From contig JAHJLI010000245.1 of the NCBI GenBank assembly GCA_018821785.1, positions 1 through 58,837 on the forward strand: 58,837 nucleotides of DNA, in the 5' to 3' direction. A program made the position numbers and the translations under genes. The notes beneath the pieces were generated by a model, which ran no database searches, had not been told where the DNA came from, and worked only from the letters and a program-made list of their open reading frames with translations. Below, one piece after another: positions 1 to 58,837 of the stretch (position 1 is its first letter; every line of letters starts with the position of its first letter). The DNA comes from Pseudomonadota bacterium (GTDB lineage: Bacteria; Desulfobacterota; Desulfobulbia; Desulfobulbales; Desulfocapsaceae).

Positions 1-1
1 C

Positions 2-295
2 CTCGAAGCCCTCCTGGTCGAGGCGGAGTATGGCAACACCATTGAGGTGTACCAGGAGACCATAGGCCTTGACGGGCGAGAGGTGCTGGTCGATATCTTC
101 CGCCTAGGCCGAGTCGGTCTGTTCTTTCAGACTCTCGATCAAAAATCCTGCGGTTTCTATAACGTTGCGATCGCAGCCTGGCAGCCTCTGGCGACCGCTT
201 ACAATCGGACTCTCTTAGCCGCCATGGAGATTGGCGCCAAGCGACGGCCGGTGGAACTGCTAACCCTGCCGCTTGGAAGGATACAACCGCAATGA
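2..295 (+). CDS. DUF3450 family protein, C-terminal part (cut by window start)
   Basis: The reading frame is open from the first bases and ends at a TGA that overlaps the ATG of the next gene (ATGA). The visible 97 residues look like the C-terminal region of DUF3450 proteins, including a GRVGLFF stretch. DUF3450 genes typically sit first in TtpC-containing TonB clusters and encode periplasmic coiled-coil proteins of unknown role. The gene order here (followed by ttpC, exbB, exbD, tonB, TPR) supports that identity. The N-terminus, with any signal peptide and most of the coiled coil, lies outside the window. The family call rests mainly on context plus this short C-terminal match. Confidence 0.75.
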   Translation, partial: LEALLVEAEYGNTIEVYQETIGLDGREVLVDIFRLGRVGLFFQTLDQKSCGFYNVAIAAWQPLATAYNRTLLAAMEIGAKRRPVELLTLPLGRIQPQ

Positions 296-1737
296 ACCGT
301 ATTTGCGCTCTTTATTTTGCAACACTTCTCTTGATTCCGCTGCTGTTGGTCTTTCCCGCCTTCGGAGGCCAGGACATGCGGGAGTTACAGACAGAGGCTC
401 GTGCCTCTCTGCAACAACTGAAAGAAAAAGCAGCGGCCGAAGAAGAATCCGCCCGTGGTGAGGCTACCCTCAGTCGAGAACAGATAGCAACCGACCGTAC
501 AAGCCTTGACCAGGCAGTCCGCAAGATCGAGGCCGAGGTGACTGTACTGGAAAAGGAGGTCGCAGCTCTTGCCGCCGAGGAGAAAAGACTGGAAGATAAA
601 GAAACCGCACTCCTCGGCAAGCTCGCGGAAACCGACAGTGTCATCCGGGAACTGGTCGGGGTCATCCGCATCCACGCGAAAGACCTGCAGACTCTGATCA
701 CCGGCAACCTCCAGACCGCCCTTGCCGGCAGCGACACCGAGTTTCTTGAGGCCATTGCCGCTCAGGCCCAGTTTCCAGGCATGGCTGATATTGTAAAAAT
801 GAACCAGGCAATCCGCAGCCAATTAAACGACGGCGGTACGGTTCGCCTAACCCGTGGGCAAATCGTTGACAGGACCGGCAATTCGGTGGAAGCGGATATT
901 CTCGTGCTTGGCAACTTCACCGCAGCCTATCGATTGGGGGAGGAGGTTGGTTTTCTCAATTACTCGCCCGCCGGCCGTAAGCTCTTTGCCCTGTCGCGCC
1001 TACCCTCCGGAGACCAACAAAAACAGTTACGCGACTACATGGCGGGCCGTAGCGATGCGGTCCCCATCGATATTTCCCGTGGCGGGGCGCTGGGTCAATT
1101 GACCCGCACGCCAAACCTCTGGCAGCAGATTGAATCCGGCGGGCCGCTGGTCTGGCCGATCCTGGCCATCTTGATCGTCGCCATCGTAATCGTCCTGGAG
1201 CGCGCCTTTTTTCTCCTCCGCAACCGTCTCGATGCCGATGCCTTTTGTGCAAAAGTTGAGACCCTGGCCGGGGAAGGTAATTGGCAGTCCTGCGCCGCAG
1301 AATGCGCCCGCCTGCCCGGCAAGCCGGTGGCCAGAGTCATTGCCGCCGGTCTCGCCTATTGCGAGATGCAGCGCGAGGCTATGGAAAATGCCCTGCAGGA
1401 GGCTATTTTAAAAGAAATTCCCCCCATGGAACGTTTTCTCTCGACCCTTGGCATGCTGGCGGCCATTGCCCCCCTGCTCGGCCTCCTCGGCACCGTGACC
1501 GGGATGATCGACACTTTCCACATCATCACCCAATACGGCACCGGCGACCCGCGAATGATGTCCGGCGGCATCTCCGTTGCCCTGGTCACCACCATGCTCG
1601 GTCTGTCGGTTGCCATCCCCATCATGCTGGTTCACACCCTGCTTAACCGGGCAGTGGATAACCGCATCGCCCAATTAGAGGAAAAGGCGGTGGGTCTGGT
1701 CAACCTCGTCCAGAAGAATTGCGATGCACATGTGTGA
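292..1737 (+). CDS. TtpC-like MotA/TolQ/ExbB proton-channel protein with periplasmic coiled coil
   Basis: A 481-aa inner-membrane protein of the TonB energising complex. Residues 1-25 form a signal peptide. Residues about 27-115 are rich in Glu, Lys, Ala and Gln with heptad spacing, which indicates a periplasmic coiled coil. A transmembrane helix follows near 285-306, and an ExbB-like domain with two further helices occupies about 385-450 (APLLGLLGTVTGMIDTF motif). This architecture matches TtpC of the Vibrio TonB2 systems, which is about twice the size of ordinary ExbB and is required together with a second ExbB. It overlaps the upstream gene by 4 nt and the next exbB by 14 nt, so translational coupling is likely. 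Confidence 0.9.
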   Translation: MNRICALYFATLLLIPLLLVFPAFGGQDMRELQTEARASLQQLKEKAAAEEESARGEATLSREQIATDRTSLDQAVRKIEAEVTVLEKEVAALAAEEKRLEDKETALLGKLAETDSVIRELVGVIRIHAKDLQTLITGNLQTALAGSDTEFLEAIAAQAQFPGMADIVKMNQAIRSQLNDGGTVRLTRGQIVDRTGNSVEADILVLGNFTAAYRLGEEVGFLNYSPAGRKLFALSRLPSGDQQKQLRDYMAGRSDAVPIDISRGGALGQLTRTPNLWQQIESGGPLVWPILAILIVAIVIVLERAFFLLRNRLDADAFCAKVETLAGEGNWQSCAAECARLPGKPVARVIAAGLAYCEMQREAMENALQEAILKEIPPMERFLSTLGMLAAIAPLLGLLGTVTGMIDTFHIITQYGTGDPRMMSGGISVALVTTMLGLSVAIPIMLVHTLLNRAVDNRIAQLEEKAVGLVNLVQKNCDAHV

Positions 1738-2341
1738 GTGGCTCAAGGCCTCCTGGTACCAGCTGGACGGGTACATGCAGACCGGTGGTATGGTCATGTG
1801 GCCGCTTGCCGGCGTCAGCCTGGTCATGTGGCTGCTGATCGTCGAAAGAGTGTTCATCATCGGCCGATTGTACCGGCGGCCCATGGGTTTTAAAGAGGCG
1901 CGGGAACATCTGGCCTGCGGCCTACTGCCAACGGAAAAAGATCAAGGTGCAGCCGTCGGCCAACTGGTGACCCGCTTTCTTGCTGCCCGAAGCGGAGACA
2001 GCCGTGTCGATTGTTATATCCTCGACGAAACGGTGCTAACCCTCAACCGCTCCTTGACCGACCGGTTGGCGGTCATCGGCGTGCTGGCAGCCGTCGCCCC
2101 ACTTCTCGGCCTCCTCGGTACGGTCACCGGGATGATTACCACCTTCGACGTCCTGGCGATCTTTGGAACCGGTAACGCCAAGGCCATGGCCGGGGGGATC
2201 TCCGAGGCCCTGATCACCACCCAGACCGGGCTGCTGGTTGCCATTCCCGGTCTGTATATGAAGGGCTTTCTCGATCGGCGCGCCCGCAATCTCGCCAAAC
2301 GGATATCCGCCGCAGGCCTCTATCTGCGGCGGCAATTATGA
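1724..2341 (+). CDS. exbB: ExbB-type MotA/TolQ/ExbB proton channel
   Basis: A 205-aa protein of typical ExbB length with three predicted helices (near residues 24-42, 118-140 and 158-180) and the conserved APLLGLLGTVTGMITTF segment. It should form the pentameric proton channel with ExbD and use the proton-motive force to energise TonB. The start lies inside the end of the TtpC-like gene (14-nt overlap), so co-translation is expected. Having a large and a small ExbB paralogue in one operon is the hallmark of TtpC-type TonB systems. Confidence 0.92.
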   Translation: MHMCEWLKASWYQLDGYMQTGGMVMWPLAGVSLVMWLLIVERVFIIGRLYRRPMGFKEAREHLACGLLPTEKDQGAAVGQLVTRFLAARSGDSRVDCYILDETVLTLNRSLTDRLAVIGVLAAVAPLLGLLGTVTGMITTFDVLAIFGTGNAKAMAGGISEALITTQTGLLVAIPGLYMKGFLDRRARNLAKRISAAGLYLRRQL

Positions 2342-2395
2342 TGATTTTGAATGCCCAAGGTCGACTCTCCCTGTGTTGGCAATAAAGGATAGCCC

Positions 2396-2815
2396 ATGCT
2401 GAACATCTCCGCCGCCCGCCGCAACAACCGCTCAAGTGTCGAGCTGAATATGGCACCACTCATCGATATGGTTTTCATTTTGCTGATATTTTTTCTTGTC
2501 ACCACCAGTTTTGTCAAGGAAACCGGCATAGAAGTCAGTCGGTCAACGGCGGCGACGGCGATACAAAAGGATAAAGCCGCGCTTCTCATCGGCATCGATG
2601 CGACAAACAGGATCTTTTTCGATCACCGCGAGATCGATATCCGGGCGGTGCGGGCCAATGTCGAGCGGAGCCTGGCCGAAAACCCGGAGGGCGCAATCGT
2701 CGTAGTGGCCGACAAGGCGAGTGCCACCGGTACCGCCATAGAGGTTATGGACGGCTGCCGTATGGCCGGGGCGCAGAGTGTATCGCTTGCGGCAAAACTG
2801 CCGCAGGCGGAATAA
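2396..2815 (+). CDS. exbD: Biopolymer transporter ExbD
   Basis: A 139-aa single-pass protein. The N-terminal cytoplasmic tail is followed by a helix at about residues 22-42 (PLIDMVFILLIFFLVTTSF) carrying the conserved membrane-embedded Asp needed for proton conduction. A periplasmic domain follows. The start has an AAAGGA ribosome-binding site six bases upstream. The gene sits 54 nt after exbB and 9 nt before tonB. Confidence 0.94.
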   Translation: MLNISAARRNNRSSVELNMAPLIDMVFILLIFFLVTTSFVKETGIEVSRSTAATAIQKDKAALLIGIDATNRIFFDHREIDIRAVRANVERSLAENPEGAIVVVADKASATGTAIEVMDGCRMAGAQSVSLAAKLPQAE

Positions 2816-2824
2816 GAGGCAAGA

Positions 2825-3514
2825 ATGGACGCAGTTTTACCCACCCATCCTCGCCCGCGTATCCGGCCCTTGCACCTATGGTTTCGTTGCGGTGCAATTC
2901 TCGCCGCAGCGCTTGCCATCAACCTGGTCCTGTTCGGGCTCATGCCTTACCTGCTTACCCGTAATGCAACAGCACCTTCACGGGAACAGGTGGTAAGTCA
3001 GGTCAATATTATTCGTCTCAAGCAACCGGAATTACAGGTCAAACGAAGCACCGAAAAGCCGCCGGAGCCACCGCCAAAGCGCCAGGCGCCAAAACAGGCG
3101 ACAGCAAAACCGGCACCCACCAAGTTGGTCCTGCCCTTCGATATCAACCCGCGTCTGCCCGGGGGACCAGGCACTCTTGCCCTGCCGACCGTCCCGATGG
3201 CAAGAATCGGTGGTCTTAGCGATATCTTTTCCACCGGCGATCTCGACTCGCCCCTGATGATGCTGGTTCGCATTCCGCCGATATACCCGATGTCCGCGAA
3301 AAACCGGGGCACCGAGGGCTGGGTCAAGGTGCGTTTTGTCGTCCACGAGGACGGCAATGTCGGCAGCGTTTCCGTTGTGGAAAGTGAGCCGAAAACCATT
3401 TTTGACGATGCCGTCATTCGCTCGGTCTCCGGCTGGCGCTTCAAGGCCGGAACAATCGGCGGAGTTCCGGTCAAAACCTGGGCGGAGACAGTCGTCCGCT
3501 TTAAACTCGACTGA
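2825..3514 (+). CDS. tonB: TonB energy transducer
   Basis: A 229-aa TonB protein. It has a short N-terminal cytoplasmic stretch, a transmembrane anchor near residues 22-43, and a Pro/Lys-rich periplasmic spacer (about 65-105, with PPEPPPKRQ). The C-terminal TonB domain (about 145-229) includes YPMSAKNRGTEGWVKVRF and ends in VRFKLD. It would contact TonB boxes of outer-membrane receptors; the receptor at 5125-7251 is the obvious local partner. A GAGG site precedes the ATG. Confidence 0.93.
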   Translation: MDAVLPTHPRPRIRPLHLWFRCGAILAAALAINLVLFGLMPYLLTRNATAPSREQVVSQVNIIRLKQPELQVKRSTEKPPEPPPKRQAPKQATAKPAPTKLVLPFDINPRLPGGPGTLALPTVPMARIGGLSDIFSTGDLDSPLMMLVRIPPIYPMSAKNRGTEGWVKVRFVVHEDGNVGSVSVVESEPKTIFDDAVIRSVSGWRFKAGTIGGVPVKTWAETVVRFKLD

Positions 3515-3529
3515 GGAAGGAGGCAGAAT

Positions 3530-4804
3530 ATGAAACGAAGAGTTTTTCCATGGCTGGTTCTTTGCGGCGTTTTCGCCGTTTTCGCCACTTTTTTCCCGGA
3601 TCGGGGCCTGGCCGATGAGGCTAAGAAAGATATTCCCAACACAGCAAGAATCATCCTGGTCAAGGCCGGAAAACTGATGAAGGACAAGGAGTATGCAAAG
3701 GCCATTGCCCTTCTCGTCGATTTTCAGGTTCAGGGAGGACGAGCCGGGGAGGCCGAGGGCAAGAAGGGGTGCCTGCATGCCGAGGTCCATGCCGCCCTTG
3801 GCACCTGCTATCTTCTCGATAATAAGTTTCAGCAGGCCGCCCACGCCTTTGATCTCGCCTTGCAAAAAGATCCGCGTCACCTTTCCGCCCGCCTGAACCT
3901 CGCCAAGGCTGCCTATGAACTGCGCGACTACCCAAAGGCCGCCGAGTGTTTTACCAAGGCCTATGAGGTGGCACCCGAGAAAAACCCGGAGCACCTTTAT
4001 TTCGCGGCGGTTGCATGTCTTCTTGCCAAGGAGAACAAGAGGAGTATCGCCCTGTTCGAAAAGATCCTTTCCGCCCACTCTGATAAATTCCGCCCCGAAT
4101 GGCGGGAAAATCTGGTCCATGCACTCCTTGCTGCAGGAGAGAATCTCCGCGCCCTCCCGCATATCAAGGAGCTGGCCGAAACCTCTGGCGATGCCAAGCA
4201 GCTACAATGGCAGGAGATCCTTCTGCAACAGTATCTGCAACTCGATATGGAGAACGAGGCATTGTCTCTGGTCGATATGCTCACCGTCCGCTCGCCGACC
4301 GAGCCCTTATGGTGGCGTGCCCTGGTCCACATCCATCTCCAGCATAACCGCTACCAGCCGGCCCTTGCCGCACTGCTCGTCACCGGCTATTTGCAGCCCC
4401 TGTCAGAGCAGGAGATGCGCCTTATCGCCGACCTTTACCTGCAACTGGGTGTCCCGCGTCAGGCAGCCCCCGTCTATGAAAGCATCTTAAAAGAGAAAAA
4501 CAATCCGCAGCTGCTGACCAATCTGATAGTTGCCTTACAGCAATCGGGGCAAACCGAGCAGGCCCTGGCAGCTCTGGAAAAATTTGCTCATGAGACAATA
4601 AGCCCGGAGCTGTCAATGCTCAAAGCGGATCTCCTTTATGGTCTTGGCAGATATAAAGATGCCGCGCATTTCTATCGTAAAACTGCCTATTCCGGCGTCG
4701 GCAAGCAGAGGGATCGTGCTTTACAGATGGCCGAGTATGCCAAGTTCCAGGCTGGCAATGAACGGAACATTGATTACCATCTTCCACGGACTGCAGCTTT
4801 TTAA
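3530..4804 (+). CDS. Tetratricopeptide-repeat protein of the TonB operon
   Basis: A 424-aa protein with an N-terminal signal peptide (hydrophobic residues 6-28, cleavage probably near GLADEA), then repeated helical pairs with TPR-type spacing (for example AALGTCYLLDNKFQQAAHAF and LNLAKAAYELRDYPKAAECF). It starts 15 nt after tonB behind an AAGGAGG site and is the last gene of the operon. TPR proteins are regular members of TtpC-type TonB clusters. It is probably a periplasmic scaffold, but its exact role is not established. Confidence 0.85.
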   Translation: MKRRVFPWLVLCGVFAVFATFFPDRGLADEAKKDIPNTARIILVKAGKLMKDKEYAKAIALLVDFQVQGGRAGEAEGKKGCLHAEVHAALGTCYLLDNKFQQAAHAFDLALQKDPRHLSARLNLAKAAYELRDYPKAAECFTKAYEVAPEKNPEHLYFAAVACLLAKENKRSIALFEKILSAHSDKFRPEWRENLVHALLAAGENLRALPHIKELAETSGDAKQLQWQEILLQQYLQLDMENEALSLVDMLTVRSPTEPLWWRALVHIHLQHNRYQPALAALLVTGYLQPLSEQEMRLIADLYLQLGVPRQAAPVYESILKEKNNPQLLTNLIVALQQSGQTEQALAALEKFAHETISPELSMLKADLLYGLGRYKDAAHFYRKTAYSGVGKQRDRALQMAEYAKFQAGNERNIDYHLPRTAAF

Positions 4805-4889
4805 GTGCCGGATTCTATGAAAGATTCCAGAAAAAGGTATTGGGGCGATTTATAAAAAAACAACGACGAAAGGAGAAAAGGTGGGAACA

Positions 4890-5044
4890 TCGCAAGGGAC
4901 TTAACAGCAATGCAACATAGACCTTGAGACCTTAGCAAAAAAGGCAGCCGCGTTCCCAGGAAGGATGCAGCGGCTGCCTTCGGAGCGAAGTCCCGACAAG
5001 GGGATTCTTCGAGCAGGACAGTAATCCTGTGCATCCCTCTTGTC
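4890..5044 (+). promoter_or_regulatory. Highly structured 5' leader upstream of the TonB-dependent receptor
   Basis: The 320-nt gap before the receptor contains nested complementary segments. GGGACTT (4896-4902) can pair with AAGTCCC (4988-4994). GGCAGCCGC and GCGGCTGCC (about 4943-4978) form a 9-bp stem inside that pairing. GACAAG-GGGAT (4995-5005) pairs with ATCCCTCTTGTC (5033-5044) with one bulge, enclosing a GCAGGA/TCCTGT hairpin. This suggests a multi-stem cis-regulatory RNA. I do not see the conserved boxes of the cobalamin, Moco or NiCo riboswitches. Read on the minus strand, the GGCAGCCGC hairpin is followed by TTTTTT, so it could instead terminate a convergent small RNA. The structure is seen directly; its function is inferred. 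Confidence 0.5.
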
Positions 5045-5124
5045 AATCTCAGGCTTTTCCTCACTCTTCATTGTGTCAAGCAGTGAGAACCATGAAACCA
5101 TAGAAAAGAGAAGGGATGTCAGCA

Positions 5125-7251
5125 ATGAATTATAAACACATTAAACACATTATCGTCCTGGCCTGCACCATGTACGCCCTAACGGCAACGCCATGTTCTG
5201 GACAAATAACCGACGCTAAACAACAAACGGATATTCCGAAAACCAACCAGGTGCAAAAACTCGACGACGTAGAGGTCAAAGAAAAAATGGGTTCCCCGGG
5301 GCTTACCACTACCCCGACGGCAATAGCTATTGAGATCGACAAACTCAAAACCGTAGGCCCGCAGACCAGTATTATTGATGTTTTGAAAACCAGCGCAGTG
5401 GTTGATTTCCGCGGTGACAACAGCCTCGATCCTGGGGTTGACTCGATCTTCCTGCGGGGCTTTGACGGCAAACGCTTCGTCACTGCCGTAGATGGCCTCA
5501 CCGTCCAGAAAACCGGCGGCAGGAAGTCCTCGAATATCGTTGATTATTCCCTGTTGCCGACCTTTATGATCAAGGAAGTCGAGATCCTGCCCGGCCCGCA
5601 CTCCGCCCTCTACGACAACAAGAGCATCGGTGGGGTAATTAATATGGTCACCAAAAAACCTGAGTACAAGGACAGTCTGCAACCGGACGTCACCACCACC
5701 GCTGGATTCGCCTCCAATAATACCGTCAACAGCACCACTACGGTGCAGGGTGGGGTGCAAAACTTCACCTATGACCTGGCCTACCGCTACTACCAAACTG
5801 ACGGCTATCTCCGTAACAGCGAAACCAAGCTCGAGACCTGGTACGGTCGTCTGGGTTACCTGCTGCCTGCCAACGGTTTTGTCACCATCAGCGCCACCAC
5901 CACCGACACCAAGCGCCAGGCACCGGTGAATAATCCCGGAGCAAAGAACGACTACGACAGCGATTACCCGACCGCAAGTGGAGGTGCCTTCGACCCCTAC
6001 ATGCAGCCAACCTGGAACGGTGATTCCTATGCTTACCGACTTGACGCCGAACAGCCTACACCACTTGGTAAAATCAATCTCGACGCCACTACCAGCAAGG
6101 AAAACCGCAAGCGGGCCTACTACGCCACCCCGACCGACAAGAGCCTCACCGTCATGGACACTGACTGGTGGACGGACTCGGCCAAGATCCAGGATGAATA
6201 CAACTGGACCAAGAACCACGTGACAACCCTTGGTTATGACCTGGCAAAACTCTATGACAATGGAGTTATCGCCGACGATAAGAACGAACGAGTAAAGAAA
6301 CAGGGTGCCTATCTGCAACACAACTGGACTATCGTCCCCTCGCTCACGGCACAACTCGGTGTGCGCTACGAAGATGTGCAGATCCTCGTTACCAACCAAG
6401 GACAGGTAAAAGGCCGACCCGATCTGGTCGAACGCGAATGGGATGAGTTCATGCCAAAGTCGTTTCTCACTTACAAAATGGACGACCTGGCCACCTGGCT
6501 GCGCGACACCTCACTTTCGGCTGGGGTCAGCAAGATCTGGCGGGCTCCCGATTACCATGGTGATTACAATCCCCAGGGGCGTCCATCGGGAATCTACCTT
6601 GAACCGGAACACGGCATGGGCTACGACCTGATCCTCAACCGGCGTCTGGTGAAGGATATTTCCATCAAATTCGATTACTCCTTCTACGATATCGAAGACT
6701 ATATGGCGAGCAACAGCTCCTATGCCAAATTCTCTGCCGCCAGCGTCGGCAGCAATCGTTACAGCGATTATTCGGTCAATCTTGAGGAGGTCTACCGTCA
6801 TGGCATCGATATCGATCTGGGCGGCCATATCATCGACCAACTTTCCTTCAACCTTTCCTATTCCTGGCAGAAATTTGAAAATCAGGGCGATGAACCGGCC
6901 GGCCAGACCGAGTTGGATCAGCGCGCAGCTCACAGGGTTTGCGTTGGTCTGCGTTACGATGTCTTAGCCGACACCTCTCTGCTGCTCGATTACACTTATC
7001 AGAGCGATGAGACAATAAAAGTTTCGGAGGAGGTGTCTAACGATGTCTGGGATTTCCGGGAGGTCAAAAACGACGCCTACCATACCGTCGATTTCTCGAT
7101 TCAACAGAAATTTCCGGCAGTTAAAGGTTTGTTAAAGGATGCCCTGGTAACCGTCTACGTCAAGAATATCTTTGACGAAGAATATTTTGATACCACCGGA
7201 TTTCCAGCCTCGGACCGGACCTTTGGCACCACGGTAACTTTATCTTTTTAA
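5125..7251 (+). CDS. TonB-dependent outer-membrane receptor
   Basis: An approximately 708-aa receptor with a signal peptide (hydrophobic core IIVLACTMYALTATP) and an N-terminal plug domain (about residues 45-175). The plug includes DSIFLRGFDGKRF and the EILPGPHSALYDNKSIGGVINM motif. The C-terminal beta-barrel ends in Phe (TVTLSF), as expected for insertion by the BAM complex. A candidate TonB box lies near DDVEVKE. I chose ATG 5125 because GAAGGG lies nine bases upstream; an ATG at 5116 directly abuts that site. The substrate is unknown. The downstream Nik/Opp-type importer, methyltransferase and FmdE gene suggest a metal chelate or modified small ligand rather than a classical siderophore. 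Confidence 0.92.
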   Translation: MNYKHIKHIIVLACTMYALTATPCSGQITDAKQQTDIPKTNQVQKLDDVEVKEKMGSPGLTTTPTAIAIEIDKLKTVGPQTSIIDVLKTSAVVDFRGDNSLDPGVDSIFLRGFDGKRFVTAVDGLTVQKTGGRKSSNIVDYSLLPTFMIKEVEILPGPHSALYDNKSIGGVINMVTKKPEYKDSLQPDVTTTAGFASNNTVNSTTTVQGGVQNFTYDLAYRYYQTDGYLRNSETKLETWYGRLGYLLPANGFVTISATTTDTKRQAPVNNPGAKNDYDSDYPTASGGAFDPYMQPTWNGDSYAYRLDAEQPTPLGKINLDATTSKENRKRAYYATPTDKSLTVMDTDWWTDSAKIQDEYNWTKNHVTTLGYDLAKLYDNGVIADDKNERVKKQGAYLQHNWTIVPSLTAQLGVRYEDVQILVTNQGQVKGRPDLVEREWDEFMPKSFLTYKMDDLATWLRDTSLSAGVSKIWRAPDYHGDYNPQGRPSGIYLEPEHGMGYDLILNRRLVKDISIKFDYSFYDIEDYMASNSSYAKFSAASVGSNRYSDYSVNLEEVYRHGIDIDLGGHIIDQLSFNLSYSWQKFENQGDEPAGQTELDQRAAHRVCVGLRYDVLADTSLLLDYTYQSDETIKVSEEVSNDVWDFREVKNDAYHTVDFSIQQKFPAVKGLLKDALVTVYVKNIFDEEYFDTTGFPASDRTFGTTVTLSF

Positions 7252-7269
7252 CTACCAACGGAGAATGTC

Positions 7270-8160
7270 GTGACCAACAATACGCAAGAATATTGGCAAG
7301 ATCGCTGGCGGGAGGCGGTAAAAAACTCGACGATGCGCAGACGTCGCCGGCAAGGAAACGACCCCATGCAGCGGTGGAATAAAATGGCCGGTGACTTTGC
7401 CGAAAGAACCTCGGAAAAGGATACCGGCGATAAACGGCAAAAGACCCTTGCTTGGCTCTGTGAAACCGGGGCCCTGCGGGCAGGTGCCAAAATCCTCGAT
7501 ATCGGCGCGGGACCGGGCAACTGGGCCCTGCCTCTTGCAGGACATGGCGCCATGGTCACAGCCCTTGAACCAGCCGGGGCAATGATCGAAATCCTTGAGG
7601 GTCGGGCCAGAGCTGCGGAAATTGCCGGTATAGAAATCCACCAGGCGACCTGGCAGGAGATCGACCTCGACGCTTTTGGTTGGCGGGGTGGCTTTGATCT
7701 GGTTTTTGCCTCCATGACCCCCGGGGTAGACGGGCCGGAGATGCTCCAGAAGATGATCGCTGCATCAAAAGGCTATTGTTATCTCTCGGCCTTTGCCGGC
7801 AGACATTGGCAGGAGTGGTATGGCGGACTGTGGCGAAAGCTCTTTAATGAGGAGTTGAGCGGCCATGTCAACGATATCATCCACCCCTTCAACCTGGTCT
7901 ATGCCATGGGTTACCGACCGGAACTGAGGTTTGAGACCTGGGAACGGCAGATTTCCTGGCCGCGTGACAAGGCCATGGAAGACTTTGCTACCCATCTGGA
8001 AAGCTATACGGAGATAACCGCCGAGGTTCGTACAGCCATCGCCGCCCATGTCGATGAGCATTTCCGGGATGGACTCTTTTGCGATACCCGCAGCGGCTGC
8101 CGCGGCATGATGGTCTGGGATATTCGGCAACGGGTGGTCGGCCTGCAGGAGGAGAAATAG
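7270..8160 (+). CDS. Class I SAM-dependent methyltransferase
   Basis: A 296-aa protein with a Rossmann-type SAM site: motif I ILDIGAGPGNW at residues 75-85, an acidic residue after the next strand (TALEPAG), and later FDLVFASM. The N-terminal 30 residues are strikingly basic (a run of five Arg). The only sensible start is GTG 7270; the nearby ATG is out of frame. It lies 18 nt after the receptor and 4 nt before the binding-protein gene, so it is embedded in the transport operon. This suggests it modifies the imported ligand or chelator, but the substrate cannot be told from sequence. Confidence 0.85.
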   Translation: MTNNTQEYWQDRWREAVKNSTMRRRRRQGNDPMQRWNKMAGDFAERTSEKDTGDKRQKTLAWLCETGALRAGAKILDIGAGPGNWALPLAGHGAMVTALEPAGAMIEILEGRARAAEIAGIEIHQATWQEIDLDAFGWRGGFDLVFASMTPGVDGPEMLQKMIAASKGYCYLSAFAGRHWQEWYGGLWRKLFNEELSGHVNDIIHPFNLVYAMGYRPELRFETWERQISWPRDKAMEDFATHLESYTEITAEVRTAIAAHVDEHFRDGLFCDTRSGCRGMMVWDIRQRVVGLQEEK

Positions 8161-8164
8161 CGCC

Positions 8165-9793
8165 ATGACCACCAAACGACTTCTGCTGTTCTCACTGCTC
8201 TTGTTCCTGGTTGCCGCCTGTGACCGGGAGCCATCGGAGAGGCCCAAGGCCCAAGACTCCACGCAAAAGTGCGGCGCCGCACCACTGGTCATCCGTCTTG
8301 AAGGGGGCGACTGGGGGTATCCCTCGCCCTTTGCCCATTACCCCAGGGGACCAGGTGGATTTAAAATGGCCCTTATCTTCGACAGCCTGCTGGAACGCGA
8401 CGAGAAAGGGTTAATCCCCTGGCTGGCGGAGGACTACACCATCCAGGAAAATGGCCTGGTCTACCGTTTTAAGATTCGTAAAAATGTCCGCTGGCAGGAC
8501 GGAAAGCCGCTGACTCCGGAGGATGTGGCCTTTTCCTTCAAGTATGCCGATCGCCATGCCGCCACCTGGTCGTATATCCATGAATCGGTGCAGGAGGTGA
8601 GTGCCGATGGCGATACAGTAATGGTACGACTGAAGGAACCTCTGGCCTTGATGCTCGACAGCCTCGGTCGGACGCGGATCATCCCCAAACATATCTGGGA
8701 AAAGGTCGAACGGCCCAAGGAGTTCACCACTCCCGAGGCAACCATCGGCTGCGGCCCCTACCTCCTGACCGAATACAGCAAGGAGCACGGCACCTATCGC
8801 TTTCAGGCCAACAAAGACTATTGGGGACCGAAACCGCGCATCGACAGCATTGAATTCGTCCCGGTCAGCGAACCGATCCTCGCCTATGAAAACGGCGAGC
8901 TGGATATGATCGCGGTCACTCCGGACCTCTTGCCTCGGTTTACCGCCGATCCCGCCAATAAAATCGTCAGAAATCCGGCTTTCTGGGGCTACCGGCTCCT
9001 CCTTAACCAGAAGGATCTCGAACTGTTACGCGACGTCCGGGTACGCAGGGCTCTGGTCTACGCCATCAACCGTTCCGAACTGGTGGAAAAGATTGAACGG
9101 GGAGCTGGGGTGCCCGGCAGTCTCGGCATCCTGCCACCGGATCATATCATGGCTGTGGGGGACATCCGCCAGTATCCCTTTGATCCGGCTGCGGCCAGGA
9201 CACTCCTCGAAGAGGCCGGGTTGCATGCAACCGGCGGCGAAGCTCTCCGCCTCTTGCCAAGCGGTGAAAAGGTATCCATGGAACTTTTATGCAGCGGCCA
9301 GGAGGTGCGGATGGCCGAACTCCTTCGCCAATGGCTGGCTGAGGTCGGCATCGAAATCACCATTCGCAGCGTCGACGGCAAGACCCGGGACGACCGGGTC
9401 CGGCGACAAGCCTACCAGCTGGCTATTATCGGCCATGGCGGCTGGGGCGGTGATGCAGGCTACCTGGTCTCCCATCTCGTGGGTGATGTCTTTACCCAGG
9501 ATGCCTCGCCCTCCGCCTCCGGCACGGCAGGACTTGTGAACCCGGAACTCCTGGGTCTCCTGGTACAGCAAAATGTCGAGGTCGATCCCGAGAAACGACG
9601 GCAATTGATCGGCGAGATACAAAGAAAGGCGGCGGAACTGGTGCCGGAGATTCCTTTGTACTATACCGCAGGTAGAACCATGTACCGCCCGGCCAAATAT
9701 GACGGCTGGATAAATATGTTCGACCACCATTCTCTGCAACACAGCAAGCTGTCGTATCTGGAGCGAACCGGGCCGGCGGCGATCAGGCGCTAA
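8165..9793 (+). CDS. Peptide/nickel-type ABC transporter substrate-binding lipoprotein (family 5)
   Basis: A 542-aa family-5 extracellular solute-binding protein (DppA/OppA/NikA group). It has a lipoprotein signal ending in LVAAC with the lipidated Cys at residue 19. Characteristic segments are LVYRFKIRKNVRWQDGKPLTPEDVAFSFKY (about 97-127) and VRRALVYAINRSELVEKI (about 295-312). Its length is usual for the family. It would capture the ligand in the periplasm and hand it to the two downstream permeases. NikA, DppA and opine-metallophore binders share this fold, so sequence alone does not fix the substrate. Confidence 0.9.
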   Translation: MTTKRLLLFSLLLFLVAACDREPSERPKAQDSTQKCGAAPLVIRLEGGDWGYPSPFAHYPRGPGGFKMALIFDSLLERDEKGLIPWLAEDYTIQENGLVYRFKIRKNVRWQDGKPLTPEDVAFSFKYADRHAATWSYIHESVQEVSADGDTVMVRLKEPLALMLDSLGRTRIIPKHIWEKVERPKEFTTPEATIGCGPYLLTEYSKEHGTYRFQANKDYWGPKPRIDSIEFVPVSEPILAYENGELDMIAVTPDLLPRFTADPANKIVRNPAFWGYRLLLNQKDLELLRDVRVRRALVYAINRSELVEKIERGAGVPGSLGILPPDHIMAVGDIRQYPFDPAAARTLLEEAGLHATGGEALRLLPSGEKVSMELLCSGQEVRMAELLRQWLAEVGIEITIRSVDGKTRDDRVRRQAYQLAIIGHGGWGGDAGYLVSHLVGDVFTQDASPSASGTAGLVNPELLGLLVQQNVEVDPEKRRQLIGEIQRKAAELVPEIPLYYTAGRTMYRPAKYDGWINMFDHHSLQHSKLSYLERTGPAAIRR

Positions 9794-9808
9794 GGTGGCG
9801 ATAAGGCA

Positions 9809-10819
9809 ATGGAAATGAAGGCGACGGAGCAAAACCGCAGGCGATTTTTCGATTATCTGTTCACCCTTTTCATCGTGGTCAGCCTGAATTTCGCCCTGCC
9901 CCGACTGATGCCGGGCGATCCCTTTCTCTACCTGTCCGGTGACCACGGCGAAGAGATCGCCCGCTTCAGCACTGACCAAATCGATGCCTATCGTCACCAG
10001 TACGGCCTCGACAAACCCTGGCCCGCGCAATACGCCGCGTCACTCTTTGCCCTTCTTCGCGGTGATCTCGGCTATTCGATCTACTATAATAAAGAAGTCT
10101 CGACCATCCTGCTGAACCGCTTGCCCTGGACGCTCCTCCTGGTGCTTTCGGCGGTCTTTTTCAGTACGGTAATCGGTTGTCTTCTCGGCAGTCTCAGCGC
10201 CTCGTTTCGCGGCAAAGCCCTCGACCGACTGCTCTATCCCCTGATGATTGCCGTGGCCGAGATCCCCGCTTTTCTTCTCGGCCTGATGCTGCTCTTCTTC
10301 CTTGCCGCAGGTCTTAGGCTCTTCCCCCTGTCCGGGGCAATGACCCACTTTGCAGGTACCGCCGGGTTCTGGCATACATTTGTCGATATCGCCCACCATG
10401 CCTTCCTGCCGGTGCTCACCCTCACCATGGTCCGAACCGGTGCCATGTATCTCCTGGCCCGAAACGCCATGACCACGGTGCTGGCCCGCGACTATGTGCG
10501 TACCGCCCGGGCCAAGGGCCTTTCCACCGCGCGGATCCTTGCCCGTCATAGCCTGCGCAACGCCATGGTGCCCATCGTCACCAGGGTGTTCTTAAGCCTC
10601 GGCGGTCTGGTGGGTGGTGCCATCCTGGTCGAAAACGTCTTCGCCTACCCCGGTCTCGGCCGGTTGATGCGCGAGTCGGTGCTGGTTCATGATTATCCGA
10701 TGATCCAGGGGATCTTTCTCCTGGTGACAGGTGCCGTTCTCTCCGCCAATTTCCTCGCCGATTGTATCTACCGACGTCTCGATCCGCGCATCGGTCTGTC
10801 GACGGAGGTGCAGCCATGA
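9809..10819 (+). CDS. ABC transporter permease, DppB/NikB type
   Basis: A 336-aa inner-membrane permease with an N-terminal helix followed by the conserved LPRLMPGDPF segment of DppB/NikB proteins and about five further helices. The EAA coupling loop lies near residues 230-258 (YVRTARAKGLSTARILARH). Its stop codon overlaps the start of the next permease by 4 nt (ATGA). It should form the membrane channel as a heterodimer with that gene product. Confidence 0.92.
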   Translation: MEMKATEQNRRRFFDYLFTLFIVVSLNFALPRLMPGDPFLYLSGDHGEEIARFSTDQIDAYRHQYGLDKPWPAQYAASLFALLRGDLGYSIYYNKEVSTILLNRLPWTLLLVLSAVFFSTVIGCLLGSLSASFRGKALDRLLYPLMIAVAEIPAFLLGLMLLFFLAAGLRLFPLSGAMTHFAGTAGFWHTFVDIAHHAFLPVLTLTMVRTGAMYLLARNAMTTVLARDYVRTARAKGLSTARILARHSLRNAMVPIVTRVFLSLGGLVGGAILVENVFAYPGLGRLMRESVLVHDYPMIQGIFLLVTGAVLSANFLADCIYRRLDPRIGLSTEVQP

Positions 10820-11691
10820 ATGGACTGGAAATGACATATCCGGCAACTCGCCGTTCTCTTCCCCTTTGGCACATGTTGTCCGGCAGCGGCAAGCTGGCAC
10901 TGCTGATACTGCTGTTGATGGCCGGCGTCGCCCTGGCAGCGCCTCTCCTCTGCCGCCACTCGCATCGCATCGCCTCCGGCCCGGCCCTGGCTGCACCTTC
11001 TCTTGTCCATCCCATGGGCACCGACGAGCTCGGCGTCGATCTTTGGGCGCAAATCGCCTATGGGGCACGCATCAGCCTTCTGGTCGGTGCGGCCACTGCT
11101 CTTCTTGCCGGTGTCGGCGGCGCGGCTGTCGGCATAGTCAGCGGCTACCAGGGCGGACTGGCCGATCGGTTGACTATGCGGTTAATCGACATTCTCCTCG
11201 TTTTGCCGGATCTACCGGTGATGATCGTCCTTGCCGCCTTTTTCGGGCCGAGTGTCACCACCATCATTGTCGTTCTCGCCGCTTTCTCCTGGACCGCCAC
11301 CGCCCGAATCATCCGCAGTCGCGTCCTCATCCTCAAAGAGCGGCGCTATATTAAGGCCGCCGAGCTGTATGGCGCCGGTACCCTCTACCTGCTGCGCCGC
11401 CATTTTCTGCCGGAGATTTTTCCTCTTGCCGCCGTCGGCATGATCCGTCTAGCCGGGCGAGCCATCGTCGCCGAAGCGGGCTTATCTTTTCTTGGCCTCG
11501 GCGACCCGACCTCGCGTTCCTGGGGGTTAATCATGCACCATGCCCTCAGTTTCAAGGGCATCTACTACACCGATTTCTGGAAATGGTGGCTGGTTTTTCC
11601 CTGGCTGGCGCTGACCTTGGTGGTGACTTCTCTTGCCCTGCTCGGCCGGGATCTGGAAAAACTCGCCGACCCACGCATAGGGAGGAGCTGA
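10816..11691 (+). CDS. ABC transporter permease, DppC/NikC type
   Basis: A 291-aa permease. The ATG at 10816 overlaps the stop of the upstream permease (ATGA), which fixes the start better than an upstream in-frame codon. Characteristic DppC/NikC features are HPMGTDELGVDLWAQIAYGARISL (periplasmic entry to the core domain), an EAA loop with RYIKAAELYGAGTLYLLRRH, and a late FLGLGDPTSRSWG segment. The stop overlaps the ATG of the ATPase gene by one base (TGATG). Confidence 0.92.
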   Translation: MNGLEMTYPATRRSLPLWHMLSGSGKLALLILLLMAGVALAAPLLCRHSHRIASGPALAAPSLVHPMGTDELGVDLWAQIAYGARISLLVGAATALLAGVGGAAVGIVSGYQGGLADRLTMRLIDILLVLPDLPVMIVLAAFFGPSVTTIIVVLAAFSWTATARIIRSRVLILKERRYIKAAELYGAGTLYLLRRHFLPEIFPLAAVGMIRLAGRAIVAEAGLSFLGLGDPTSRSWGLIMHHALSFKGIYYTDFWKWWLVFPWLALTLVVTSLALLGRDLEKLADPRIGRS

Positions 11692-13382
11692 TGCTGACCA
11701 TCGAAAATTTTTCCGCAACCTACAGGCAAAACGGCAGGCCGCTGCCGGGGGCCACCAACATCGCCTTTTCCCTTGCCGCCGGAGAAAACCTCGGCATTAT
11801 CGGCGAATCCGGTTGCGGCAAAACCACCCTGGCCCTCGGTATTATGGGACTCTTGCCGGAAGCGACGATTTCCGGCCGGGTGCTCCTGAATGGTCGCGAG
11901 CTTACCACCATGACTGAAAGAGAACTCCGTCGCATACGCTGGCGACAAATCGCCATGGTCTTCCAAAACAGTCTTGAGGTTCTCAACCCGGTGATCACCC
12001 TTGGCGAGCAGCTCACCGAACCACTGACCACCCATCTCGAACTGACGGCCGGAGAGGCGAAAGAACGGGTGACGGAGATGCTCGCCGCAACCGGACTTGA
12101 CCCCAAGTGGATGACCGCCTTTCCGCACCAGATCTCCGGCGGTATGCGGCAAAGGGCATTGATCGCCATGGCCCTGGCCTGCCGACCGGAACTCCTCATC
12201 ATCGACGAACCGACCACCTCCCTTGATCCGGAGAATCGCCGATTGGTCCTTGACCTACTCGAAGATCTGCAAAGCTCCATGGGGTTTGCCATGATCCTCA
12301 TTTCTCACAATCTTCCGGCCATCCGTCTTCTGACCGGACGGCTCCTGACCATGTACGGTGGCCGGATTATCGAGGAAGGCAATACCTCCGAGGTCCTGCG
12401 CCACCCCCTCCATCCCTACACCCGTGGACTCATCAATGCCGCACCGGAATTCTTCCCCTATAAGGATCTGTGGGGTATTCCAGGGGATCCACCGGAGCCG
12501 GGCCTGATCACCGGCTGCGGCTTTACCCCGCGCTGCTGCCAGGCAGGTGCCGCCTGTACCCAGGAACCGCCGGAACTGTCCGAACAGGGCAAGGGTCGAT
12601 GGGTCGCCTGCCATAAAGGCGGTATAGAGACGGTCCTTTCGGCTGAAGGGCTGGTAAAAAATTATTTCCTCGGTAAGGAGAAAATCAAGGCCCTGAAGGG
12701 CGTCGATCTCCATGTCAGGCGTGGTGAAGTCGTCGCCCTGGTCGGCAAGTCGGGGTCGGGGAAATCGACATTTGCCCAGGTTCTCAGCCGAGCTATCGCA
12801 GCCGACAGCGGCATGGTGCGCTTTCTCGGCAAACCGGTGTATACCCGCCAGGCCACCGCCATGATAGGCGGCATACAGTTGGTCTTTCAAGATCCCGGCG
12901 AGGCGGTCAGCCACCGGTTAACCGTCCGCGACGCGGTTCGCGAACCGCTTGATATCATAAGTTTTAAAGGAAAGAACGAACGCGAGCAGAAGATAAAAGA
13001 GGCCTTAACCGCCATGCACCTGCCCACCTCGGAGGCTTTTCTTCGCAGCACCTGTCACGGTTTAAGCGGCGGACAGCGGCAGCGGGTGGCGATCGCCAGG
13101 GCGCTGGTCATGGAACCGACGCTGCTGGTCGCCGACGAGATTACCGCCATGCTCGATCCCTCCACCCAGGCGGTTATTCTCCGCGAGTTAAAAGGTTTGC
13201 AGCATCAGCGCGGTTTTTCCATGCTCTTTATCAGCCATAACCTGCACCTTGCCCGGAAGATAGCCGACCGGGTCTACGTGCTCGACGAGGGCTATATCGT
13301 TGAAGAAGGTGCCGCCTTCGAGGTTTTCGCCGGGCAAATCGATAGCCCCTCCAGGCAGATGGTTGCCATTATCAAAAACTAA
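11691..13382 (+). CDS. Fused double-domain ABC ATPase (DppD-DppF / NikD-NikE type)
   Basis: A 563-aa protein carrying two complete nucleotide-binding domains. Domain 1 (about 1-255) has Walker A GESGCGKTT, signature ISGGMRQR and Walker B LLIIDEPTTSLD. It is followed by the Cys-rich oligopeptide/nickel C-terminal segment (CGFTPRCC, near residue 280). Domain 2 (about 315-560) has Walker A GKSGSGKST, signature LSGGQRQR and Walker B LLVADEITAMLD. The true start is ATG 11691, overlapping the permease stop; an upstream in-frame start lies inside that permease. Fusion of D and F subunits occurs in some Nik/Opp-type systems. It ends 54 nt before the FmdE gene. Confidence 0.93.
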   Translation: MLTIENFSATYRQNGRPLPGATNIAFSLAAGENLGIIGESGCGKTTLALGIMGLLPEATISGRVLLNGRELTTMTERELRRIRWRQIAMVFQNSLEVLNPVITLGEQLTEPLTTHLELTAGEAKERVTEMLAATGLDPKWMTAFPHQISGGMRQRALIAMALACRPELLIIDEPTTSLDPENRRLVLDLLEDLQSSMGFAMILISHNLPAIRLLTGRLLTMYGGRIIEEGNTSEVLRHPLHPYTRGLINAAPEFFPYKDLWGIPGDPPEPGLITGCGFTPRCCQAGAACTQEPPELSEQGKGRWVACHKGGIETVLSAEGLVKNYFLGKEKIKALKGVDLHVRRGEVVALVGKSGSGKSTFAQVLSRAIAADSGMVRFLGKPVYTRQATAMIGGIQLVFQDPGEAVSHRLTVRDAVREPLDIISFKGKNEREQKIKEALTAMHLPTSEAFLRSTCHGLSGGQRQRVAIARALVMEPTLLVADEITAMLDPSTQAVILRELKGLQHQRGFSMLFISHNLHLARKIADRVYVLDEGYIVEEGAAFEVFAGQIDSPSRQMVAIIKN

Positions 13383-13436
13383 ACCAAAACATCTGGCTAA
13401 CGCCGTATTTATTCAACCAACACAGGAGATTTTATC

Positions 13437-14054
13437 ATGTCGGCAGAAAGTATTCTCGCAAGCGATCTTTTCAAAAAATGCCTCGATTTTCATGGCCATC
13501 TCTGCCCCGGACTCTCTTTAGGCTATCAGGCGGCTATGGCCGGTATGGACTGGCTGACCGCATGCCGGGCCGAAGACGAGGAGGTGGTGGCCATCGTCGA
13601 GACCGACGCTTGCGGCTGCGACGCCATCCATGTCGTCACCGGCTGCACCTTCGGTAAGGGCAACTTCGTCTACCGTGACTACGGCAAGACCGCTTTCACC
13701 TTCTTCAGCCGACAGACCGGCAAAGGTGTGCGTATTGCTCGAAAAGCTGAAAAACAGGATGTCATCGACCCGGAACATAGGGCCTTGCTGGCAAAAATCA
13801 AACAGGGCACGGCCACCGATGAGGAACGGGGACAATTTCGGGCAAAACATGAAAAGGCCTCGAAGAGGGTTCTCGACATGCGCCCCGATGAATTGTTCAG
13901 CATCAACGAAATTACTGTACCCATCCCGGAAATGGCCAGGATCGAGCCTTCGATCAATTGCACCCAGTGCGGTGAACCGACCATGAGCAGCAAGCTTGAG
14001 GATAGTGATGGACTGAAGATTTGCCGGGGCTGCCTGGTTTATACGGTTCAATAA
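13437..14054 (+). CDS. FmdE-family metalloprotein
   Basis: A 205-aa FmdE-domain protein (PF02663 type). The core contains HGHLCPGLSLG (residues about 19-29) and DACGCDAIHVVTGCTFGKGN (about 61-80), the conserved Cys/His metal-site region. The C-terminus has CTQC near 180 and CRGC near 197, which would form the treble-clef zinc finger seen in FmdE structures. FmdE is named from formylmethanofuran dehydrogenase clusters, but most bacterial homologues lie outside methanogenesis and their function is unknown. Here it closes an operon for outer- and inner-membrane uptake plus methylation, so handling of the imported metal or ligand is a reasonable inference. An AGGAG site precedes the ATG. Confidence 0.88.
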   Translation: MSAESILASDLFKKCLDFHGHLCPGLSLGYQAAMAGMDWLTACRAEDEEVVAIVETDACGCDAIHVVTGCTFGKGNFVYRDYGKTAFTFFSRQTGKGVRIARKAEKQDVIDPEHRALLAKIKQGTATDEERGQFRAKHEKASKRVLDMRPDELFSINEITVPIPEMARIEPSINCTQCGEPTMSSKLEDSDGLKICRGCLVYTVQ

Positions 14055-14085
14055 ATCATTTCTTTACAAACACACATCAGTGTGC

Positions 14086-14120
14086 AAGGTTGTCTGCTTA
14101 CATCAAGCCGACAACCTTTT
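14086..14120 (+). terminator. Hairpin terminator after the FmdE gene, probably bidirectional
   Basis: AAGGTTGTC (14086-14094) and GACAACCTT (14110-14118) form a perfect 9-bp stem ending in a short T run. It lies 31 nt past the FmdE stop and overlaps the end of the small minus-strand gene, so it may serve both. Confidence 0.55.
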
Positions 14121-14271
14121 CCAGGCGAGCAATTTCCTGAAGAACCTCCTGGCGCTCCTTTTCGTTGAGATTCGCTCGCTGCAGTTTATTCTGCAGGGCA
14201 AGGAGGATCATCTCCGCTCGGTATTCGTTGCATGTGTATTGGCTTGGGGAGTGGTCAGGGTGGTCGTTCAT
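14098..14271 (-). CDS. Small conserved-looking helical protein (57 aa)
   Basis: The minus strand encodes a 57-aa protein starting MNDHPDHSPSQYTCNEYR and continuing with a strongly amphipathic, charged helical segment (ILLALQNKLQRANLNEKER, then EIARLEKVV). The composition and alternation of Leu with Glu, Lys and Arg are typical of a real short helical protein. The plus-strand reading of the same DNA is hydrophobic and Val/Leu-rich in a way that reads as an antisense artefact. Similar short helical hypothetical proteins are, from memory, common in Desulfobacterota. No clear Shine-Dalgarno site is visible. Function unknown. Confidence 0.6.
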   Translation of the reverse strand: MNDHPDHSPSQYTCNEYRAEMILLALQNKLQRANLNEKERQEVLQEIARLEKVVGLM

Positions 14272-14295
14272 ATGTTTGTATAGTAATAAAAATAT

Positions 14296-14940
14296 TCAAG
14301 CAAGATGGATGGCTTTGTCAATGCCGCCGTAGAGAAACCAACAGGAAAAAACCAGCAGGAAGACGGCGCAGCAGCCGATCAGTTTTCGGTACAGGCTGTC
14401 GCTGAAAAAATGTCGGCCCTTGGCGATGCCGAAAGAGATAAAGCAATACCATGCCAGATCAGCGAGGATATGGCCTAAAAAAAAGGCCATTATCCCCATG
14501 ATCCCAAATTTCATCGAGTACATGATATAGCCGAGACCGATCGATGCCCACCAGATCAGCCAATAGGGGTTGGCGGCACTGAGCACGATACCGGTCACCA
14601 CGAGGTTTCTCGACTTCGATCCATCAGGTTGACCCGCAAGACTCAATTGTGGCAGCGAGCGGAGCATGGTCGTTCCCATCCATAGCAGTACTGCCCCTCC
14701 GGTTAAAGAAATCACAATAAAGACATCATCTCGCACCAAAAACGGAGCCAGCCCAGAAAGGAGGGCGATCACCAGGGCCAGTTCAAGCAGGGCATGGCCG
14801 AAAATCATCATCGGCCCGACCAGTGCACCTCGCCGCGAACTTTCACTGACGGTAACAGTGAGCAGTGGGCCAGGCATGAGGGCACCGGAGAGGGCCAGGA
14901 TAAATGAGGTGCAGAAGATGGTAAGAAGAGAGATTTCCAT
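14296..14940 (-). CDS. LysE/RhtB-family amino-acid exporter
   Basis: A 214-aa inner-membrane protein with about six hydrophobic helices. It has the family motif near the N-terminus (ALSGALMPGPLLTVTVSES) and the central NPYWLIWWASIGLGY segment. Its length fits LysE/RhtB exporters, which expel amino acids or related compounds using the proton gradient. It lies between the 57-aa gene and the FTR-like gene on the same strand, with no close coupling. Substrate not predictable. Confidence 0.88.
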   Translation of the reverse strand: MEISLLTIFCTSFILALSGALMPGPLLTVTVSESSRRGALVGPMMIFGHALLELALVIALLSGLAPFLVRDDVFIVISLTGGAVLLWMGTTMLRSLPQLSLAGQPDGSKSRNLVVTGIVLSAANPYWLIWWASIGLGYIMYSMKFGIMGIMAFFLGHILADLAWYCFISFGIAKGRHFFSDSLYRKLIGCCAVFLLVFSCWFLYGGIDKAIHLA

Positions 14941-15020
14941 GGAATAATCTGTCTATGTTCAAGAAGAGTGAGCGAGTATACCGGCAAGCCTGATTTTTCC
15001 CCCAAATGGGTTTGCTGCTG

Positions 15021-15347
15021 TCAGCACTTTTCCTCAGGACGCCGCTCCGGTACGTAGATTTCGGATATCGTACCTTCGTTCCATTGGTTTGAGACATACA
15101 ACGTGCAATAGCAGGCTCCGTATTCTCGCACATCTGCTTCCCTGTAGTCACAGGGGCAGATAATGTCCCGATCGGCCTTGGCATCCTCTTGGGCCAAGCG
15201 GCAGGGGCAGCACATATAGCCGTAACGAGACTTGTTTTTCAGAAGGCTCTCAAGCAGGAACATGGTTTTTTCGGTATCCCGATTAAAAAAGTAACCCTTG
15301 GCTTCATTAATCTTCTGCAATTGTCGGTAAAGGTTTTCTGCATTCAT
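15021..15347 (-). CDS. Ferredoxin-thioredoxin reductase catalytic-subunit-like Fe-S protein
   Basis: A 108-aa protein with the FTR catalytic-chain pattern: YGYMCCPCRLA, then CPCDYREADVREYGACYCTLYV. The paired CPC and CYC motifs supply the four Fe-S ligands and the redox-active disulfide cysteines of that family. I prefer the start at 15347 (MNAENLY) because AGGGG lies ten bases upstream; a longer form would begin at 15368, right against a repeat. No variable (FTRv) subunit or thioredoxin gene is adjacent, so it may act alone or with unlinked partners. Confidence 0.85.
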   Translation of the reverse strand: MNAENLYRQLQKINEAKGYFFNRDTEKTMFLLESLLKNKSRYGYMCCPCRLAQEDAKADRDIICPCDYREADVREYGACYCTLYVSNQWNEGTISEIYVPERRPEEKC

Positions 15348-15370
15348 GGTTTTGAGCCCCTGCTCCATTG

Positions 15371-15438
15371 ATTTAGGAGCCGTTACGAAATAATATGGCC
15401 GTTTTTAACCATTTAGATGTGGCTCCTTATGCCGTTGG
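15371..15438 (-). repeat. 68-bp palindromic intergenic repeat, copy A
   Basis: Read on the minus strand, this 68-bp segment matches copy C (56241-56308) at 56 of 68 positions by hand alignment, without gaps. The shared core is AACGGCATAAGGAGCC at one end and TAACGGCTCCTAAAT at the other. The GGAGCC/GGCTCC arms are inverted repeats, so the element folds into a hairpin. It starts just upstream of the FTR-like gene. Confidence 0.75.
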
Positions 15439-15983
15439 GGGGATTTCATCGGCCACGTTATTTTTTAACAACGGCGTATTTGTAACTCATCAAAATTCAG
15501 TTAATATTAATGCGTCGGATTTGCAAGTTGTTCGTGGTATTTTCAAGGTTAAACATGACCATTTGCCTGGATTCACAACCGGAAGAGAAACTCATGTGTG
15601 TGGGGAATGTAGTGGACAACCGGAACATGCCCTGGATTTTGTGAAGGCACCTTGTTTCTCTTCATCCCCCCCTGTCACTGCTGAAACAAAGTTAAAGATC
15701 GGGTTTGAAAATTGTTGTGAACGAAGGAGATACCGGATAGGGTGAGGCTCAGCTTTGGGCCTGGAAAATGTTTTCCTCATGTGGCCCAAAAATTTTCTTT
15801 TAAAGGCCTTATTATTTGCTGGAAATAATTATAAACATCGCTGAATGTCAGGTGGTTGGTGCCGGAGTGAGCGCTGAAATATTGCTATTACTATCGGATT
15901 AAATATACACGTATGGTGATTGTTTTCCGGCGTTGGTACTCGACCGAGCGGATCACAGTGGAGCCTCAGGTGAAGGAGAAAGC
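15439..15983. other. Intergenic region with a hairpin, no convincing gene
   Basis: This stretch lies between divergent genes. It contains one strong hairpin: TTTGGGCC (15754-15761) pairs with GGCCCAAA (15783-15790), with an inner GGAAAA/TTTTCC pair, followed by a T-rich stretch. An open frame from 15395 to 15745 crosses the repeat and lacks protein-like character. The AT-rich DNA near 15800-15930 probably holds the promoter of the downstream DUF945 gene, but I cannot assign boxes with confidence. Confidence 0.4.
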
Positions 15984-17309
15984 ATGAAGAAGATTATTAT
16001 TGGCGTTGTGGTGATTCTCGGTATTGCCTTGCTCGCTGTACCATTTGGCAGCGGTCTGGTGATGGAGCGTATTGTACGGGAGGCACTTAGCAATCTCAAC
16101 GCGGTATATGCTAAGAGCGGCCACGATGTCAGCGCTGAGATTGTCCGCTATGACAGAGGATATTCCTCAACTGAGATTGAATGGAAAATAAAGTTTGGCA
16201 GGCTGAAAGCATTGTATGGGGTCGATGAGGTTATTTTTATCGATCGGGCCGAACATGGTATAAGCAGCATTGTCTCCAAAACTAGCCTGGAGAAAAACGG
16301 CTGGTACAAGGATTTTATCAATAATAAACTTGCCGGCAAGGATCCTCTGCATATTACCACAAACTATAAACTTGCCGGGGGGGTTGAGGTGACCACTGCC
16401 ATCGATACCTTTGCAATACAGGTCGAGAATAAGACCTTTGCGGTCAAGCCAGGAAAGGTCGTTGTCGACTGTGATAAGGAGTTTAAAAAATTCAACACTG
16501 AAGCCTCTTGGGAGGGTCTCGCGGTAGCTGAGGATATGTCGATTGGCGGGATATCAATGAAGTCTGTTTTAACTATGATATCACCCTATATTTGGGATGG
16601 GAATGTCTCCATGGTTATGCAAAACATGCAGATCACAGAAGGTGGTGAGGCTTTTGACCTGGCGAACCTGAAAGTCGAGTACTTTCTGAATTATGATAAA
16701 GAGCAGAAAAAGTTGTCGGCCAAGGCGGAATACGGAGTTGACAGTATCAATTTCGGACCGGATAAGATCACCAAAATTTTTGCACGAATCGGCATAAACG
16801 GTGTAGATGCCAAAGGCTACGAAGAATTCATGAAGTTGTATACCGCGACGGTGAGCGCAATCCTAGGAGATGTTACCGCCGCCAAGGATGATCCTGAGAA
16901 GATGAAACAAGTCCTCGAACAAAAGATGGCTATGGTCGGTTTTCAGATGGTGGCTGCCGGTGAGAAGCTATTAACCAAGGGTTTAGAGCTGAAAATTTCC
17001 GATATTCATGTTCAGTTGCCTGATGGCGAGATAACTGGTGATGTGGCGATCAGTCTGAAAAAAGATATGACTTTTTCACAGTTTATTCCTGTTGTCAATC
17101 AACCTGCGTTGGTGCTCGAAATAATTTCCCTGAAATCAAATGCCACTCTGCCGGAAAAACTGGTTGGCGATGCACCCATGTTGTTTACACCGGTATATCC
17201 TGGAATGCAGACCGGTCTCTTCGTGAAAAATGGCCAGGAAGCCCAGCATAAGGCTGAGACAAGAGACGGTAAGTTGTTTCTCAACGATAAGGAGTTGGTG
17301 TTGAAATAG
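15984..17309 (+). CDS. DUF945 (YdgA-family) protein
   Basis: A 441-aa protein that starts with an uncleaved signal anchor (MKKIIIGVVVILGIALLAV), followed by a long beta-rich domain. The N-terminal pattern of anchor, then FGSGLVMERIVREALSNLN, then a GYSSTEIEW segment resembles DUF945/YdgA proteins, which are attached to the inner membrane with a large periplasmic part and have no defined function. The start at 15984 has GAAGGAGA upstream; an in-frame start 51 nt earlier lacks such a site. It ends 4 nt before the convergent acyl-CoA synthetase gene. Confidence 0.8.
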   Translation: MKKIIIGVVVILGIALLAVPFGSGLVMERIVREALSNLNAVYAKSGHDVSAEIVRYDRGYSSTEIEWKIKFGRLKALYGVDEVIFIDRAEHGISSIVSKTSLEKNGWYKDFINNKLAGKDPLHITTNYKLAGGVEVTTAIDTFAIQVENKTFAVKPGKVVVDCDKEFKKFNTEASWEGLAVAEDMSIGGISMKSVLTMISPYIWDGNVSMVMQNMQITEGGEAFDLANLKVEYFLNYDKEQKKLSAKAEYGVDSINFGPDKITKIFARIGINGVDAKGYEEFMKLYTATVSAILGDVTAAKDDPEKMKQVLEQKMAMVGFQMVAAGEKLLTKGLELKISDIHVQLPDGEITGDVAISLKKDMTFSQFIPVVNQPALVLEIISLKSNATLPEKLVGDAPMLFTPVYPGMQTGLFVKNGQEAQHKAETRDGKLFLNDKELVLK

Positions 17310-17313
17310 ATTG

Positions 17314-19488
17314 TTACAGCGTTGCAACCTGAGACTCTGTTTCAGGTTTTTCAAGAATAAATCGGCAATCAGCCACCGTCACCCCATGGCCTTCGGGATG
17401 AACGAGCAAGGGATTGATATCAAGTTCTTTGATCTCCGGGTGGTCAAGGACCATTTCCGATAACCCCACTAGCATCTGTTCGATAGTAAGGATATCGGTC
17501 TTTGGCGCTCCACGGTATCCGGTCAGCAGTTTATAGCCCTTGATGCTGCGCACCATGTTCCGGGCGCCGTTGCGGGTGAGTGGGGCGAGCCGGAAGGCCA
17601 CATCCTGAAAAACCTCGACGAAAACCCCGCCGATTCCGAACATGATCAGCGGCCCGAATACAGGGTAGCGGCTCATCCCGAGAATGACTTCCAACCCCTT
17701 CGGGGCGAGGCGTTGGATGAGCACTCCTTCGATTACAGCCTTCGGATCGAAATTTGTTGCATTGGCTATAATGGTCTTGAAACCATTTTCCACCGCCGCC
17801 CGACTCTCCGGTCCGACCATTACCCCTCCGGCATCGGTCTTATGGATGATCTGTGGTGAGACGATCTTCATTACCACCGGATAACCCATTTGCTCAGCGG
17901 CATCCCCAGCCTCTTCGGCACTTTTTGCCAGCACCGTCGGCAGGATATTGAAGCCGTAACACTTGAGCAGTTCGGTGCCACCCAGTTCGCCGATATAGGT
18001 CTTCCCGGCAGCAAGTGCCTGGGCTATTATTTCTGCCGCCCGCTGCTTGTTATGGCTCATTTGAAATGGTGCCAGCCGTTGGCGGTTCAGCCACCGTGAG
18101 TAACGATACAGGGCGCCGAAACTCTTGGCCGCGCTTTCCGGAAAGCGATATACCGGTACACCGCTAGACTGGAGATGTTTGACCCCCGCCGATACATCGA
18201 TAATGCCCATGAAGCAGCAGAGAATGGGTTTATAGGAGTGGCGGGCGATGCGGACGATGGCCTCGGCGGTACCGATGGCGTTGGTCATGCTTTGCGGAGT
18301 GAGAATGACCAGCGCTCCGTCAACGCCTTCGTCCTTGATGACCGCCGACAGGGCGTTTTCATAACGATCCTGGGCGGCATCGCCGATGACGTCGACCGGA
18401 TTATTGACATTGGCAGTCATTGGCAGATGGCTTTTCAGCACTTCGATGGTGTCAGCGCTGAAGGTGGCCAGCTCAAGACCCGAAGAAACGGTCATGTCGG
18501 TGGCAACGATGCCCGGACCGCCGGCGTTGGTGACGATAGCCACCCGATTACCATGTGGTACCTTGCGGCGGATCTTGCCGGTGGCGCTTTCGTTTTTATA
18601 GGCAAAGGCGATACCGAAATCGAACAGCTCGTTGATCGAATCAACGCGGATGATACCGCTCTGGGCGAATATTGCATCGTACACCGCCTCACTGCCGGCA
18701 AGTGACCCGGTGTGGGAGGCGGCGGCACTGGCTCCGGCCAGGGTGCGTCCCGATTTGATGGCGAGAACCGGCGTCGGTCGTTCGCCACCGGTAATCTCCT
18801 TGACCTCCTGAATGAACTCCGGGCCCCGATGCAATTCCTCGATATAGAGCATGATGACCTCGGTCTCCGGATCGGCATGGAAATAGCGGAGCAGGTCCAG
18901 CTCATCGACATCGGCTTTATTGCCGATGGAGACAAATTTAGAAAAACCAAAATCCTTGTCGGCGGCAAAATCAAGTACTGCCGTGCACAGCGCGCCACTC
19001 TGGGAAATAAAAGAGATGTTGCCAGCGGCCGGCATTCGCGCCGAGAAGCTAGCATTGAGCCGCACCTCGGGTTTCGGGTTGATGACTCCCAGGCAGTTGG
19101 GTCCAACCACCCGCACTCCCGCCGCCCGGCACATGGTGGCAATCCGCTGTTCGATGGCCAATCCCGCGGGGCCGACCTCCCGGAAACCGGCGGAGACAAT
19201 GACCACCGCCTTTACCCCGTGGCCGATGGCGTTGGCGATGGCCGTCTCCACCTGTGACGGCGGCAGGATGATGATCGCCAGATCGACGGGGTCAGGGATG
19301 TCGCGGATATCGGGATAGGTGCGCACGCAGGCGATGGACCGGGCCCTGGGGTTGACGGGGTAGAGGGTGCCGGTGAAACCGCCTTTGAGAATATTGACGA
19401 AGATATCGTGACCAACCTTGCCAGGGGTGCTGGAAGCGCCGACCACTGCCACCGAGGACGGGTTAAAGAGTGCATCAAGACCTTGCAT
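17314..19488 (-). CDS. ADP-forming acetate/acyl-CoA synthetase (fused alpha-beta)
   Basis: A 724-aa enzyme that would interconvert acyl-CoA + ADP + Pi with acid + CoA + ATP. Domain order: CoA-binding Rossmann domain (about 1-120, SSVAVVGASSTPGKVG), succinyl-CoA-synthetase-like ligase domains (about 150-460), then an ATP-grasp domain (about 490-710) with GYPVVMKIVSP. The phosphorylated catalytic His lies in ASHTGSLAG near residue 257. In anaerobes this enzyme conserves energy from acyl-CoA as ATP. I chose 19488 because AAGG is positioned upstream, whereas the earlier ATG at 19521 has none. Confidence 0.92.
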   Translation of the reverse strand: MQGLDALFNPSSVAVVGASSTPGKVGHDIFVNILKGGFTGTLYPVNPRARSIACVRTYPDIRDIPDPVDLAIIILPPSQVETAIANAIGHGVKAVVIVSAGFREVGPAGLAIEQRIATMCRAAGVRVVGPNCLGVINPKPEVRLNASFSARMPAAGNISFISQSGALCTAVLDFAADKDFGFSKFVSIGNKADVDELDLLRYFHADPETEVIMLYIEELHRGPEFIQEVKEITGGERPTPVLAIKSGRTLAGASAAASHTGSLAGSEAVYDAIFAQSGIIRVDSINELFDFGIAFAYKNESATGKIRRKVPHGNRVAIVTNAGGPGIVATDMTVSSGLELATFSADTIEVLKSHLPMTANVNNPVDVIGDAAQDRYENALSAVIKDEGVDGALVILTPQSMTNAIGTAEAIVRIARHSYKPILCCFMGIIDVSAGVKHLQSSGVPVYRFPESAAKSFGALYRYSRWLNRQRLAPFQMSHNKQRAAEIIAQALAAGKTYIGELGGTELLKCYGFNILPTVLAKSAEEAGDAAEQMGYPVVMKIVSPQIIHKTDAGGVMVGPESRAAVENGFKTIIANATNFDPKAVIEGVLIQRLAPKGLEVILGMSRYPVFGPLIMFGIGGVFVEVFQDVAFRLAPLTRNGARNMVRSIKGYKLLTGYRGAPKTDILTIEQMLVGLSEMVLDHPEIKELDINPLLVHPEGHGVTVADCRFILEKPETESQVATL

Positions 19489-19803
19489 AATGGGGACCTT
19501 GTTATGGTTTATTATCTGCATCCGGCAGAAATATTTTTAGCAACGGGGTATCTGTTGGTTGAGGGCTTATTACTTTAGCATGGTTGCCGGAGTCCTGCAT
19601 CCACCTTAATGATCATTTTTTTTCTTCTCGCCTCAACCGATGAAAAAAATGATAGTAATTCTCAATTGTCTTGGTATGTTAGGTTTAAATCTGTTTTGGT
19701 CGGAGCATCCTTCTTGGTCGGTTACTCTGACAGTTGGGGACGTGTTGATTTGTAAGCCTTTTTGTTTATGAGTGACAATGAGTTTTCGAGGAGGGTGAAC
19801 ATT
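19489..19803. other. Intergenic region between divergent genes, with AT-rich hairpin
   Basis: No gene seen. ATCATTTTTTTTC (19612-19624) can pair with GAAAAAAATGAT (19642-19653), giving an A/T-rich stem. Promoters for both flanking genes must lie here, but I see no unambiguous -35/-10 pair. A GGAGG site just before 19804 belongs to the downstream gene. Confidence 0.35.
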
Positions 19804-21990
19804 ATGGAAAACACCATAGGAGAACAGCATCGCTGGCGGTTCTGCAGGCTTGGTGGCTTTGATCAGGTTCGTCTTGAGACGGCAGAAGATATCAGGCATC
19901 TTGGCGAACTGGATCAAAAACTCTGGGCCGCACTCAGTTGTCCGGTCAGCGGTTTGGAATTTGATTCAAGAACTCTTGCAATGCTCGACAGCGACCAGGA
20001 CGGCCGGGTCCGCGTTCAGGAAATTCTCGCCGCGACCAAGTGGATCAGTTCCGTCCTGGTGACGATGGATACCTTCATGGCCGGGGCCGATCACATACCG
20101 CTTCAAGCTATTGACGGCAGCCGCGCCGAAGGACAGCAGTTGATAGCCTCGGCCAGGCAACTCCTTTCCTACCTCGGCAAGGCCGAGGCCCAAACCGTAT
20201 CCATTGAAGATGTCAGTTGCACCGATACCCTGCTGCATGCCTCGAAATTCAACGGTGACGGAATCATTGCCATTCATGTTACCGAAGATGAGCACCTGCA
20301 AAAATTTATCACCGAGATCATGGCCTGTGTCGGCAGCGAACAGGACCGCAGTGGCCTGCCCGGTATTTCCCAAGGTCAGCTTGATTCCTTTTTTGCGTCG
20401 GCTCAGCAGTATGCTGAGTGGTGTGAACAGACCAATGGAGATGCTGCTATTCTGCCGTTTGGTGACCAAACAGGTGATGCCTTCGCGATTTTTTCCCGTC
20501 TTAGAAATAAGGTCGATGACTATTTCATGCGTTGCGGACTGGCCGCTTTTGACGTCAAGGCCGAGGCACCCCTGAACCCCTCACTCACCAACTATGAGGC
20601 ACTGGCATCCCAGGATCTGGCAGTAGCAACGGTCGAGGTAGAACGATTTCCTCTCGCCCACATCGAAGCAGGCCGACCGTTGCCCTTGCGCGAAGGCATC
20701 AATCCGGCCTGGGGCCCGACGCTGGAGAGTCTCATAGCCCTGGTGGTAACTCCATTGTTTGGTGAGAATACCCATCTCGAAGCGGCCCAGTGGCAACAGA
20801 TCAAACGGATCTTCATCCCCTACGAAGCCTGGCAAAACAACAAGGCCGGGGCTGAGGTGGAAAGCCTCGGCTTTGAGCGGATTGAGGTAATCCTCCAGGG
20901 ACAGGGCAAGGCCCTGCTTGAGGGTCTTATCCGTCAGGATCTACAACTGGCTGAGGAGGTCGCTGCCATTGACAAGGTCGTCAGGCTCGTCTATTTCAAC
21001 CGCGATCTCTATAGGCTGTTGAATAACTTTGTAGCTTTTCGTGATTTTTACGTTCAGGATCGCAAGGCCGTTTTTCAGGCCGGAACCTTGTATATCGATG
21101 GTCGGGCCTGTGAACTGTGCATCAAGGTGGCGAGCGTCGATAGCCACAGTCCCCTGGCTAATCTCAGCCGCACCTACCTCACCTATTGTGAGTGCAGGCG
21201 GAGGGACAGCGACCAGCGCATGTTCATTGCCGCAGCCTTTACCGGTGGCGACTCCGACAATCTCATGCTTGGCCGCAACGGTGTGTTTTACGATAGCCAG
21301 GGCATTGACTGGGATGCGACAGTTGTCAAAATCATTGACCATCCGATCAGTGTTTCTCAGGCTTTTTTGGCACCTTATAAACGCGTTGGGCGGATGATCA
21401 ATGAACAGATTCAAAAATTCGCCGAGGCCAAGGCTAAGGCGGTGGACAGCAAGGCCGGCGCAGGGATAAAAGCTGCCGCTGCCAAACCTGCAGCACCATT
21501 ACCCTTTGATGTCGCCAAGTTTGCCGGTATCTTTGCAGCTTTTGGCCTCGCTCTCGGAGCTATTGGTACCGCCCTCGCCACCATCTTCGGAGTATTTCTC
21601 GCTCTGCCCATGTGGCAGATGCCCCTGGCGTTTGGGGGAATCATCCTCGCCATATCTGCGCCATCGATGCTCATCGCTTTCTTGAAACTACGGCAGCGCA
21701 ATCTCGGTCCGATTCTCGACGCCAACGGTTGGGCGGTCAACACCAAGGCCCGCATCAACATCCCCTTTGGTTCGACCTTGACCAAGATGGCAATGTTGCC
21801 GAAGGGTTCGGAACGAACCCTTGTTGACCCCTTCGCCGAGAAAAAAACCCCGTGGAAACGCTGGGTCTTTCTCCTCGTTCTTCTCATGGCCATAGGATTT
21901 GCCTGGAACAAAGGTTATATAGCAGAGTGGAGCAAGCAGCTGAAAGCGCCTGTCAGCGAGCAGAAGGCCGCTGCTCCGGCTATGAAATAG
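19804..21990 (+). CDS. Large EF-hand-containing membrane protein of unknown function
   Basis: A 728-aa protein. An EF-hand-like calcium loop (DSDQDGRVRVQE) lies near residue 62 after a FRLGGFDQV-type N-terminal segment. The middle is a long soluble region, and the C-terminus has hydrophobic segments near 580-630 (FAAFGLALGAIGTALATIF and following) and near 690-710 (WVFLLVLLMAIGFAW). A low-complexity Ala/Lys linker (AKAKAVDSKAGAGIKAAAAK) precedes the membrane part. The start has GGAGG nine bases upstream. I do not recognise the family. The soluble part is probably a large domain tethered to the inner membrane, with calcium as a possible signal. Confidence 0.8.
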   Translation: MENTIGEQHRWRFCRLGGFDQVRLETAEDIRHLGELDQKLWAALSCPVSGLEFDSRTLAMLDSDQDGRVRVQEILAATKWISSVLVTMDTFMAGADHIPLQAIDGSRAEGQQLIASARQLLSYLGKAEAQTVSIEDVSCTDTLLHASKFNGDGIIAIHVTEDEHLQKFITEIMACVGSEQDRSGLPGISQGQLDSFFASAQQYAEWCEQTNGDAAILPFGDQTGDAFAIFSRLRNKVDDYFMRCGLAAFDVKAEAPLNPSLTNYEALASQDLAVATVEVERFPLAHIEAGRPLPLREGINPAWGPTLESLIALVVTPLFGENTHLEAAQWQQIKRIFIPYEAWQNNKAGAEVESLGFERIEVILQGQGKALLEGLIRQDLQLAEEVAAIDKVVRLVYFNRDLYRLLNNFVAFRDFYVQDRKAVFQAGTLYIDGRACELCIKVASVDSHSPLANLSRTYLTYCECRRRDSDQRMFIAAAFTGGDSDNLMLGRNGVFYDSQGIDWDATVVKIIDHPISVSQAFLAPYKRVGRMINEQIQKFAEAKAKAVDSKAGAGIKAAAAKPAAPLPFDVAKFAGIFAAFGLALGAIGTALATIFGVFLALPMWQMPLAFGGIILAISAPSMLIAFLKLRQRNLGPILDANGWAVNTKARINIPFGSTLTKMAMLPKGSERTLVDPFAEKKTPWKRWVFLLVLLMAIGFAWNKGYIAEWSKQLKAPVSEQKAAAPAMK

Positions 21991-21997
21991 TGATGGC

Positions 21998-22026
21998 ATC
22001 CCCCATGGCGGCAGGCTGCGGGGGAT
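21998..22026 (+). terminator. Weak hairpin after the EF-hand gene
   Basis: ATCCCCC (21998-22004) pairs with GGGGGAT (22020-22026), 7 nt past the stop codon. No T run follows directly; a T-rich run appears only about 25 nt later. It may be a weak terminator or an mRNA end-stabilising hairpin. Confidence 0.35.
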
Positions 22027-22072
22027 CCAGTAAAGAACGGCAACCATACAATTTTTTTTCAATGAGGAAACA

Positions 22073-22543
22073 ATGGAAGAATCAGCTATTCAGGATCTTT
22101 ACCAGGATGATTATGCCCACTGCTACGGTTGTGGGCGTAACAATCCGCACGGCCTGCATCTCAAAAGCTACTGGGAGGGCGAAGAATGCGTTTGCCACCA
22201 TACCCCAAAATCCCATTATACCGGCGGTGTTCCGGGCTTTCTCTACGGTGGGATGACGGCCTCGCTCATCGACTGCCACGGTGCTGCCACTGCCGCGGCA
22301 GCCAAGGCGCGGCAAAGCGGTGAGGCGGTGGGGCGGTTCGTCACCGCCTCCCTTACCGTCGATTTCGCCAAACCCACACCCTTGGGGGTGGAACTTGAGA
22401 TTCGCGGCAAGGTAACGGAGATAAAAGGGCGGAAAGTGACGGTGGCCCTCAGCCTTTTCGCCGGGGAAACCCTGTGCGCCACCGGGCGGGTGCTGATGAT
22501 TCAACTCCTGCCGACAGCACAACCGGAAAAGCCGGCGGTTTGA
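22073..22543 (+). CDS. PaaI-like hotdog-fold thioesterase
   Basis: A 156-aa single hotdog-domain protein. The N-terminus has YGCGRNNPHGLHL and the core has GFLYGGMTASLIDCHGAA, where the Gly-rich turn and the Asp on the long helix match PaaI-type acyl-CoA thioesterases. The late strand VELEIRGKVTEIKGRKVTVAL is also typical. It would hydrolyse acyl- or aryl-CoA esters. A GAGGAAAC site precedes the ATG. It lies 82 nt after the EF-hand gene and ends at a good terminator. Confidence 0.85.
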   Translation: MEESAIQDLYQDDYAHCYGCGRNNPHGLHLKSYWEGEECVCHHTPKSHYTGGVPGFLYGGMTASLIDCHGAATAAAAKARQSGEAVGRFVTASLTVDFAKPTPLGVELEIRGKVTEIKGRKVTVALSLFAGETLCATGRVLMIQLLPTAQPEKPAV

Positions 22544-22560
22544 AGTTGCCGGCTTTTGTT
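22527..22560 (+). terminator. Rho-independent terminator after the thioesterase gene
   Basis: AAAAGCCGGC (22527-22536) and GCCGGCTTTT (22548-22557) form a 10-bp stem with an 11-nt loop, followed by GTT. The stem overlaps the stop codon. Confidence 0.8.
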
Positions 22561-22581
22561 AGTCATTCTGGTCACTGCGCC

Positions 22582-22775
22582 ATGATCTACTACCTGGGAC
22601 TCATCGGCATCGCCGCCGAAGGGAAAGGCATGGACATTTTCAGCATTGTCGTGCTTGGGGTGGTTACATGGGTCTTACTACCGGTATCGTCGGTGGGTTG
22701 ATCCGCGATATCTTGACGGGACGGATGCCCCTGCTAGCTTATCTATCGAGACAGGAGCTGACCGCCACTTTCTAA
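22582..22775 (+). pseudogene. Remnant of a UPF0126/TRIC-type membrane protein gene
   Basis: Two frames joined by a frameshift near 22665-22675 give a recognisable shrunken UPF0126 (YicG-like) protein. Frame one reads YYLGLIGIAAE directly followed by GKGMDIFSIVVLGVVT. Frame two continues TGIVGGLIRDILTGRMPL and ends ELTATF. Intact members have a stretch resembling SGALAAGR between the first two segments, which is missing here, and two half-repeats of about 90 residues each. What remains is roughly one third of a normal gene. UPF0126 proteins are TRIC-like channel proteins. The identification is by memory of family motifs. Confidence 0.6.
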
Positions 22776-22838
22776 CCAGATATTCCTGGTTGATTCCCAC
22801 TTATCTGGTGAGGAATGACTGCACTTAGTGGCTGTTGT

Positions 22839-23726
22839 TTATTTTTTATTGACCTTCTTTGCCAGCTGACGCCCACGCTCCGCGGGATCGCGTGGACAAG
22901 CTCCTTCGGGCAAGGGCCAGTTTTTACGGAATTCATCGCAAGCCTGGCACAGTGCCCAAGGTGGTCCCGCTTCTGCAAAGCTTGATTTTTGTTGCGCCAG
23001 CAGCATCGGTTCGTCTGTGCAGAGATTGCCGATGCGAGTTTCTCCTGTGAGATCATGACAACAGGCGAGAAGATCGCCATTCCAGGCGACGAAAGCATGG
23101 ATTGCCAGTAGTCCGCATGATTGGGATTGACTTGGGGTCGCTCTGACCCAGGAGCGGTCCTGAAGATTGCCGCCCCTGGAGTGACAGGGGAAAAAACGTG
23201 TGCGAACGCCGTACGCCTTCCAGAAGCTGCGATAGTGTCCTGCTGATTTAAGCGAACCATCCGTCTGCAAACCTACGCAGACCATGGGTGTGATATTTAA
23301 ACGACGCAGTTCAACCACTCTTCTCACCGCCTCAGTGTAATCCGAGCGTGGGCAGAGACGGGAAAACAGGGCAGGGTCGATACTCGGAAATGAGATTTCC
23401 AGATGTGAAGGTGGATGTCTTACCAATAATTGAAGGACTTCGGAGGTGAGGGTCGAGGGGTGGAGGACAAGGCCGGCCGGCAACCCGGCGGCTCGCGCCT
23501 GTTTAACACAGCTGTGCCATAAAGGATGGAGGGTCGGATTGCCAAAGCCGGAAAAGGTGATCCGACTGTCGAACCCCACCAGTACTTCAAGCACCTTGGA
23601 AAAGACATTCTGGGACATGATTCCCTGCGGGCGCTGGAGATGATCACGTGGACACATTGCGCAATTTTCGGAACAAAGGTTGGTCAGCTCCACATCAGCA
23701 CTGAGAAAGGTCCACTTACAGTCCAC
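22839..23726 (-). CDS. Radical SAM protein with C-terminal SPASM-like cysteines
   Basis: A 295-aa radical SAM enzyme. CSENCAMC near residue 20 supplies the CxxxCxxC ligands of the SAM-cleaving 4Fe-4S cluster, followed by the ITFSGFGNPTLHPL strand. The C-terminal part carries additional cysteines (CGLLAIHAF, LACCHD, CQACDEF) typical of a SPASM or twitch domain. I placed the start at GTG 23726 because AAGGAGG lies six bases upstream; longer forms would run far into the upstream gene. It overlaps the WbsX-like gene by 11 nt, so the two proteins are probably co-translated. Substrate unknown; a sugar- or peptide-modifying role is possible. Confidence 0.82.
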   Translation of the reverse strand: MDCKWTFLSADVELTNLCSENCAMCPRDHLQRPQGIMSQNVFSKVLEVLVGFDSRITFSGFGNPTLHPLWHSCVKQARAAGLPAGLVLHPSTLTSEVLQLLVRHPPSHLEISFPSIDPALFSRLCPRSDYTEAVRRVVELRRLNITPMVCVGLQTDGSLKSAGHYRSFWKAYGVRTRFFPCHSRGGNLQDRSWVRATPSQSQSCGLLAIHAFVAWNGDLLACCHDLTGETRIGNLCTDEPMLLAQQKSSFAEAGPPWALCQACDEFRKNWPLPEGACPRDPAERGRQLAKKVNKK

Positions 23727-24798
23727 TGCGAGCCTCCTTGACTGCTTCCAGCCAGCCGTAACCAAATTTGCCGTCGGGTTCGAGATAATGTCCTTCCGTC
23801 CATTCATTCCACGAGGCGATATGACAGCAGGGTGAGGAGTTGCTGCGAGCATATTCCAATGCCCGCCTGAGGGCCAGTTGGAAGAGCTGAGGCGTGGTTC
23901 CGGTTATAATCGGCCACCAAGGATACTGCCGCGGTTTCTCCCGGCCGAATTCCGACGACCTCGGTGTGGCATCCCAACCGGGTGAAACAGAAGGGCAGTA
24001 GGGGAGTCCGCTTTCCTGGGAGTACATCTGCCATTGCCGAGCCCTGAGGGCTGCTGCCGTTGCATAATCCTGCAACCACTGGCCTTTCCATTCCGGCAGA
24101 AAGACATAATGAGTGATACTATTGAAGCCGAGCGACTGAAGCAATCGCCAGTCCCGGGCAAGGGGATCGATGGCAGCGAGATGCAACCGACCGAGCCCTT
24201 CTCTTTTCAACCAGGCTCTGGCCTCTGTAATCGCAGAGCGGGCATGGTCTACCCCCATTTGTCGCAGGAAAAAGGTGGTATCGAAAATGGAGAGATAGGC
24301 GGCATCGTCAAGCCGCAGGTAACTGGGGTGAGAGAAATACTGTCTGCCGACATGCTTTACGAATGCCATGAAATCGACAGGATCGGTATACACCAGACGT
24401 TGGGGGTTAATCAGTGCCGCATGGGGGTCCTTCACCGGCAGTACCCGGCGCGGCATGCGGTTGGCCCACATTAAAGCAAAGCGAAACGGTAATTGCTGCA
24501 CTGCCGGCAGAAATCCATGATCCAATGCTCCCTGCAGCAACTGTTTGCCCCTTGACCAATAAAAGGCAAAGGTGAAAAAATCGATGCCGTATTCCTGGGC
24601 AGTCGCGATTTTTTTTGCAAATACCGCAGGATTTGCCTCATCTTCACGATTCCAGAGAGGTTGCAGAGGTTGATGATGTTCGCGAAACCGTGGAGCTGCT
24701 TTTTCCAGCAGATCCCATTCACTCCAACCTTTGGGAAAGGCTGCGTCTCTGATCGGGCAGGCATGCCAGCCAGGATAATAGTATGCGCCAAGTTTCAT
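23716..24798 (-). CDS. WbsX-like (GH99-type) glycan-associated protein
   Basis: A 360-aa protein resembling the WbsX group found in O-antigen and polysaccharide clusters. It has an N-terminal LGAYYYPGWH strand, WSEWDLLEKAAPRF, and FTFAFYWSRGKQLL; the C-terminus contains IASWNEWTEGHYLEPD, the hallmark NEWxEG-xxLEP motif with probable catalytic acidic residues. Family members are described as glycosyl transferases or glycoside-hydrolase-99-like. No good ribosome-binding site precedes the ATG. A 38-codon frame starting MTTRYLTS ends in an ATGA overlap with this start, so the gene may be translationally coupled to a remnant upstream. It pairs with the overlapping radical SAM gene. Confidence 0.8.
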   Translation of the reverse strand: MKLGAYYYPGWHACPIRDAAFPKGWSEWDLLEKAAPRFREHHQPLQPLWNREDEANPAVFAKKIATAQEYGIDFFTFAFYWSRGKQLLQGALDHGFLPAVQQLPFRFALMWANRMPRRVLPVKDPHAALINPQRLVYTDPVDFMAFVKHVGRQYFSHPSYLRLDDAAYLSIFDTTFFLRQMGVDHARSAITEARAWLKREGLGRLHLAAIDPLARDWRLLQSLGFNSITHYVFLPEWKGQWLQDYATAAALRARQWQMYSQESGLPYCPSVSPGWDATPRSSEFGREKPRQYPWWPIITGTTPQLFQLALRRALEYARSNSSPCCHIASWNEWTEGHYLEPDGKFGYGWLEAVKEARSGL

Positions 24799-24910
24799 TT
24801 CTTTTTATTTTTCATCCAGCGCAAAACCAAGTGTTGCGGGTTTCCCCATGAGAATCCGCCGAAAATCGCGTTGAGTCCGGGAGATATGCTGGTCAGATAT
24901 CTTGTGGTCA

Positions 24911-25113
24911 TCAACTGTTGCAGCCTTTTATTCCGGGGTTTTGGCGCGTAATGATTCTGCCAGTGCGCTCATGTTTTCGGATTCCTTGCAAATATTCTTC
25001 AATTTCCTGCAAAAAAACTCTTCATCTTTGAAGAAGGTTTCCTGGCGGCGATTGCCGCGCTGGGTGATATGATGAGAGATGATTAGAGCTACTATTCGTG
25101 CCATTTGTGCCAT
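24911..25113 (-). pseudogene. REP-associated tyrosine transposase (RAYT/Y1) remnant
   Basis: The first 25 residues, ending ISHHITQRGNRRQETFF, are the N-terminus of an IS200-like Y1 (RAYT) transposase, where HHITQRGNR is the family signature. It then jumps to KDEEFFCRKLKNI and, after a frameshift, to RKHERTGRI and TRQNPGIKG before a TGA at 24911-24913. The second and third segments correspond to the C-terminal end of intact proteins of about 230 residues. The central region with the HUH metal site and catalytic Tyr is gone, so the element is dead. The match rests on memory of family signatures. Confidence 0.65.
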
Positions 25114-25131
25114 CCAGAAATCAGAATGGCC

Positions 25132-26259
25132 TCACAGCAGGCAGCGGTCCTTATCCTTGACCCTCGACATCCCAGGAATCAGGGTCTGAGTCGAGAGGAC
25201 ACCCTTCCATTGTCTGATCGTCGACAGGATGAACTGTGATAGCAGTTCGGCATCGGAGGAGAGCAGATCGCGCATCAGAGTGACCTTGGCGATCATGTCG
25301 ATCGACCCATGCACCGTATGCACCTCTGTGACCTCTTTCAGGGCCAGGAGTTTATCGAAAATCTGCTGTTCATTTTTACCATCGACGTTCAGGAGGATGA
25401 ACACCGAAATTTCCCTCTTCATCTCCGGGTATTCCTGTTCTGTATGCTCAGCCATTTTCTTTCGGAAGGCCTCCATATCTTTAGGGATGAGTTTGTCGAC
25501 ACCGATGCCGTATTTGCGTTTTTGGCCTTGTTCCCATTGATGCACGGAAATATACAGGTAAAGATCGTCGACCGTCCGACCGGGGAAGGATTTGACCAGG
25601 CGGCTGTTGGCAATGATCGTCCTCAGCGGCCGATAGATGGTGCGGTACCAGTCAGCCGCCGCCGCCTTGAAACTGACCTCTTCGTCCTTCTCCCGACTCA
25701 GGTGACGGCGGTGCTGTTCTACCTGCCATTCCAGGTGTTCAATCTGGCCGAGTTCGGTGAGTTCAATGCTGTCGGTCAGACCGCCCTTGTCACGGAAGCC
25801 GATTTTTTCGATATAGAGCTTATTTTCCAGGGTATTCTTCGAAGGCAGCAGTTCGACGATGCGCGAGCGGATATGCGAACGTTCTAGGTCTCGCGCTGCC
25901 CGGAAACGGTGATGGCCGTCGAGGATAAAATAGTCGTCTTTGATCTGGTACAGAGAGATCGGAGGCAGGTTCTTGCCCTCCTTCATGGCGGTCATAATAC
26001 CCTTTAACCGTTCATCGACTACATGGGAATGGGTTCTGAACTGGTTGTCGAAGTCATGGTATCTGCCCACACTGCCGACAATCTTTTCAAGTGGCACCAT
26101 CAAGGTACCACGTTCGATTGCTTCGTAGGCCTCTTCCTGCTCCTGCCGGGTGTTGAAGCTGGTGGGATTATCGCAGCCGGTTTCTTCGACTTTATCCTGG
26201 CCGGTGATAATCCTTTTGAGCGCTGAAAAGGGGTTATATTTCGAGAACATGATAGCCAT
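25132..26259 (-). CDS. ParB-like N-terminal domain fused to an Lrp/AsnC (RAM) ligand-binding domain
   Basis: A 375-aa protein with three parts. Residues about 50-140 form a ParB/sulfiredoxin-like domain (VPLEKIVGS, then FILDGHHRFRAARDL). Residues about 210-280 contain FPGRTVDDLYLYISVHQW, a segment I associate with uncharacterised ParB-like proteins. Residues about 290-368 (EISVFILLNVDG to TQTLIPGMS) look like the dimeric RAM domain of Lrp/AsnC regulators, but no helix-turn-helix is present. It overlaps the metallophosphoesterase gene by 26 nt. The start could be 26259 or 26250; neither has a strong ribosome-binding site. Possible roles are nucleotide sensing or regulation; function unknown. 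Confidence 0.72.
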   Translation of the reverse strand: MAIMFSKYNPFSALKRIITGQDKVEETGCDNPTSFNTRQEQEEAYEAIERGTLMVPLEKIVGSVGRYHDFDNQFRTHSHVVDERLKGIMTAMKEGKNLPPISLYQIKDDYFILDGHHRFRAARDLERSHIRSRIVELLPSKNTLENKLYIEKIGFRDKGGLTDSIELTELGQIEHLEWQVEQHRRHLSREKDEEVSFKAAAADWYRTIYRPLRTIIANSRLVKSFPGRTVDDLYLYISVHQWEQGQKRKYGIGVDKLIPKDMEAFRKKMAEHTEQEYPEMKREISVFILLNVDGKNEQQIFDKLLALKEVTEVHTVHGSIDMIAKVTLMRDLLSSDAELLSQFILSTIRQWKGVLSTQTLIPGMSRVKDKDRCLL

Positions 26260-26827
26260 AGCAATTAACGACCAAGGTTGAATTTACTGTGGTTATTCGT
26301 TCCTCATCGCTTGCGAAGTGTGCATGGATATGACCATGCAGGAAGTGACAAGGCTGGTATTTGTCAATGAACTGGTTGAAAACCCGAAAGCCGCGATGGC
26401 ACAGGTCTTCGGCATCATGAATAAATCGCGGGGGCGCGTGGGTGACGACCAGATCAACACCTCGTCCGCGCCAGAGAGCAAAACGCAATCGTTTAATAAA
26501 GCCTGCCATCTGTTTTTCCGTGTACTGGTTAATATTACCATTGTACCACCGGGAGCCGGAGAAACCGATGATCTTTCTTTTACCAACAGGGAGTATCCGT
26601 CTGTCGATATGGGTGCATCTCGCCGGGGGCGATGTTCCATATCGGATGTCATGATTGCCGAGAACATAGAGCAGCGGCACATCGTAGCGGTTGCGCAGAG
26701 CCGTCAAATATTCCGGGGGCAGGTCGCCGCAGGAGATTATCAACTCAACGCCGCTGATGGCCGGACCACCGCCGACAGATTCGAGCAGGTCTTTTATAAC
26801 GGCATCGGCTACGCTGAGGATTTTCAT
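26234..26827 (-). CDS. Calcineurin-like metallophosphoesterase
   Basis: A 197-aa phosphoesterase with most of the two-metal motifs: SCGDLPPEYL, VLGNHDIRYG, VTHAPP and HGHIHAHF. The first motif, normally DxH, reads ADAVI near residue 8, so the His ligand is replaced. This is a variant metal site rather than a lost one, because the other motifs are intact. The gene lies 1 nt after the HyuA-like stop and overlaps the downstream ParB/Lrp fusion, so the three genes probably form one operon. Substrate unknown. Confidence 0.85.
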   Translation of the reverse strand: MKILSVADAVIKDLLESVGGGPAISGVELIISCGDLPPEYLTALRNRYDVPLLYVLGNHDIRYGTSPPARCTHIDRRILPVGKRKIIGFSGSRWYNGNINQYTEKQMAGFIKRLRFALWRGRGVDLVVTHAPPRFIHDAEDLCHRGFRVFNQFIDKYQPCHFLHGHIHAHFASDEERITTVNSTLVVNCYGYHVLEI

Positions 26828-26828
26828 T

Positions 26829-28466
26829 TTACGATGTCACCGCAAGACCAATCATTGCAGCGCCGATGGCATTGCCGACCTCGCAGTTCTCAGGAAAGCT
26901 GACTGTGGTGCGAAGCCGTTCGGCAACTCCGGGAAGAAGGAAGCGGGCGGCGGCACCAATGCCGATAAGGGGGATTTTGATGGAAAACTCGACTCCCAGG
27001 ACCGGATGGTTCTTACGACTGTTAATGAAACCGGTAAGCGAGTTTTGCCAGGAGCGCTGGATGATATAGTCAATGATCATGTTTTCGATCAACTCTTCGG
27101 TGCGTTCAAGGACCAGTCTCGCAAAATCGGCGCCACTCAGGCCGAGGGCTTGGCCGAGAATATCCGCGCCGGCAAGAGCCGCCACCCTGTTGCCGAGGTC
27201 AATTTTGCCGAGGACATGAAGGGCGTCGGTCGGGGTGAAACCGCATTCAAAGATCAGCTGTTTTCTTGTCAGGTGCTCTAGCTGGATATCTAGGGGAATG
27301 CCACCAAGTCCGGTGCGCTGCCTGATTGTCGCCGGGGTAGCCCGGCCACTTTCTCGAAGGACGTTAGTCAACTCACTGTCAGGGACAAGGTGCATCGCCT
27401 CGGGGTGAAGGACAATAAGCCGCGATTTGCTGCCAACTCCCAACCAGTCAACTGGCGGAAAGTGCTGGTCACCAGTCATGGCAAGCGGGGTGACCCGGCC
27501 TGGCCCAATGCTCAGCTCGCCCCTTTCCCCGACATGGACGTGGCTGTCACCGCCGATTCCCGCAGTATGCATATCGACTGCCTCGACATGAGTCTGCCAT
27601 TGGCCGATCCGGCAGCCTTCGGTGGCCAGAAGGGGCCGGCCGTCTTCAACCATGGCAATATCGGTGGTGGTGCCACCGACATCAATGACCAGGGAATTCT
27701 CCTTGGTCTGGGCGGCACCAAAATGGGCGGTGCAGGCCGGACCGCTGGCGACGGTCATACCCGCCTCGGCGATCGCCATCTGGGCGTCAAGGGTGATGCC
27801 ATTGCCGCCGATGACGAGGGCCGGACACTGAAGGTTGAGCCTGGCCATGGCCTTTTCCACCCCTTCAATAAAATCCTCCATGATCGGCATCAGTTTAGCA
27901 TGCAGGCCAGCGGTGGCGGCACGCTCGTGCATGCCGGCAAGCTTACTGATACGATGCGAGCAGAACACCGGCTTGGGGTCGAGCATACCAATTGCCTTCT
28001 CGGTCACCAGTTCGTGGATTGGGTTTTTCATCGACATCGCCGAGCAGACGGCGTAGGCATCGACCTCGTTTTTCAAGCCGTCAACCAGGTTCACCAGATA
28101 CTCGACATCGAGGGGTTCTTCTTCCTTGCCGTCGATGGTGTGACCGCCCTTGACGAAAACCACCGCCTTGACCGGCAGTTTGAAATGGCGGACATAGCCA
28201 ATAACGATGACCGCCACCCTTGCCCCCTTGTTTTCCACGACGCTGTTGGTGGCGAGGGTTGACGAGATGCATACGGAGCGGATATCTTCGGCTGCGGTGC
28301 CGCCTTCTGCAAGAAGTTTGGTCAGGGCCTGCCCGGTTCCCATGGCAAGGTCAAAGTGGGTGGTCGGCACCTTGGCTTTTGCGATAATATTGCCAGACAG
28401 GGTATCAAGGAGGACCGCATCGGTGTAGGTGCCGCCGGTGTCGATGCCGATTATATATTTTTGCAT
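26829..28466 (-). CDS. HyuA-like hydantoinase/oxoprolinase family protein
   Basis: A 545-aa ATP-dependent hydrolase-like protein of the ASKHA fold. The phosphate-1 loop is IIGIDTGGTYTDAVLLD at the N-terminus. A second loop, LVIDVGGTTTDIAMV, lies near residue 245. These match the A subunits of N-methylhydantoinase, acetone/acetophenone carboxylase and 5-oxoprolinase. No HyuB-type partner gene is adjacent, and the length is shorter than typical HyuA (about 650-700 aa). It may therefore be a stand-alone relative with a different substrate. It heads the minus-strand run that includes the metallophosphoesterase. Confidence 0.85.
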   Translation of the reverse strand: MQKYIIGIDTGGTYTDAVLLDTLSGNIIAKAKVPTTHFDLAMGTGQALTKLLAEGGTAAEDIRSVCISSTLATNSVVENKGARVAVIVIGYVRHFKLPVKAVVFVKGGHTIDGKEEEPLDVEYLVNLVDGLKNEVDAYAVCSAMSMKNPIHELVTEKAIGMLDPKPVFCSHRISKLAGMHERAATAGLHAKLMPIMEDFIEGVEKAMARLNLQCPALVIGGNGITLDAQMAIAEAGMTVASGPACTAHFGAAQTKENSLVIDVGGTTTDIAMVEDGRPLLATEGCRIGQWQTHVEAVDMHTAGIGGDSHVHVGERGELSIGPGRVTPLAMTGDQHFPPVDWLGVGSKSRLIVLHPEAMHLVPDSELTNVLRESGRATPATIRQRTGLGGIPLDIQLEHLTRKQLIFECGFTPTDALHVLGKIDLGNRVAALAGADILGQALGLSGADFARLVLERTEELIENMIIDYIIQRSWQNSLTGFINSRKNHPVLGVEFSIKIPLIGIGAAARFLLPGVAERLRTTVSFPENCEVGNAIGAAMIGLAVTS

Positions 28467-28653
28467 AGTTACTAAGCTATTTGTTCAGATTATCGTGAAA
28501 GTATGACTGTTGTCGATTATAGAGTCCATATACCGTAAAGAAAAGGGAAATACTACCCGGAAGTGTTGGTTTTCCCCAGGTGGACATTCGGGAAGACCCT
28601 CCTGCTGCGCCATGAATCGATATGCTGTTTCTCTCAATCAACTCCCAAAAAAT

Positions 28654-29466
28654 ATGAGCTTTCTCGATATCAACAAGAAAAAATTTGTGGTTTTCGGCCT
28701 GGCCAATAAAAAATCGGTTGCCTGTGCCATCGGCAAGTGCCTGGTGGACGAGGGGGCGGAGGTTATCCATGTGGTACGCTCGGAAGAGAGAGTGAAGAAC
28801 GTCCGCAAGCTCTTTCCCGAGTCACCGGCCTTTATCTGCGATGTTGAAGATGAGGCAAATATTATCCGGGTCCGTGATAGCATCGCCGATTATCTCGGAG
28901 GCGAACGGGGTGGAAAGATCGACGGAATCGTCCATTCCATTGCCTTTGCTAACTATTCCGAAGGAATGCAGCCGTTTCATAAAACCCGGAAGGACGATTT
29001 TCTCCAGGCGGTGAATATTTCCTGCTTTTCGCTGATCAGTATCGCCAACCATTTTAAGGAGCTTCTGGCCTTTGATGGTTCGGTGGTGACCATCACCATC
29101 TCAACGACACGGATGGCGGCGGAAAACTACGGCTATATGGCCCCGATCAAGGCGGCACTCGATTCATCACTTTGCTTTCTTGCCAAGAGTTTTTCCGAGT
29201 TCTCACAGGTCCGCTTTAACGCCGTGGCCCCAGGGCTCCTGAAAACATCCGCGTCTGCCGGCATTCCCGGCTATGTTGACAGCTATCTCTTTGCCGAGAA
29301 GGCGATTCTCAGGAAACAAGCCCTCACCACCAGGGAGGCCGCCGATACCGCCGTCTTCCTGCTGTCGGCCAGGGCATCGGGGATAAACTGCCAGACAATT
29401 GTCGTTGATGCGGGCATGTCGGTCAACTATTTTGACAAGGAAATCGTCGAAAAGACTGTTGGCTAA
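28654..29466 (+). CDS. Enoyl-ACP reductase (FabI-like)
   Basis: A 270-aa NADH-dependent short-chain dehydrogenase-like protein. The start [20 protein letters not shown] resembles the FabI N-terminus and nucleotide loop. [14 protein letters not shown] gives the Tyr-x6-Lys pair of FabI, and [14 protein letters not shown] follows. The usual FabI length and lead sequence favour ATG 28654, although no clear ribosome-binding site is visible; upstream in-frame ATGs at 28510 and 28612 would add unusual residues. It would reduce enoyl-ACP in fatty-acid elongation, with relatives acting on other enoyl substrates. It is a single gene ending at a strong terminator. Confidence 0.85.
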
Positions 29467-29488
29467 TCGGACAACGGGTGGCGAGAAA

Positions 29489-29527
29489 CCAAAAGGGGAA
29501 AGCCGCTCGGCGGCTTTCCCCTTTTGG
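29489..29527. terminator. Strong bidirectional terminator between convergent genes
   Basis: A perfect 18-bp stem (CCAAAAGGGGAAAGCCGC paired with its complement) has a 3-nt loop and A/T-rich ends, so both strands produce a U-rich tail. It serves the fabI-like gene on the plus strand and the decarboxylase operon on the minus strand. Confidence 0.9.
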
Positions 29528-29546
29528 TGTTTCAGAAGATGGAAGA

Positions 29547-31061
29547 TTACAAGAGCGCCAGCAGGACACCCGCGGCTACGGCCGAACCGATAACCCCGGC
29601 AACGTTTGGTCCCATGGCATGCATCAGCAGGTGATTCTGTGGGTTGGCTTGAAGGCCGACCTTGTTCACCACCCTGGCGGCCATCGGCACCGCGGAAACT
29701 CCGGCCGCACCGATCAACGGGTTGATCGGATTTTTCGAAAGTTTGTTCATCAGTTTAGCCATCAATACCCCGCCGGCGGTGCCGATACTAAAGGCAATCA
29801 TGCCCAGCGCCAGGATGCCGAGAGTTTCGAGATTAAGGAATTTGTCGGCGGAAAGTTTACTGCCGACGCCAAGACCGAGGAAAATGATAACCGTATACAT
29901 CAAGGAGTTCTTGATGGTATCGGAAAGTCTGTCGACCACGCCACACTCCTTGGCCAAGTTGCCGAGCATGAACATACCAATCAATGGTGCCGCAGAGGGC
30001 AACAGGGTCATGCAGATGCTGAGAACAAGCAGGGGCAGGATGATTTTTTCCAATTTCGATACATGGCGAAGTTGCACCATCCTGATCTGTCGTTCTTCCT
30101 TGGTAGTCAGCCATTTCATGATCGGTGGCTGGATAAGAGGCACCAGGGCCATGTACGAATAGGCGGCAATGGCGATTGATCCCAGCAGGCGAGGCGAGAG
30201 TCGGCTGGCTAGAAAGATTGCCGTTGGTCCGTCAGCACCGCCGATAATACCGATGGAGGCGGCATCGCGCAGGGAGAAGTTGATGCCTGGCACAAGGTCT
30301 GAAAGCCACAGGGCCCCCAGGAGGGTAGCGAAAATTCCCAACTGGGCCGCCCCACCGAGAAGAATTGTGATCGGATTGGCGAGCATCGGTCCGAAGTCGG
30401 TGAGAGCCCCAACCCCCATGAAGATGAGGAGCGGGAAGACCCCGGTGCTGATGCCGATCTCATAAATGTAATACAGTATACCCCCTGGTTCAGCGATTCC
30501 GGCCAGAGGGATGTTGGAAAGGATAGCGCCATAGCCGATCGGCACCAGCAAGAGTGGTTCAAAACCTTTGGAAATGCCTAGATAGAGAAGGAGGAGACCG
30601 ATCGAGATCATCAGCACACGGCCATAACCGACAGTCCAATCCTGTGTTGTCTGGGCTTCATAAATGCCGTAGATCCCTGTTGTTTTTAAAAGATCGACGA
30701 GAAGCTCCGAGATATTCGGGAGTTTTTTTCCGGCGACCACGGTCGCTTGGTCGGCAACAATCTGGGTGACAGTCATGGTCCCTAGAGCTTCGTCCTTATG
30801 GGCCTTCTGATAGGCTAGCGCTTTAAGACTGGTTATTTTCCCCGCTGCACCTGCCCTGAGGACGATTACAGTACCATCTTCTTTTTTCAGGGTGGCAATT
30901 TCGTCACCGCTGTAAACAAAACCGTTCTGCTGCGCCAGAACCCGGACAATTTTGGCATCCGCCGGAGAGATTATCTCTAGGGATCCATCCGCGGCGAGCG
31001 CAGTCGATGTCCAGGTGCAGACCCAGCTCAGCAGAACAAGCATGAAAAATCTGATTTTCAT
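29547..31061 (-). CDS. Na+-translocating decarboxylase beta subunit with extra N-terminal domain
   Basis: A 504-aa protein. The C-terminal about 370 residues are an OadB-type membrane domain with many helices, including [19 protein letters not shown], the conserved segment near the Na+/decarboxylation site. The N-terminus is unusual: a signal peptide ([13 protein letters not shown]) followed by a soluble domain (about 25-110) that reads like a biotinyl/lipoyl barrel-sandwich fold ([25 protein letters not shown]) but lacks an MKM biotin site. Classical OadB is about 430 aa without this extension. The start at 31061 has GGGAAAG upstream. It lies 73 nt after the alpha-subunit gene. Confidence 0.88.
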
Positions 31062-31134
31062 AATACTTTCCCGGTAAAAACGAAGAAGAACAGGTTCCCG
31101 GAGAGGACCCGGGAACCTGAGTGAGTACATCCTG

Positions 31135-32934
31135 TCAGCCGATAGTAAAGAGCAGGTCAGAGGCCTGAACCGTATCCCCGGCGGAAATGTGGATTTCGAG
31201 AATCTTGCCGGCGACAGGGGATTTTACTTCTGACTCCATTTTCATCGCCTCCATGACCACCAGAGGTTGATCCTTGGCAACGATACTGCCTACGTCGACC
31301 AAGACCTTCAGTATGTTTCCGGGGGTCGGGGCTTCGACGAGTGTCCCTTCAACATCGGCCTCAGGTGCAGCGACCGGTTGTGCGGTCACCGGAGCGGCTT
31401 GGATGGTGCCACCTTCTGCAACAGTTACACTATAGGGACGGTTGTTGACGGTAATGGTGTAATTGCGGGGCCCCATGGAAGCCGGAGCAGCAACTGTGGC
31501 CGCCTTTCTGTCGGCCGGTTTTTTAACCTCGACAGGTTTATCGGTTATCTTGCGAATATTGGTGACGGCCTTGCCGAGGAGGAAGTCGAGGCCTTTTTGT
31601 TCACAGCTGGCGATGATGAAGATATTCTCGTCGCTTACCGGAAGCTTGTTGTCCTGCAGGATCTTGGTGGCCTTCGGGATACCCGGTTCGAGGATATCAA
31701 GCGGGTTATCGGTGAACACCGGTTTGCCGAGCTGCTCGGAGGCAATCTTTACAATTTCAGGATCCGGCGGCACCGGGGTGCGACCGAAGTAACCGAGGAC
31801 CATGTTGCCGTATTGCGGGTTGATCTTCTTCCATTTGCCTTGGGTGACATTGAGGTAGGCCTGCTGGAAGTAGAACTGGGAAACCGGAGTGACCGAAGTG
31901 CCGAAGCCGCCGCGTGCTACCACTTCGGACATCTCCTTGATGACAGCAGGGAAGTGATGCAGGGTGCCGGTGTCGCGCATCATCATGGTATTGGCGGTAA
32001 GAGCGCCGCCGGGCATGGGCGAGAGGGTGACCATCGGCGATACCATCTTGGCCTCGGGCGGGAAGAAATAGTCCTTCATCGCTGCCTCAAAAGCATCGAC
32101 GGCGAGGATGATTTTTTCATAATCGAGATCGAGGGAATATTCGGTGCCCTTCATTGCATGCATCATCGACAGGATGTCCGGTTGGCAGGTACCGCCGCTG
32201 ACTGGCGACTTGGCCAGATCGATGCCGTCGGCACCCCCTTCAACCGCCGCCATGTTCTGGGAGATGCCAAGGCCTGCGGTATCGTGGGTGTGGAACCAGA
32301 GGATGGTGTCGGCGGAAACAATCTTACGCGCGGCCTTCAGGGTGTCATAGACCTTTCTCGGGTTGGAGGTTCCGGAGGCATCTTTGAAACAGATGGAATG
32401 AAAGGGGATACCCGCATCGAGGATCTGCTTCAGCCGGTCCATATAGAACTCTGGGGTGTGGGCCCCGCTGCAGCCGGGGGGCAACTCCATCATGGAAACG
32501 ACAACTTGATGGTTGAGGCCATGGTGGGCAATACGCTCACCGGAATATTCGAGATTGCGAACATCGTTCAAGGCATCGAAGTTACGAATGGTGGTCATTC
32601 CGTGCTTTTTGAACATCTTGGCGTGCAGGTCGATGATATCCCTTGGGCACTGGCTTAAGGCAACGACGTTGATGCCACGGGCAAGGGTCTGCAGGGCGAC
32701 GTTCGGGCCGACTTCCGTACGGAAACGGTCCATCATGTCAAAGGCGGATTCGCCACAGTAGAAAAAAAGGCTTTGGAATCGGGCTCCGCCACCGGCCTCT
32801 ATGTTGGTAATACCCGCATCGACGGTAGCCTTGACTGCGGGCATAAAGTCATCTGTTAATACCCTGGCGCCAAAAACGGATTGAAAGCCGTCGCGAAAAG
32901 ACGTGTCCATGAACTGAATAACTTTTTTGCTCAC
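31135..32934 (-). CDS. Oxaloacetate decarboxylase-type carboxyltransferase alpha subunit, biotinylated
   Basis: A 599-aa protein. The N-terminal carboxyltransferase TIM barrel includes [17 protein letters not shown] and the metal-site segment HTHDTAGLG. The C-terminal biotinyl domain carries the lysine to be biotinylated in EAMKMESE, near residue 565, after a Pro/Ala-rich linker. The length fits OadA. With the gamma and beta genes it would decarboxylate oxaloacetate (or a similar acid) and export Na+. Pyruvate carboxylase subunit B is an alternative, but the adjacent beta and gamma subunits favour the pump. Confidence 0.92.
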
Positions 32935-33011
32935 CGGTGTTCTCCTTGTGATTGAATATCTGATAGTTACTATTCTGACTGAGAGAAAAAATTGACTTGA
33001 GGGAAAGTGGG

Positions 33012-33284
33012 CTATGCTCGAGCCATACGTTCGCCTTCGAAGGCGGCAACAGCGGCGGCGATGACTGCAATATCTTCATCGGCACTGCTACTGGTTATGG
33101 TCTGTTGTGCCTTCTTGCGGTTTTGCACCTGAATATCCCTTTCCTTGCGAATTACTTCCACTTCCCGGGCTGCAGAACCCCGGGTCAGGTAGGCGACTAA
33201 ATTGATGAAGCAAATCATAAGAACAAGAAAAAGCATGACGGTTGTCATGCCTACGATCATAAGCTTAACACCTTCAAAAAGCAT
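33012..33284 (-). CDS. OadG-type decarboxylase gamma subunit
   Basis: A 90-aa protein: one N-terminal transmembrane helix (MIVGMTTVMLFLVLMICFI) followed by a charged, Arg-rich cytoplasmic tail ending in an Ala-rich C-terminus. This is the size and layout of OadG, which links alpha to beta. I chose ATG 33284 because GGAGAGAGG lies just upstream; a longer frame starting at 33320 runs into a perfect hairpin. It is the first gene of the gamma-alpha-beta operon. Confidence 0.85.
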   Translation of the reverse strand: MLFEGVKLMIVGMTTVMLFLVLMICFINLVAYLTRGSAAREVEVIRKERDIQVQNRKKAQQTITSSSADEDIAVIAAAVAAFEGERMARA

Positions 33285-33319
33285 TGCACCCTCTCTCCGT
33301 AAATGTTGAATCTCAAGCA

Positions 33320-33370
33320 ATAGTAGCGCAAGAAGCAGGAAAAAAGCTTTCCTGCTTCTTGCGCTACTAT
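33320..33370 (-). promoter_or_regulatory. Perfect 23-bp inverted repeat upstream of the decarboxylase operon
   Basis: Positions 33320-33342 and 33348-33370 are exact inverted complements with a 5-nt loop. The repeat lies 36 nt upstream of the gamma-subunit start, so it is probably in the 5' leader or spans the promoter. There is no T run in the transcription direction. It could be an operator, a leader hairpin or a leftover of a mobile element. Confidence 0.6.
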
Positions 33371-33372
33371 AA

Positions 33373-34061
33373 ACAATTGGTATGCTGAAAAACGACGGCC
33401 CCCAACATTCTACACCAAGAGAGGTTTCCGTTCAAAACAGTAAGGTAAATGAAAAAAGCCAATCTTATTGATTAAGAGAGCCTCTTGGAAAAATCTTTGA
33501 TTTTGTTCACTCTGTATGGGGTGACTCGGTGGTTATCGGATAAAATATTGACCTATGGTCTATTAAAACAGGTTATTTTCATGTTTTTCGGTGCAATGAA
33601 TTAAAGATGCTAATGCAAATAGAGGACCAATGCCGGCAAGATTGTTTGATCAGTTGCATTTATAAGGTTTCAGTAATCCGACACCTGCATTTTTTAAAAA
33701 AAATGGGTGGGAATGGGCACACTCTTCTGTAAAGCCGCACAAAACAACAATTATTATTTAATAACGATATGTTGTCAGATATAAGCGGAAGGTTGCAATG
33801 GAATTTCTTGGCGGGAATCCGCCGTTTTTTCATATTCTGCCAAAAAAACGTTTGCTGCCCTGGTATTCGGGATAAATACCTTCATGAAGTTCTATAACAA
33901 AACAGAGCAGAATTGCCAAGGTACCAAAAAAACTGGTTATTGACTATATATGCTCGACGACTTTACCTTTCAATGCCAGGTCTTAGAGGAGCATGAGCAA
34001 AAAAACAGAACTCCTTTTCTCTTTGGTGCGATGGAGGTAACTTCTAGGAGAAAACAGCGGA
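33373..34061. other. Long AT-rich intergenic region, no convincing gene
   Basis: About 690 nt of low-GC DNA between two minus-strand transcription units. It contains one copy of a second dispersed repeat (33864-33935). A plus-strand open frame at 33950-34213 runs through a terminator hairpin and does not look like protein. The decarboxylase promoter probably lies toward the left end, but I cannot identify it with confidence. Confidence 0.4.
33864..33935. repeat. Second dispersed palindromic repeat, copy A
   Basis: CGGGATAAATACCTTCATGA and the following stretch resemble the copy at 55230-55310: GGGATAARTACCTTYAYGAARTT is shared, then A-rich segments and an AAGG end box. The flanking CCTT and AAGG boxes are inverted. 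Identity is only moderate, so this is a degenerate pair. Confidence 0.4.
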
Positions 34062-34115
34062 GTGAAAAAAAACCAATGTCGTCCTGCACCATACGGCACC
34101 GTATGGTACAGGACG
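34062..34115 (-). terminator. Rho-independent terminator of the ABM-domain gene
   Basis: CGTCCTG (34080-34086) plus ACCATACGG (34088-34096) pair with CCGTATGGT (34099-34107) plus CAGGACG (34109-34115), with one C-A mismatch. On the minus strand the hairpin is followed within 7 nt by eight T residues. Confidence 0.85.
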
Positions 34116-34127
34116 CAGTGAAGGAAT

Positions 34128-34412
34128 CTATACTTCGTAAACTGAATATTCGGTTTTTTCACCGAGGAGAGTATCTATTTCACCTTGAATGGCAATACGC
34201 TCGCTGTTGTTGACCCAGGCATTCCAGTCATCTAGTGACCGCCATGTGCTTATGACCATGCATTCATCATGCTGGTCCACCCTTTTCAGAGTTTCCCCAT
34301 AGATATACCCAGCCTGACTGAGGGTAAGGCTGCGAAGTTTTTTCAAGAGAACCGAGAGGTCGAGGACATTTGCTTGTGAAACTTTTCTTTTGATGAAAAT
34401 TTTTACAGTCAT
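34128..34412 (-). CDS. Antibiotic-biosynthesis-monooxygenase (ABM) domain protein
   Basis: A 94-aa single-domain protein of the dimeric alpha/beta-barrel superfamily. It has an N-terminal VKIFIKRKV strand, a helix with LLKKLRSLTLSQAGYIYGET, and CMVISTWRSLDDWNAWVNN, matching ABM/quinol-monooxygenase-like proteins. I set the start at 34412 because AAGGAG lies seven bases upstream; a longer frame starting at 34493 is not needed. It is a single gene with its own terminator. Possible roles are heme or quinone-related, but no ligand residues can be assigned. Confidence 0.82.
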   Translation of the reverse strand: MTVKIFIKRKVSQANVLDLSVLLKKLRSLTLSQAGYIYGETLKRVDQHDECMVISTWRSLDDWNAWVNNSERIAIQGEIDTLLGEKTEYSVYEV

Positions 34413-34592
34413 AGGCATCTCCTTGCATTGTGATCCTTGTTGAACTCCGCGCCACAAGCGTTGAAAATTGTTAACAAAACAGACAGCGAACAAAATTCGT
34501 TATCATAATTTCATTATAGTATGCATAAATACTATTGTAAAGAGACACGAACAAAAGGATTTTCTTTTATAAAAAAATCTAAAGCCCGCTTG

Positions 34593-34624
34593 AAAATGAT
34601 GTACAGCTGTTGTTGCATCATTTT
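34593..34624 (-). terminator. Weak terminator-like hairpin at the end of the VWA gene
   Basis: AAAATGATG (34593-34601) pairs with CATCATTTT (34616-34624), overlapping the stop codon of the VWA lipoprotein gene. Only four T residues follow on the minus strand. Confidence 0.3.
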
Positions 34625-36414
34625 TTCGAATATTTACTCAACATCTCCGCCGTTTCGAGGAGCCGTAGGAATTCGGCACGATATCCTTCGGCATCTTTTC
34701 CTCGGCTGTTTTTCGTCAGATCAAAAAGCAATGGATAGGTGAGTGCCGGCGGAGGTTCGGGATGACGAAGGAGCATGCCGAATCCGGCGACCGAGGCGGC
34801 AAAGCGGAAATCGTCACTGGTGCCGGCCAGGGCGCGGTTGTCGGTGACGACTGGTTGACTGATAAGGACGGAATCCTGCGCCTCAAGCGGCTTATAACGC
34901 AGTTTTACGGTCAAAAGCTCTGCGGTGGTGCCTGGCGCCGGGGTGACAGATTGGTATTTCAGACTGTCGACCTTGGGAATTGCCGGGGAGCCGACCGGGT
35001 AGAGTTCGTAGAGGGCGGTAACCGTATGCCCGACACCGATTTCTCCGGCGTCCTTGCGGTCATTGTGGAAATCTTCGTCGGCGAGAGTGCGGTTTTCGTA
35101 ACCAATCAAGCGGTACGCACCGACCTGAGCAGGATTGAATTCAACCTGTAATTTGACGTCTTTGGCCAGGGTAAACAAGGTGCTTGTTCTCTCCTTTTCC
35201 AATACTTTCCGGGCTTCGAGGAGGGAATCGATATAACTGTAATTGCCGTTGCCCTTGTCGGCGAGTATTTCCATGGTGTCGTCGTGGTAATTGCCCATGC
35301 CGAAGCCGAGAACTGTTAAAAATATCCCGGATTCACGCTCTTTCGTTATCAGTCGTTCGAGTTCGTCGCGGCTGGTGACTCCGACATTGAAATCGCCGTC
35401 CGAGGCGAGAATGATTCGGTTGTTGGCCCCCGGCATGAAAGATTGCCGGGCCAGGTTGTAGGCGGTTTTAATGCCGCTTGAAGCATGAGTCGAACCGCCG
35501 GAGGTCAGCGTCGCAACAGCCGCCTTAATTTCGGTGATTTTATCGCCGCCGGTCGGCGGCAGGACAACTCGGTCGGATCCGGCATAGGCGACGATGGCGA
35601 TCCGGTCGCGAGCGGTCATCTGATCAACGAGCATGGCCATCGACTGCTGCAGCAGGGGTAATTTGTTGGCTTGATTCATCGACCCCGAGACATCGACGAG
35701 AAAGACCAGATTCGAGGGCGGGATTTTCTGCGGGTCGAGATCTTTGGCCTTGAGACCGATTCGGATCAGTTTGTTTTCAGGCCGCCATGGGCAGGGTCCA
35801 AGTTCCGTGGTAATGGCGATCGGTCCATTCTTTGGCTCCGGGTAGGAATATGAAAAATAATTAATCATTTCCTCTATCCTCACTGCACCCGGAGGAGGGA
35901 GCCTGCCTTCGGTCAGTAAACGCCGGACATTGCTGTACGAAGCGGTATCGACATCAATAGAAAAGGTGGAAAGCGGGTCGTTGATGGTTGCAACAAGCGG
36001 GTTTTCGCTCTGGGCGTTATAGGATTCGCGATCAAAAGGTGGAGCGCTGACTCTTTGTACTGCACTGTCGCTGACCATTTCCTTCATCGGCATTGGTGCC
36101 GGAAGTCCTGCGCCTTGTGCCCATAGAGTCGCCGGGGCGGTTTGGGCCTTGACCTGCGCCCGGATGTTTTGCATTGTCGGCGGAGGAGCAGAGACTCCAG
36201 TCGGGGGCGGGACAACGCCCACAGGCAGTTCCGGTTTGCCTTTTCTTTCAACGCTCTTCACCTGTTCTGCAGGCGTCGTGGTTCCGGCAATGTTCGGGGC
36301 TGACCGGCCCTTGTCATTTTCCCTGTCGGATAACGGAGAACCGCTGCAGCCGGCAAGAAAAATCAGGGTGGCAAGGAAGAGAATCCGAGCATGTTGACAC
36401 TTTTCTACTTTCAT
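34618..36414 (-). CDS. VWA-domain lipoprotein (YfbK-like)
   Basis: A 598-aa lipoprotein: signal peptide ending in LAGC, a long Pro-rich disordered stretch, then an N-terminal extension (PLSTFSIDVDTASYSNVRRLL) as in YfbK-type proteins. The von Willebrand A domain begins at about residue 235 with the metal site VFLVDVSGSMN (DxSxS). A C-terminal DUF3520-like domain follows. The start at 36414 has GGAG upstream. It is divergent from the sigma/anti-sigma pair at 36575-38555, an arrangement I associate with this family; the VWA protein may report cell-envelope state. Its partner is unknown. Confidence 0.88.
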   Translation of the reverse strand: MKVEKCQHARILFLATLIFLAGCSGSPLSDRENDKGRSAPNIAGTTTPAEQVKSVERKGKPELPVGVVPPPTGVSAPPPTMQNIRAQVKAQTAPATLWAQGAGLPAPMPMKEMVSDSAVQRVSAPPFDRESYNAQSENPLVATINDPLSTFSIDVDTASYSNVRRLLTEGRLPPPGAVRIEEMINYFSYSYPEPKNGPIAITTELGPCPWRPENKLIRIGLKAKDLDPQKIPPSNLVFLVDVSGSMNQANKLPLLQQSMAMLVDQMTARDRIAIVAYAGSDRVVLPPTGGDKITEIKAAVATLTSGGSTHASSGIKTAYNLARQSFMPGANNRIILASDGDFNVGVTSRDELERLITKERESGIFLTVLGFGMGNYHDDTMEILADKGNGNYSYIDSLLEARKVLEKERTSTLFTLAKDVKLQVEFNPAQVGAYRLIGYENRTLADEDFHNDRKDAGEIGVGHTVTALYELYPVGSPAIPKVDSLKYQSVTPAPGTTAELLTVKLRYKPLEAQDSVLISQPVVTDNRALAGTSDDFRFAASVAGFGMLLRHPEPPPALTYPLLFDLTKNSRGKDAEGYRAEFLRLLETAEMLSKYSKK

Positions 36415-36484
36415 AGGGTCTCCTTTATACACTCTCTATGGTTGTACTTATTGTGCGCCACTAACACCCCTATTGACGGACACT

Positions 36485-36522
36485 CCGGAAAATTGTGTCG
36501 GCTCAACACAAATTTTTCTGGA
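36485..36522. promoter_or_regulatory. Inverted repeat in the divergent VWA/sigma promoter region
   Basis: CCGGAAAATTGTGT (36485-36498) is nearly complementary to ACACAAATTTTTCTGG (36506-36521). It lies between two divergent start codons, so it may be an operator shared by both units, possibly recognised by the sigma factor system itself. It could also be a terminator-like hairpin, but no plus-strand gene ends here. Confidence 0.45.
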
Positions 36523-36574
36523 GTATGGCAATGAATCACTCTAAGGTACTAATCATTTCTGGCAATGGGGAAAA

Positions 36575-37390
36575 ATGGTCGTGGACTGGAAAGAAAGAAC
36601 GCTGTCGCATTGGGACAGGATAAACGCCTTGGCAGTGCGCAGGTTCGGCCGTGGCTCTTTTGCCGAAGAAGCAGCCCTGGCGGTTATCGAAGGCCTGGAA
36701 GCCGACAACTGGCAAAGAGTCCGCACCTTCTCCGGCCAGGCCTCTTTTCCTTCCTTTATCATGGCTATAAGCGCCAGGATTTTTGAGGATTTTGCCAGAA
36801 AACGCTACGGCCGGGTTCGTCCGCCGCTTTGGGTCCGGACCTTCGGCGGAATTTGGCAAAAACTTTTTCAGGCTCTATGCCTTGAACGACTGCCGGTAAA
36901 CGATGCGGTCGAAGTTGTCCATCAGCAACAAGTCACAGTTGAAGCAACAGTTATCGAGACGGCTGCTTATGAGCTGCTGGCAAGAATTCCCGGCTGCGGC
37001 ATGGCGCAGGGGATGGAGGTGGCCTACGAAGAAGAGGCGGCGCTTGAGGGTGACGGCGATAGAAGAGGGCCTGTCGACACCTTTGAGACCCGGGAGCAAG
37101 AAGAACTGTTTCGGGCGGTTTTCCAGCTTGTCTTGGGACAAGAACAAGGTGTTGTCGGCGAGGACCTGCTGAAAAAATATCAAGAAGTGAAGATGAGCCT
37201 TTCACCCGAGGAAAAACTCCTCCTCAAACTTTGTTATCAAGATGGACTTGGTGTTACCGAGGCCGGTGAGATGCTCGGTATAACCCGTTTCCAGGCACAT
37301 GGGAGAATGCATCGCCTTCTTAAGCGGTTGCAGGCGGAATTCAGGCGATGCGGCTTGGCCGAAGCGCTCCGACCTCTACTGAGTGAATAA
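36575..37390 (+). CDS. ECF-like RNA polymerase sigma factor
   Basis: A 271-aa sigma-70-family protein. The N-terminal region-2-like part contains FAEEAALAVIEGLEADNW and FPSFIMAISARIFEDFARKRYGR. The C-terminal region-4 helix-turn-helix is LSPEEKLLLKLCYQDGLGVTEAGEMLGITRFQAHGRMHRLLKRL. It is longer than typical ECF sigmas (about 190 aa) because of an acidic insertion of about 80 residues between the two regions. The ATG has GGGG upstream. It precedes a probable anti-sigma gene and is divergent from the VWA lipoprotein gene. Confidence 0.85.
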   Translation: MVVDWKERTLSHWDRINALAVRRFGRGSFAEEAALAVIEGLEADNWQRVRTFSGQASFPSFIMAISARIFEDFARKRYGRVRPPLWVRTFGGIWQKLFQALCLERLPVNDAVEVVHQQQVTVEATVIETAAYELLARIPGCGMAQGMEVAYEEEAALEGDGDRRGPVDTFETREQEELFRAVFQLVLGQEQGVVGEDLLKKYQEVKMSLSPEEKLLLKLCYQDGLGVTEAGEMLGITRFQAHGRMHRLLKRLQAEFRRCGLAEALRPLLSE

Positions 37391-37405
37391 GCCGTTGCAA
37401 TGCCC

Positions 37406-37475
37406 GGAACGGCATAAGGAGCCGTAAAGAAATGGAGGAAATGGTAGTAAAGCAATTTTTTTAACATCCCCTAAA
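37406..37475 (+). repeat. Palindromic intergenic repeat, copy B (degenerate right end)
   Basis: The left 30 nt (37406-37435) match copy C at 56241 with one mismatch. The right end, TAACATCCCCTAAA (37462-37475), is a degraded version of the TAACGGCTCCTAAA end. The overall length, about 70 nt, is preserved. It lies between the sigma and anti-sigma genes. Confidence 0.7.
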
Positions 37476-37574
37476 AAGCACCTAGGCGGAGAACAAAAAC
37501 AGTTCCGGTGTCCGTCCATATGTTCAAAAGGCAATGCGCTGTTCTCCTGTCATAATCTTTACAGACAGATACCC

Positions 37575-38555
37575 ATGATTACTGATCTCAATAACGGCCG
37601 CGATAAAAAGATGGAAAAGGCAACAGTACTTTTAACGCTCGCAGCTGAGAAGGAAAAGGTGCATGGTCCCTGTCTTAGCGATGAAGAGATGGCCGGACTA
37701 GTCGATGGGCAGTGCCGAGGGGCTGAATTGGCAGAGTTTTGGGTGCATCTCAGCAGTTGCAACAGATGCTATGATCAATGGTTGTTCCTGAAAAAAAGCA
37801 TGCGGCAGGAAGTCCCACAGGGCCGGATGTATCAGCTCCGCAGGTTGAAAAAAATTCGCTATATTGGCACCGCTCTCGCCGCAGCCGCAAGTATTGCTGT
37901 GTATTTGAATGTCGTCAAGATGGAAGATGCGACTGTGGAGCAAGTGGTAGCTCCACAAATAATGCTCATTCAGGAAAAAAATACTGCCAATCAACCGCCA
38001 AAACCATCTGCAGCAAAGGAGGAAAAAAATGTGCCGGCAAGGATGATAGAGCAAGTTCCGGCGGCCTTGCCTGCTGCCCCAACTACCGCACCGATGGCTG
38101 TTGGCAGTGGTGCCGCCAAGGGCCAGCTTGAAATGTGGCAGGTGCCTCAGCGAAGTGTTGAGAAGCGGAAGGAGATGAGGCCCAAAAGTGCCGCCGTTGT
38201 CTCTCGGCAAGCGGAAAGCAAGGTCGCCAAGGATGCGGAAAGAGATATGACACGGCCTCTGGCTGAAAATGAATCGGCTCCGGTTGCCGCTTCGCCGATG
38301 GAGGATGCCGGCGACTGGCTGGAGCAGTTGCGTACCGCTTGTTTGTCCGGCCAGGTTGAAGCATCGTTCTGGGCGGATCTGTCTGCCCGGGGGCTCAGAC
38401 TTCAGGCCTTGAAGGCTAGCCTTCCAGCAGTGGAGGCAGACGATAAAATAGTGAGAACTCTAGCCTTGTTGCAGGGGATAAACGGGCCTGATACGGTGCC
38501 GCAGCAATGTCGACTGATCTTAGCAGAACTTGCTAAAGAAGCCGGAAACAGGTAA
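37575..38555 (+). CDS. Probable anti-sigma factor (zinc-finger type, single membrane helix)
   Basis: A 326-aa protein. Residues about 35-70 contain CLSDEEMAGLVDG followed by HLSSCNRCYDQW, an HxxxCxxC zinc-binding anti-sigma motif. A transmembrane helix lies at about 97-112 (YIGTALAAAASIAVYLNV). The rest is a long periplasmic part that is Ala/Pro/Lys-rich, then helical. This layout, next to an ECF-type sigma gene, supports a membrane-bound anti-sigma factor that releases the sigma factor when the periplasmic part senses a signal. The start is not well fixed (37575 or 37611). The sigma gene ends 184 nt upstream. Confidence 0.78.
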   Translation: MITDLNNGRDKKMEKATVLLTLAAEKEKVHGPCLSDEEMAGLVDGQCRGAELAEFWVHLSSCNRCYDQWLFLKKSMRQEVPQGRMYQLRRLKKIRYIGTALAAAASIAVYLNVVKMEDATVEQVVAPQIMLIQEKNTANQPPKPSAAKEEKNVPARMIEQVPAALPAAPTTAPMAVGSGAAKGQLEMWQVPQRSVEKRKEMRPKSAAVVSRQAESKVAKDAERDMTRPLAENESAPVAASPMEDAGDWLEQLRTACLSGQVEASFWADLSARGLRLQALKASLPAVEADDKIVRTLALLQGINGPDTVPQQCRLILAELAKEAGNR

Positions 38556-38629
38556 TAATGTTTTCCGGAATGATCCCTATCGATTTAAAAGCATTGATTC
38601 GAACTCTGCGAGATAATTAAGGATAAAAT

Positions 38630-39355
38630 ATGAACACTACTTCAATAGCCCTCAGTGAGAGGATCATTGTCGCTCTCGATGTAGACACACCGGAGCAAGC
38701 CAAGGCCCTGGTTAAAAAATGTGAATCGCACGTAAGTTTTTATAAAGTCGGCCTGCAGCTCTTTATGGCGAGCTGGTTTGAGACGGTCGACTGGCTGATC
38801 GATCGCGGCCACAAAGTCATGCTCGACCTGAAGTTTTTTGACATTCCCGAAACCGTCAAGCAGGCGGTGGAACAGGTCAATAGTCGGGGAGTGACCTTTG
38901 CCACCATCCACGGTAACGATCCGATCATCAGGGCGGCCGTATCCGCCCGAGGTGACCTGCAACTCCTCGCGGTAACTGTTCTCACCAGCTTTGGTGAAGA
39001 GGACATGCGGGCCATGGGCATGACCGGGACAGTTGCTGATCTCGTTTATTTTCGGGCCAAAAGGGCACTGGAACTGGGTTGTGACGGGGTGGTTTCGTCG
39101 GGGCTTGAGGCGGAGAAATTGCGCAGAGACCTCGGTGAAAAACTGTTGATCGTCACCCCAGGCATCCGACCGGGGGCAAATACCTGCGATCAGGGCGATG
39201 ATCAGCAGCGCATCGTCACCGCCGGCAGGGCCATAGCGGGAGGTGCCGACCATGTGGTGGTCGGGCGCCCCATCACCAGGGCCATCGACCCGATAAAGGT
39301 TATTGAGCAGATGCAGAGCGACATCAGCTGCCTAGGTCGGCAGGGGAATCGTTAA
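38630..39355 (+). CDS. pyrF: Orotidine 5'-phosphate decarboxylase
   Basis: A 241-aa TIM-barrel enzyme that converts OMP to UMP in pyrimidine synthesis. N-terminal IIVALDVDTPEQA, then FYKVGLQLFMA, and the catalytic segment VMLDLKFFDIPETVKQAVE with the Asp-Lys-x-x-Asp group. The C-terminal GADHVVVGRPITRAIDP binds phosphate. Its length is usual. An AAGGA site lies upstream. A short hairpin (38549-38577) overlaps the end of the preceding anti-sigma gene. Confidence 0.95.
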   Translation: MNTTSIALSERIIVALDVDTPEQAKALVKKCESHVSFYKVGLQLFMASWFETVDWLIDRGHKVMLDLKFFDIPETVKQAVEQVNSRGVTFATIHGNDPIIRAAVSARGDLQLLAVTVLTSFGEEDMRAMGMTGTVADLVYFRAKRALELGCDGVVSSGLEAEKLRRDLGEKLLIVTPGIRPGANTCDQGDDQQRIVTAGRAIAGGADHVVVGRPITRAIDPIKVIEQMQSDISCLGRQGNR

Positions 39356-39501
39356 TTGTTTGCAGTGAGGAACAAAAATTGCAACACTAAAAGTGTTTCA
39401 TACCTTCCCTGGATAATCGGGGTCAGTCTCTTTACGAAAAATTCCTTGTGACAAATCCGCAAAAACTTTTCTAAGAGGCTAAAACATTATGAGGAGATGC
39501 A

Positions 39502-39690
39502 ATGGAAATTAATACCAGTAATTTTGCGGCAAGCGCTTCGAGTCTCAACAAGTCCGCGGTAGGTCAGGATATTTTGGCGAGAACCCTGGCAAAAACTGAG
39601 GAAGGGGAGCAGAAAAGGCAAGTGGAAGAACCAAAGGCCCCTGAAGGCCCCAAGAGTTCGAAACAGGGTCGGATTGACTTTTATGCTTGA
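39502..39690 (+). CDS. Small protein of unknown function (62 aa)
   Basis: A 62-aa protein with an excellent GAGGAG site before the ATG. The N-terminus is Ser/Asn/Ala-rich, the middle is charged (KTEEGEQKRQVEEPKAPEGP), and it ends in GRIDFYA. I do not recognise a family with certainty; short proteins linked to motility with a similar composition exist, but this is a loose resemblance. It lies 146 nt after pyrF and may be transcribed alone. Confidence 0.6.
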   Translation: MEINTSNFAASASSLNKSAVGQDILARTLAKTEEGEQKRQVEEPKAPEGPKSSKQGRIDFYA

Positions 39691-39837
39691 GCTTTACCCG
39701 CTCCTACTACCAAATCGTATTACATCCTTGAAATCCGAATTTCGCCGACGTTGGCGTATGACGGTCACGGATGGCTGTATCCCCTTCTTTTTTCTTCCAA
39801 CAGCCTGTCCTCTTCTGCCGCAATGCAGAAATAGAAA

Positions 39838-39869
39838 TTGACACTCCATCAGCTATCTTGTTTGATAGC
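39838..39869 (+). promoter_or_regulatory. Candidate sigma-70 promoter with overlapping palindrome for the BtrH operon
   Basis: TTGACA (39838-39843) is followed by a 17-nt spacer and TTTGAT (39861-39866). A palindrome, GCTATC-6 nt-GATAGC (39852-39869), overlaps the -10 region and is a possible operator. The 142-aa gene starts 66 nt downstream. Both boxes are imperfect, so this is only a candidate. Confidence 0.4.
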
Positions 39870-39934
39870 CTTCACTGAGAACAAACCTAGTGAAGGGTCC
39901 TGCCCTGTTTACCAGACATGGTTGAAAATCATCA

Positions 39935-40363
39935 ATGAAAATCGAGGAAGTTCCACAGGATAAAGGCATGATCGGCGACCACGGTCATGAGGTTTGCTAT
40001 GCCGTCGGCGATAATGGCCGTTACACCTTGTCACCCAGTCTTGGCTGGGAAGCAAAAAATGTAGTGAATGACCAGGCATGGGCGGTCATTGTCGAAGAAA
40101 CAAGGCAAATGCATCGACTGGTGCAAAGCGGCAAGCTCAGTCCAATCGCCTATTACCAGGCGAAAAATCAGATGGATATCGCTCTCCTGGCATGCTATGT
40201 CGATATGGCTAAGTGGCGGGTGAAAAGGCATCGCAGGCCGGAGATTTTTCGACGATTGTCCGAGCGGATCCTGCAAAGATACGCTACAATTTTCGGGGTT
40301 TCACCGGCAGAACTGAAAACCATCCCAGAAATCTTTTCTCCCGAATGTATTCGCCGGCGCTAA
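39935..40363 (+). CDS. Unknown 142-aa protein opening the BtrH cluster
   Basis: A soluble, mostly helical 142-aa protein without signal or membrane segment. Visible landmarks are EVCYAVGDNGRYTLSPSLGWEAKN at the N-terminus, QAWAVIVEETRQMHRLVQSGKLSPIAYYQ in the middle, and a basic region with WRVKRHRRPEIFRRL followed by ERILQRYATIFGVSPAELK. I do not know a named family. The stop overlaps the BtrH-like start by one base (TAATG), which ties it to that gene. No good ribosome-binding site; translation may rely on an upstream leader. Confidence 0.72.
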   Translation: MKIEEVPQDKGMIGDHGHEVCYAVGDNGRYTLSPSLGWEAKNVVNDQAWAVIVEETRQMHRLVQSGKLSPIAYYQAKNQMDIALLACYVDMAKWRVKRHRRPEIFRRLSERILQRYATIFGVSPAELKTIPEIFSPECIRRR

Positions 40364-41382
40364 TGGACTCTTATATTGCTTTTCCTCACAGCCAGTCGGC
40401 ACACTGCGAAAGCGGGGTGACCGCCAACCTTCTCCGTTTTCACAACATTGAATGTTCTGAGGCGCTTGCTTTCGGCATCGGAGAGGGGTTGTTCTTCGGC
40501 TATCTCCCTTTTATCAAGATCAATAACCTGCCTCTCACCACCTTTCGCGGTGCCGTAGGAAGCATCTTCAGCAAGGTCAATAAACGCCTTGGCGTTACGG
40601 TACGGCGACGCAAATTCCGCTCTGAGTCAGAAGCCATGGACGAACTTGACGCCAAACTTCTGCAGGGTATTCCCGTCGGCTGTCAGACTGGCGCTTTCTG
40701 GTTGCCCTACTTCCCGCCGGCCTTTCGTTTTCATTTCAACATGCACAATCTGGTGGTCATCGGCCGCGACGGCGATGAATACCTGATTAGTGATCCGGTC
40801 TTTGAGAAGGTTGTACGTTGCAAAAGAGATGACCTGCAGCGTGCCCGGTTCGCCAGAGGGGCTCTGGCACCGAAAGGGGCAATGTACTACCTCGAAGCCG
40901 TGCCGGAAAATCCGGACATGGGGGGGGCCGTTTTGCAGGGTCTAACCAAGGCATGCAGAACGATGCTCCGCACTCCGCTGCCTTTTTTGGGGGTGCGAGG
41001 TATAAAGTTTCTTGCCGACCGGTTGGAGAAATGGCCGAAGAAATTGGGTGAAGAACAGGCCCTTCTCTATCTCGGGCAGCTCATCAGGATGCAGGAGGAG
41101 ATCGGCACCGGCGGAGGCGGCTTCCGCTTTATGTATGCGGCATTTTTGCAGGAAGCGGCCGAGATTCTTGGGCTGCCACAACTCTTTCAGTTGTCTGAGA
41201 GAATGACCCTGGTCGGCGATACCTGGCGCCTCTTTGCCGTTTCAGGGGCGAGGATGTGCAAAGGGAGGGCCAAAGACGGCGATACCTATAATGAACTTGC
41301 CGGTATCCTGCGGCAATGCGGGCAAAGCGAGCGGGCAATCTATGGGGATATCCTCGAGCTTCTGCAACGATCGCAACGGTGA
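40363..41382 (+). CDS. BtrH-type acyltransferase-like protein
   Basis: A 339-aa protein whose N-terminal 150 residues resemble the butirosin biosynthesis protein H N-terminal domain (AHCESGVTANLLRFHNIECSE, then EGLFFGYLP). The domain has a papain/C39-like look with Cys near residue 13, His in FHFNMHNLVVIGRDG, and Asp in ISDPVF, which would be the catalytic triad. BtrH in butirosin synthesis moves an acyl group from an acyl carrier protein onto an amine. The C-terminal about 150 residues are helical and unassigned. I chose ATG 40363 because it overlaps the upstream stop and starts right at the domain. Confidence 0.78.
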   Translation: MDSYIAFPHSQSAHCESGVTANLLRFHNIECSEALAFGIGEGLFFGYLPFIKINNLPLTTFRGAVGSIFSKVNKRLGVTVRRRKFRSESEAMDELDAKLLQGIPVGCQTGAFWLPYFPPAFRFHFNMHNLVVIGRDGDEYLISDPVFEKVVRCKRDDLQRARFARGALAPKGAMYYLEAVPENPDMGGAVLQGLTKACRTMLRTPLPFLGVRGIKFLADRLEKWPKKLGEEQALLYLGQLIRMQEEIGTGGGGFRFMYAAFLQEAAEILGLPQLFQLSERMTLVGDTWRLFAVSGARMCKGRAKDGDTYNELAGILRQCGQSERAIYGDILELLQRSQR

Positions 41383-41394
41383 GGAGGTGGTGCC

Positions 41395-42150
41395 ATGATT
41401 GATAACGTTCCGCTCCTTGTCGGCAAGGATCTCTTCCTTTCCTATTTGGGCAGTGATGTCCCGGCAATAAACGGTATATCCTTTTCCCTGTGTCGTGGCG
41501 AATTATGCGGGTTGATCGGCCCAAACGGAGCCGGGAAAACAACCTTAATTTCGGTTTTTACCACACTTCTTCGCCCGCAGCGTGGATCTCTGCATATCGC
41601 CGGGATCAATGCCATAGGTAATCCGGCCGGTGTACGGAGCAAGATCGGTTTTGTACCTCAGGATCTGGCTCTCTATGATCGCCTTACTGGATTGGAAAAT
41701 ATAGATTATTTTGGCAGCATGTACGATCTTGATCGGAAGTTGCTCAGGGAAAAGGCCAAAAATTATCTTGAGATGTTCGGTCTCTACGACAAGCGGGATC
41801 GCCAGGTGGCCACCTATTCCGGCGGAATGAAGCGACGAATCAATCTGATTATCGGTATCATTCATGATCCCGAGCTTTTGTTTCTTGATGAGCCGACGGT
41901 GGGCATCGATGCTCAGTCGCGCCATATGATCCTGGAAAAACTGGCCGCCCTCAACAGTGAGCAGATGGCTATGCTCTATACCTCCCACTACCTTGAGGAG
42001 GTCCAGTCTTTATGTCGCCGGGTGGTGATAATAGATGAGGGTCGAATCATTGCTGAAGATACACCCAAAAACCTTATCGCCCAGGCCGAAGGATGCGGCA
42101 GCCTCGCCGAAATATTTCTCCAGAAGACCGGCGAACATCTTCGGGATTGA
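41395..42150 (+). CDS. ABC exporter ATP-binding protein
   Basis: A 251-aa ABC-2-type ATPase: Walker A GPNGAGKTT (about residue 43), Q-loop GFVPQDLALYD, signature YSGGMKRRINL, Walker B LLFLDEPTVGID, and His-loop TSHYLEE. The GMKRR signature form is typical of drug/polyketide exporter ATPases. An excellent GAGGAGG site precedes the ATG. It starts 12 nt after the BtrH-like gene and ends 6 nt before its permease. Confidence 0.93.
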   Translation: MIDNVPLLVGKDLFLSYLGSDVPAINGISFSLCRGELCGLIGPNGAGKTTLISVFTTLLRPQRGSLHIAGINAIGNPAGVRSKIGFVPQDLALYDRLTGLENIDYFGSMYDLDRKLLREKAKNYLEMFGLYDKRDRQVATYSGGMKRRINLIIGIIHDPELLFLDEPTVGIDAQSRHMILEKLAALNSEQMAMLYTSHYLEEVQSLCRRVVIIDEGRIIAEDTPKNLIAQAEGCGSLAEIFLQKTGEHLRD

Positions 42151-42156
42151 CGGAAT

Positions 42157-43482
42157 ATGACCGGAAAGAAACTCTGTATTTCAATCGTCAAGGAATTGCT
42201 CCTGCTGGTTCGTGATCGTGCCGGGCTGGCGCTTCTTTTCGTCATGCCGGCCTTTCTGGTCATCGTCATTACCCTCATCCAGGATAAAGTGACGACTACC
42301 ATCGTTGATGTCCTCTTTGTCGATGTTGACCGGGGTGCGGTAGGAGCTGAAATTCGCAGCCTTTTCGATCGAATCGATACCATCCGTCTCATTGAAACCT
42401 TAGAAGGTGAGCAATTGTCGACGGATAAGGCCAAGGCCCTCGTGGCTGCTTCCAAATTTCAATTTGCGGTCATCCTGCCGCAAGGGCTCAGTTCTGCGAC
42501 GACCGAAGGGGCGCGGTTGACGGCCATCAAAAATCTCTTTCCAGATCGTCAAGCATCTGCTGTTCCTACGGTGCCGGAGATCCTTGTATGGTTTGACCCA
42601 ACGGTGCACGGCAGTTTTCGGGCGGCGGTGCGGTCGGCTCTTAATCAGGTGGTCATGGGGGTGCAGACTCGGCTGTTGGTCGAAAAAAGTCTGGTCCTAC
42701 TCCCTGAAAAGATCAGTGCAGACCTGCCGGCGGCAATGCGCCAGGCTGTGTCTTTTCCCGATTTGAGCGCCAAGGTTTTGCTGCCGCAACTGTTCCAGGA
42801 CACCCATCTTATTCCAGTGCGGGAACATTTCAGCACAACGATGGGCTTTATCAAACAGCCCACTGCCGTGCAGCAGAATGTTCCCGCCTGGGCGATTTTC
42901 GGCATTTTCTTTATTGTTGTGCCGCTGGCAGGTTCTTTTATCAAGGAAAGAGAGTCGGGAACCCTCATGCGGTTGAAGGTTCTTCCGGTGAGCTATTTTA
43001 CCGTTATTTCTGGAAAAATAATCGCCTATATGGTTGTCTGCCTGATCCAGTTTGTAGTTATTGTCATGGCCGGCATGTTTGTCCTGCCTGCCTTTGGCCT
43101 TGCCGCCTTTGAGCCGGGAAGTCAGCCGTTGCTGTTTGCAATCATGATGATAAGCGTTATCGCTGCTGCCTGCGGCTACGGTATCCTTCTTGGGACGATT
43201 GGCCGGACCTACGAACAGATTGCTGTCTTCGGTCCGGTGTCGATAGTGATCGGAGCGGCCTTGGGCGGTATCATGGTGCCGATTTATGCCTTGCCTGATT
43301 TCATGCGGCCTGTCTGCTTGCTTTCCCCCCTTTATTGGGGGCAGAGCGGGTTTTACGATCTTCTCCTTCGTGGTGGTGACCTGCGATCGATCCTTCCTGA
43401 AGCCTCAGCCCTTCTGATGTTTGGTCTTGCTTGTACGGTGGCGGCTTACCTGTTTTCTGTCGGCAAAAAAAGACATGCCTGA
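42157..43482 (+). CDS. ABC-2-type transporter permease
   Basis: A 441-aa inner-membrane permease with an N-terminal helix (LALLFVMPAFLVIVITLI), a large periplasmic loop of about 220 residues, then five helices in the C-terminal half, including FIKERESGTLMRLKVLP typical of ABC-2 permeases. The layout matches YhgE/ABC-2 exporters of lipids, polyketides or antibiotics. It pairs with the preceding ATPase as a probable exporter of the cluster product. Confidence 0.9.
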   Translation: MTGKKLCISIVKELLLLVRDRAGLALLFVMPAFLVIVITLIQDKVTTTIVDVLFVDVDRGAVGAEIRSLFDRIDTIRLIETLEGEQLSTDKAKALVAASKFQFAVILPQGLSSATTEGARLTAIKNLFPDRQASAVPTVPEILVWFDPTVHGSFRAAVRSALNQVVMGVQTRLLVEKSLVLLPEKISADLPAAMRQAVSFPDLSAKVLLPQLFQDTHLIPVREHFSTTMGFIKQPTAVQQNVPAWAIFGIFFIVVPLAGSFIKERESGTLMRLKVLPVSYFTVISGKIIAYMVVCLIQFVVIVMAGMFVLPAFGLAAFEPGSQPLLFAIMMISVIAAACGYGILLGTIGRTYEQIAVFGPVSIVIGAALGGIMVPIYALPDFMRPVCLLSPLYWGQSGFYDLLLRGGDLRSILPEASALLMFGLACTVAAYLFSVGKKRHA

Positions 43483-43674
43483 AAAGCCTTCCTGCCCCTC
43501 CCGCAGTGTCCTGAATAATATTCTTGAAAAACAGTGCCGGGAATGTTTTGTTGCGACCTTTGATGTGGCGGTTTTGACCGTTTTTTCCTCGAACACTGTC
43601 GGATTGTCATCAACGACACCAATCAACATGTTTGAATCTTGAAACAGAATTATCAAAAAAGTGTTTTCTTGCCT

Positions 43675-44982
43675 ATGCAGATAGTACTCATCAATCCGCC
43701 CAATTGTGGACGTTCCATTCCGGAGGAAGAGTATGGCATTACCTCGCTGAAGATGATCTTCCGGGGCGAGCCGTTGGCCCTGGAGGTTCTTGCCGGAAAT
43801 CTGCCCGGCCATACGGTACGGATTGTCGATCTGAAAGCCGATCCGACCGGCCTTGATGCGCTGCTGTCTGAGGGGACGCGACCGGATATCGTCGGCTTCA
43901 CCGCCGTTACCTGCGAGGCAAACACGGTTATCAAACTTGCTGAAAAGATCAAAGAGGCATATGACACGCCTCCGATCATCGTGGTCGGCGGCCATCACGC
44001 TTCCTCCGATCCGGGCTATTTTCACAGAGCTGCAATCGATTACGTGATTGTCGGCTTGGGTAAACTGTCCTTTCGGCTACTGCTGGAAGCCCTTGCAGAG
44101 GGCACTCTTCCCGCAGATATCCCCGGGGTACTCAGGGTACGGCCGGGTGGTCCACTGGTTCCGATTCGGCGAAAATATGGTTTCGAGGATCTGGTAGACA
44201 GTCAGCCTCCCCGTTACGACCTGGTGCAAGCCCATCGTGATACATACGTCATGAGCGGGGTCGGCGGCAAGGTAGGTTTTGTTGCCACTGCTTTCGGCTG
44301 CACCCATTGCTGCTCTTTCTGTTCCATTCCGGCTATGACCGGAGGACGTTATCTTAGCCACAGTGTCGAGGCAATCATTCGTGACATCGGGCTGTTATCG
44401 GACATTCCCCTTGTTCGCTTTGTCGACGCCAATACCTTTGGTGACCCGGTAACTGCACGACTCCTGGCTAAAAAAATTCTGCATTTAGGGATACAAAAAA
44501 AAATCGTAGCCGATGTCCGGGCCGATACTGTCGTTGCCAATCCCGAGCTTATGCGTCTGTGGCATGAGGCGGGGCTGGTTTCAGTTGTCATCGGCTTTGA
44601 AGAGATAGATGATGCCCGTCTTGAGCGGATGAACAAACGCAGCAGCCTGGACAAGAATATCGCGGCACTGCACATCCTGGCCGAAATTGGTATACGGGTG
44701 ATCGGCGATTTCATCATCTCTCCTGATTACGACCATGCCGATTTCGAGAGGCTCAGCCGCTTTATCGACAGTTCCCCCATCGCCTTGCCGATCCCGTCTA
44801 TCCTCACTCCGATTCCGGGGACTCCCCTGCACCGACAGTTGGCAGGGGAACTGGAAATTACCGATCTTGATTATTATACTTTTTCCAACGCGGTACTACC
44901 GACGAGGCTCGCCAAGAAAGAGTTCTACACACTGTATTCTGACCTTATGAAGCATCTGCATCAACACCTAAAGAAGAGCTGA
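43675..44982 (+). CDS. B12-binding-domain radical SAM enzyme
   Basis: A 435-aa protein. The N-terminal about 150 residues form a cobalamin-binding Rossmann domain (QIVLINPPNCGRS, later IIVVGGHHAS); no DxHxxG motif is obvious, as in many B12-radical SAM enzymes. The radical SAM domain has CTHCCSFC at about residue 207, giving the CxxxCxxC ligands, then RFVDANTFGD. These enzymes often methylate unactivated carbons or join lipids. A longer form would start at TTG 43639; I favour ATG 43675 as the normal family start, though no ribosome-binding site is visible. The stop lies 2 nt before the KAS III gene. Confidence 0.85.
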   Translation: MQIVLINPPNCGRSIPEEEYGITSLKMIFRGEPLALEVLAGNLPGHTVRIVDLKADPTGLDALLSEGTRPDIVGFTAVTCEANTVIKLAEKIKEAYDTPPIIVVGGHHASSDPGYFHRAAIDYVIVGLGKLSFRLLLEALAEGTLPADIPGVLRVRPGGPLVPIRRKYGFEDLVDSQPPRYDLVQAHRDTYVMSGVGGKVGFVATAFGCTHCCSFCSIPAMTGGRYLSHSVEAIIRDIGLLSDIPLVRFVDANTFGDPVTARLLAKKILHLGIQKKIVADVRADTVVANPELMRLWHEAGLVSVVIGFEEIDDARLERMNKRSSLDKNIAALHILAEIGIRVIGDFIISPDYDHADFERLSRFIDSSPIALPIPSILTPIPGTPLHRQLAGELEITDLDYYTFSNAVLPTRLAKKEFYTLYSDLMKHLHQHLKKS

Positions 44983-44984
44983 GC

Positions 44985-46142
44985 ATGGAAATCTATATCA
45001 ACGACCTTGCCTCGTTTCTCCCCAATGCGTCGGTGGACAACGATCACATAGAAGATATACTGGGCCGGGTAGGTGACATCCCGTCGCGAACCAAGCGGCG
45101 GATACTCTCCAACAACAAGATCAACACCAGGCATTACGCCCTTGATCCTGCAACCGGCCAGGGGACACATACCAACGCTGAACTCACCGCCGAGGCGGTA
45201 CGGTTGCTGCGGCCGACCGCTGATTTTACTCTCGCCACCATCGAATGTCTGTGCTGCGGCACTTCGAGCCCTGATCTCCTCATGCCGGGACACGGGGTAA
45301 TGGTTGCCGGGGAATTACAGCTGCCGCCCTGTGATGTGGTGACCACGGCGGGCATCTGTGTGGCCGGGATGACTGCCCTGAAATACGCCTGCATGAATGT
45401 CGCTTCCGGAACCGTCGCTAATGCAGTGGCGACCGGCTCTGAACTGGCCTCATCCTTTATGAAGGCAGGTTTCTTTTCTCCAGCAGCGGACCTCGGAGCC
45501 GATCTGAAAAAAAAACCGGTGTTGGGTTTTGATGCAGATTTTCTTCGGTGGATGCTCTCCGATGGGGCCGGGGCGGCGTATGTTTCTGGGCAAAAAAATC
45601 GGATTGGCCTGTGTTACCGAGTGGAATGGATTGAAAACCGTTCTTTCGCTGGGGAACTGGCGACCTGCATGTACGCCGGCGGCAAGAAAATGAGCGACGG
45701 CAGGGTGCGGGGCTGGCGGCAGTTTGACGGCAGCCTGGAGGCAGCGAAAAACAACTCCTTTGCTGTCAGGCAGGATGTGAAGCTCCTCGACGAACAAATC
45801 GTCACCACCGCCATGGCCCGGGCGCTGCCGGAAATAGCCGGCAAACGTGGCATACGGCCTGCTGATATCCAATGGTATCTGCCGCATTATTCCTCAGCCT
45901 ATTTTCGCGATAAATTTTACCAGGGCATGAAGGAAGCCGGTTTTGAAATACCATATGAAAAGTGGTTTACCAACCTTCCCGAGGTTGGCAATATCGGCAG
46001 CGCCTCCATCTATCTGCTGATGGAGGGCTTAATGCAGTCAGGGAGGTTGAAAGACGGCGATAAAGTACTGTGTTTCATCCCCGAATCCGGCCGTTTTTCG
46101 CACTGCTTCATGTTGCTTACTGTTGTGGCGGGCAAAGAATAA
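44985..46142 (+). CDS. Beta-ketoacyl-ACP synthase III-like enzyme
   Basis: A 385-aa thiolase-fold protein. The catalytic Cys is in TTAGICVAGMTALKYA (about residue 124), the His in YLPHYSSAYF (about 300), and the Asn in VGNIGSASIYLL (about 342), so the FabH Cys-His-Asn triad is complete. It is about 60 residues longer than housekeeping FabH, as often seen in KAS III relatives from secondary-metabolite clusters. It would condense an acyl group with malonyl-ACP or transfer an acyl group. It ends the six-gene cluster; the next gene is convergent. Confidence 0.87.
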   Translation: MEIYINDLASFLPNASVDNDHIEDILGRVGDIPSRTKRRILSNNKINTRHYALDPATGQGTHTNAELTAEAVRLLRPTADFTLATIECLCCGTSSPDLLMPGHGVMVAGELQLPPCDVVTTAGICVAGMTALKYACMNVASGTVANAVATGSELASSFMKAGFFSPAADLGADLKKKPVLGFDADFLRWMLSDGAGAAYVSGQKNRIGLCYRVEWIENRSFAGELATCMYAGGKKMSDGRVRGWRQFDGSLEAAKNNSFAVRQDVKLLDEQIVTTAMARALPEIAGKRGIRPADIQWYLPHYSSAYFRDKFYQGMKEAGFEIPYEKWFTNLPEVGNIGSASIYLLMEGLMQSGRLKDGDKVLCFIPESGRFSHCFMLLTVVAGKE

Positions 46143-46189
46143 ACGTTTAGTAACAGCGTCTTCGTTCAGTATCACGCCTTTCTCTCGTA

Positions 46190-48490
46190 TCATTTCACTA
46201 CAAAGCGCACTTCCGGGGTAAGGAGGGGAAGATCACCTTTTCCCTGCCAGACTCGGGCCTGGGCCTGATGGCTGCCTCGGGTCAGAGGCCACATGAAATG
46301 GCGGTCATTCTCTCCGGTAATTCCTGCGAGCTGGCCGTCGACACTCCATTCCACTCGTGTTGCTGCGTGGCCGCCGGATATCTTCATGGGGTAGGCTTCG
46401 ATGCTGTCCGGGATATGTGGATCCATCGCCATTTGCAGGTTGGGGGCGGGTTGGATGATATGCACTGTAGTTCCGATTTTCGCTTGCGCGGCTCCGGCAA
46501 CCGTGACTTTGCTGTCCGCTGCCCCGTGCTGGGTGCAGACGGTTAGTGGCATGGTGTCCAGCATGAATTTTTCGACAATGGACTGGCAAAAAGGACCGGC
46601 CAGTTGTCCGGTATTGCTGCAGATTCTAGCCACGCCTAGGCGCTGGCTGGTCGACAGCGGCTGGGCTTCTTCAAAACGGTTCAGTTCGGAGAAGACTGAC
46701 CGGAGAATGAGGCCCGGACCGGTGATGCCGGTGAGGCCGCCGGTCGAATGGCCATCGAGGTTGCCCATCCATATGCCTACGGTATAACGGTGGTTGAAGC
46801 CGACCGCCCAGGCATCCCGATGGTCATTTGAGGTTCCGGTCTTGACTGCGGTCTGCACCGGAAATCTGAGGATATTGCCGCTGCCGAATTCGAGGCGACG
46901 GGCTTGTGGGTCGGAGAGGATATCGGCGATCAGCGATGCCGCCTCGTGGCTGAAGAGGCGATGGCGGGTTGGGCCATAATTCTTGCCGCTCAGGGTAAAA
47001 CGAAGGGGGTGAACTACCCCGCCCCTGGCCAGGATGGTATAGCCCTGCACCAGCTCGAGCAGTGTTACCTCGCCATTGCCGAGGGCTAGGCCTTCGCCGT
47101 AATGGCCGGCTGTTCGATCGAGACCGGCTATTCCCATGTTGTGCAGGAGATCCAGAAAATCTTCGACCCCAGTGAACTGGATGGTCCGGATGGCCGGTAT
47201 GTTGAGGGAGTTGCCGAGGGCCTCTCGCAAACGCAGAGGACCGTAATGCTTGCGACTGTAATTACGAAAGGGATGCATGCCGTCGCCGACCGGCCTTGCC
47301 AGCGGCGAATCGTCGATGATTGTAGCAGGTGTCCAGCCCCGGTCGAGGGCCAGACCGTAAAGGAAGGGTTTGAGGGTTGAGCCCGGCTGCCTCGGGGAGG
47401 TCACACAATCTATCCAGCCGCCTGAGTTTTCATTTTTTATCACGGAACTATTGACCCAGACAAGGACTTCATCGGTCTGGTGATCGACGGCAAGGGCCGC
47501 TCCGTTATGCACATCGAGATGCTTTAGATCATGCATGTGCTGGTCAAGAATATCCTGAACCTGTCCCTGGAGGACACTGTCGAGGGTGGTGAGAACCCTG
47601 GGTGAACCGGTTGTACTCCAGATTTCGCTTGTCGGGAGGCTCTGCTGGGGGAACTCATGGTGTGTCAGCTGCCGGATAAAATGGCCGGCTTCGACCGGCA
47701 GATGCAGCTCGGTCAGGTGCAGGTTGGTAAGGGTCAGTTCTTCCCTCTCGTTTGCGCCAAGCTTGCCCTCGCGGATGAGAAAATCGCCAAGCCGCTGCAC
47801 CGATTTTGTCAGATCTCCCGCGCCCTGTTTCAGGCTGAGTCGTCCCGGGGCGCGGACCAGCACAGCCAGGGTCAGCGTCTCAGCCGCGGTGAGGGTGCCG
47901 GGATCCCGGTCGAAATGCAGCCGCGCGGCCTGCAGGACACCGCGACGCTGCCTGCTATAGGGCACCTGGTTGAGGTAGAATTCGAAGATTTCAGCTTTGC
48001 TGAAATGCTCTTCAAGACTTGCCGCCTCGAATCCCTCAAGCCAGCGGGACCAGAGGGTTCGAGGCCGGGGATGGAGAATGCGCACCACCTGTTCGGTGAT
48101 GGTGCTCGCCCCGCGTACTCCGCGCAAGGCCAGGATATTCTGCATAAGGGCATGAGCCCTCGCTAGCCAGTCGACGCCGTGATGCCGGTAAAATCGCCGG
48201 TCTTCCGAGGCGATAAAGGCCTCCTGCAGCAGCGTTGGAATTTCATGCAGCGGCAGCCAGTCGTGGACATTCCAGGGGTTATCAAAAGTCACCGACAGGG
48301 GAATGCCGTTTCGGTCGAGAAACTGGTGTTTGCGAAATGTAAGATCCTGGGGGAGAAGAGTCGCCTGGAAGGGACGAAGCTCCTCCCAGGTCCTTTTGAT
48401 AAGCCACCCCGTGGCTGCAATAGAGAGGAGAAAAAGCAGCAGGCAGCAGGAGAGTACTGGCCTCTTTGTGAAAATCCGTCTTCCCCGCAT
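46190..48490 (-). CDS. pbpC: Penicillin-binding protein 1C
   Basis: An approximately 766-aa bifunctional peptidoglycan synthase. The N-terminal anchor (VLSCCLLLFLLSIAATGWLI) is followed by a GT51 transglycosylase domain (EDRRFYRHHGVDW with the catalytic Glu; GASTITEQVVR). The transpeptidase domain has SxxK in PGSTLKPFLYG and KTG in VKTGTSNDHRDAW. A C-terminal BiPBP_C domain completes the PBP1C layout. The start is uncertain (48490 or GTG 48514); GAGGAGG lies 12 bases before 48490. It sits 48 nt downstream of the alpha-2-macroglobulin gene, the standard partner of pbpC. Confidence 0.93.
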   Translation of the reverse strand: MRGRRIFTKRPVLSCCLLLFLLSIAATGWLIKRTWEELRPFQATLLPQDLTFRKHQFLDRNGIPLSVTFDNPWNVHDWLPLHEIPTLLQEAFIASEDRRFYRHHGVDWLARAHALMQNILALRGVRGASTITEQVVRILHPRPRTLWSRWLEGFEAASLEEHFSKAEIFEFYLNQVPYSRQRRGVLQAARLHFDRDPGTLTAAETLTLAVLVRAPGRLSLKQGAGDLTKSVQRLGDFLIREGKLGANEREELTLTNLHLTELHLPVEAGHFIRQLTHHEFPQQSLPTSEIWSTTGSPRVLTTLDSVLQGQVQDILDQHMHDLKHLDVHNGAALAVDHQTDEVLVWVNSSVIKNENSGGWIDCVTSPRQPGSTLKPFLYGLALDRGWTPATIIDDSPLARPVGDGMHPFRNYSRKHYGPLRLREALGNSLNIPAIRTIQFTGVEDFLDLLHNMGIAGLDRTAGHYGEGLALGNGEVTLLELVQGYTILARGGVVHPLRFTLSGKNYGPTRHRLFSHEAASLIADILSDPQARRLEFGSGNILRFPVQTAVKTGTSNDHRDAWAVGFNHRYTVGIWMGNLDGHSTGGLTGITGPGLILRSVFSELNRFEEAQPLSTSQRLGVARICSNTGQLAGPFCQSIVEKFMLDTMPLTVCTQHGAADSKVTVAGAAQAKIGTTVHIIQPAPNLQMAMDPHIPDSIEAYPMKISGGHAATRVEWSVDGQLAGITGENDRHFMWPLTRGSHQAQARVWQGKGDLPLLTPEVRFVVK

Positions 48491-48538
48491 CGGTCCCGTT
48501 AACCTCCTCACCACAACCTCTTGCCTGCCTTCGCCTGG

Positions 48539-51500
48539 CTATTCCGTTGCCTGTATCCGCAGTCTTACCGGCACCCCGGTGCCGTAAACATCCGGGGCGT
48601 ACATCTCCTCGGCATGCAGGGGCAGGATCTGGAATTCTCCCGGAGCAATGGCCTGGGCCGTGTAGCTCAGATGGTATCGCCCGGGCGCCAGCCGCTCTGA
48701 GTAGTAACGTACCGCGTCGTGGCGCAGTTCCCGATGATAAAAACTCCAGCGGCTGAAGGTGTCCTCCCGCCAGTCGGAGAAGGTGTTTTTATAGGATCCT
48801 TCGACAAGGGCCTCTTTTTCGCTCCCTACGTCCTGCTGGGAGGTAGTAGCCAAATCCCGGTTAACCGGCTCCAGTCCCCCCGGAACCGGATCTTCAAGAA
48901 CGACAAAATAGCGCTCCGCAGGCAGAGACACATAGAGATCGACCTTTACCACCTCGCCGGTGTGCAGAGAGATGTCGCCATTTTGCAGGGACCATTTGCC
49001 GTCACGTTTGACGCTGTATTCGCGGAACACCTCAATCCCGGCGTTGACGGCGTCGAGGCTCAGGTAAGCCGGGCTGTAGGTCAGCCGGGTATTGTAGTAC
49101 AGGCGGCCTTCACCCTCTTTCTCCACATGCAGTTGCGCCTTACGCCCGGCATCGCCCCTGTGCATCGGTCGCTGCAGGGACAGAGGCGGGTCGGTATAGG
49201 CGTTGAACCGGCCGCTGCCGAGAGATTCCTGATCCAGTCGACCCGACACCTTCATCTCAGGGGCTTCTAATTCAAAGAGATGGGCATAATCATAGAGGGC
49301 CTTGACGACGAAGAGATTTTCCTGGGTACCAGCCCAATGATCCCGACCTTTACGGCTGAGTGTCAGCCCGCGCATGAGGCGGACCGCCAGGTCGCTGACG
49401 GCAGCATCGGATGGATTGGCCTTCAACCAGGCGAGAAGCCCGCCGAGAATCGCCGCGTTGTCTCGTGTCGGGGAAGAGAGCAGTGCCTGAAAACCGCTGT
49501 CGGGGTTATGGTTGAAGGTCACCTGGCCGGAGCTTTGGTCGGCATGGGTGAGAATACTGTCGAGAACTTCCTGCTGCTGGTCGATAAAGCTGCCGGTGAT
49601 GAGCAGAGCCCTTAGGAAGAAGGATTTGCCAAAGAGATTCATGGCCGGCAAATGGGCCCGGTAGCGCTGGACATCGGCGAGGGTAACCTTGCCTCTTTCC
49701 GCTAGGGCGGCAAGAGTCACGGCTCGAACCGTGGCGGTCATGCCTTTGCTAAATTCCTGGGGCAGGGAATCATGCCGTAGCAGGTTCAGGAGGTAGGTCT
49801 GCAGCCGCTGTTCGATCAGTTCGGGGGGCTCATAGCCCTGCTGACGTAACCAGTTGAAGGCCAGGGCGGTAAAGGCGCTGAGATAGGGTGAAACAAATTC
49901 ATCCTTGGCGGTGTAATAGGTCATCCCGCCGTTCGGTGCCTGGTGCATAGGGGCCAGGGCCAGGGTTTCCTGCACCGTCTTATCGTTGTCCGGCCACAGA
50001 ACATCCGTGTTTAAATAGGGTGAAAGTGGTGTGTACATGGCCGCCATGACCCCTTGAGCCAGCTTTTGTTCCCAGCAGCTGTAAGGATATTCCTTAACAT
50101 GGGTGAAGGCTCCGGCAACCCCGCCGATGACCGTCGGTGAAAGGAGCAGGGTGAGTTCTCCGGTGTCTTCCCGCATATTGTCCGGGAAGAGGATACTCTC
50201 GGCGATAGTGGCTTCGGTGGTCATGCCGTAACTGGCCGCCACCTTCTTTTGCTGTCGTTTGCTGATCTGCAGGGTGTGAGAGAGGCCGTCCTTGTCAACC
50301 TCGTCACCTGCGGTAAGGCTCAGGGCAATTGGTCCAGAGCCGGTTGTTTGCAGAGGAAACCGGAGGGTTTTTCGGTGAAAGGGTTCCACATATATTTGTT
50401 GGCCGATACGCACGGTCCCAGGTTCTGCCGTTGGTGCATCGTCCCCCTTGACCGGACCTTCGGCCAGAAAATTGACCGACAGGGTGCGTGCTTTGTCGGT
50501 ACGGTTCATGAGAGTGAATCCGGCGGAAAAACGATCGCCTTCGAGCACCTGATTGGGCAGGGCCGGACGGATTTCCGTTGCCTGGTTGACCTTGAACAAA
50601 CCCTCGCCTAGGCCCATGCGGTCTTCCGGGCTGACCGCCATCGCCAGCACCCGCCAACCGGTGAGATTGTCGGGCACCTCAAAGCTGATACTCGCCTTAC
50701 CTTCTTCATCGACGCTTAGCGCCGGATTCCAGTAGGAAACGAACTTAAAGAGCGAGCGCATGCTCAGATCGGGGCCGCCATCACCGCCGGCGCCAGCGCC
50801 CTTGAGGGTGAGATTTTCGCGGCCGACCAGCTGCATAAGCAGGTTGTAGTTACTGAGATCGAGCTCGTCGAGGGAATAAAAGGCCTTGTATGGGTCAAAG
50901 CGTTTACGCCCCTCGGGGATGAGGTCAAACACCGCCTCATCAAGAACTGCCACCGCCAGCTCAACCGGCAGGGACGCCTCTCCTATTCCCGGATTACGCG
51001 GACGCACCTGCAGATCCACCCGCACCGTATCCCGTGGTTTGTAGGTCTCTTTGTCCGCTCGGACATCGACGATCAGCTCCTTGTAGGGATCCTTTACCGG
51101 AACCTTGACGTACCCCATTCTATAGGCCGGTTTGCCGAGATCTTCCCCTTGGGGGCCAGGCGGTTGTTCGATTCTTGGGGAGGTGACAATTACCGAAACG
51201 TAGAAGCCGGGGAGGTAGTCAGGCAGAACCGGGATTTCGATAATTTCCGAACTGTCGGAAAAGACCTTGGTCCAGTGGTCGATAACCCCGAAGCGTTCGA
51301 CGGTGATCAGTGCCTGGGCACCAGGGAAGGGGTTCTGGACCAGAAAACGGGCGGTATCACCGACACTATAGCCGGACTTTTCCGGATAGACATTGAGCAG
51401 ATTCCCGGCAGTCGATTCCCAGAGCACTACCCCCTTCCCAGTCACCCAGCGTTCTATGACCGTCGAGTGGCTGCGCCCGGCTGAGTCTTCAAGTGTTGCA

Positions 51501-54500
51501 ATCAGGCGAAAGTCGCCGGCCTGGGTGGGGGTAAACACGAATTCCAGAGGTTCGGCCGTAGAAACCCCGGTCATCTGTTGCTCAGGTTCCCATTGGTGCT
51601 GGTATTCGGTGTGATAGCCATCGCCTGCCCCTTTGACCCGTGCTCCCCAGGTTTTTTTGTGCTCGGTTGTAACGGTAATGGGCACGCCGGTGATAATTCC
51701 GCCATCCCTGTCAACCGCCACCACCCTGACAATGGCCTTCTTGTTTTCCTGGAGTGTCCAGTCTTCCTGTAACACACCGACATAACGGTCGCGGCCGAAA
51801 CAGGGGGCTGAGCTGCGGTTGGCTATGGATTTGCCCCGGTCGTCCTGAACCGAACTTTCAACGGTCAGCTGCCCATACCAGATGGGGTTTTCGACAATGG
51901 TAAAGGCCTCGACCAACTGGCCATTGTCGTCGAGATGACCCTGATTCTCAAAGAGTGTTTCAGTTGCCGCTTTTCGCCCCTCAGGTTTTTCTGCGCTGTC
52001 GAATTGAAAGCCGGAGATCTTAGGGTTGTCAACGGCAAATGGTCTGATTTCAAGGGTGGCGGTAACCTTGGTAGCAGCACTACTGTAGGGGCCTCCCGCA
52101 TGGAGCTTTGCGGAACTGGTAATCGCCACTTCATCACCCGTACTAAAGCTTTTGCCGTTCAGATCGGTTACCACTTTAAAGGGGGCAGGGGTGAAATCGC
52201 TGACCAGAACCCGCATGGCCTCCCATTCCCCGGAGTGAAAATTGCTGGTCACGACAAAACGGTACCAGCCGATGACACCGTTTTGGGCAAGGGTCACCTC
52301 GCCATGAAAGGCCCCGAAGGACGAAAGAACGATATCGTTCTGTTCATAAGCAATCTTTCCCAAGGGGTCGAAAACCTTGAGATTATAGCGTGGCGGAGCT
52401 TGCCCGGCAGGATCTGCGCCCGTCTCTTTGGTGGGAGTGGCAACAGACACCATCATCGGTTTTTCCGGTGCAGCTTCCGAGCTCTTGCCTTCACTGTCGG
52501 CGATGCCGGGCGCCCTGGTGAAGCGCAGGTTGTTTTGATCACGGACGAAGATTTTGTACTGCATGGTATCTCCGGCCCTGTAGATCCCCTGGGCGGTTGC
52601 TCCCCAGACGCGAATGTGGCCGTAAAGAGGCCTGAGCCAGTCGGGGATGTATTCCCGGTTGGCCCCTTCGGCAGCCACCTGATAGTCGTAACGCACAGGC
52701 AGGACGGCGATGTCCCCATCTTTTTGGCAGTGGATGAAAAGGCTCTGTTCCTCCGTGTCATTTACATAGACATGTTTGAGCCCCGGATCAAGGGTTGTTA
52801 CTCCTGGGAGGGTGGCGACCCCATCCTTGCCTGTTGCGGCGGTGGCGAGGGCATCAGCGGGATTGCCGAATTCTTTGAAGGTGTTTTTGAATACCTGAAC
52901 ATTCACGTCTGCGGCCGGAAGGCCGGTGCGCAGGTCGGTGACCCACACCATACTGTTGTGGTGACCAAGTTTCAGATGGACCTGAAACGGTGTGACCTGA
53001 GCAAAGAACCAGGATTCCTGCGGCGACTTTTCTGGCAGAGCTGGTTGGGTTACGAATTGCCCTTGAACCACACCCGAGGGCTGGCCTAGGATCTGACGGA
53101 TGGTCAGCGGTACGGGAATAGAGGTGTCGCTTGGACCAACCGGCTTGATGGTACTGCTGCCTGGGCTCTTGTTGCCATCGGCGGTTACAGTTTTATATTT
53201 CAGACGGAGTTCGTTCAGATTCACCGCCCAGACGTGGGCGTCGGTATCGAGGTCCTTTTCGAGCACCGGCATGTTTTTCAGAAGGGCATAATCGGGCAGG
53301 CGGTGGTCTGTTGAAAAACTCATATCGACGTTTGCGGCTAAAGACCGACCGAACTGATCTTTGACGGCATCAGCCTGGATTTGTAAGCGGTAGGTATTGA
53401 AAGGCTTGAGGATAGATTCCGGCAGATCGATAGTATAGCGTTTGCCCTTGCTGAAGGGTTCGGAAAGTTGGGAATAGGAATAAACCTGTTCCCAGGGATC
53501 GGCATCGGGAGAACCGGTTGAAAGAGGCGGGGTGAATTGTAAACCCTCGCGGATATCTTCCGGCAGAACAGGAGCCGAGAAAAGGAGGGTGATTCCTCCG
53601 GAGGGCAGGCAGCGTAGCGGCGAAGCAGAAGGAGGGCCGGGGGCAATGTTGAAGGATTTATTGTTTTTACTGGTGCAGCGCACACCTAAGAAACGGAAAT
53701 CGGGGATAGCCTGGACGGTATCAAGAACGCGCCGTTCAATTCCCGGCAGCCCACCCCGCGTGCTGATGATTCCCGGCTCTGCCTGCAACTGGACCGGAAC
53801 CCCGGCCGGCAGGTTCGTGGAAGGGCTGACCTGCCAGATGAGGTTGTCCTTGTCGTGGGGTGAATGTGGATAATCGGGATCTTCTTCGACTTTGGCAGGA
53901 ATGCGGCGTCCACCGGCCTGGTAAAAAAGATGGCCTGAGAGTGATGCCAGGTCCATGGGCAGGTTGCCGCGAACTGAACTTTGTGGCAGCTGCGGACCAA
54001 GCCAGGTTTTGAACCAGGCCATGGTAATCCGTGGCCGTATGGTAGAAAATTTGTGGTTCACAGTTTCGGCAAGGGTCACCTTGTCCTCGGTGGTGATGCC
54101 GGGGGCGACGACGAGGCTATATTCGGTTGCCGGTTGGAGGGCATCCTTTTCGCCAAGGTTGCAGGCCAGATTGCTGGGATTCAGCCAGCGCCACTGACAG
54201 TTAAGCTGAGGTTCAATGGTTATGGGAAGTTCGGCGGCACTTCGCTCCATCCGGCCAAGCGGTACAACCGGCCGATCAAACTGGATGACGATCTGTCGTC
54301 CCGGCGGTGCTTCCAGCCCGGTCGGAGTGATACGCAGGATTCGCAGATCTTTTCCGGGAGTTGTCGCTCTTGCCGGGGTCCAAGCTGAAAGCGTCAGGAA
54401 AAAAAGGAGGAGCGGGAGCATTGTATATCGCCACAGGGCGCTCTGGCTTGATGATTTGCAGAGTGAAAACATCGTTCTGGTTCCCTTCTTTGATATTGGC

Positions 54501-54502
54501 AT
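48539..54502 (-). CDS. Bacterial alpha-2-macroglobulin (YfhM-like)
   Basis: A 1987-aa periplasmic protein. A signal peptide (LPLLLFFLTLSAWTPARA) lacks a lipobox Cys, unlike E. coli YfhM, so it may be soluble or otherwise attached. MG domains fill the first two thirds. The thioester motif CWEQ lies near residue 1474, preceded by YPYS, as in bacterial A2M proteins that trap proteases covalently. The C-terminal part has ASYGMTTEATI and a final receptor-like domain. It is longer than E. coli YfhM (about 1650 aa). AGGAGG lies eight bases before ATG 54502. Together with PBP1C it is thought to defend and repair the cell wall. Confidence 0.93.
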   Translation of the reverse strand: MPISKKGTRTMFSLCKSSSQSALWRYTMLPLLLFFLTLSAWTPARATTPGKDLRILRITPTGLEAPPGRQIVIQFDRPVVPLGRMERSAAELPITIEPQLNCQWRWLNPSNLACNLGEKDALQPATEYSLVVAPGITTEDKVTLAETVNHKFSTIRPRITMAWFKTWLGPQLPQSSVRGNLPMDLASLSGHLFYQAGGRRIPAKVEEDPDYPHSPHDKDNLIWQVSPSTNLPAGVPVQLQAEPGIISTRGGLPGIERRVLDTVQAIPDFRFLGVRCTSKNNKSFNIAPGPPSASPLRCLPSGGITLLFSAPVLPEDIREGLQFTPPLSTGSPDADPWEQVYSYSQLSEPFSKGKRYTIDLPESILKPFNTYRLQIQADAVKDQFGRSLAANVDMSFSTDHRLPDYALLKNMPVLEKDLDTDAHVWAVNLNELRLKYKTVTADGNKSPGSSTIKPVGPSDTSIPVPLTIRQILGQPSGVVQGQFVTQPALPEKSPQESWFFAQVTPFQVHLKLGHHNSMVWVTDLRTGLPAADVNVQVFKNTFKEFGNPADALATAATGKDGVATLPGVTTLDPGLKHVYVNDTEEQSLFIHCQKDGDIAVLPVRYDYQVAAEGANREYIPDWLRPLYGHIRVWGATAQGIYRAGDTMQYKIFVRDQNNLRFTRAPGIADSEGKSSEAAPEKPMMVSVATPTKETGADPAGQAPPRYNLKVFDPLGKIAYEQNDIVLSSFGAFHGEVTLAQNGVIGWYRFVVTSNFHSGEWEAMRVLVSDFTPAPFKVVTDLNGKSFSTGDEVAITSSAKLHAGGPYSSAATKVTATLEIRPFAVDNPKISGFQFDSAEKPEGRKAATETLFENQGHLDDNGQLVEAFTIVENPIWYGQLTVESSVQDDRGKSIANRSSAPCFGRDRYVGVLQEDWTLQENKKAIVRVVAVDRDGGIITGVPITVTTEHKKTWGARVKGAGDGYHTEYQHQWEPEQQMTGVSTAEPLEFVFTPTQAGDFRLIATLEDSAGRSHSTVIERWVTGKGVVLWESTAGNLLNVYPEKSGYSVGDTARFLVQNPFPGAQALITVERFGVIDHWTKVFSDSSEIIEIPVLPDYLPGFYVSVIVTSPRIEQPPGPQGEDLGKPAYRMGYVKVPVKDPYKELIVDVRADKETYKPRDTVRVDLQVRPRNPGIGEASLPVELAVAVLDEAVFDLIPEGRKRFDPYKAFYSLDELDLSNYNLLMQLVGRENLTLKGAGAGGDGGPDLSMRSLFKFVSYWNPALSVDEEGKASISFEVPDNLTGWRVLAMAVSPEDRMGLGEGLFKVNQATEIRPALPNQVLEGDRFSAGFTLMNRTDKARTLSVNFLAEGPVKGDDAPTAEPGTVRIGQQIYVEPFHRKTLRFPLQTTGSGPIALSLTAGDEVDKDGLSHTLQISKRQQKKVAASYGMTTEATIAESILFPDNMREDTGELTLLLSPTVIGGVAGAFTHVKEYPYSCWEQKLAQGVMAAMYTPLSPYLNTDVLWPDNDKTVQETLALAPMHQAPNGGMTYYTAKDEFVSPYLSAFTALAFNWLRQQGYEPPELIEQRLQTYLLNLLRHDSLPQEFSKGMTATVRAVTLAALAERGKVTLADVQRYRAHLPAMNLFGKSFFLRALLITGSFIDQQQEVLDSILTHADQSSGQVTFNHNPDSGFQALLSSPTRDNAAILGGLLAWLKANPSDAAVSDLAVRLMRGLTLSRKGRDHWAGTQENLFVVKALYDYAHLFELEAPEMKVSGRLDQESLGSGRFNAYTDPPLSLQRPMHRGDAGRKAQLHVEKEGEGRLYYNTRLTYSPAYLSLDAVNAGIEVFREYSVKRDGKWSLQNGDISLHTGEVVKVDLYVSLPAERYFVVLEDPVPGGLEPVNRDLATTSQQDVGSEKEALVEGSYKNTFSDWREDTFSRWSFYHRELRHDAVRYYSERLAPGRYHLSYTAQAIAPGEFQILPLHAEEMYAPDVYGTGVPVRLRIQATE

Positions 54503-54776
54503 GGAGAGGGCCTCCTGATTTAATGCAAAATGAGGTGGGGAGAGACAAGACGTAAGAAAAGGGCTTTGTCCTCTTTTCCCATGAAATGAATCCTAAACCC
54601 AACAAACGGGATTTTAATGATACCCCAAAAGGGGCAAAAGTTCCTTTTCGAAAAAATCGTCGATAAAAATATGCAAATATTTTTTTTAAAAGACTAAAAT
54701 ATTGCAACTGTAGGCGCAACTTCTTTTACAGGCAATGGTTGCGGCGGTTGTCGATTATTCGTAACTGCTCCTGAAG

Positions 54777-54932
54777 ATGGAGGGGCGCCATTGTGCGGAA
54801 CGTGTTACAGTTAATGGATTATCATTCCTGGCGGCAGTCATGGCTTTTATTGCCGGACTTGCTTCTTCAATATGGCTCAGCAGGAAAAAACCTGAGAAAA
54901 ATTTAACGAATAACGATTACCTGTCACCATAA
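54777..54932 (+). CDS. Possible small single-pass membrane protein upstream of flbD
   Basis: A 51-codon frame, MEGRHCAERVTVNG, followed by a hydrophobic helix (LSFLAAVMAFIAGLASSIWL) and a basic SRKKPEKN tail, is a plausible membrane protein. It ends 5 nt before flbD, which has no ribosome-binding site of its own, so coupling is possible. Against it: no Shine-Dalgarno site is clear before the ATG, and another short frame overlaps it. The 270 nt upstream hold no other candidate gene. Confidence 0.35.
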   Translation: MEGRHCAERVTVNGLSFLAAVMAFIAGLASSIWLSRKKPEKNLTNNDYLSP

Positions 54933-54937
54933 TTACC

Positions 54938-55174
54938 ATGATTAGACTTACACGGCTGAATAGCAAGATCATTTACCTCAACCCTGATCTCATAAAATGC
55001 ATAGAGGAAACTCCTGATACAATTATCAGCCTGATCAATGATGATAAGTATCTGGTGAAGGAGAAGGCTTCCGAAATAATTGGAAAAATAATTGATTTTC
55101 GGGTCACGATACGGAAACGTTCAGAATCCCCGGACGGGTTTCAGGCCACAGTGCCCATTGCCGAAGAGGAGTAG
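54938..55174 (+). CDS. flbD: Flagellar FlbD-family protein
   Basis: A 78-aa protein. IRLTRLNSKIIYLNPDLIKCIEETPDTIISLINDDKYLVKE is the conserved FlbD core; members are small cytoplasmic proteins found beside motA/motB and flagellar basal-body genes, with a proposed structural or regulatory role. No good ribosome-binding site precedes the ATG. The motA gene begins 261 nt downstream, after a repeat. Confidence 0.9.
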   Translation: MIRLTRLNSKIIYLNPDLIKCIEETPDTIISLINDDKYLVKEKASEIIGKIIDFRVTIRKRSESPDGFQATVPIAEEE

Positions 55175-55229
55175 AAATATTCTTTTTTAAAATGGTAATA
55201 TCTTTTCATTCTCGATTTTGCTACAATTC

Positions 55230-55310
55230 TTAAGCCCGATAAGCGGGATAAGTACCTTTACGAAATTTGTTTGAAAAACGAGAAACGAATTTCTAAAGGA
55301 CCATAAGCAA
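55230..55310. repeat. Second dispersed palindromic repeat, copy B
   Basis: CCTTTACGAAATT (about 55256-55268) pairs with AATTTCTAAAGG (about 55289-55300) with one bulge, and the element begins with GCGGGATAAGTACC. It resembles the copy at 33864-33935. It lies between flbD and motA. Confidence 0.45.
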
Positions 55311-55435
55311 GCGGAATAGTGGTCATGAGATATAGGAACAAAGTATTGCCGTTCTTTTCCCGATTCACAGCAGACCGACAGCGCACACTTTTTGGGAATT
55401 GTCAGCACATTAACCTCGTAATTACTTTTTAAGAT

Positions 55436-56212
55436 ATGGATATCGCAACAATTATAGGATTGGTGCTCGGCCTTGGGGCAATTCTCGGCGGAGCTGTATT
55501 GGAAGGGCTTCATTTTAATTCGCTCATCCAACCGACGGCCGCACTAATAGTTCTCGGTGGAACATTTGGGGCTGCATTTATCAGTTTTCCTATGGATACG
55601 GCTGTTCAAGCCTTCAAAGATTTGAAACTTCTTTTTGCCGCTCCCCAGAAACCTGAAGAAATAATTGCTATCGTAATAGAACTTGCAACCAGGGCAAGAA
55701 AAAACGGTATTCTGTCTCTTGAAGAAGACTCAAAAAATTCCAAGGAACCTTTTTTAAGAAAAGCTCTGACCCTCTGTGTTGATGGTGTTGAGCCAAAGGA
55801 TATTCAGGAAATCCTTGAGACTGATCTTACGACGTACGAAGAACATGCGAAAATGAGCGCCGAATTCTTTGAGGCTGCAGGAGGCTATGCGCCGACAATA
55901 GGTATTATCGGTGCCGTTCTTGGACTCATTCACGTCATGAGCAATCTTGCAGACGTCTCAAAGCTGGGATCGGGCATCGCGGTGGCCTTCGTGGCCACCA
56001 TTTACGGTCTGGTCACGGCCAATATTCTCTGCCTCCCGTTTGCGACCAAAATAAAAATGCGCATAAAAGTAGAACTGCAACGAAGAGAAATGCTCCTCGC
56101 CGGAATAATCGGTATACAACAGGGGAGTAATCCGCGCTTCATTGAAGAACGACTTAAGTCCTACCTTGCCGGAGGTGGGGAAAAGTTGAAAGGCGACGAC
56201 GCTAAGCCGTAG
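55436..56212 (+). CDS. motA: Flagellar motor stator protein MotA
   Basis: A 258-aa inner-membrane protein with four helices. The N-terminal IATIIGLVLGLGAILGGAVLEG helix is typical of MotA/PomA. GGYAPTIGIIGAVLGLIHVM contains the conserved Pro near the ion channel. The cytoplasmic loop (about 60-140) is charged and would contact FliG. Its partner motB lies 110 nt downstream, after a palindromic repeat. Only a weak ribosome-binding site (AAG) is visible. H+ versus Na+ specificity is not clear from sequence. Confidence 0.94.
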   Translation: MDIATIIGLVLGLGAILGGAVLEGLHFNSLIQPTAALIVLGGTFGAAFISFPMDTAVQAFKDLKLLFAAPQKPEEIIAIVIELATRARKNGILSLEEDSKNSKEPFLRKALTLCVDGVEPKDIQEILETDLTTYEEHAKMSAEFFEAAGGYAPTIGIIGAVLGLIHVMSNLADVSKLGSGIAVAFVATIYGLVTANILCLPFATKIKMRIKVELQRREMLLAGIIGIQQGSNPRFIEERLKSYLAGGGEKLKGDDAKP

Positions 56213-56240
56213 TAAAAATAACATGGCCGAAGAAACGATT

Positions 56241-56308
56241 GGAACGGCATAAGGAGCCGTAAGGAAATGGTTATAAATGGCCAACTTATTTCCTAACGGC
56301 TCCTAAAT
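56241..56308 (+). repeat. 68-bp palindromic intergenic repeat, copy C (reference copy)
   Basis: The clearest copy. AGGAGCCGTAAGGAAAT near the left end is inverted in TTATTTCCTAACGGCTCCT at the right end, giving a stem of about 17 bp with a central ATGGTTATAAATGGCC. It sits exactly between motA and motB, so it would be transcribed within the stator operon and could affect motB expression. Confidence 0.8.
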
Positions 56309-56322
56309 AAGAGGTCGAAAAA

Positions 56323-57141
56323 ATGGCAAGAAAGAAAAAACCTGAAAAACATGCTAACCATGAAAGGTGGTTGGTTTCCTATGCTGATTTTATCACCCTG
56401 TTGTTTGCGGTCTTTGTAACCCTTTACGCAATGTCACAAACCGATAAGAAAAAGGTGGATCAGGTAGCCGCCTCGTATCGCAGTGCCTTCGGTATCTCGG
56501 CAGGGCAAGGCACCAGTAGTACCAACATTCTCAACAGCAGTGACATCATGCCCCTGCCTTCTTTGGACATTGTGCCGGCGCCACCTTCAAAAACAAAGAA
56601 AATACAGGAGGATGGAGACGAAAACAAGGAGGCTCTCGAGTCGGGTAAAAAGCCGCAAATTAATTCCGGTCAATTCCAGGATATTAAGAAATCGATTAAA
56701 ATTTCTTTAAAATCGCTCCAATTGGTTGGTGATATTGTGGTGGAAGAGTCATCGCGAGGGTTGGCGATCAGGTTGGAAGAGGAAGTCTTTTTTGAATCGG
56801 GCAGCGCAACAATTAAACAGGAAGCTTTGCCCTTGATAGGCAAAATTGCTGGGGCAATTTCCTCTTTTAGCAATCAACAGATAAGGATTGAAGGGCATAC
56901 CGACAGCACACCTGTAGCAACCGCCCGTTACAAATCAAATTGGGAACTGTCATTAGACAGGTCGGCAAACGTTATGCGGGTTTTTCTTGCAAACTACGAC
57001 TTTTCACCTTTGAATATCTCCATTGCGGGCTATGGTCAATACCGGCCAATTGCCAGCAATGACACTGAAGCAGGCAGAAAAAGAAATCGCAGGGTAGATA
57101 TTGTTCTTCTGGAAGGGAGGAGTGATAAACCGCTTCTTTAA
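56323..57141 (+). CDS. motB: Flagellar motor stator protein MotB
   Basis: A 272-aa protein: N-terminal cytoplasmic segment, transmembrane helix with the ion-binding Asp in WLVSYADFITLLFAVFVTLYAM (about 19-40), a plug/linker region, and a C-terminal OmpA-like peptidoglycan-binding domain (about 150-265) with IEGHTDSTPVATARYKSNWEL and RRVDIVL. AAGAGG precedes the ATG. It forms the stator with MotA. Confidence 0.95.
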   Translation: MARKKKPEKHANHERWLVSYADFITLLFAVFVTLYAMSQTDKKKVDQVAASYRSAFGISAGQGTSSTNILNSSDIMPLPSLDIVPAPPSKTKKIQEDGDENKEALESGKKPQINSGQFQDIKKSIKISLKSLQLVGDIVVEESSRGLAIRLEEEVFFESGSATIKQEALPLIGKIAGAISSFSNQQIRIEGHTDSTPVATARYKSNWELSLDRSANVMRVFLANYDFSPLNISIAGYGQYRPIASNDTEAGRKRNRRVDIVLLEGRSDKPLL

Positions 57142-57167
57142 CCTTTCCCTTAACTTTCGGTAGCCCT

Positions 57168-58580
57168 ATGAAAAAGACTAAAATCATTGCGACGATTTCT
57201 AATCAGATGTGCGATGTCCCTTTTCTCACTCGCATGCATCAGGCCGGGATGGATGTGGTCAGACTGAATACCGCTCACCAGGCGCCTGAGGATGCCTTGG
57301 CGGTAATCAAAAACGTGCGAAAGGTAAGCAACCGGATCGCTATTATGATTGACACCAAGGGGCCGGAGATTAGAACCACTCTTGCTAAGGCCGATATTCC
57401 GGTTGTGACTGGCGATATGGTATGCGTCATCGGCGACAAAAATGGTGAATGCAAGCCGGGAAGTATCTGTTTGACGTACGACCATTTTGTCGAAGAACTG
57501 TCGGTTGGCGACAAAATCCTCATTGATGACGGAGAGATTGAGCTGGAGGTGCGGGAGAAAGATCCTTTCAGGTTGATGTGTGAGGTGAAAAACGATGGTT
57601 TAATAAAGAGCAAAAAAAGTATCAATCTGCCTTCGGTAAAGATAAAAAATCTCCCCTCCCTCACTGAGAAAGATAGTACCTTCGTGGAGTTCGCTGCCGA
57701 TCAGGATATTGACTTCATCGCTCATTCTTTCGTCCGAAATAAGGCAGACGTCCTTGCCATTCAGGAGATTCTAGATGCCAAGAGAAGCGCTATAAGGATT
57801 ATCGCCAAGATAGAAAACCAGCAAGGTGTCGACAACATAGATGAGATTCTCGACCACGTTTACGGGGTGATGGTTGCCCGAGGCGATCTGGCGATCGAAA
57901 TTCCTGCCGAAAGGATCCCGATTATCCAGAAAAAACTTGTGCGAAAATGTATTGAACGGCGAAAACCGGTGATCATTGCCACCCAGATGCTCCAATCAAT
58001 GATCAAATCGCCTCGGCCGACCAGGGCTGAGGTCTCAGATGTCGCTAATGCCTGTCTTGATCGTACTGATGCTATCATGCTTTCAGGCGAAACCGCCTTC
58101 GGCAAGTACCCGCTTGAATCGGTGCAGATGATGACGAGAATCGCTGAAGAGATTGAATCAAGCCTCAGTACCTTTACCGACTCACCGTATGAAGCTGAAA
58201 ACAGCGTTACCAGCTATCTTGCAAAAGCCGCAGTTAAGGCGTCTCTGCGTTTGAAGACCAGTGCATTGATAGCCGATTCGATCAGCGGCAAGACCATCCT
58301 CAGTCTCGTAGCCTACCGCGGCCAAAACCCGATTTTTGCCCAGTGTTACAGCCAGCGGGTGATGCGGGAATTGGCTCTGTCCTATGGCGTTTACGCATCG
58401 TTTATGCCGACCGACATCTCTTCACATGAGTTTCTGAGGACTGCGCTCAACCGGTTGCTCGCCGAGAAACATTTTAACGAGGAAAGTCTCATCACGGTTC
58501 TTGCCGGGAATTTTGGTTCTGCTTATGGGGCCTCTTACGTCGAAATCAGCACTGTCCGGAATCTGCTTGAGCGCAAGTAG
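57168..58580 (+). CDS. pyk: Pyruvate kinase
   Basis: A 470-aa glycolytic enzyme converting PEP + ADP to pyruvate + ATP. MIDTKGPEIRT (about 56-66) and the active-site segment with KIENQQGVDN and VMVARGDLAIEIP, followed by IIATQMLQSMIKSPRPTRAEVSDVANA, are diagnostic. The usual N-terminal extension is short. The C-terminal allosteric-type domain ends in TVRNLLERK. Ribosome-binding site weak. It starts 26 nt after motB, which is probably chance, because function and regulation differ. Confidence 0.95.
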   Translation: MKKTKIIATISNQMCDVPFLTRMHQAGMDVVRLNTAHQAPEDALAVIKNVRKVSNRIAIMIDTKGPEIRTTLAKADIPVVTGDMVCVIGDKNGECKPGSICLTYDHFVEELSVGDKILIDDGEIELEVREKDPFRLMCEVKNDGLIKSKKSINLPSVKIKNLPSLTEKDSTFVEFAADQDIDFIAHSFVRNKADVLAIQEILDAKRSAIRIIAKIENQQGVDNIDEILDHVYGVMVARGDLAIEIPAERIPIIQKKLVRKCIERRKPVIIATQMLQSMIKSPRPTRAEVSDVANACLDRTDAIMLSGETAFGKYPLESVQMMTRIAEEIESSLSTFTDSPYEAENSVTSYLAKAAVKASLRLKTSALIADSISGKTILSLVAYRGQNPIFAQCYSQRVMRELALSYGVYASFMPTDISSHEFLRTALNRLLAEKHFNEESLITVLAGNFGSAYGASYVEISTVRNLLERK

Positions 58581-58639
58581 GAAAGGGCAGTATCTCCTAT
58601 CCGGCACTAAAGACTTGAAGATCTTCCATCTCATTTGCA

Positions 58640-58837
58640 ATGAATAATACTCCTGAAGTGACATTCTGTGTAAAAACAAAGACCTGGATCGAAAACGCTG
58701 AACATGAACTGCTTTTCGGTAAAGGGAAAACAGAGATCTTGGAACTGATTGAACAAGAAGGATCGATTGCCAAGGCAGCTGAAAAGTTGGAGATGAGCTA
58801 TAAAAAGGCTTGGACACACATTAAGATTCTGCAAAAA
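58640..58837 (+). CDS. ModE-like winged-helix regulator, N-terminal part (cut by window end)
   Basis: The last 66 codons are open and run off the window. ELLFGKGKTEILELIEQEGSI followed by AKAAEKLEMSYKKAWTHIK is the LysR/ModE-type helix-turn-helix found in ModE and related molybdate-responsive regulators; the AKAAEKLEMSYKKAW helix pair matches the family pattern well. If this is ModE, molybdate/tungstate-binding domains would follow beyond the window, but some members consist of the DNA-binding domain only. Confidence 0.75.
   Translation, partial: MNNTPEVTFCVKTKTWIENAEHELLFGKGKTEILELIEQEGSIAKAAEKLEMSYKKAWTHIKILQK

Follow-up and report, generated by a model that had tools for sequence, protein, structure and literature searches.

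Gene Organization of the Locus

Six plus-strand genes occupy positions 39935-46142 of the window, the 58,837-nucleotide stretch of DNA analyzed here (Table 1). The sequence bears out the positions and gaps listed in the preliminary description: gene 1 ends in a TAA that overlaps the gene 2 ATG at 40363, 12 nt separate gene 2 from the ATPase gene, 6 nt the ATPase gene from the permease gene, and 2 nt the radical SAM gene from the ketosynthase gene. The permease gene is followed by 192 nt before the radical SAM ATG, and a second in-frame start for the radical SAM gene (TTG at 43639) is possible. Scanning the window for Rfam families and tRNAs returned nothing. The predicted domains (BtrH_N and DUF4872, ABC_tran, ABC2_membrane_3, B12-binding and Radical_SAM, and ACP_syn_III_C) all exceed their Pfam cut-offs; for gene 2 the scanned frame began at 40342, in frame with its ATG.

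Table 1. The six genes of the locus, in window coordinates
Feature	Position	Strand	Basis or counterpart
1. DarG-family protein (NCBIfam name), 142 aa	39935..40363	+	Counterpart of Azoarcus darD by position
2. DarH (NCBIfam name), BtrH-related acyltransferase	40363..41382	+	Counterpart of Azoarcus darE
3. ABC transporter ATP-binding subunit of the dar cluster	41395..42150	+	Pfam ABC_tran, 104 bits
4. ABC-2 type permease of the dar cluster	42157..43482	+	Pfam ABC2_membrane_3, 105 bits
5. B12-binding-domain radical SAM enzyme in the darA slot, candidate replacement of the DAR aromatase	43675..44982	+	Pfam
6. StlD/DarB-family beta-ketosynthase, cyclohexanedione-forming by family	44985..46142	+	NCBIfam

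Probable Assignment to the Dialkylresorcinol Family

Dialkylresorcinols are small ring lipids that are also part of some bacterial pigments. The six genes very probably constitute a dialkylresorcinol (dar) cluster, since the DarG-family, DarH, and StlD/DarB proteins reach their NCBIfam cut-offs, an ABC-2 pair is present, and the gene set matches that of Azoarcus. DarG and DarH models above cut-off together with exporter genes carrying ABC_tran and ABC2_membrane_3, one mark of a dar cluster, are found in the window. The product, initially described as unknown, thus falls into a recognizable class by curated models, while the earlier reading holds in that the cluster is conserved, would build and export something lipid-like, and includes a gene of the acyltransferase type.

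Gene 6 scores 530 bits against the StlD/DarB model NF005293 (cut-off 450), compared to 53 and 70 bits against two FabH-type models, so that a generic KAS III identity was rejected; against the narrower DarB model NF053539 (type "exception") it scores 451 bits, below the cut-off of 550. The intact Cys-His-Asn triad noted earlier corresponds to Cys125, His301, and Asn336, each in a column at least 98% conserved among 113 aligned DarB rows. Gene 1, previously an unknown protein, belongs to the DarG family (NF053536, 153 bits, cut-off 70) and falls below the cut-off of the flexirubin DarG equivalog (NF053545, 148 bits, cut-off 170). The C-terminal half of its predicted structure (model pLDDT 87) has a helix-turn-helix-like fold. 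Foldseek returns no match for gene 1 at E <=0.001; the best has E 4.5e-3, and the weak matches include Cro/C1-type DNA-binding proteins such as SinR. Gene 2 matches DarH (NF053550, 463 bits, cut-off 300), with 162 bits for BtrH_N and 195 bits for DUF4872.

In Table 1 of PMC3949708, Azoarcus darB is listed as the DAR-cyclase, darA as the DAR-aromatase, darE as BtrH-like, and darF and darI as an ABC pair; darA adjoins darB in an order that runs darA-darB-darD-darE-darF and on. NCBIfam DarG and DarH are equated here with Azoarcus darD and darE by position and by the BtrH domain, whereas the genes named darG and darH in that source encode PHD and PilT proteins and are not the NCBIfam families (PMC3949708). 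The window shares a DarB-type ketosynthase and counterparts of darD, darE, darF, and darI with the dar clusters of Azoarcus sp. BH72 (arcuflavin) and Chitinophaga pinensis (flexirubin), and in all of them a partner gene adjoins darB. Whereas darA immediately precedes darB in known dar clusters, the window lacks darA and carries a B12-domain radical SAM gene in its place, and its order (darG-darH-ATPase-permease-radical SAM-darB) differs from that of Azoarcus.

The window cluster contains neither an acyl carrier protein (ACP) nor a second ketosynthase. Another contig of the same genome, C66, harbors an aryl-polyene-like locus with a PF13723 ketosynthase (40.8 bits, cut-off 25), an ACP-like protein, an AMP-ligase, further ketosynthases, and acyltransferases. 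Putative aryl-polyene genes are present in this genome, on a contig other than the window's, as a flexirubin/arcuflavin-type assignment, in which an aryl polyene is linked to a dialkylresorcinol, would require. Many relatives carry an ACP-like gene beside the permease gene. Given these candidates, the need to borrow fatty-acid ACP, as claimed earlier, does not necessarily follow.

Conservation of the Cluster

The order of all six genes is identical in three further loci (L002, L003, L014). Within the fetched stretches around 33 radical SAM-darB loci, DarH is found in 25/33, DarG in 22/33, and the ATPase and permease in 24/33 each; around 71 DarA-darB loci, the corresponding counts are 62/71, 57/71, 48/71, and 44/71, both sets including loci cut by contig ends. 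Gene co-occurrence is beyond chance, and the neighborhood comparison proposed in the preliminary description finds the genes conserved together. Fisher tests on these neighbor-gene counts overstate the evidence because the independent swaps between partners are few and the DarAs of L005-L007 and L009-L011 fall into a single group (support 92). An assembly error was rejected as an explanation of the arrangement, as the radical SAM-darB pair also occurs in the single-contig genomes G195 and G325.

Partner Genes of darB

Of the 395 genomes sampled from the phylum, 33 have a darB gene, which is truncated in one of them. The gene before darB encodes DarA in 14 and the radical SAM orthologue in 19; none has both and none has neither. 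In another collection of 80 loci, the partner is DarA in 62, the radical SAM enzyme in 14, neither in four, and both in none. At least one genome is shared between the two surveys: L021 and L116 (G376) encode identical DarB and identical radical SAM proteins on contigs of equal length (55,042). In the phylum set, the radical SAM orthologue is present in 19/395 genomes and lies directly 5' of darB in 19/19, with scores of 633-771 bits against 323 for the next best protein. Full DarA is found in 13/395 (303-415 bits, next 87), and the fourteenth is a contig-edge fragment in G046. Phylum-wide searches scored the best four candidates per genome for darB and the radical SAM enzyme and the best five for DarA, and the partner check in 32 genomes scored all candidates. 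Full-length StlD/DarB matches of 103-139 bits in G352, G331, G184, and G102 were not counted as darB. DarA and the radical SAM enzyme share their position before darB and a strict pairing with it, although the proteins are unrelated. The preliminary description had listed the radical SAM gene and missed that it occupies the darA slot.

Some darB loci have no ring-finishing gene close by. Among the four loci with neither partner, L008 runs off its contig, L018, L040, and L069 do not, and L069 retains DarG. Conversely, G030, G229, and G250 show the radical SAM-darB pair by itself within the fetched stretch, with no DarG, DarH, or ABC pair; this suggests that the two genes are the working unit.

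Proteins are identified as DarA here because their genes precede darB and are syntenic with those in the Azoarcus table, and six assignments (L025, L027, L035, L036, L042, L144) rest on tblastn or contig-edge fragments. The one DarA scanned, that of L005, matches no Pfam or NCBIfam model. The DarA N-terminus weakly matches a trp-repressor-binding-type protein (E 0.001), a member of a flavodoxin-like family. A plasmid search with one DarA query returned three Streptomyces records at ~32% identity. In the window's own genome (94% complete), a search with the DarA alignment yields 69 bits on contig C170, 17 bits on C72, and nothing in the window. A DarA hidden elsewhere in this genome was rejected: the 69-bit protein belongs to a ~230-aa family that also accompanies full DarA (G357, G339) and occurs in genomes without darB above cut-off (e.g., G145, G059, G312).

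On the DarB tree, from which L115 (G300) was excluded because its DarB is truncated, partner type requires at least four changes, three of which are forced by the starred branches. An AU test rejects a single clade of radical SAM-paired DarBs (p 6.05e-5). Distances among the radical SAM proteins correlate with those among the DarBs (r 0.92), and permutations reach as high a value in 0/2000 cases. A search for DarB residues that track the partner passed a single column (window A253) through a loose filter and was not convincing.

The Radical SAM Enzyme

Gene 5 joins an N-terminal B12-binding Rossmann domain (Pfam B12-binding, 49 bits, cut-off 32.1) to a radical SAM core with a CX3CX2C motif (Radical_SAM, 57 bits), the architecture of class 1 B12-dependent radical SAM enzymes. 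The cluster motif, Cys209/213/216, is present in 33/33 orthologue rows, which represent 32 different proteins as those of L021 and L116 are identical. No NCBIfam equivalog cut-off is reached by gene 5; the closest model by score, the hopanoid C-3 methylase HpnR, gives 175 bits, far below its cut-off of 650, and an HpnR identity was rejected. A segment comprising G105, G106, H108, and A109 is kept in 33/33 orthologue rows and in 8/8 sampled phylum paralogues. Cys80 is invariant in the 33 orthologue rows, absent from the eight paralogues, and aligns to the loop under the cobalt of related enzymes. The residue under the cobalt is Asn186 in OxsB, against this aligned Cys in gene 5, and is Trp in TokK and Arg in TsrM, as given in PMC13331322.

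Foldseek ranks AprD4 first for gene 5 (E 7.4e-18; TM 0.73, normalized to query length), with TsrM at the same level and OxsB and MgmA close behind; the first seven matches span E 7e-18 to 3e-16, and parts of residues 12-33 are poorly modeled. Sequence matches include the solved methylases MgmA, TokK, and TsrM. AprD4 and OxsB are 18-20% identical to gene 5 over the fold match, and their substrates are unrelated. Together with BchE, they are non-methylating enzymes that share the radical SAM architecture with a B12-type Rossmann domain. AprD4 is not known to bind cobalamin.

Proposed Pathway and Alternatives

By family, DarB would join two fatty-acid-derived acyl chains and close them to a 2,5-dialkylcyclohexane-1,3-dione. 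The radical SAM enzyme, in DarA's place, might then abstract hydrogen from the dione ring and pass on an electron, so that the resorcinol would be reached with no need for the flavodoxin-like DarA. An acyl group is probably added by DarH together with DarG; the aryl-polyene chain from the genes on the other contig is a plausible candidate, and the ABC-2 pair would carry the product across the membrane. A dar-type cluster in which the radical SAM enzyme performs DarA's reaction is the most likely reading, with a probability of about 0.5 for both parts together; replacement of DarA by an enzyme that oxidizes the cyclohexanedione to the resorcinol, taken by itself, likewise has even odds. A fuller version is more tentative, that gene 5 may be an O2-independent cobalamin radical SAM aromatase that replaced DarA non-orthologously in several same-slot exchanges, with invariant Cys80 under the cobalt. 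Pseudomonas chlororaphis darA mutants are reported to yield no product (PMC6403133), which implies that where DarA is missing, either another enzyme takes over or the cluster yields something different. B12 radical SAM enzymes that oxidize rather than methylate exist, e.g., BchE, a precedent for O2-free oxidative or rearrangement chemistry (PMC13142503). The swap as a simple adaptation to anoxia was rejected: DarA is present in other Desulfobacterales loci (L005-L007, L010, L011, L010 being a named Desulfatitalea strain), and thus anaerobic life alone does not force it. Counting against DarA replacement are the small number of independent swaps, the prevalence of methylation among B12 radical SAM enzymes of known function, the darB loci with neither partner, and AprD4 as the best fold match. 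Mutual exclusion of the two genes is also expected if gene 5 makes a product that cannot aromatize.

The main alternative is a C-methyltransferase. The radical SAM enzyme of a dar-type cluster could methylate an unactivated carbon of the ring or alkyl chain, which is rather unlikely here but draws on the predominance of methylases among B12 radical SAM enzymes (PMC13142503) and on the matches to HpnR, MgmA, TokK, and TsrM. A methyl on a ring carbon would block aromatization, explaining the absence of DarA, and the reading is compatible with the mutual exclusivity of the two genes. Side-chain methylation, however, could coexist with DarA, yet both occur together in no locus examined, and the gene occupies the DarA slot and co-varies with DarB; the aligned Cys80, against Trp or Arg in TokK and TsrM (PMC13331322), hints weakly at other cobalt chemistry. 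It is improbable that gene 5 is a cobalamin-free, AprD4-like enzyme that uses its Rossmann domain as a scaffold for radical dehydration or dehydrogenation of an earlier ring intermediate. Although AprD4 is the top Foldseek match, the leading matches are close together in a model with a poorly built segment, the B12-binding score exceeds its cut-off, and the G105-A109 residues are kept in orthologues and paralogues alike. More improbable still is a decayed or repurposed dar cluster that yields cyclohexanediones only, with the radical SAM gene co-transcribed for an unrelated reaction. Cyclohexanediones themselves can be signals (PMC4414361), and darB stands without nearby DarA or radical SAM gene in L018, L040, and L069; against this, the orthologue lies beside darB wherever it was found in the phylum, the two co-evolve, and three genomes carry the pair alone in the fetched stretch.

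Significance

The radical SAM gene in the darA slot is an undescribed feature of an otherwise recognizable dar cluster, and its presence there suggests that the ring may also be completed by another, undescribed route. Titles and abstract openings of the open-license literature matches listed contain no link between DarB or dialkylresorcinols and radical SAM enzymes. Open-license papers holding both "dialkylresorcinol" and "radical SAM" are, by title and abstract start, on BrtB and CylK. Flexirubin-like lipids in sulfate-reducing and related bacteria are likewise described in none of the open-license matches listed.

If DarA replacement is correct, the dialkylresorcinol pathway would gain a second, radical-based ring-finishing step, and the enzyme would represent a small, cleanly bounded B12-domain radical SAM family (19/395 sampled genomes). 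Its substrate could then be guessed from the neighboring enzyme, a rare advantage in this superfamily. The finding would also point to sulfate-reducing and related bacteria as a source of flexirubin-like lipids.

Gene content of the cluster

The six plus-strand genes delimited in the preliminary description are real, and their spacing agrees with the sequence. Curated models place gene 1 in the DarG family (NF053536, 153 bits, cut-off 70) and identify gene 2 as DarH (NF053550, 463 bits, cut-off 300) and gene 6 as a StlD/DarB ketosynthase (NF005293, 530 bits, cut-off 450). Genes 3 and 4 encode an ABC-2 type ATPase and permease. Gene 5, in the slot of darA, carries B12-binding and radical SAM domains and reaches no equivalog cut-off among the NCBIfam models. 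Gene 6 falls below the narrower DarB model (451 vs 550 bits) and gene 1 below the flexirubin DarG model (148 vs 170 bits), making this a divergent member. The C-terminal half of DarG has a predicted Cro/C1-type helix-turn-helix-like fold, with weak Foldseek matches to NGO0477 and SinR, and DarG may be a regulator instead of an enzyme.

Two small open frames lie nearby. One has no Pfam match; the other, read by eye, fills most of the 192-nt permease/radical SAM gap and is probably no gene, because the gap is far shorter or absent in two related loci (L002, L003).

The Azoarcus dar cluster is reported to run darA (DAR-aromatase), darB (DAR-cyclase), darD (hypothetical), darE (BtrH-like), darF (ABC ATPase), darG, darH, darI (permease), darC (ACP) and darJ (ketosynthase) (PMC3949708). 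Azoarcus darG and darH are described there as prevent-host-death and PilT types, distinct from NCBIfam DarG and DarH. The window holds counterparts of darD, darE, darF, darI and darB, but darA, darC and darJ are absent from its cluster.

Coordinates of features in the window, in contig C66 of the same genome and in locus L017
Feature	Location	Position	Remark
pyrF-like gene	window	38630-39355	flanks cluster
62-aa open frame	window	39502-39690	between pyrF and cluster
Six-gene cluster	window	39935-46142	plus strand
DarG (gene 1)	window	39935-40363	plus strand
55-codon open frame	window	43475-43642	overlaps permease end
Radical SAM gene (gene 5)	window	43675-44982	plus strand
Penicillin-binding-protein gene	window	46190-48514	opposite strand to cluster; flanks cluster
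Aryl-polyene-like locus (L145)	C66	1-20000	
Second B12-type radical SAM gene	C66	3465-4790	
FakA/DegV-like fusion	C66	6129-7883	
SPASM-type radical SAM gene	C66	12073-13107	
Two small radical SAM genes	C66	13999-15054, 15062-16060	Pfam matches under cut-off
Second darB	L017	11275-12601	

Two exclusive partners of DarB

A contig scan with the window DarB as query gave 95 relatives, the best 80 of which were compared. DarA precedes darB at 62 of these 80, including L027 and L035 (DarA ~0.9 and ~1.3 kb off darB) and L042 (a contig-edge fragment), and a radical SAM orthologue directly precedes it at 14 (L001-L004, L012-L017, L019-L021, L077). Four have neither partner (L008, at a contig edge, L018, L040, L069); none of the 80 has both. 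Before the second darB of L017 stands only a short stretch matching the radical SAM C-terminus, a partial duplication or decay.

In a sample of 395 genomes of the phylum, a DarB over cut-off is present in 32, and one more (G300) has a DarB truncated at a contig end. The 32 were searched for both partners, and all 395 for each. DarA stands beside darB in 14 genomes (12 full, a contig-end fragment in G046, and G300) and the radical SAM orthologue in 19 of the 395; among the 32 and G300, no genome has both and none has neither. The orthologues score 633-771 bits against 323 for the next best protein in the 395 genomes, a sharply bounded group, and all 19 adjoin darB. For full DarA the range is 303-415 bits, with 87 for the next best. 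Fisher p values of 7e-24 (co-occurrence with DarB) and 1e-9 (exclusion) take no account of relatedness and exaggerate the strength.

One DarA genome (G220) has a 258-bit radical SAM paralogue on a separate contig. In G030, G229 and G250 (loci L129, L131, L132), the radical SAM-darB pair stands alone in the fetched stretch, which has no DarG, DarH or ABC pair, and is possibly a minimal unit. A flavodoxin-like family of ~230 aa (L081, on contig C170 of the window's own genome, and 19 other matches; 56-87 bits to DarA) is a distant DarA relative found with and without darB. A DarA-like stretch (~32% identity) occurs on Streptomyces plasmids NZ_CP109562.1, NZ_CP108465.1 and NZ_CP108315.1; the match overlies features for a hypothetical protein and for a protein with a KAS III C-terminal domain.

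Inheritance of the partners

A quick maximum-likelihood DarB tree of 113 rows (75 with DarA, 33 with radical SAM, 5 with neither) implies at least four partner changes; for the radical SAM label, three are forced by starred branches. Forcing all radical-SAM-paired DarBs into a single clade lowers the log-likelihood by 101 units (AU p 6.05e-5). The nearest mixed neighbourhood is a 14-row clade (support 97) in which L012 and the window group carry the radical SAM gene, L005, L006, L007, L009, L010 and L011 carry DarA, and L008 lies at a contig edge. These six DarAs form one group in the DarA tree (support 92), so a single gain or retention of DarA is enough there. Distances correlate with those of DarB for the radical SAM protein (r 0.92, 33 loci) and for DarA (r 0.86, 68 loci); in neither case did any of 2000 permutations reach the observed value. 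Trees and correlations together indicate that each partner is inherited with its DarB and that swaps of the slot have been few.

The radical SAM protein and its proposed reaction

A model built from 13 sequences (pLDDT 78.8, pTM 0.82; parts of 12-33 poor) best matches the folds of AprD4, TsrM, OxsB and MgmA; sequence matches are to MgmA, TokK, TsrM, AprD4 and OxsB. All 33 orthologue rows and all 8 paralogues keep Cys209, Cys213 and Cys216. Cys11 is present in 32 of the 33 orthologues; Cys80 is invariant in all 33 and replaced by Val, Ile or Ala in all 8 paralogues. In a HMMER alignment Cys80 falls opposite TokK Trp76, a residue of the loop under cobalt that is Asn186 in OxsB and Arg69 in TsrM (PMC13331322). 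Cys80 may thus sit under cobalt, judging from this alignment; a cysteine lower ligand is described as likely in HgcA (PMC13331322).

In the reported pathway, cyclohexanediones precede resorcinols (PMC4414361). Product formation in Pseudomonas chlororaphis is reported to require darA (PMC6403133), and Chitinophaga pinensis darA and darB, heterologously expressed, to yield a dialkylresorcinol (PMC3992019). We infer that the radical SAM enzyme would take the DarB product in place of DarA. Oxidation of that product is the favoured reaction, BchE being described as a precedent for O2-independent oxidation by such B12 radical SAM enzymes (PMC13142503); methylation, the enzyme then being a C-methyltransferase, is possible.

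The remainder of the pathway

Contig C66 of the window's own genome carries an aryl-polyene-like locus with a PF13723 (Ketoacyl-synt_2) ketosynthase (40.8 bits) cut by the end of the contig, together with an ACP-like protein, an AMP-ligase, more ketosynthases, acyltransferases and several radical SAM genes. Of the 32 DarB genomes, 26 have PF13723 over cut-off; in G030, G229 and G250 it scores under cut-off or not at all. The locus and this distribution make a flexirubin-like end product plausible, with DarH as the candidate for joining an aryl polyene to the ring. Homologues of several C66 genes lie near darB in L019-L021 and L077.

Judged by titles and abstract starts, none of the matches listed in the open-licence literature connects radical SAM enzymes with DAR biosynthesis.
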